Shown here piece by piece: positions 1-20,304 of a DNA stretch of 20,304 bases. The notes below the pieces were generated by a model. That model searched no databases and was not told the origin of the DNA. It worked only from the letters and a program-made list of their open reading frames with translations. The stretch spans positions 1-20,304 of the IMG/VR virus record IMGVR_UViG_3300042006_000069; one strand, 5' to 3'. This DNA comes from a virus. Position 1 is the first letter of the stretch. Each line of letters starts with the position of its first letter. The position numbers and the translations under genes were made by a program.

Positions 1-2148
1 GGTCCTGCCTTCTCTGGTCTTCAAGACTCTATCTCATCGAACTTTTGGAGTCAAGCCGCACAGCCGATCCGCGACATGACCAACTCTCTCCTTCCTCAGC
101 TTACCAGTGGACTCGGGTCTGTAGCATCCAAGCTCGGCAACATGTTTGCTGTGGCCGCTGATGCCATGACATCGGAGCTAGGTGACTCTGCACTGAGCGA
201 AATGCTCGCCAACCTTGGACAGGCCATCGACATTGCGACTGGTGCTGTAAGGCCCCTTGTAGCCGCGTTCACGACCCTTGGAGCGGTGGGTTCAGATTAC
301 CTTGCTCCACTGGCTGGCTGGTTCGTCACTCTCTCTGAGAAGTTCAACACCTTCATTCAGGGGGCCGCAGCGGACGGAAGGCTTCGTGGCTGGATTGATA
401 CCGGAATCGGTGCACTTAAGTCACTTGGTGACGTTATCGGTAGTGTTGCCTCCATCTTCTACGGCCTATACACTGCTGCCTCCTCTGCTGGTGGCGCTCC
501 GATACAGATTCTCGCTGATGGTCTGGGCAAAGTCGCTGCCGTCGTAAACGGTCCAGCCTTTCAAGGTGCACTATCAACCATTTTCTCTGGTGCTGCTGCC
601 GGTATGTCAGGACTCTCTGCGGCTCTTGGACCTATCGGGGACATGTTCGTGAAGCTTGCGCCCACGATTTCCAACGTCGTTACTATTGCCGGTCAGCTTG
701 CAGGGGAGATCCTAGGGAGCCTCGCATCCGCCCTTTCGCAGCCTGCCTTTTCAGAAGGCCTTACGGCGTTCTTCGAAGGAATCCAGACTGGTGTTCAGGC
801 CATCCTGCCTCACCTTCCGACTCTCGGTAGCCTTCTGGGGACCGTGGCTACGGTGGCTGGACAGCTTGCAGCACAACTTGGTCCTGTTCTCGGAGCGGTA
901 ATCGCTGCGTTGGCTCCTGTACTTCAGACGGTACTTGCTGCCGTTCAACCGCTTATCCCTATCCTTGGTGGGGCGCTTATCCAGATCGTCACTGCGCTCT
1001 CTCCGCTGCTTACTGTACTCGCCGGAATCTTTTCCCAGATTGCCCCGATTATTTCCCAGATCGTCGTGGCGGTGGCTCCGCTGATCACCCAGCTTGTTTC
1101 CTTCCTGATCCCTACAATCCAGATGCTGATGCCAATTGTGCAGACCGTTTTTACGGTGATTGCTGATGTCATCTCCAATGCTATGACAATTGTGCAGGGT
1201 ATCATTGAGGTTGCCACCGGACTTCTTACCGGAAACTGGGATATGGTTTGGCAGGGAATCCAGAATATTGTGTCTGGAGTCTGGGAGACCATAGTATCGC
1301 TCATTGAGGGCGCAGTCAAGATTGTTGGTTCCGTAATCGATGTTGCTCTTAACGCAATGAGCACAGTATTCTCAACCATTTTCAACGGGATCGTCACATT
1401 CCTGACTGGAGTCTGGAACAACATCACTAAAACTGTTTCCGACGGTATTGAGAATGCAAAGAGATTCGTATCCGAAGGTGTTGAGAACGTTAAGAATTTT
1501 ATCCGTGACGGATTTAACGGTGCGGTAGAATTCGTCAAGACTGCTTGGGAAAACCTAACCAAGGCAGTATCCGATGGTATCGACAAGGCCGTGAACTTCG
1601 TCAAGGATCTTCCTGACAAGATCAAAAAAGGTATCGGTGACCTTGGAAGCACGCTTACCAACGCTGGTGGGCAGATCATTCAAGGATTCCTTGATGGTTT
1701 GAAAAAGGGCTTCGAGGATGTCAAGAACTTTGTCGGTGGTATCGGTGACTGGATCGCTAAGAACAAGGGTCCGAAAGCTTATGACCTTGCGCTCCTTATC
1801 CCAAACGGTGGTTGGATCATGAAGGGCCTTGAATCCGGTATCAAGCGCGGCATCCCTGACCTGAACAAGACTCTTTCTGGGGTTGCTCGGTCGGTATCTA
1901 CAGGCATCGGGGATATGTCTGCGAACGTAATGGTCGGCACTCAGAGTACAATCCCTCAGGAGGTTGGTCGTGGAATCAACCGAAACGTGTCCGCTGGCTC
2001 TGAATCTCGTGGTACAATTGTACAGAACATAAACGTCACAATCGACGCCAAGTCTGTACAGGAATTCAACAGCATGACCGAATTCTTCAATAACATCCAG
2101 CAGACCTCCCGCACCGGACGAGGGATGCAGAACGCGAGAGTAGCATAA
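1..2148 (+). CDS. Tail tape measure protein, C-terminal part (5' end outside window)
   Basis: The reading frame is open from base 1, so the visible 715 residues are the C-terminal part of a longer protein; the in-frame ATG at 76 is internal. Tape-measure proteins run inside the tail tube, set its length and help DNA pass the host membrane. Seen here: long Ala/Gly/Leu/Ile-rich stretches without charge (about 845-1200), able to form membrane helices; a GNWD-MVWQGI segment near 1231, common in this family; and amphipathic repeats of about 11 residues (about 1430-1620) with recurring SDGIENAK / SEGVENVK / SDGIDKAV units. The C-terminal GPKAYD...LLIPNGGWIMKGLESGI motif near 1770-1845 is typical of siphophage tape measures. 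The stop overlaps the next start (TAATG at 2146-2150), implying translational coupling. Family call is firm; the missing N-terminus cannot be described. Confidence 0.95.
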   Translation, partial: GPAFSGLQDSISSNFWSQAAQPIRDMTNSLLPQLTSGLGSVASKLGNMFAVAADAMTSELGDSALSEMLANLGQAIDIATGAVRPLVAAFTTLGAVGSDYLAPLAGWFVTLSEKFNTFIQGAAADGRLRGWIDTGIGALKSLGDVIGSVASIFYGLYTAASSAGGAPIQILADGLGKVAAVVNGPAFQGALSTIFSGAAAGMSGLSAALGPIGDMFVKLAPTISNVVTIAGQLAGEILGSLASALSQPAFSEGLTAFFEGIQTGVQAILPHLPTLGSLLGTVATVAGQLAAQLGPVLGAVIAALAPVLQTVLAAVQPLIPILGGALIQIVTALSPLLTVLAGIFSQIAPIISQIVVAVAPLITQLVSFLIPTIQMLMPIVQTVFTVIADVISNAMTIVQGIIEVATGLLTGNWDMVWQGIQNIVSGVWETIVSLIEGAVKIVGSVIDVALNAMSTVFSTIFNGIVTFLTGVWNNITKTVSDGIENAKRFVSEGVENVKNFIRDGFNGAVEFVKTAWENLTKAVSDGIDKAVNFVKDLPDKIKKGIGDLGSTLTNAGGQIIQGFLDGLKKGFEDVKNFVGGIGDWIAKNKGPKAYDLALLIPNGGWIMKGLESGIKRGIPDLNKTLSGVARSVSTGIGDMSANVMVGTQSTIPQEVGRGINRNVSAGSESRGTIVQNINVTIDAKSVQEFNSMTEFFNNIQQTSRTGRGMQNARVA

Positions 2149-2492
2149 TGGCACAACCAACTGAGACCAGATCAACTCCTGAGAAGCCTGAACCGTCAAG
2201 GAAACCGTTTGACGGTGCAGCTAACGCCCAATCCTTCAAGGATAAGTGGGAAGCTTTGAAGGCCACAACAGGCCTTGGAGATCTACGTGTTCCCGGAACA
2301 GTCCGTTATGTCAGTGTATCTAAGGTGGAGGCCTTGAATAATAAGGTCTCCATCTGGATCTCCACAGATCACACCCTACCTCCTGACTTTGTTATCGTCA
2401 ACCTACCAACCGAAGTGGTCAACTCGGAAGGTGAGCTTGTTGACGACCCAATCGCTGCCGTAGCCCTAGTAATTGATGGAGCTTCCAAGTAA
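2148..2492 (+). CDS. Small conserved-position tail-module protein, unknown function
   Basis: A 114-residue protein starting at the ATG that overlaps the tape-measure stop, and itself ending in a TAATG overlap with the next gene. The N-terminal 25 residues are rich in Pro, Glu, Lys and Ser and look disordered. From about residue 30 there is a compact mixed domain: a helix with FKDKWEAL, then beta-like segments around VPGTVRYVSVSKV and VSIWISTDHTLPPDFVIV, ending in an Ala/Val-rich strand. There is no signal peptide, membrane segment or recognisable catalytic motif. Lying between the tape measure and a minor tail protein, it is probably a tail-tip component or assembly factor (inference from position only). 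Confidence 0.75.
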   Translation: MAQPTETRSTPEKPEPSRKPFDGAANAQSFKDKWEALKATTGLGDLRVPGTVRYVSVSKVEALNNKVSIWISTDHTLPPDFVIVNLPTEVVNSEGELVDDPIAAVALVIDGASK

Positions 2493-5116
2493 TGACTACA
2501 TATATAATCTTTTCGGATGTCAATGACGGCACCATCACGTCATACAATGCTAACTTTGCTACGGCTCAGTCAGGATCGAACCTTTCCGTTGATACAACAG
2601 GTGAGTACCTTCGTACCGGTATGAACATTGATGGTAGCGGAAATTACCATATCCATCAGTCGTTCTACTCTTTCGACACATCCGTAATCGCTGATGCAGA
2701 AGAGATCATTGATGTCACTCTTACCGCCTATGTTGGCTTTGGCTCCAACCAATCGGTTCAGTGGGGTCAGCAGTTCCGTGAGTTTAACTGGACTGCCCCT
2801 CTGACAACTGCTCAGTGGCAGACCCCTACGCTAGTTAGCACCCGACCCGTTGTTGCCAACTTCGACTACCTGTTTTCGTCCACACCCTACCAGTGGAGGG
2901 TTACGGGTCGAGATACCCTAACCACTATTTCCAAGACTTCTGCAACCAAGTTTGTCTCGGTCTCCAACACATTTGCTGATGGGTACGGAACATCTGGTGT
3001 GCAGGAAATCTGGACTGCCTCTGCAAACTCTGTGAACAAACCCTATCTTACTGTATACACTACCTCTCTGAATACTCTTAATGGGGTCACAGAGGCCAGC
3101 ACAACTCTGGCAGATGGTACCACGATCAGTGTCCGCTCCAACGGAACTGCCAGCCCTACGCTGACAGTCGGATACAATACTCTGACTTCCAGCACATGGA
3201 CTTCCATCGGAACGCTTCACGCTGATTTCACTAAGAACATCGACGGTACCGGTGCCCTGTCGGTTGTTGCTGACCCATCGGGAAATTTCTATATCATCGG
3301 TGTGAAGTCGGGAACAGCAGGAACTCTCATTGCTCAGGCATACGAGAAGGTGACGTCCACATCGTGGACTGCTAAGACCCCTCTTAGTGCGAGTCTTCCC
3401 ATCGGAAACGAGCAGACTGTCCGATCCATCTCAGTAGTGTATAACGTTGCTGGTAAGGACAGTACAGACCTTCCCGGTATCTATGGTGTAGCTGTACGTG
3501 GTTCTGGTGGAAACCGTCCAAGCTTCCCGTACCACACATCCGGTGCCGGATACGCCCATGACTTCACTCTTGACCCTGTTGCTTTGCTTTCTGGCAGCGG
3601 TGCACTTTTCAAGATGTCTGCCATTGGGTTCGCTGCAATCACGGAGACTGCGGCTCCTGTACACTCCGATGTGGTCGTTCTTGGCCCTAACTCGTTTGCT
3701 ACATATACCCAGCGTGGCAAGGCAGCAAGCACAGTGCTTGGAGGCATCCAAATTATGGGCATGTATCAAGGGTTCGGTCTAGTTAAAGAGAACAACAGGG
3801 ATTACGTAGCCACTGGAGCCTCACAGCTTGTTGCCATCTCCCCTACGGTCTTCGCCCACGTATTTGATAGCGAAGGTGTCAAGTTGGTGGTACGATTCTA
3901 TAATGACCAAGCTCAGGTTCTTGGAGAGACCTCCATCCAGAAGGACGTGTTTTACGGTGGAGTAATTGGAACTCAATTCGGAGCGTACTACGATAAAGCA
4001 TTCAACCTTCTCCGAGTGTTCTATGTTGACTCATCCTCTTCTCGTACGATAAGCCGGTTCGACGTTTCTCCGGTGACCTTCGTCGGGACAACCACTGCTT
4101 CTGCTCTGACCAACGTTGGGCCAGCATCTTCCCTGAACACTGATATCCGAATCAGCCGTACCTCGGATGAGCGCCGTCTCCTGATTGAGACTGCTAACAA
4201 CTCTGCTGGAACACTATCCACTGTGTCGTCATATACAGTTGTAGGTAACTACGCTCCTAGCGCACCGGCTCTGCTTTCCCGCCAGAACTTTGACTCAACG
4301 TCTTCGGCTATCTTCGACTGGACCTTCGGTGATCAGAACGTCAAGGATGTCCAGACAGCGTATCAGCTTGAAATCAGCCGTGTTTCTGACTCTGTGGTGG
4401 TTCACGACACAGGCAAGATCACATCTCCGAGCAACACGTTTACCCTTCCAGCGAACACCATTGCGAATGGTGTAAGTTACCGTTGGAGGGTCCGTACCTA
4501 CGATGTGGTTGATGCTGTCGGAACATGGTCCAGCTACGGGACATTTGCCACGGCTGCGACAGGAACCCTGACCATAACCAGCCCGTCTTTGGACAATTCG
4601 GCTGGCATCGATACGTCATCGTACACGGTACAATGGACTTACGTACAGTCAGGTGGAGCAACACAGTCTCAGCGTAAGGTGAGGCTCATCAGAACTGCCG
4701 ACAATACTGTCCTACTTGATACGGGCATGCAGGTCTCCGGAGCCAACGGCCACGTAATAACAGGCCTTGAATCCGGGAAGGAGTACCGAGTTGAGGTAAC
4801 TGTCATCAACTCCGCCAGCGTTACAACTCCTGTTGTGACTCGACTCATTACTCCATACTACTCTGAGCCTATGATTCCTTCACTAACTATTAGTCAGAGG
4901 GAGTCCCACATTGAACTTGTGGTCATCAACCCGTCTCCGACTGGTGACCGTCCGCAGATTATCGAGAACGATATTTACCGACGCAAGAGTGGAATCAACG
5001 CCAAGGATTCTGACTTTATCAAGATCGCAACTGTAACAAACTCTGCCACCTATAAGGATTACTCCGTAAAGAGTGGCACCAGCTACGACTATTATGTAGT
5101 CGGCAGAACCAACTGA
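2492..5116 (+). CDS. Minor tail protein with C-terminal fibronectin type III-like domains
   Basis: An 874-residue virion protein. Residues 1 to about 195 form a beta-rich domain with repeated aromatic strands (YHIHQSFYSFDTS, VQWGQQFREFNW), resembling the carbohydrate-binding-like N-terminal domains of large exported or virion proteins. Residues about 195-585 are Ser/Thr/Gly-rich repeated strands that could form a propeller or beta-helix. From about residue 586 there are three consecutive modules of roughly 90-100 residues with Fn3 hallmarks: SYRWRVRTYD near 660, GLESGKEYRVEVTV near 760 and GTSYDYYVVGR at the end. Such domains in phage tails usually mediate weak binding to the cell surface. 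It starts by TAATG overlap with the upstream gene. It is cytoplasmic until assembled on the tail tip. The domain reading is by eye; the minor tail role rests also on position. Confidence 0.85.
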   Translation: MTTYIIFSDVNDGTITSYNANFATAQSGSNLSVDTTGEYLRTGMNIDGSGNYHIHQSFYSFDTSVIADAEEIIDVTLTAYVGFGSNQSVQWGQQFREFNWTAPLTTAQWQTPTLVSTRPVVANFDYLFSSTPYQWRVTGRDTLTTISKTSATKFVSVSNTFADGYGTSGVQEIWTASANSVNKPYLTVYTTSLNTLNGVTEASTTLADGTTISVRSNGTASPTLTVGYNTLTSSTWTSIGTLHADFTKNIDGTGALSVVADPSGNFYIIGVKSGTAGTLIAQAYEKVTSTSWTAKTPLSASLPIGNEQTVRSISVVYNVAGKDSTDLPGIYGVAVRGSGGNRPSFPYHTSGAGYAHDFTLDPVALLSGSGALFKMSAIGFAAITETAAPVHSDVVVLGPNSFATYTQRGKAASTVLGGIQIMGMYQGFGLVKENNRDYVATGASQLVAISPTVFAHVFDSEGVKLVVRFYNDQAQVLGETSIQKDVFYGGVIGTQFGAYYDKAFNLLRVFYVDSSSSRTISRFDVSPVTFVGTTTASALTNVGPASSLNTDIRISRTSDERRLLIETANNSAGTLSTVSSYTVVGNYAPSAPALLSRQNFDSTSSAIFDWTFGDQNVKDVQTAYQLEISRVSDSVVVHDTGKITSPSNTFTLPANTIANGVSYRWRVRTYDVVDAVGTWSSYGTFATAATGTLTITSPSLDNSAGIDTSSYTVQWTYVQSGGATQSQRKVRLIRTADNTVLLDTGMQVSGANGHVITGLESGKEYRVEVTVINSASVTTPVVTRLITPYYSEPMIPSLTISQRESHIELVVINPSPTGDRPQIIENDIYRRKSGINAKDSDFIKIATVTNSATYKDYSVKSGTSYDYYVVGRTN

Positions 5117-5126
5117 GGATATTAAA

Positions 5127-5558
5127 ATGGCACAGGCATCTAGCACTGTATATACAACGACCGCCCCGGTCCTAACAGGCGTTTGGGTCCATGACCCATC
5201 CACTGCGGACACTTCCATCACACAGTATCCTTATGGGAATGTGGGTAGGACTGAGGGCATCTCCGTGTCGTCCGCTGAGCTTAGGTTCATTGGACGTGCT
5301 CTTCCTGTATATGATATGGGTGGTTTTGAGTCCCAGAACCTGTCTATTAAGATACTTATTCCGTCTGGTCCTGATGAGCAGGATCAGGCGGACTGGTTCC
5401 GTTCCGCAGTAAGAAACCGACGTACCCTCTGCTATCGCGACAACAGGGGTCGATTGACATATGGTATAATTACATCAATCGGCTTTGAAGACCGTCGAGA
5501 GGGAACCGCAGTTACGTTTAGTTTTGTGACTGTCGATTACACAGAGGAAGTAGTTTAA
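5127..5558 (+). CDS. Small minor tail protein / hub-associated beta-sandwich protein
   Basis: A 143-residue protein with a clear ribosome-binding site (GAGGAT at about 5115) six bases before the ATG. It lacks a signal peptide and membrane helices. The sequence is beta-rich: VLTGVWVHDPST, SAELRFIGRALPVYDMG, then QADWFRSAVRNRRTLCYRDNRGRLTYGIITSIGF and a closing AVTFSFVTVDYTEE. The pattern of a short sandwich ending in a strand that describes how a value is read or corrected is common in siphophage distal-tail and hub accessory proteins. Lying directly before the large hub gene (four bases between them), it probably caps or connects the tail tip. Specific function not recognised. Confidence 0.75.
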   Translation: MAQASSTVYTTTAPVLTGVWVHDPSTADTSITQYPYGNVGRTEGISVSSAELRFIGRALPVYDMGGFESQNLSIKILIPSGPDEQDQADWFRSAVRNRRTLCYRDNRGRLTYGIITSIGFEDRREGTAVTFSFVTVDYTEEVV

Positions 5559-5561
5559 CCC

Positions 5562-8375
5562 ATGAAGCCATTTGACATCAAAGGTGAGTACTCACCCGGT
5601 GAGGTCAAGGCAGCACTGGCGGGTATCTCAGGTACCCGTCAGTTGTCTTACCGCTACGAACGCCTAGACCGCTACAACAATTACGTAGAGGACATTGACT
5701 ACATCCAGTCGTGCTCTATTGAAAACAACGGTCTGGCAGATATCAAGCGTACTGCTAAATTCGATATTCTGGACACTGGTAGCATCAACTACCTTCAGGA
5801 TCGCATTAAGCCTTATGTACGCCTTGCCATGCCTGCTGACGAAACGTACAGTGACTACGTTAAGACTCTAGACCCTATGTACTGGTGGAAAATGGACGAC
5901 CCAATTAAGACGGTCGCCAATACTGCACCTGTAACTGTTGCAGATGCTGTGAACTACAATACGCGAGGTACTGCGTATGTGGCACCCAACACAGCCGGTG
6001 CAAAGACGCGTCCTGTCTTCAGCCTACAGACGGGTTCCGGATCTGTCAGGTCGGAATTCTGGATGAGCTACAACGTTGTCAACTCCGATGCCCTGATCCT
6101 CAACATGAAGAAGGGCACTGGACAGATGTCCTTTGAGATCTACTACTCTACATCCACTACTGATAGCCTTACTCTTGTAACCTCCCGTGAAGTAACGGGT
6201 ATCTACGCGTGGGTACACCGTATCCCGTTCCCTAAGATCGGATACTACTGGGTGCGAATGACTACTACCTCATCCACGCTCAGCACTGGTAACTACGTTG
6301 AGACCTATCGCCCTGCCCGACTTGAGGACTCCTCAGGGCATGGAGTTTACGGTACCGGTAATGATTACATTACCATGAAGGCTTCTGCAATTATTGCCGA
6401 TGGCGGAACCTCTCTGTCTACACCATTGTATAGCTCGCCCAGTTGGGGAGCCAGTGACCTTCTTCCATTGGGACTTAAGAACGAAGGTGGGTTCTCTGTA
6501 AACTTCTGGGACCACACGACTACTGCTAACCAATACACCAGTGTAGGGGTTCAGTGGGGGTTTGAGCAGGGCTGGGCAGAGCTAGTACGGACAACTGAAG
6601 CGTCCAACCTTACTACTATTCGCCTGTATGTGAACTCCTACGATACCAATGTGCTCCCTAACTTTGATTCTTCTGCTGTCCCCCTTGAGTCGCTAAAGTA
6701 CACAGCCGGGACAGGTCACATGACCACACTGACTCTCGATCCTGTAAAGGGTTTTCGGCTCTACATTGACTCCGTTGAGGAGGTTCTCTTCCCTAACGTA
6801 CTCGCCGGTGGAAGCACCAATGTGGAAGCCTTTGCTCCGCTCTTTGACGACACTTTGGATTACGTATCCACGTCAGCATACTCAGACTCTGCAATCAAGT
6901 TTGATGACATGTCTACATACAACCGTGCCTTGACTACTCAACAGGTATCTGCACTGTACTCCAAGGCGCTTACTTCCACACCTGACCGTTCCGGGTATGT
7001 GGAGTGGCCTCAGGGTGTATTCGTTCTATCTTCCCCTTCTCGAAAGATGGTCAATGGTAACCAAGTGGTCCGTGCCGTAGATGGCTATGACCAACTTGTT
7101 GTGTTGAAGGAGGACTCGTTTGACTATCGTTACTCAGTTGATCAGGGGACTACCTATACTGATGCAATTGAGAAGGTTCTCCAGACAACACTGCCCTATG
7201 AGACTTTTAGTCTTAATGACAAGCGTGGACTTCTCTACCAGAATGAGAACACAAGTAACACTGTCAATGTCCTCACGGACGACAGTTTCAATGTTGTGTC
7301 CACGGGAGATAATTTCGTATGGGGTATTGTATCCGGTCAGGTATTCTCATTCACTGATCTATCTGTTCAGGCAAAGGTTGTCGGCCCTACGGGGGCTACA
7401 GACTACCAGACCTATATAAAGCTCGAAGCATTCCCGGATGGGGTTACGAAAACCTATGGCATGTATCTGGAAGAGACAGGCCTTCTAAGGTTTTTTGATG
7501 GGTACTCCGTGATATCTATAACATACAATCCTACAACGCATGCGTATTGGAGAATCAGGGAGAGCAAGGGCTACGTCTACTTCGAGACCTCTCCGGATTC
7601 AGTGACGTGGACACAGCAGCGAGTGGTTAAACTCGACTATGATATTCTCGCACTTGGAAGAGTTCTAATGGTTCAGGCTGCTAACCTCAGCGGTGCGACA
7701 ACTACCTTTTCCAAAATCAAGGTTCAGGGGTATACTGCCCTTCAGAAGTCGATTGTCAGGTCAACCTCAACTCTTCCGTCCGTGATGGAGTGGGAGCCGG
7801 GAACCCCAAAACTTACGATCATCAACGATCTTCTGGGGTCCATCAACTACGAATCGGCATCCTACGACGAGGATGGATTGTTTGTAGGTAGACCCTACAT
7901 TACTCCTCAGAACCGTACTTCTCAATTCGGGTATGCTACGGACAGTGAGAGTGTGATCAGTGGTGATGTGGGTCAGACCATGGACCTGTTCGCTGTCCCC
8001 AATAAATGGGTTGTTGTCGTATCGGAACCTGACCGTCCAGCTATTGTTGGTACCTACGTAAATGATGACCCTCTCTCACCGACCTCAACGGTCGCACGAG
8101 GACGTACCATTGTTGATTTCCGTACTGAACAGAATGCTCCGGATCAGGCTACCCTTGATGCACAGGCTGAGCGTCTTGCCTTTGAGGCCTCACAGGTTTA
8201 CGAGGTTATTGAATTCAACACTGCAATTATGCCGATCCATCAGAACATGGATGTCTATGATCTTACGATTGATGGACTGGAAATAGCCAGCAAATATGCA
8301 GAACAAAGCTGGAAGATGACCCTATCTAACGGCGCAACGATGACACATCGTGTCAGAAAGGTGGTATCGGTATAA
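5562..8375 (+). CDS. Tail hub / minor tail protein with two lectin-like insertions
   Basis: A 937-residue protein built as a hub scaffold with inserts. Residues 1-100 (QLSYRYERLDRYNNYVEDIDYIQ, SIENNGLADIKRTAKFDI) and 481-560 (YVEWPQGVFVLSSPSRK, VVRAVDGYDQLVVL) match the pattern of actinophage and Gram-positive siphophage minor tail hubs. Residues about 105-470 form a concanavalin/LamG-type insertion, beginning at PMYWWKMDD and ending in the typical MSTYNRALTTQQVSALYSKAL stretch. A second beta-sandwich insertion lies at about 570-725 (NPTTHAYWRIRES, VYFETSPDSVTWTQQ). The C-terminal part (about 740-937) returns to the hub fold (PGTPKLTIINDLLGSINYE). Hub proteins close the tail tube and hold receptor-binding proteins; the inserts probably bind cell-wall glycans. 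The stop overlaps the next ATG (TAATG at 8373). Confidence 0.85.
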   Translation: MKPFDIKGEYSPGEVKAALAGISGTRQLSYRYERLDRYNNYVEDIDYIQSCSIENNGLADIKRTAKFDILDTGSINYLQDRIKPYVRLAMPADETYSDYVKTLDPMYWWKMDDPIKTVANTAPVTVADAVNYNTRGTAYVAPNTAGAKTRPVFSLQTGSGSVRSEFWMSYNVVNSDALILNMKKGTGQMSFEIYYSTSTTDSLTLVTSREVTGIYAWVHRIPFPKIGYYWVRMTTTSSTLSTGNYVETYRPARLEDSSGHGVYGTGNDYITMKASAIIADGGTSLSTPLYSSPSWGASDLLPLGLKNEGGFSVNFWDHTTTANQYTSVGVQWGFEQGWAELVRTTEASNLTTIRLYVNSYDTNVLPNFDSSAVPLESLKYTAGTGHMTTLTLDPVKGFRLYIDSVEEVLFPNVLAGGSTNVEAFAPLFDDTLDYVSTSAYSDSAIKFDDMSTYNRALTTQQVSALYSKALTSTPDRSGYVEWPQGVFVLSSPSRKMVNGNQVVRAVDGYDQLVVLKEDSFDYRYSVDQGTTYTDAIEKVLQTTLPYETFSLNDKRGLLYQNENTSNTVNVLTDDSFNVVSTGDNFVWGIVSGQVFSFTDLSVQAKVVGPTGATDYQTYIKLEAFPDGVTKTYGMYLEETGLLRFFDGYSVISITYNPTTHAYWRIRESKGYVYFETSPDSVTWTQQRVVKLDYDILALGRVLMVQAANLSGATTTFSKIKVQGYTALQKSIVRSTSTLPSVMEWEPGTPKLTIINDLLGSINYESASYDEDGLFVGRPYITPQNRTSQFGYATDSESVISGDVGQTMDLFAVPNKWVVVVSEPDRPAIVGTYVNDDPLSPTSTVARGRTIVDFRTEQNAPDQATLDAQAERLAFEASQVYEVIEFNTAIMPIHQNMDVYDLTIDGLEIASKYAEQSWKMTLSNGATMTHRVRKVVSV

Positions 8376-9634
8376 TGAATATCGACGCCAGAGATTTCCT
8401 AGAAGCCGTCACCGGATACGCCAATTCACCTACCAGCGGAGCTAAGTCCTCATCGGATCGTCCTGTGAGGCTTGGTAGCATTGACCCTAATTACACCAGC
8501 GGAATGCCTAGGGTACTTTTTGATGGAGAGACACAACTTTCTGACCGTGGGTATCCTTGGGTACAGAGCTATACGCCCATAAATGGTTCGCGTGTCTTCT
8601 TGATACCTGTTGGTCAGTCTTACATTATAGGTGGTGGGCTTATGTCAACCATTCCATACTCCCGGTACATAGGTATACCTCTGTTCAATAGCTGGACTAA
8701 CTACGATACCAACAACTACCATGGCGCTGTCTTCACAAAGACATCGACAGGTCTGGTCAAGCTGTCAGGACTCGTCTACAACGGTAATCAGGCTCAGAAT
8801 ATTATTGTTGGGAAATTGCCTGAAGGATTCCGACCCAACTATACTGTGGTAATGCCTGTGATGTCCAACGGTACATATGGTACGTTGCTCATCCTACCTA
8901 CCGGAGAGATTCTAACAAAGGGTTTCAGTCAGACTGAGTGGGTTGCTCTGGACAATATTGTATTCCCTACCGCCAAGCTAACGTGGAATAGTGTTACACT
9001 ACTTAACGGATTTACTGAGGCCTCTGAAAGTTATCTTGGATTGCCTCAGTATGCGAAGGACGCTCAGGGTCGTGTTTGGTTTCGTGGGGCTTTGGGCCGT
9101 GCCTCGGCTCCTGCTGCCGATACTCCGATGTTCACCATCCCTACGGGATACAGACCGCCTAAGTCTATCCATCTTCCTGCCTCGTCTCTCGGTGATGGAA
9201 CCAAGTCCAGTGCCCTTATTGACGTGACCAGTTCTGGGGATGTCCGCTTCAAGCAGGACACCGCGTCAACATCAACAATCTCATTGGGAGGCGTTATGTA
9301 TCCTGAGGACAGCGTTGCTGTGCTGTGGACTAATGCAACTCTCTTGAATGGTTGGACTAACTGGGATACCGGTGCATTCACTACTGCTGGGTACCATCAG
9401 GACAGTGATGGAACCGTCCATCTCAGGGGTCTCGTAAAGGCTGGAGGATACGGACTAGCAATCTTCAACCTCCCTGCCGGGATGCGTCCGGCGAAGCGAC
9501 TGCTTAGGGTAACCCAGTCCAATAATCTAACGGCTAGGATTGATATACACTCCAACGGAGATATTGCCGCGTCCTCTGGTGTAGCCGGTGGGTGGGTTAC
9601 TCTGGATGGGATCAGTTTTACACCGGAACAATAA
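8375..9634 (+). CDS. Putative receptor-binding / tail fiber protein with three internal repeats
   Basis: A 419-residue protein, last gene of the tail operon and translationally coupled to the hub gene. The N-terminal 100 residues (RDFLEAVTGYANSPTSG..., RPVRLGSIDPNY, PRVLFDGETQLS) look like a virion attachment region of a kind common in minor tail proteins. The rest is three diverged copies of a module of about 95-105 residues, beginning near residues 103, 209 and 323. Each starts L(F/L)N(S/G)(W/F)T, continues with a strand such as GLVKLSGLV / GRVWFRGAL / GTVHLRGLV, then LPEGFRP / IPTGYRP / LPAGMRP, and ends GDI-like before a closing strand (LDNIVFP / LGGVMYP / LDGISFT). Repeats of this type occur at the tips of phage fibers and bind receptors. 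Receptor binding is inferred from position at the operon end and from the repeats. Confidence 0.8.
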   Translation: MNIDARDFLEAVTGYANSPTSGAKSSSDRPVRLGSIDPNYTSGMPRVLFDGETQLSDRGYPWVQSYTPINGSRVFLIPVGQSYIIGGGLMSTIPYSRYIGIPLFNSWTNYDTNNYHGAVFTKTSTGLVKLSGLVYNGNQAQNIIVGKLPEGFRPNYTVVMPVMSNGTYGTLLILPTGEILTKGFSQTEWVALDNIVFPTAKLTWNSVTLLNGFTEASESYLGLPQYAKDAQGRVWFRGALGRASAPAADTPMFTIPTGYRPPKSIHLPASSLGDGTKSSALIDVTSSGDVRFKQDTASTSTISLGGVMYPEDSVAVLWTNATLLNGWTNWDTGAFTTAGYHQDSDGTVHLRGLVKAGGYGLAIFNLPAGMRPAKRLLRVTQSNNLTARIDIHSNGDIAASSGVAGGWVTLDGISFTPEQ

Positions 9635-9666
9635 TATTCCAGTAACAGAATATTAAATATGCAGTT

Positions 9667-9694
9667 GGAGGCATCTCTCTTTAGAGGTGCCTCC
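9667..9694 (+). terminator. Intrinsic terminator after the tail operon
   Basis: A 12-bp stem GGAGGCATCTCT / AGAGGTGCCTCC with one T-G wobble and a 4-base loop, followed by a T-rich run (GTTTTCT at about 9701). It lies 33 bases after the stop of the last tail gene and before the promoter of the next one, so it most likely ends the structural transcript. Confidence 0.85.
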
Positions 9695-9713
9695 CTGTGT
9701 GTTTTCTGTACGC

Positions 9714-9719
9714 TATAAT
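9714..9719 (+). promoter_or_regulatory. Candidate -10 box (TATAAT) for the membrane protein gene
   Basis: A perfect TATAAT lies 20 bases after the tail terminator and 36 bases before the ATG at 9756. No good -35 is seen at normal spacing (CTCCCT at 9691) and there is no TG extension, so its strength is doubtful. Confidence 0.45.
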
Positions 9720-9755
9720 AAGTAATACAATACACTATAAGAAAGCGGAGCCTCT

Positions 9756-10343
9756 ATGAGTACCCGAATTAGAAAGTGGCTTTTGGGGATAGGTCTCGGG
9801 TTCATCATCACTCTCGGGTTTGCCGCTCCAGCCATCGCAGACAGCACGTCACCGAAGGATACCACCACTGTACAGGTGGCACCTACAGAGGTACCTACAG
9901 CAGCACCATCGGATACGCTTGGAAGTACTGTTGCCGAGTTTGGACCATGGGGAGGGCTGATTACTATTGCTGGAACAGCAGCGGTATGGATCATCCGAGA
10001 GGTCAACAACGGAAAGAACATCGATGTCCAGAAGTATAAGGACCGAGCCGTCGAAGCCGAGAACAACGCCAACATCGAGATCGGTAAGGTACATACCAAG
10101 TTGTCGATACTGGAGTCCAAACTGGATACAGTACTGGCTGACTGGGAGCGAGATCGTGAAGAGTTCTCTGTACGAAAGCAAGCCTTTACCTCACAGGTTC
10201 TTGAGATGGAGCAGCGACACCAGAGGGAACTTGAGGAAGTACACGACAAGCTGATTATCGAAGTCCGCGCTCGACACAATGCCGAGAAGCTACTTGCAGC
10301 ACACAACATCGAGATCCCGGACTTGGCGTCCGAGACCTTGTAG
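9756..10343 (+). CDS. Secreted/membrane-anchored coiled-coil protein, unknown function
   Basis: A 195-residue protein with a GGAG ribosome-binding site six bases before the ATG. Residues 4-28 form a classic signal peptide (positive RIRK, hydrophobic core, AAPAIA before D29). A Pro/Thr-rich linker (30-60) follows, then a second hydrophobic segment at 64-81 (GPWGGLITIAGTAAVWII). From about residue 90 to 182 it is a long charged helix with heptad-like spacing (coiled coil), mostly Glu/Lys/Arg. Expected topology: linker outside, membrane helix, coiled coil inside. It is the only gene between two terminators and sits just after the tail operon, where many phages place lysis genes. It could be a holin-like or lysis-regulating membrane protein, but no homology is recognised and no endolysin lies nearby. 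Confidence 0.7.
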   Translation: MSTRIRKWLLGIGLGFIITLGFAAPAIADSTSPKDTTTVQVAPTEVPTAAPSDTLGSTVAEFGPWGGLITIAGTAAVWIIREVNNGKNIDVQKYKDRAVEAENNANIEIGKVHTKLSILESKLDTVLADWERDREEFSVRKQAFTSQVLEMEQRHQRELEEVHDKLIIEVRARHNAEKLLAAHNIEIPDLASETL

Positions 10344-10348
10344 ATTTA

Positions 10349-10357
10349 TGATATACT
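10349..10357 (+). promoter_or_regulatory. Extended -10 promoter (TGATATACT) for the glycosyltransferase gene
   Basis: TG-A-TATACT forms an extended -10 element at 10349-10357 within TTATGATATACTT. It lies just after the stop at 10343 and overlaps the start of the terminator hairpin, so the expected start point (about 10364) falls inside the stem. The hairpin could then end the upstream transcript without affecting the new one. No -35 is evident. Confidence 0.5.
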
Positions 10358-10358
10358 T

Positions 10359-10386
10359 AGAAGACCCTGAGAAATCGGGGTCTTCT
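10359..10386 (+). terminator. Intrinsic terminator after the membrane protein gene
   Basis: AGAAGACCC pairs perfectly with GGGTCTTCT (one extra T-G wobble inside), with an 8-base loop and a short T run (TCTTTG) after the stem. It is placed 15 bases after the upstream stop and ends 22 bases before the glycosyltransferase start. Confidence 0.75.
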
Positions 10387-10408
10387 TTGCATCTAACATG
10401 AGGGAATC

Positions 10409-11389
10409 ATGACTAAACCAAACATTTACTTCTGGGCTGCTGACCGATCTGGCTGTGGATATTACCGCATGGTGATCCCGTCCCAAGCAATGCTGCTCTC
10501 CGGTACAGCATACACACGCGAAGACACACGACTTGAGGTTGACCGAGCCTACCAGATCGTCGTGGCTCAGCGTACCACCGGAGCCGAACAGTCTTCCATG
10601 TTCAAGTCCATTGCCCACTCCGCTTCTCTGGCCGTGCTGGAGATGGATGATGATCTGTTCAACGTGCCTGTCGATAACATTGCACATTCTTATTATGCCG
10701 ATCCAGAAGTACAAAGTCAACTTGCCGGGAACCTCGCTGCTGCTGATCTTGTGACCGTCTCCACGGAATATTTGGCTGAGCGTATGCGCCAATACACCAA
10801 CGCTCCTGTCGTTGTGCTGCCCAACTGCCTCTACCTTAAACGCCTCCCTAAGCGCCTAGAATCTTCAGGGGCACTCTCTGTTGGTTGGGCTGGTTCTGGG
10901 ACGCACAAGGCCGATCTGGAGGCTGCTGCGGTACCTCTGAGGCGTGCGATCAACAAGGCCGGTGCGACACTACGAATGGTTGGTGCGGACTACACAAAAA
11001 TTGTGGATGCTGATGAGATCGAGTACTGCGGTTGGGTCGATAATGTGGAGGACTTCTATACAATGCTGGACTTTGATATTGGCGTGGCACCGCTGGTTGA
11101 CAACGAGTTCAACCGATCCAAGTCTCCGCTGAAGGCCATGGAGTACGGGGCGCGTGGAATTCCCACTGTCGCGTCCAACGTGGAGCCGTACGCCAAGTAC
11201 ATTGAACATGGTGTGGATGGATTCTTGGTGAAGGCTGACCATGAGTGGGGCAAGTACATTGGGATGCTGCGTGACCCTGAACTGAGGGCGCAGATGGGCG
11301 CTGCCGCACGTCTGAAGGCGGAACAGTATGACATCAGCAACCGTCACGGTGAGTGGCTGGAAGCTTACCTTGCACATACCCCTGTTTAG
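10409..11389 (+). CDS. Glycosyltransferase, GT4-like (GT-B fold)
   Basis: A 326-residue protein with a strong ribosome-binding site (GAGGGA, five bases before ATG). The C-terminal half has the GT-B/GT4 signature: a glycine strand-turn (ALSVGWAGSGTHKADLEA), then LRMVGADY, EYCGWVDNVEDFYTMLDFDIGVAPL, and the donor-binding segment SKSPLKAMEYGARGIPTVAS around Glu245, followed by GVDGFLV and a helical tail. The N-terminus (NIYFWAADRSGCGYYRMVIPS) is the glycine-containing acceptor-side start. This family transfers a sugar from a nucleotide-sugar donor. Phage copies of this size modify virion proteins, phage DNA or host surface glycans; which one cannot be told from sequence. It is a single-gene transcription unit next to the tail operon, which favours a virion or receptor-related role (inference). 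Confidence 0.88.
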   Translation: MTKPNIYFWAADRSGCGYYRMVIPSQAMLLSGTAYTREDTRLEVDRAYQIVVAQRTTGAEQSSMFKSIAHSASLAVLEMDDDLFNVPVDNIAHSYYADPEVQSQLAGNLAAADLVTVSTEYLAERMRQYTNAPVVVLPNCLYLKRLPKRLESSGALSVGWAGSGTHKADLEAAAVPLRRAINKAGATLRMVGADYTKIVDADEIEYCGWVDNVEDFYTMLDFDIGVAPLVDNEFNRSKSPLKAMEYGARGIPTVASNVEPYAKYIEHGVDGFLVKADHEWGKYIGMLRDPELRAQMGAAARLKAEQYDISNRHGEWLEAYLAHTPV

Positions 11390-11391
11390 AC

Positions 11392-11402
11392 TATGGTATA
11401 CT
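11392..11402 (+). promoter_or_regulatory. Extended -10 promoter (TATGGTATACT) for small genes at 11436-11887
   Basis: TATGGTATACT (TG-G-TATACT) directly follows the glycosyltransferase stop. The same 11 bases recur at 16023-16033. Expected start is near 11409, giving a short leader with AAGATAG and a GGGG ribosome-binding site before the ATG at 11436. Confidence 0.6.
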
Positions 11403-11435
11403 AGTAGAAGAAGATAGTCAACAAAAGGGGACACC

Positions 11436-11573
11436 ATGGCAAAGCGCCGCAAAACTGTAAACCAAGTAGCCGCCGAGAACGAACTCAAGCAGATCCTCCG
11501 CTTCATCGAGAAAGCCGAAGCAAAGAGGGATGCTCTACAGAACACTATCACAGAACTGGAAGCAAAGCGATGA
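11436..11573 (+). CDS. Small basic coiled-coil protein (45 aa), unknown
   Basis: This short gene encodes 45 residues beginning MAKRRKTVNQ and ending ITELEAKR. It has a GGGG ribosome-binding site seven bases before the ATG, follows an extended -10 promoter, and its stop overlaps the next ATG (ATGA at 11570-11573). The N-terminus is strongly basic (KRRK) and the remainder is one continuous charged helix with heptad-like Leu/Ile spacing. Such proteins may bind DNA or another protein. Coding evidence is the promoter, the ribosome-binding site and the 4-base overlap; function is unknown. Confidence 0.72.
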   Translation: MAKRRKTVNQVAAENELKQILRFIEKAEAKRDALQNTITELEAKR

Positions 11574-11887
11574 TCAAGGAAGATCTCCGTAAGACCTTGA
11601 AGGTAAACCGGTGGGCAGCTATCGGATCGGAGCAGCAGAAGTGTTTTGCTGGTAAGATTGTGGAGTTCAGTGGCATGTCGATCACCATCCAGCATGTCAA
11701 CTTTGAGTTCGGGCTGTTGGAACCAGTATACACACAGTACGACACATACGAAATCTGTGACTACACCTACTGCGTGGATGTACATGATACCTACTCAGAC
11801 CCTGACGGTAACCAGTATGACTTCCTCACCCACCTGAAGCTGTGGCAGGACGACTGGAACGAGACAGGCTACGACCACAACCACTAG
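11570..11887 (+). CDS. Hypothetical acidic protein (105 aa)
   Basis: A 105-residue protein coupled by ATGA to the preceding 45-aa gene. The first 15 residues are basic; the rest is acidic and aromatic-rich. A central beta-like part (KCFAGKIVEFSGMSITIQHVNFEFG) could be a small OB/SH3-like barrel; the second half is rich in Tyr and Asp (YTQYDTYEICDYTYCVDVHDTY) and ends in a His-rich tail (YDHNH). There are no membrane or signal segments. It is the last gene of its group and is followed by an inverted repeat and a new promoter. No function is recognised. Confidence 0.75.
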   Translation: MIKEDLRKTLKVNRWAAIGSEQQKCFAGKIVEFSGMSITIQHVNFEFGLLEPVYTQYDTYEICDYTYCVDVHDTYSDPDGNQYDFLTHLKLWQDDWNETGYDHNH

Positions 11888-11893
11888 GTTTGC

Positions 11894-11916
11894 TGACACA
11901 TGGTGACAATGTGTCA
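11894..11916. promoter_or_regulatory. Inverted repeat TGACACA-N9-TGTGTCA, candidate operator
   Basis: A perfect 7-bp inverted repeat with a 9-base spacer, located 25-47 bases upstream of the extended -10 at 11938. A related repeat (GACAC-N11-GTGTC) lies at the same distance before the 13247 promoter. Without a T run it is a poor terminator; a protein-binding site is more likely. Confidence 0.45.
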
Positions 11917-11956
11917 ACAAACAGGGGTTTCAAGGTGTGGTACAATAGTTAAGTAC
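11910..11956 (+). promoter_or_regulatory. Promoter block A with extended -10 (TGGTACAAT), shared with 13219-13265
   Basis: This 47-bp block matches 13219-13265 without gaps at 38 of 47 positions by my count. The strictly shared parts are TGTGTC, ACAAACAGGGGTT and AATAGTTAAGTAC. The -10 is TG-G-TACAAT at 11938-11946. The expected start is about 11953, upstream of the gene starting near 12010. Confidence 0.6.
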
Positions 11957-11992
11957 GATAAACAAGGATGTTCAGCTTGAACAACCATACAT

Positions 11993-12010
11993 AAGATAGA
12001 CACTACAGAT
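11993..12010 (+). repeat. Short leader repeat AAGATAGACAC..., copy 1
   Basis: AAGATAGACACTACAGAT matches 13532-13549 at 15 of 18 positions. Both copies lie in leaders ahead of genes; shorter AAGATAG matches occur at 11411, 13273 and 13519. Its meaning is unknown. Confidence 0.5.
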
Positions 12011-12480
12011 TGGAAATCAAAGTGTACAACTTCAACAACGCGGGGCGCACAGCCCCACTAGTCTTCAGCCCACGCGGACTCACACAGGCTGCGGCCTACA
12101 TCCCATGGAGTGATAACTACCCCAAGGGCAGAAGGACTTGGATGAATGAGACTCTACCGGGTAGAGTGAAGGCCGAGTTCAACGCAGATATCAAGATGTG
12201 GACCTTCGGGAAGAAGTACACCCACATCGTGGCGAACGCCCTAGCCGCTGAGTATGGTAGCTGTGAGGTCATCCTCGAAGTCAGCACCCAGCAGAAGTGC
12301 ACCAAAAAGTGCAAAGGCGCAAAGCCCAACAGCATCTACATCTGCACCTGTGTGTGTGGTGGCGAGGGTCACTCTGGTGGATGGCCGGAAGGTTGGAAGG
12401 CAGTCGGAGACGGCGAGCTTCTGGTGAACACCACCACCCGACAAGACACAATCATCGTAACAAGAACAGAAGGACTATAA
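12010..12480 (+). CDS. Cys-rich putative zinc-binding protein (about 156 aa), unknown
   Basis: No ATG is available: a stop at 11992 limits the frame, leaving TTG at 12010 or GTG at 12022. The GTG has GGA seven bases upstream (12012-12014), so the true start may be 12022, giving 152 residues. Numbered from the TTG, residues 97-121 hold C97-x3-C101-x10-C112-x-C114-x-CGGEGH121, a compact Cys/His cluster likely to bind zinc. This C-x3-C...C-x-C-x-CGGxxH pattern is, from memory, widespread in small phage and bacterial proteins without known function. The N-terminal part has YNFNNAGRTAPLVFSPRGL and an aromatic/basic middle. It shares a promoter with the genes to 13202. Confidence 0.72.
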   Translation: MEIKVYNFNNAGRTAPLVFSPRGLTQAAAYIPWSDNYPKGRRTWMNETLPGRVKAEFNADIKMWTFGKKYTHIVANALAAEYGSCEVILEVSTQQKCTKKCKGAKPNSIYICTCVCGGEGHSGGWPEGWKAVGDGELLVNTTTRQDTIIVTRTEGL

Positions 12481-12481
12481 C

Positions 12482-12829
12482 ATGGACAACTTTACTTATC
12501 AAGAGGATGACGAGAACCCCGGAAACTTCTGGGTATCTGGATCGGCCTTCAAGGAAACATGCACAGACGGTGAGTGGACAGCGGAACCGATCTACTGGAT
12601 CGAGGTTGATGGTGAGGTAGATTACATCGACAACCACGGACTGCGGCACATCTGTGAAGTGTACTTCCCGAACACTCACCCTGACCCTGAGAGCGGTATG
12701 TTCTTCTGTGACACTCACACGAAGTACGAAGCAAAAGCACTGGCAGACCTGCTCAACAACCCAAGCCTCGTGGAGCGTATGTTCCTCGCCCTCGTCAACA
12801 CCGGATACATCACAAAGGAAGAGAACTAA
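12482..12829 (+). CDS. Hypothetical acidic protein (115 aa)
   Basis: A 115-residue acidic protein; the ATG follows the previous stop by one base and has an AAGGA ribosome-binding site at about 12469. The N-terminal half is aromatic and acidic (FTYQEDDENPGNFWVSG, YWIEVDGEVDYIDNHG), with scattered Cys and His (ETCTDGEW, GLRHICEVYF, FFCDTHTKYEA) that might form a loose metal site. The C-terminal 35 residues are helical (ALADLLNNPSLVERMFLALVNTG). It lies in an operon with the Cys-rich protein and the next gene. No family is recognised. Confidence 0.78.
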   Translation: MDNFTYQEDDENPGNFWVSGSAFKETCTDGEWTAEPIYWIEVDGEVDYIDNHGLRHICEVYFPNTHPDPESGMFFCDTHTKYEAKALADLLNNPSLVERMFLALVNTGYITKEEN

Positions 12830-12830
12830 A

Positions 12831-13202
12831 ATGGTAAAGAAGATCAGCCCCATCACTCAACACGAATCCGATCTGGAGAAGTACGCCAAGTTCCAGAACT
12901 GGCCGAAGAACAAGGGACCACTTGCGGCTCTTGGATACAGTGTCTACCCCGACTGGACCGACCACATGGAGATCATCAAGGATGACGATGGTGGGATCAC
13001 CTACCGCAGCCACCCTTACTGGATCAACGTGGATGATCTTGTTGACTTCCAGAAGCTCAAAGAGGCAGGGTTCCACGTAACGATTGGTGGATGCTCGCCC
13101 TACAACAACAATGCTGTCCTGATTGAGATCTTTGAGAAGGGTAAGGGATCGGTCGTCCCGATCATCTTCAACGAGAGGCCTGCTGGGAGCCGCGTGGTTT
13201 AG
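12831..13202 (+). CDS. Hypothetical protein (123 aa)
   Basis: The start chosen is the ATG at 12831, one base after the preceding stop, with a GGAAGAG ribosome-binding site about seven bases upstream; the longer frame reaching back to 12654 only shadows the previous gene. The 123-residue product has an N-terminal helical part (ITQHESDLEKYAKFQNWPKNKG), a middle with YPDWTDHMEIIKDDDGGITYRSHPYWINVDDLVDFQKLKEAGFHVTIGG and a beta-like end. It is a soluble alpha/beta protein without signal or membrane segments. Last gene of its operon; function unknown. Confidence 0.78.
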   Translation: MVKKISPITQHESDLEKYAKFQNWPKNKGPLAALGYSVYPDWTDHMEIIKDDDGGITYRSHPYWINVDDLVDFQKLKEAGFHVTIGGCSPYNNNAVLIEIFEKGKGSVVPIIFNERPAGSRVV

Positions 13203-13218
13203 TGACACTTCGCCTGAA

Positions 13219-13265
13219 TGTGTCGACAAACAGGGGTTCTAGACTATGATATAATAGTTAAGTAC
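13219..13265 (+). promoter_or_regulatory. Promoter block B with extended -10 (TGATATAAT)
   Basis: Second copy of the 47-bp block at 11910-11956. The -10 is TG-A-TATAAT at 13247-13255, with an inverted repeat GACAC-N11-GTGTC (13204-13224) overlapping its upstream edge. The expected start is about 13262, giving a leader of about 28 bases before the ATG at 13290. Confidence 0.65.
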
Positions 13266-13289
13266 AGCAAGCAAGATAGAAAAGAGTAC

Positions 13290-13466
13290 ATGATGGCAAA
13301 CCCAAACCCAGTCATACGAAGTGAGAAGCAAGAGCTTCTACGACAGATCAGCTACACACGAACATTGCGGGATCGAGTCTACAGGAACGCAGACCGACGA
13401 GCAGCAGAGTACCAAGCAAGGGTTGATGAGCTTGAGCGAAAGCTTCAAGCGGTTGAAGAAGATTAA
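13290..13466 (+). CDS. Small coiled-coil protein (58 aa), unknown
   Basis: The start is set at ATG 13290 (or the adjacent ATG at 13293) because the promoter at 13247-13255 lies inside the longer frame from 13218, and AAAGAG sits about six bases upstream. The product has 57-58 residues: a short MANPNPVIRS lead, then one long charged helix (KQELLRQISYTRTLRDRVYRN...YQARVDELERKLQ) with heptad spacing, hence probably an oligomerising coiled coil. It resembles in style, not in sequence, the 45-aa protein at 11436. It is the only gene of its transcription unit before the hairpin at 13481. Function unknown. Confidence 0.7.
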   Translation: MMANPNPVIRSEKQELLRQISYTRTLRDRVYRNADRRAAEYQARVDELERKLQAVEED

Positions 13467-13480
13467 CCCTGAAACGACGA

Positions 13481-13516
13481 GGTGCCCCTACCGGATTGGA
13501 ATACAGTAGGGGCACC
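13481..13516. terminator. 11-bp perfect hairpin (GGTGCCCCTAC / GTAGGGGCACC)
   Basis: Perfect 11-bp, GC-rich stem with a 14-base loop, 14 bases after the stop of the 58-aa gene. There is no T run on either strand, so it is either a U-less terminator of the type proposed for actinobacteria or a structured mRNA 3' end. Confidence 0.55.
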
Positions 13517-13531
13517 GAAGATAGTAACAAC

Positions 13532-13549
13532 AAGATAGACACGTTAGAT
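13532..13549 (+). repeat. Short leader repeat AAGATAGACAC..., copy 2
   Basis: AAGATAGACACGTTAGAT is related to 11993-12010 (15 of 18 identical). It lies between the hairpin at 13481 and the nested dyad at 13553 in the leader of the ATPase gene. Confidence 0.5.
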
Positions 13550-13552
13550 AAC

Positions 13553-13588
13553 CTTGTCCTCTAATTATACCATATGGTACAGGACAAG
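13553..13588. promoter_or_regulatory. Nested dyad (operator candidate) with a minus-strand extended -10
   Basis: Outer arms CTTGTCCT (13553-13560) and AGGACAAG (13581-13588) surround a perfect 12-bp palindrome TACCATATGGTA (13568-13579). On the minus strand the same bases read TGGTATAAT (13572-13564), an extended -10 pointing leftward. The element lies 25-60 bases before the ATPase start, where a repressor or autoregulatory protein could bind. Confidence 0.5.
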
Positions 13589-13612
13589 TCACAACAGAAA
13601 TAAGGTAGTAAA

Positions 13613-15688
13613 ATGGCTATTGAAACAACACTCACAGTCACAGGCACAGAGTACGTCACCGTTGCTAAGTCAGCAATCTGGTTCGTTGACACTGAAGAGG
13701 CCGCAGAAGCAGTCGAAACAGCAAGTGCTTGCGCTGTGCTGGTCAAGCTGACAGATGGTACCAAGACTTACGAAGTCTACGACAAGTGGACCAAGACCAA
13801 GGGTACCGGAGATCTCAACACTGTACCGCTCAAGAAGAAGGACAGCCACGGCGTAACCGTCTCTGCTCCTAAAGTATACATCGCTTTCTCCCCGTTCACA
13901 ATGGGCAAGGACAAGGGTGGAGCGTTCGTCAAGGAACTTACCTCTGACCTGAAGGCACTCGGCTCCTTCGTTGAAGTAATCACCCTGCCTGCCGGTACCA
14001 CACTGGATGAGATCGCTGCCGCTGGTGGACAGGTCTACACCAACGATTACTTGGTGGAACGCGTAGAAGCCGCCATCAAGAAGGCTGAGAAGGCTAAGCC
14101 TGCTGCTGTCACCATTCAGGAGACACCTGCTGACATCATGTACGACATTGCCTACGCAGACTTCTTCTTCAACCAGTCTGACAAGGGTGAGCCGTTCATC
14201 ACATCCAAGAGTGGCCCGTCACACATTGCCATCCCGTTCTCGGAACTCGGATTCTACCTGCTCCGCGAATACAAGGACCGCCTCAAGCAGGTTGCGGCAC
14301 CAAAGGAACTGAAGGCAGCACTGGCTACCATCGAAGCCGACTGCGCCAAAGCAGGTAAGGCCATCCTCGGACTCCGCACGGTAACCTCTCCCTCCACCGG
14401 TAGCGTCTGGATTGACCTCGGACGCGCAGATGGACAGGTAGTACGCCTCACCGAAGACAACTGGGAACTGCACGATACCCCGGACTGGGATGTCTTCTTC
14501 AAGCGTACCAGCGTTATCAAGGAATTGCCAATCCCGACCGCGTGCGCTGTGACAGACACCTTCGGAAGGCTTCAGGGTATCCGCCGCTTCGCCAACATCC
14601 CGGACGCTCAGTGGCCTCTGGTTGTGGGCTGGATGGTAACCCACATGATCCCGGATGAGGATCACCTGACACCGCTCGTCTTCTTCCTAGGCGGTTCCCA
14701 GTCAGGTAAGACCACCATCTCCGTTCTGACCCGCTACATCACCGAAGGAATCCTTGATAAGGGTACCGACTCCGGTGCACGTGAAGGCGATCTTCAGCTT
14801 ACCATGAGCAAGGAACGCATCAAAACCCTGAACAACATCTCATCCATCTCCCCGGAGATGTCCGACCTCCTGTGCCAAGTATACGAAGGCTACAAGATCA
14901 CCGGTCGTAAGATGTACACACAGGACGAAGAGGCCACACTGGAGATCAACTGCTCGGTGATTGCCAATGGTGTCACTGTTGGTGGTATGAAGCCTGACCT
15001 CAAGACCCGCGTAATGGTTATGGACATCGACCCGAAGCACGGTGGAACCCCATGGCTCGGTGCGGAGAAGGAGCAGTCCAAGACCATCAACGATGAGATG
15101 AAGCGTGTACACGCAGACGCTCTTGGTGCGCTGCTGACTCTGGCGGTTGTGTCCCTGAAGCACCACGGAACATTCTACGAGTCTGTACGTGATGACATCT
15201 TCCGTCTGAAGGGCTTCGCAACGGTTCTTCGCACACTGGATCTGGTGTGGCAGCTTGAAGGACAGACCGTCAACGAATACAAGAAGCTCATGGATATCAT
15301 GTCTGAGGAAGCAATCGAAGACCCGATGTTCGAATGCATCCGTCGCCTTGCCATCACAGGCGATAACTACAACGCAGAGGCTAAGGTCTGGGAGCTTGAG
15401 ATCGACCTGATGACTCTCAAGAACAAGCTGAACGAGACCGGTTGGAAGACCATGATGGATTCGGTAGTCAGTGGTTCGAAGTCTTCGGGCTTCACATCCA
15501 CCAAGGCAGTGAGTGACGCGATCACCCGCAAGTCTACTGACTGGAAGCGTCTGGGAGTCACATACGAGAACGCAGGACGTAAGCGTGCAGCGGGATCAGG
15601 CAACAAGCAGACCTATTTCAAGTTCACTTTCAAGCACGATGTAGAGACATCATGGAGCCAGATGCCGGACACGTCAATCTCGCTCTAA
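13613..15688 (+). CDS. P-loop ATPase, probable replication primase/helicase-type protein
   Basis: A 691-residue protein with AAGGTAG five bases before its ATG. Residues 1-345 have no recognised domain: an N-terminal Ala/Glu-rich part, then a central alpha/beta region (PADIMYDIAYADFFFNQSDKGEPFI, GLRTVTSPSTGSVWIDLGRADGQVVRL, DWDVFFKRTSVIKELPIP). The C-terminal part is a P-loop ATPase: Walker A GGSQSGKT at 360-367 (Lys366), then IKTLNNISSISPEMSDLLCQVYEG (403-426), KMYTQDEEATLEINCSVIANGV and TRVMVMDID. These match, from memory, the bacterial and phage ATPases related to D5/P4-like helicases (segments such as LDNxS, LSDxLCR, LYTDDEE and RPVILNGI). Here the expected Walker B Asp is Asn407. The adjoining putative origin supports a replication-initiation role (inference). 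Confidence 0.75.
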   Translation: MAIETTLTVTGTEYVTVAKSAIWFVDTEEAAEAVETASACAVLVKLTDGTKTYEVYDKWTKTKGTGDLNTVPLKKKDSHGVTVSAPKVYIAFSPFTMGKDKGGAFVKELTSDLKALGSFVEVITLPAGTTLDEIAAAGGQVYTNDYLVERVEAAIKKAEKAKPAAVTIQETPADIMYDIAYADFFFNQSDKGEPFITSKSGPSHIAIPFSELGFYLLREYKDRLKQVAAPKELKAALATIEADCAKAGKAILGLRTVTSPSTGSVWIDLGRADGQVVRLTEDNWELHDTPDWDVFFKRTSVIKELPIPTACAVTDTFGRLQGIRRFANIPDAQWPLVVGWMVTHMIPDEDHLTPLVFFLGGSQSGKTTISVLTRYITEGILDKGTDSGAREGDLQLTMSKERIKTLNNISSISPEMSDLLCQVYEGYKITGRKMYTQDEEATLEINCSVIANGVTVGGMKPDLKTRVMVMDIDPKHGGTPWLGAEKEQSKTINDEMKRVHADALGALLTLAVVSLKHHGTFYESVRDDIFRLKGFATVLRTLDLVWQLEGQTVNEYKKLMDIMSEEAIEDPMFECIRRLAITGDNYNAEAKVWELEIDLMTLKNKLNETGWKTMMDSVVSGSKSSGFTSTKAVSDAITRKSTDWKRLGVTYENAGRKRAAGSGNKQTYFKFTFKHDVETSWSQMPDTSISL

Positions 15689-15700
15689 TGACCAAAATAT

Positions 15701-15740
15701 GACAAAGTGGCCAACTTCTTCGGAGGTTGGTCACTTTGTC
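15701..15740. terminator. 18-bp hairpin with a C(UUCG)G tetraloop after the ATPase gene
   Basis: GACAAAGTGGCCAAC pairs with GTTGGTCACTTTGTC (15 bp, one G-T wobble), and the stem continues through T716/G725, T717/A724 and C718/G723 to a TTCG loop. It starts 13 bases after the ATPase stop. The exceptionally stable cUUCGg loop suggests a functional RNA structure or U-less terminator; no T run follows. Confidence 0.65.
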
Positions 15741-15790
15741 GTTGGCTCTTGGAGATGGAGGCGGACACGTGAACTGTCTTTTGGAGGATA

Positions 15791-15823
15791 CCTGACCCAT
15801 ACCTGACCACAACGTGACCACCC
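15791..15823 (+). repeat. Three tandem 11-bp iterons
   Basis: CCTGACCCATA, CCTGACCACAA and CGTGACCACCC follow directly on each other (starts at 15791, 15802 and 15813). One helical turn per unit puts all copies on the same face of the DNA, as expected for cooperative protein binding. Confidence 0.65.
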
Positions 15824-16022
15824 AAAAACCCCTAGAACTCAAGGATCTAACTACCTTTGGTCACATGGTCACTTCTATTTCTAAAAAAAGTATAGAGGGG
15901 AAAAATATTTATTAGCGTTTAGGGTAAAAAAAATATTTTTCTGTATAGGAAAGGTCTTTGGGAAAACTACGTGACCAAGTGCCCACCATCGTTCGGAAGG
16001 GCTGATCCACCTGTCTGATCCG

Positions 16023-16033
16023 TATGGTATACT
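16023..16033 (+). promoter_or_regulatory. Extended -10 promoter (TATGGTATACT) for the 16066-17870 operon
   Basis: The 11 bases are identical to the promoter at 11392-11402. AGTCAACAA also follows both promoters at similar distances (16036 and 11416). The expected start is about 16040, ahead of a GAAGGA ribosome-binding site and the ATG at 16066. Confidence 0.65.
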
Positions 16034-16065
16034 TGAGTCAACAACCTCCACAGAAGGAAGACCCA

Positions 16066-16155
16066 ATGTCCACCGATAAGTTTGCCGATCAAGTTGAACA
16101 TCTCACTTGGCTCACGTCCCTGTCCGATCCCTACTCCGCAAGGAAGACCGACTAA
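16066..16155 (+). CDS. 29-residue microprotein coupled to the GIY-YIG gene
   Basis: ATG at 16066 begins 30 codons (29 residues plus stop). GAAGGAAG lies six bases upstream, and the promoter at 16023-16033 would make this the first gene on the transcript. The stop overlaps the next ATG by one base (TAATG at 16153-16157). The product is MSTDKFADQVEH then LTWLTSLSDPYSARKTD: acidic helix, Leu/Trp patch, basic tail, with no membrane segment. It may be a true microprotein or mainly a translation-coupling leader. Coding evidence is context only; nothing is known of its function. Confidence 0.55.
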   Translation: MSTDKFADQVEHLTWLTSLSDPYSARKTD

Positions 16156-16781
16156 TGTTTACAATCTACTCGCTCTCCGGAGCGGACGGGAAGACCGTTT
16201 ACTTCGGGGCTACCAGCAAGAACGCTGCGTATGCCCTGAGCCACCACAGGAGCGCAGCTAAGGCGGCAAAACGAAAGACCCCTATCAACGAGTGGGTTCT
16301 GGAGAACAGCCACTCTATGAGCTACATGGAGCTTGAGCAGGTTTCACCTGAAGAAAAGGATGAGCGTCTGGAATTCTGGATTTCGAACGCTCGACGTGGT
16401 GGGCTGAAGCTCCTTAATGTTACCAAGGAAGAGCATGCAGCCAAGGTACGCGAGGCTATGTCAAGTCCTGAGGTACGCCAGAAAATCTCGGAGAACGGGA
16501 AGGGAAGGGTCAACAGCCCGGAACATAGGGCAGCTATCTCAGCAGCCAACCGTGGACGTGTGATATCCGACGAGCATCGAGCCATCATCTCAGCCCGACA
16601 CAAGGGAAAGGTGACTAGTGAGGAGACCAAGGCGAAGATCGCTGAGAAGGCCAAGGGTCACCTGAGGAACCTAGGCCGAACGCACACACCCGAAGCACGT
16701 GAGAAAATGTCACGCACCAGACATATTCGTAATCACCAAGACAAGGGTATCCGTAAAGACGGATGCCGTTGGTGCAACTAA
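16155..16781 (+). CDS. GIY-YIG endonuclease with NUMOD3-like repeats, homing-type
   Basis: Start at ATG 16155, with AGGAAG at 16141-16146 and coupling to the microprotein stop; 208 residues. Residues 1-90 form a GIY-YIG nuclease domain: TIYSL takes the place of GIY and VYFGAT that of YIG, HHR at 30-32 supplies the conserved Arg region, and E73 (ERLEFWI) is the likely metal-binding Glu; LLNVT closes the domain. Residues 104-190 hold about five NUMOD3-like repeats of about 17 residues (SPEVRQKISENGKGRV, SPEHRAAIS..., SDEHRAIIS..., SEETKAKIA..., TPEAREKMS...), known DNA-binding modules of homing endonucleases. A C-terminal CRWC may bind metal. It would cut double-stranded DNA at a specific site. 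It is free-standing, with no intron seen here. Confidence 0.88.
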   Translation: MFTIYSLSGADGKTVYFGATSKNAAYALSHHRSAAKAAKRKTPINEWVLENSHSMSYMELEQVSPEEKDERLEFWISNARRGGLKLLNVTKEEHAAKVREAMSSPEVRQKISENGKGRVNSPEHRAAISAANRGRVISDEHRAIISARHKGKVTSEETKAKIAEKAKGHLRNLGRTHTPEAREKMSRTRHIRNHQDKGIRKDGCRWCN

Positions 16782-16804
16782 CATAGACTAAGGAGTGAGA
16801 CGCG

Positions 16805-17332
16805 ATGTCCACTACAGATAACGAACTAACCCTCAAAGATGCCCAAACGATTGTGGCCGCACTGGATACCCCGGATGTGTGGCGCGAGTACGGTAAGCGT
16901 ACTTCACAGGAACGCCTTGCTCTTGGTGTGGTGATCCTGAACCGAGTCATGCGTGGGCAAAGTCTCCGTACGATTGAGGCCGAGCTTGGTATTCCTCGTG
17001 CCACTGTAGCTCGTTACCGAGATCAGGCTCTCAACTCCGTAGCTATGCCAAACGTGGACAACGCACGCAAGGAAGAGCTTGACCGCCTAGAGGTTCTGAT
17101 GGAGGCTGTGTGGCCGTCTGCGGCAACAGGAGACGAAAAGGCTATAGCTTCCTACATGAAGATTTCTGAGCGCCGTGCGAAGCTTCTGGGGCTTGACCGT
17201 CCTACTGAGGTATCCGCTACTGTGGTGGAAATCACTGCGGCAGAACGTGAGCTACAGGAAATGTTGGCAGCAGCCGAGCGAGATTCCCTGATGGCGCAAG
17301 CTAAGGCACTTGAAAGCCATGTCGAAGCGTAG
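16805..17332 (+). CDS. Terminase small subunit-like HTH protein
   Basis: A 175-residue protein with AAGGAG about ten bases before the ATG. Residues 52-74 (QSLRTIEAELGIPRATVARYRDQ) form a helix-turn-helix. The C-terminal part contains YMKISERRAKLLGLDRP, a segment I know mainly from phage terminase small subunits and packaging-associated HTH proteins, followed by a Glu/Ala-rich helical tail that may oligomerise. Small subunits recognise the packaging site on DNA and hand it to the large subunit, which lies 1.4 kb downstream here. The gene overlaps the next by 14 bases. The HTH is clear; the terminase assignment depends on the motif and location. Confidence 0.78.
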   Translation: MSTTDNELTLKDAQTIVAALDTPDVWREYGKRTSQERLALGVVILNRVMRGQSLRTIEAELGIPRATVARYRDQALNSVAMPNVDNARKEELDRLEVLMEAVWPSAATGDEKAIASYMKISERRAKLLGLDRPTEVSATVVEITAAERELQEMLAAAERDSLMAQAKALESHVEA

Positions 17333-17870
17333 GAAGATAGCACTACTCTGCTCTATCGTGATCGCTCTCGCGATTATCCTGATGACCGCCAAGGCCATTA
17401 CGGATAACGCACTTCACAACATATCCGAGCCGACTATCACAGCATCACCAGATGTAACGTTGAAGCAGCCGGAACCAGAGATCAGGGCCGCATCGGAAGC
17501 CAAGCTATCCGAACCGGAGCCTGAGATCACAACGGAACCTGCTCCACCGACTGCTCCTACTAATATACCGTATGACGCTTTCGTGTCAACCCCTCAGTAC
17601 GTGGGTCCGATGCCTCCGTACACAGGCCCTCAGTACCCTCTGAGAAGCCCACAACAGGCCCTCTCGCAGCCTCTAGTACCCTCTCCGGTCCAACCACTGC
17701 CTCCCGCAGTAACGGGGCCGGTAGAGGGGCTTCTAGAGCCTCTGAAGCCAATCACTGATAATCTCCCAATCCTTCCTGATCTCGTGGAACTTGTACCACT
17801 ACCAGCGGAGGATAACGTTCCTGCCCTACCAATCCCTAATGAAGTTGAGATCGATGTCATACTCCCTTAA
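17319..17870 (+). CDS. Proline-rich membrane-anchored protein, unknown function
   Basis: The ATG at 17319 lies inside the previous gene (14-base overlap); a TTG at 17310 is also possible. The 183-residue product has a basic start (SKRRK), one hydrophobic helix (about 6-26, IALLCSIVIALAIILMTAKA) and then an extracytoplasmic tail very rich in Pro, Glu, Thr and Val, with EPEI-type repeats (LKQPEPEIRA, LSEPEPEITTEPAPP) and PPY / PLP runs. It is probably a signal anchor with a long extended outer part that could cross the cell wall. Spanin-like, superinfection-exclusion or surface roles are possible; none is supported directly. Its presence between the two terminase genes is unusual. Confidence 0.7.
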   Translation: MSKRRKIALLCSIVIALAIILMTAKAITDNALHNISEPTITASPDVTLKQPEPEIRAASEAKLSEPEPEITTEPAPPTAPTNIPYDAFVSTPQYVGPMPPYTGPQYPLRSPQQALSQPLVPSPVQPLPPAVTGPVEGLLEPLKPITDNLPILPDLVELVPLPAEDNVPALPIPNEVEIDVILP

Positions 17871-18102
17871 TCAATATACCGTTATCGAATACACTGTCAA
17901 CGACGTACCACTACAGGACTTCGTGAAGGCAGGTCCGGACTCTGATTCCGTGATCGTATCAAAGATCGATGACATCTTCAAGCTGACTGGCGTGACGAAG
18001 TTCAGGCTCTATGATGAATTCCGATATGAGCATGTGTTCGTGGATACCACACTGCCTGTTGAGGAACCTGTGGTGGAGGAAGAGCCGGTCGTAGAGGGAT
18101 AG
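17854..18102 (+). CDS. Small acidic protein (82 aa), unknown
   Basis: ATG at 17854 overlaps the previous gene by 17 bases and has weak upstream purines (TTGAGA). An upstream in-frame ATG at 17839 lacks a ribosome-binding site. The 82-residue product has an alpha/beta core (YTVIEYTVNDVPLQDFVKAG, SVIVSKIDDIFKLTGVTKFRLYDEF) and a strongly acidic, valine-rich tail (PVEEPVVEEEPVV). There is no signal or membrane segment. It precedes the promoter of the HNH gene. Function unknown. Confidence 0.65.
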   Translation: MSYSLNQYTVIEYTVNDVPLQDFVKAGPDSDSVIVSKIDDIFKLTGVTKFRLYDEFRYEHVFVDTTLPVEEPVVEEEPVVEG

Positions 18103-18106
18103 CCTA

Positions 18107-18119
18107 ACACAGTTTGTGT
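18107..18119. promoter_or_regulatory. Inverted repeat ACACA-N3-TGTGT upstream of the HNH promoter
   Basis: A 5-bp inverted repeat with a 3-base spacer ends 18 bases before the HNH promoter TG (18138). It shares the TGTGTC half-site with the two repeats at 11894 and 13204, so it may bind the same regulator. Confidence 0.35.
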
Positions 18120-18137
18120 CAAGTGTATCAGATGATC

Positions 18138-18146
18138 TGTTATAAT
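18138..18146 (+). promoter_or_regulatory. Extended -10 promoter (TGTTATAAT) for the HNH gene
   Basis: TG-T-TATAAT at 18138-18146 has the expected start point at about 18152-18154. This coincides with the ATG at 18154, suggesting a leaderless transcript. TTGTGT (18114-18119) is 21 bases upstream of the hexamer, too far for a classical -35. Confidence 0.6.
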
Positions 18147-18153
18147 GATAGGT

Positions 18154-18738
18154 ATGAAACCAAAAAACACAAACCCATGTAATGCAATCCCCAACTGTAC
18201 TGAAGGCCCTATCTACGGGAACGGTATGTGCCACTTCCACTGGCAGCGCAAGAAGGACGGAGTTCCTTTCGATAGACCACGAAAGTCTAGAGGGAGGAAG
18301 ATCTGTACCCTTGACGACTGTGACAAGTTTGTCGTGGGCTTCGGATACTGTAACAACCATTACGTCAGCTTCAAGAAGCACGGCACCCCGATCCCTCCTG
18401 AGAAGAAGGTGGGAGAGGATCACCCTAACTGGACAGGTGGTTTACAGAAGACCAAGGATGGGTATGTTAAGCGTACTATCTATTCGGGAGACATGCAATA
18501 CCCTGAAGGTAGGACTGGCCGTGTCCGGATAGCTGAGCACCGTTATGTGATGGGTCAGCACCTTGGCCGTCCCCTGCTTACGGAAGAAAACGTCCACCAC
18601 ATCAACGGAGTGCGAGACGACAATAGACTAGAGAACCTTGAACTCTGGTCCACGAGCCAGCCAAAAGGTCAGCGAGTAGAAGACAAACTAGCGTGGGCTA
18701 GAGAATTGATTGAACAGTATGAGCACCTTAGTCACTAA
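18154..18738 (+). CDS. HNH endonuclease with two zinc-ribbon modules
   Basis: Start at ATG 18154; the earlier in-frame ATG at 18145 lies inside the -10 box. The 194-residue protein has two Cys/His modules: C9-x5-C15-x10-C26-x2-H29 and C51-x4-C56-x9-C66-x2-H69, then an HNH domain around residues 128-166: EHRYVMGQHLGRPL, VHHINGVRDDNRLENLELWS, with His148/149, Asn151 and Asn161 as the HNH residues. This is the homing-type HNH family (HNH_3-like), which nicks or cuts DNA. It sits between the terminase subunits. HNH proteins beside terminases are known in some cos phages to help packaging; a selfish homing role is equally possible. The stop overlaps the terminase start by 20 bases. Confidence 0.88.
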   Translation: MKPKNTNPCNAIPNCTEGPIYGNGMCHFHWQRKKDGVPFDRPRKSRGRKICTLDDCDKFVVGFGYCNNHYVSFKKHGTPIPPEKKVGEDHPNWTGGLQKTKDGYVKRTIYSGDMQYPEGRTGRVRIAEHRYVMGQHLGRPLLTEENVHHINGVRDDNRLENLELWSTSQPKGQRVEDKLAWARELIEQYEHLSH

Positions 18739-20230
18739 CTATATCGCAACCCTACCGGAATACAAGCGCAAGCTGATGGCCTCTGCTGAGGGGCGTAGAG
18801 CTATCTGCAAGGCGGACTTTCGTCTCTTCACCTACATCTACTTCCGCGACATCATGAAGTCATCCGATACGGGGAATGAGATTACACTATCGGAGTTCCA
18901 TGAGGCGTTCATTGCGGATGCCCTGAGATATATGGTTCCGTCCACATCACCCGCATCCTCCCGTACAGCTTGGGTATGCCCTCGCGGATCGGGCAAGTCG
19001 AGTTGGGAAATGATGCTGATCATCTGGCTTGGAGCATACTACAACGAACCCTTTATCGCTTTGTTCAGTAGCACAAGCACGCAGTCGGAAGATATGCTTT
19101 CAAACATCAGATCACAGTTCAACTCAAACGAATTGCTACGCAGTGATTTCCCTTCCCTCGTGAAGCCAGCCACTAAGAAGAATGAAGCCATCAAGCTCAG
19201 CGATAACAAACAACTCGTAATGCAAGAAAATGGATTCATCCTCACCGGTCGTGGTGTTTCTACTAGCGTACTCGGTATGAGGCTCGGTGGCAATAGGCGT
19301 CCGACACATATCTTTGGAGACGACCTTGAGGCTGGTGAATCTCAGACCACCAAGACGGATGTGGAGAAGCTGCTCATCACCATCACTGATGACATCATGC
19401 CGCTGTCCCTGAATGCCCACTTCGTTTGGGTAGGCACCACAACCCGTCCGGGAGGCTTGACTGAGACCCTAGTACATAAGGCTCTAGATATGCCTCATGC
19501 GGCATGGGCTGACGAAGAGAATTTTGTTGTCAACTACTGGCCTGCACTGAAGTATTCCGATGACGGTATATCTCGATCCATCTGGCCGGAACGCTGGACG
19601 ACTGAATATCTCCGTAGTGTAGAGCACACCCGTTCATTCAAGAAGAACTATATGTGTTTGCCTGCCCCCGAAGACTTCAACTATTGGGCACCGGATGATA
19701 TCAGGATAGCGGAACCCAAGGACACAACCTACACAATGATCTCGCTCGACCCTGCCGTCACGGTCAAGGAGTCTAGTGACTTTACGGGTATCGCAATTGT
19801 GTCGTACAGTACCGTATCCAAGCTGACCTACGTGGAGCACGTGGAGACTGTGAAGATGAGTGGTACGGATCTGAGGGATCGTGTGGCTAAGCTGCTGGAG
19901 ATGTTCCCGCACGTTGGTTTGATCTACATAGAAGTCAACAATGGGGGCGACTTGCTCAAGGATCTATTCTCCACACTTCCGGTAAAGGTGAAGACCACCA
20001 ACGCCACGATCAAGAAGGAGGTCCGTGCTGGTCACGCACTTGCGGAATATCAGAAGGGTAAGGTCTTCCATGCGAAGTCTATGCCATCCATCGAGTCTCA
20101 GATGTTCGCGTTTCCAAATGTGAAGAATGATGACGCGGTTGATGCGATCTCGACAGGTGTCAACTACTTTGCACAGGTGGATCAGGCATCGGGTCCGAAG
20201 GTGAAGGTTTCATCAGGCAAATACGCTTGA
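18719..20230 (+). CDS. terL: Terminase large subunit
   Basis: ATP-driven DNA packaging motor and headful/cos nuclease. The ATG at 18719 is chosen inside the HNH gene's end (20-base overlap); TTG 18710 is the longer alternative. The 503 residues show Walker A PRGSGKS at 88-94 (Lys93), an adenine-binding-like FSSTSTQSEDM stretch, Walker B HIFGDDLE (Asp201/202, Glu204), and the GTTTRPGG coupling motif near 240. The RNase H-like nuclease domain follows: SLDP with Asp344, IYIEVNNGG with Glu405 and NDDAVD with Asp471-Asp475. All catalytic acids are present, so the enzyme looks intact. It docks to the portal, whose gene is presumably beyond the right edge. Confidence 0.95.
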   Translation: MSTLVTNYIATLPEYKRKLMASAEGRRAICKADFRLFTYIYFRDIMKSSDTGNEITLSEFHEAFIADALRYMVPSTSPASSRTAWVCPRGSGKSSWEMMLIIWLGAYYNEPFIALFSSTSTQSEDMLSNIRSQFNSNELLRSDFPSLVKPATKKNEAIKLSDNKQLVMQENGFILTGRGVSTSVLGMRLGGNRRPTHIFGDDLEAGESQTTKTDVEKLLITITDDIMPLSLNAHFVWVGTTTRPGGLTETLVHKALDMPHAAWADEENFVVNYWPALKYSDDGISRSIWPERWTTEYLRSVEHTRSFKKNYMCLPAPEDFNYWAPDDIRIAEPKDTTYTMISLDPAVTVKESSDFTGIAIVSYSTVSKLTYVEHVETVKMSGTDLRDRVAKLLEMFPHVGLIYIEVNNGGDLLKDLFSTLPVKVKTTNATIKKEVRAGHALAEYQKGKVFHAKSMPSIESQMFAFPNVKNDDAVDAISTGVNYFAQVDQASGPKVKVSSGKYA

Positions 20231-20255
20231 CAGCCTAGCTACAGATCGGTATGCT
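20227..20255 (+). promoter_or_regulatory. Consensus promoter TTGACA-N17-TATGCT after terminase
   Basis: A perfect -35 TTGACA (20227-20232) shares its TGA with the terminase stop, and a -10 TATGCT follows at exactly 17 bases. It is the best classical promoter in the window. The expected start at about 20262 means the RNA begins with the hairpin at 20265-20294. Confidence 0.65.
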
Positions 20256-20264
20256 AAAGAGAGC

Positions 20265-20294
20265 AAGGGGGCCGCTCATTGGGGGCGGTCCCTT
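20265..20294 (+). terminator. Hairpin/terminator after terL
   Basis: AAGGG-GCCGC pairs with GCGGTCCCTT, leaving one bulged G and one G-T wobble, and TTTGTTGT follows the stem. It probably ends the packaging transcript. It also forms the very 5' end of the RNA from the promoter at 20227. Confidence 0.7.
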
Positions 20295-20304
20295 TGTTGT
20301 GTGC

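Follow-up and report, generated by a model that had tools for sequence, protein, structure and literature searches.

We found that positions 15689–16065 of the actinophage contig IMGVR_UViG_3300042006_000069, and essentially 15788–15977, very probably constitute the iteron-type replication origin of this phage, fired by the D5-like ATPase encoded upstream. The window analyzed here is the whole stretch of DNA, a linear 20,304-base IMG/VR virus contig that is probably a fragment, with its left end inside a tape-measure-like gene and its right end behind the large terminase gene (TerL). The main ORFs are on the plus strand, and the origin candidate lies between the 691-aa ATPase gene (13613–15688) and a downstream block comprising a 29-aa ORF, a NUMOD3 endonuclease-like gene, a TerS-like HTH gene (16805–17332), and TerL, the relatives of which belong to actinophages and two Streptomyces phage satellites. 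A DNA-level search of the origin region against phage records and an Rfam search of the region gave no match. Directly right of the origin region, the 29-aa ORF (16066–16155) has a good ribosome-binding site and a stop codon that overlaps the next start (TAATG), and may be a leader peptide or a small early gene. Two near-consensus promoter matches (TTGACA-16-TATATT, 11/12) lie on the minus strand, opposite to the main genes, at 17562–17589 and 17873–17900, and have ACGGTATATT in common.

The first-pass annotation had placed eight copies of TGACCA, in both orientations, within 290 non-coding bases, and all eight were found where it put them: seven exact copies (plus strand: 15689, 15804, 15815, and 15972; minus strand: 15728, 15858, and 15866) and one TGACCC (15793, plus strand). 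Its estimate that well under one copy is expected by chance agrees with shuffles of the 290-bp segment, which contained 0.2 copies of TGACCA on average and three at maximum. When all hexamers were scanned, TGACCA was the most clustered in the whole contig, and a cluster of seven for any hexamer was reached in 1 of 150 locally shuffled contigs. A chance origin of the repeats was rejected by these hexamer-clustering and shuffle tests. The genome scan for other TGACCA clusters found 15 scattered copies outside the region, with no more than two per 300 bp, and the heptamer GTGACCA occurs five times in the region and twice elsewhere in the contig. Three copies are in tandem (15788–15820, plus strand; TGACCC at 15793, TGACCA at 15804 and 15815) with the exact 11-bp period noticed earlier, two GTGACCA iterons 8 bp apart (15858–15871, minus strand) abut an AT-rich core, and another GTGACCA iteron (15971–15977, plus strand) lies on the far side of this core. 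The remaining two are located in the arms of a hairpin, i.e., a TGACCA copy in the outer arm (15689–15694, plus strand) and a GTGACCA copy in the stem (15728–15733, minus strand), and probably belong to a terminator. Six of the eight copies therefore stand as an array (the tandem three, the 8-bp-spaced pair, and the one beyond the core), and the array remains significant when the hairpin is left out (five exact copies, reached in 0 of 300 shuffles). The non-coding DNA thus contains more clustered short repeats than chance would give, which is one of the marks of an iteron origin.

The AT-rich stretch described between the repeats (15871–15950) has an A+T content of 76%, compared to 49% for the contig. 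Based on thermodynamic stability, 15872–15951 is the weakest 80-bp stretch in the 20.3-kb contig (z 4.7); it is also the most AT-rich one and forms the AT-rich core and the proposed DNA unwinding element (no strand assigned); an easily melted AT-rich segment beside the repeats, as in iteron origins, was thus found. A AAATATTT dyad (inverted repeat I6) is located within the core at 15900–15941. The suggested GC-skew check showed no turning point at the region, but the contig is a fragment; the skew is uninformative.

The hairpin behind the ATPase gene (15683–15754, plus strand; fold z −8.1) has a stem length of 18–20 bp, an inner stem at 15701–15740, and a UUCG loop. The inner stem departs from perfect pairing at two positions, both G.U. 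Because these are the only departures and the loop is UUCG, the hairpin is probably the RNA terminator of the ATPase gene. Hairpins occur at the equivalent place in four other loci (L010, L011, L016, and L026). Alternatively, the large hairpin itself could be the origin, with the TGACCA repeats as accessory elements, as in plasmid pRN1, whose replication depends on a stem-loop located past its rep gene (PMC4234260). The exceptional stability of the hairpin and its position immediately behind the ATPase gene would suit such a role. We consider this improbable, however, given that the two G.U departures and the UUCG loop favor an RNA terminator, that the hairpins of the relatives accompany arrays rather than replace them, and that pRN1 has no iterons.

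The ATPase (13613–15688, plus strand) has no Pfam or PHROG match of its own. Using tblastn, it was found to be related to the primase/helicase of phage Zeta1847 and to the ATPases that serve replication in Streptomyces plasmids, pFP11 among them (E 3e-24); it is a distant relative of these and of ATPases of integrative elements. Identity to the plasmid ATPases is only ~24%, and the conserved positions of the alignment span residues ~190–650. The AlphaFold model (mean pLDDT 64.6) contains a helicase core and a C-terminal helix-helix-helix-hairpin (residues ~599–674, pLDDT only about 55–75) that is predicted to be a winged helix. Foldseek comparisons of this model (pLDDT 64.6) retrieved African swine fever virus PrimPol, poxvirus D5/E5, the SaPI5 primase-helicase, and NrS-1, with E values of 1e-7 to 1e-5 and a probability of 1.00 for the D5/PrimPol/SaPI5-type matches; the fold of the model is thus like that of D5, PrimPol, or SaPI5 helicases. 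The earlier call of a P-loop ATPase of replication type was right, because the protein has relatives among plasmid ATPases and in Zeta1847, together with D5-type fold matches. The gene adjacent to the repeats is therefore a candidate initiator gene, encoding a D5/SF3-like helicase, in keeping with the layout of an iteron origin. By eye, the N-terminus of the ATPase (13613–14100) aligns with the Toprim domain of the Zeta1847 primase, over the second half of this domain; the acidic Toprim residues are absent and the model is of low confidence there, and this part is possibly a decayed primase domain.

To compare homologous loci, repeats were counted in the first 800 nt past the ATPase stop and in control stretches of the same locus, for four plasmids (L010–L013) and 83 more loci from profile scans. 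The count exceeded every same-locus control in 80 of these 87 loci, most of which come from one Streptomyces clade and are non-independent (82 ATPases form eight clusters at 80% identity). Iterons (GTGCGTCCCTG, TGTGACCCTGG, and GGTGACGCAGG), several with 11-bp spacing, are present in the non-coding DNA that follows the ATPase gene in pFP11 (L010), its relative L013, and plasmids L011 and L012, and the ATPase genes are preceded by a regulator gene and a Prim-Pol gene. In many Streptomyces integrative-element loci, TGACGCA iterons follow the end of the ATPase gene at a distance of ~170–400 nt. Among a separate set of 395 genomes from the class, further distant ATPase clades were found whose iterons in this position are different (CCGTCCC, CGTAGCC, CGTCCGC, and GCCTGCA). 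There was no detectable array behind the ATPase in distant clades L205, L208, L210, and L213–L217, nor behind the ATPase genes of phage Zeta1847 and contig L014, and in L202 and L207 the repeats precede the called ATPase stop. When clades were tallied at 70% identity, 6 of 12 were clearly positive and two more had repeats at the gene end. The comparison with relatives proposed in the first-pass annotation thus showed that the position of the array behind the ATPase gene is conserved; the repeat sequence itself is not, being lineage-specific.

Finer features of the region also recur. The window, L016, and L010 share the order of ATPase stop, hairpin, iterons in both directions, 8-bp-spaced pair, weak DNA, and further iterons, and pairs with 8-bp spacing were found in L016, L010, and L026. 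Weak DNA beside the repeats, a part of the origin layout first proposed, is usual in the relatives: in 9 of the 16 loci examined (L010, L011, L013, L016, L017, L036, L079, L039, and L084), the weakest 60 bp of the locus are found past the ATPase stop, next to the array. The genes behind the array vary among elements (ParA, an apparent excisionase, YozE, glycosyltransferase-like, and GIY/NUMOD3), whereas the ATPase in front is constant. This variation bears on an operator reading, in which a phage regulator would bind the TGACCA sites and thereby govern the rightward operon, whose promoter would lie near 16025–16033. An extended -10-like element (TGGTATACT; 16025–16033, plus strand), read from the sequence and not listed by the promoter scan, lies ~50 bp right of the last repeat and is possibly the promoter of the downstream operon, and the inverted TGACCA pairs are operator-like. 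Nevertheless, an operator has no need for the least stable DNA of the contig to lie between its sites, and together with the changing genes behind a constant ATPase this makes the operator reading quite unlikely.

The same loci speak to packaging. If the repeats were a packaging site, TerS (16805–17332) would bind them as cosB or pac and the contig would cross a genome end. The TerS-like HTH gene and TerL do follow the region, phage ends usually adjoin terminase genes, and the records of two phages with related TerL, OscarSo and Isperia, end just upstream of the terminase genes. However, plasmids and integrative elements, which lack terminases, have similar arrays following their homologous ATPase genes; the repeats are thus not restricted to terminase genes and accompany the ATPase, not the packaging functions. 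Arrays that occur without terminases, and with various genes behind them, argue against both a packaging site and an operator of the downstream operon, and we regard packaging as highly improbable. The origin reading of the first-pass annotation is instead supported by the presence of an array behind the same ATPase type in plasmids, integrative elements, and one phage contig.

This closest phage contig, IMGVR_UViG_3300037193_001914 (G001; L016/L101), resembles the window in having, in order, the ATPase, the hairpin, iterons beside the weakest DNA, the TerS-like HTH gene, and TerL (39% identity to the window TerL, E 1e-113). Its iterons are different (TGACAGG, 13 copies in 32 kb, all behind the ATPase gene), its ATPase shares only about 19–24% identity with that of the window, and, unlike the window, it has a Prim-Pol and is GC-rich. 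The array of G001 adjoins the ATPase gene and is ~1.9 kb from TerS, which also counts against packaging. Scans of viral contigs using the ATPase or TerL as single proteins found none, and alignments were needed; a TerL-alignment scan yielded 80 viral loci, with the ATPase on none of the sequence pieces examined.

Among known systems, the replication locus of plasmid pFP11 is reported to consist of rep and an iteron, and a protein named RepA to bind the iterons (PMC3583192). As in the window, a homologous ATPase gene in pFP11 is followed by non-coding iterons in both orientations with 11-bp tandem spacing, an 8-bp-spaced pair next to the least stable DNA of the locus, and more copies on the other side of it. 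The pFP11 locus differs in its iteron (GGACGCA), in ATPase identity (about 24–25%), in having a Prim-Pol gene in front, and in the position of the array, which begins ~550 nt past the stop codon, with a small gene in between. In SLP1, a Prim-Pol gene and a SCO4618-like gene lie in a region important for replication (PMC3218068). Prim-Pol/RepPP-type integrative elements of actinomycetes (SLP1-like module SCO4617–SCO4618) likewise have a replication ATPase gene followed by iterons, although they are integrative elements and not phages; judging from the arrangement of Prim-Pol and ATPase, these loci would be SCO4618-like. Like the pFP11/RepPP module, the window has a homologous ATPase gene that is followed by an iteron array. 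The Prim-Pol gene adjacent to the ATPase gene in these modules was not recognized in the window, where most small upstream ORFs have no Pfam match, and by its sequence the window appears to work like such a module minus this one gene.

More distant parallels are found among helicases of the same type. In SaPIs, an SF3/D5-type helicase initiator (Rep), which has a winged helix for origin binding, acts on repeats beside AT-rich DNA, and the SaPI5 primase-helicase was a structure match of the ATPase model. Phage P4 alpha likewise combines an SF3/D5-type initiator helicase with a winged-helix origin-binding domain and repeats beside AT-rich DNA; its winged helix binds the origin repeats, after which the protein unwinds and primes (PMC4234260). 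No sequence relationship of the window to P4 alpha or SaPI Rep was detected and, unlike the window ATPase, P4 alpha has a fused primase.

We favor the origin reading because it explains together the array, the weak core, the kinship of the ATPase, the recurrence of arrays behind homologous genes, and the reports on pFP11, P4, and SLP1. The missing Prim-Pol, the ~24% ATPase identity, the clades lacking an array, and the absence of a GC-skew turn count against it. According to the proposed mechanism, the ATPase (D5/SF3-type, of the Streptomyces plasmid/integrative-element group) would bind the (G)TGACCA iterons via its C-terminal winged helix and assemble as rings, which would melt the AT-rich core at 15872–15951. 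Host (or phage) primase and replisome proteins would then take over, and replication would start at this region.

Conserved non-coding DNA or repeat clusters were also observed in other phages and in satellites. A non-coding block (GGTTGTCAGGTTGTTAC ... ACAACAACCACAGCAACC) that surrounds AT-rich DNA close to the Prim-Pol helicase gene is conserved among the Microbacterium phages OscarSo, Isperia, and Wyvern (L003 32909–33432, L004 31999–32498, and L005 33492–33929) and is possibly their origin. The strongest repeat cluster in phage Zeta1847 (L002 38546–38738) comprises 12 copies of CGTCCGCC and immediately follows the serine integrase gene. In the satellites MulchRoom and MiniFlayer, there are clusters of short repeats (CACGACAG; GGACAGAC; GTTCGCA) at L006 11809–12169 and at L007 12248–12632 and 14796–15212, which may be origins or regulatory arrays.

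With respect to the wider group, we lean towards the view that actinobacterial plasmids, integrative elements, and phages have in common one self-contained cassette, in which a D5-type ATPase gene is directly followed by an iteron array of its own and a melting element, that the iterons change with the ATPase by lineage, and that the cassette was taken up by phages of the present terminase lineage as an exchangeable unit. The region provides a concrete predicted origin for a phage group that had no described one. It also suggests a rule for locating putative origins in many plasmids, integrative elements, and phages of actinobacteria, namely that they directly follow the D5-like ATPase gene; for Prim-Pol-type integrative elements, no description of the origin was found in the literature searched. 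Given lineage-specific iterons and divergent ATPases, the specificity between initiator and iteron is directly testable.
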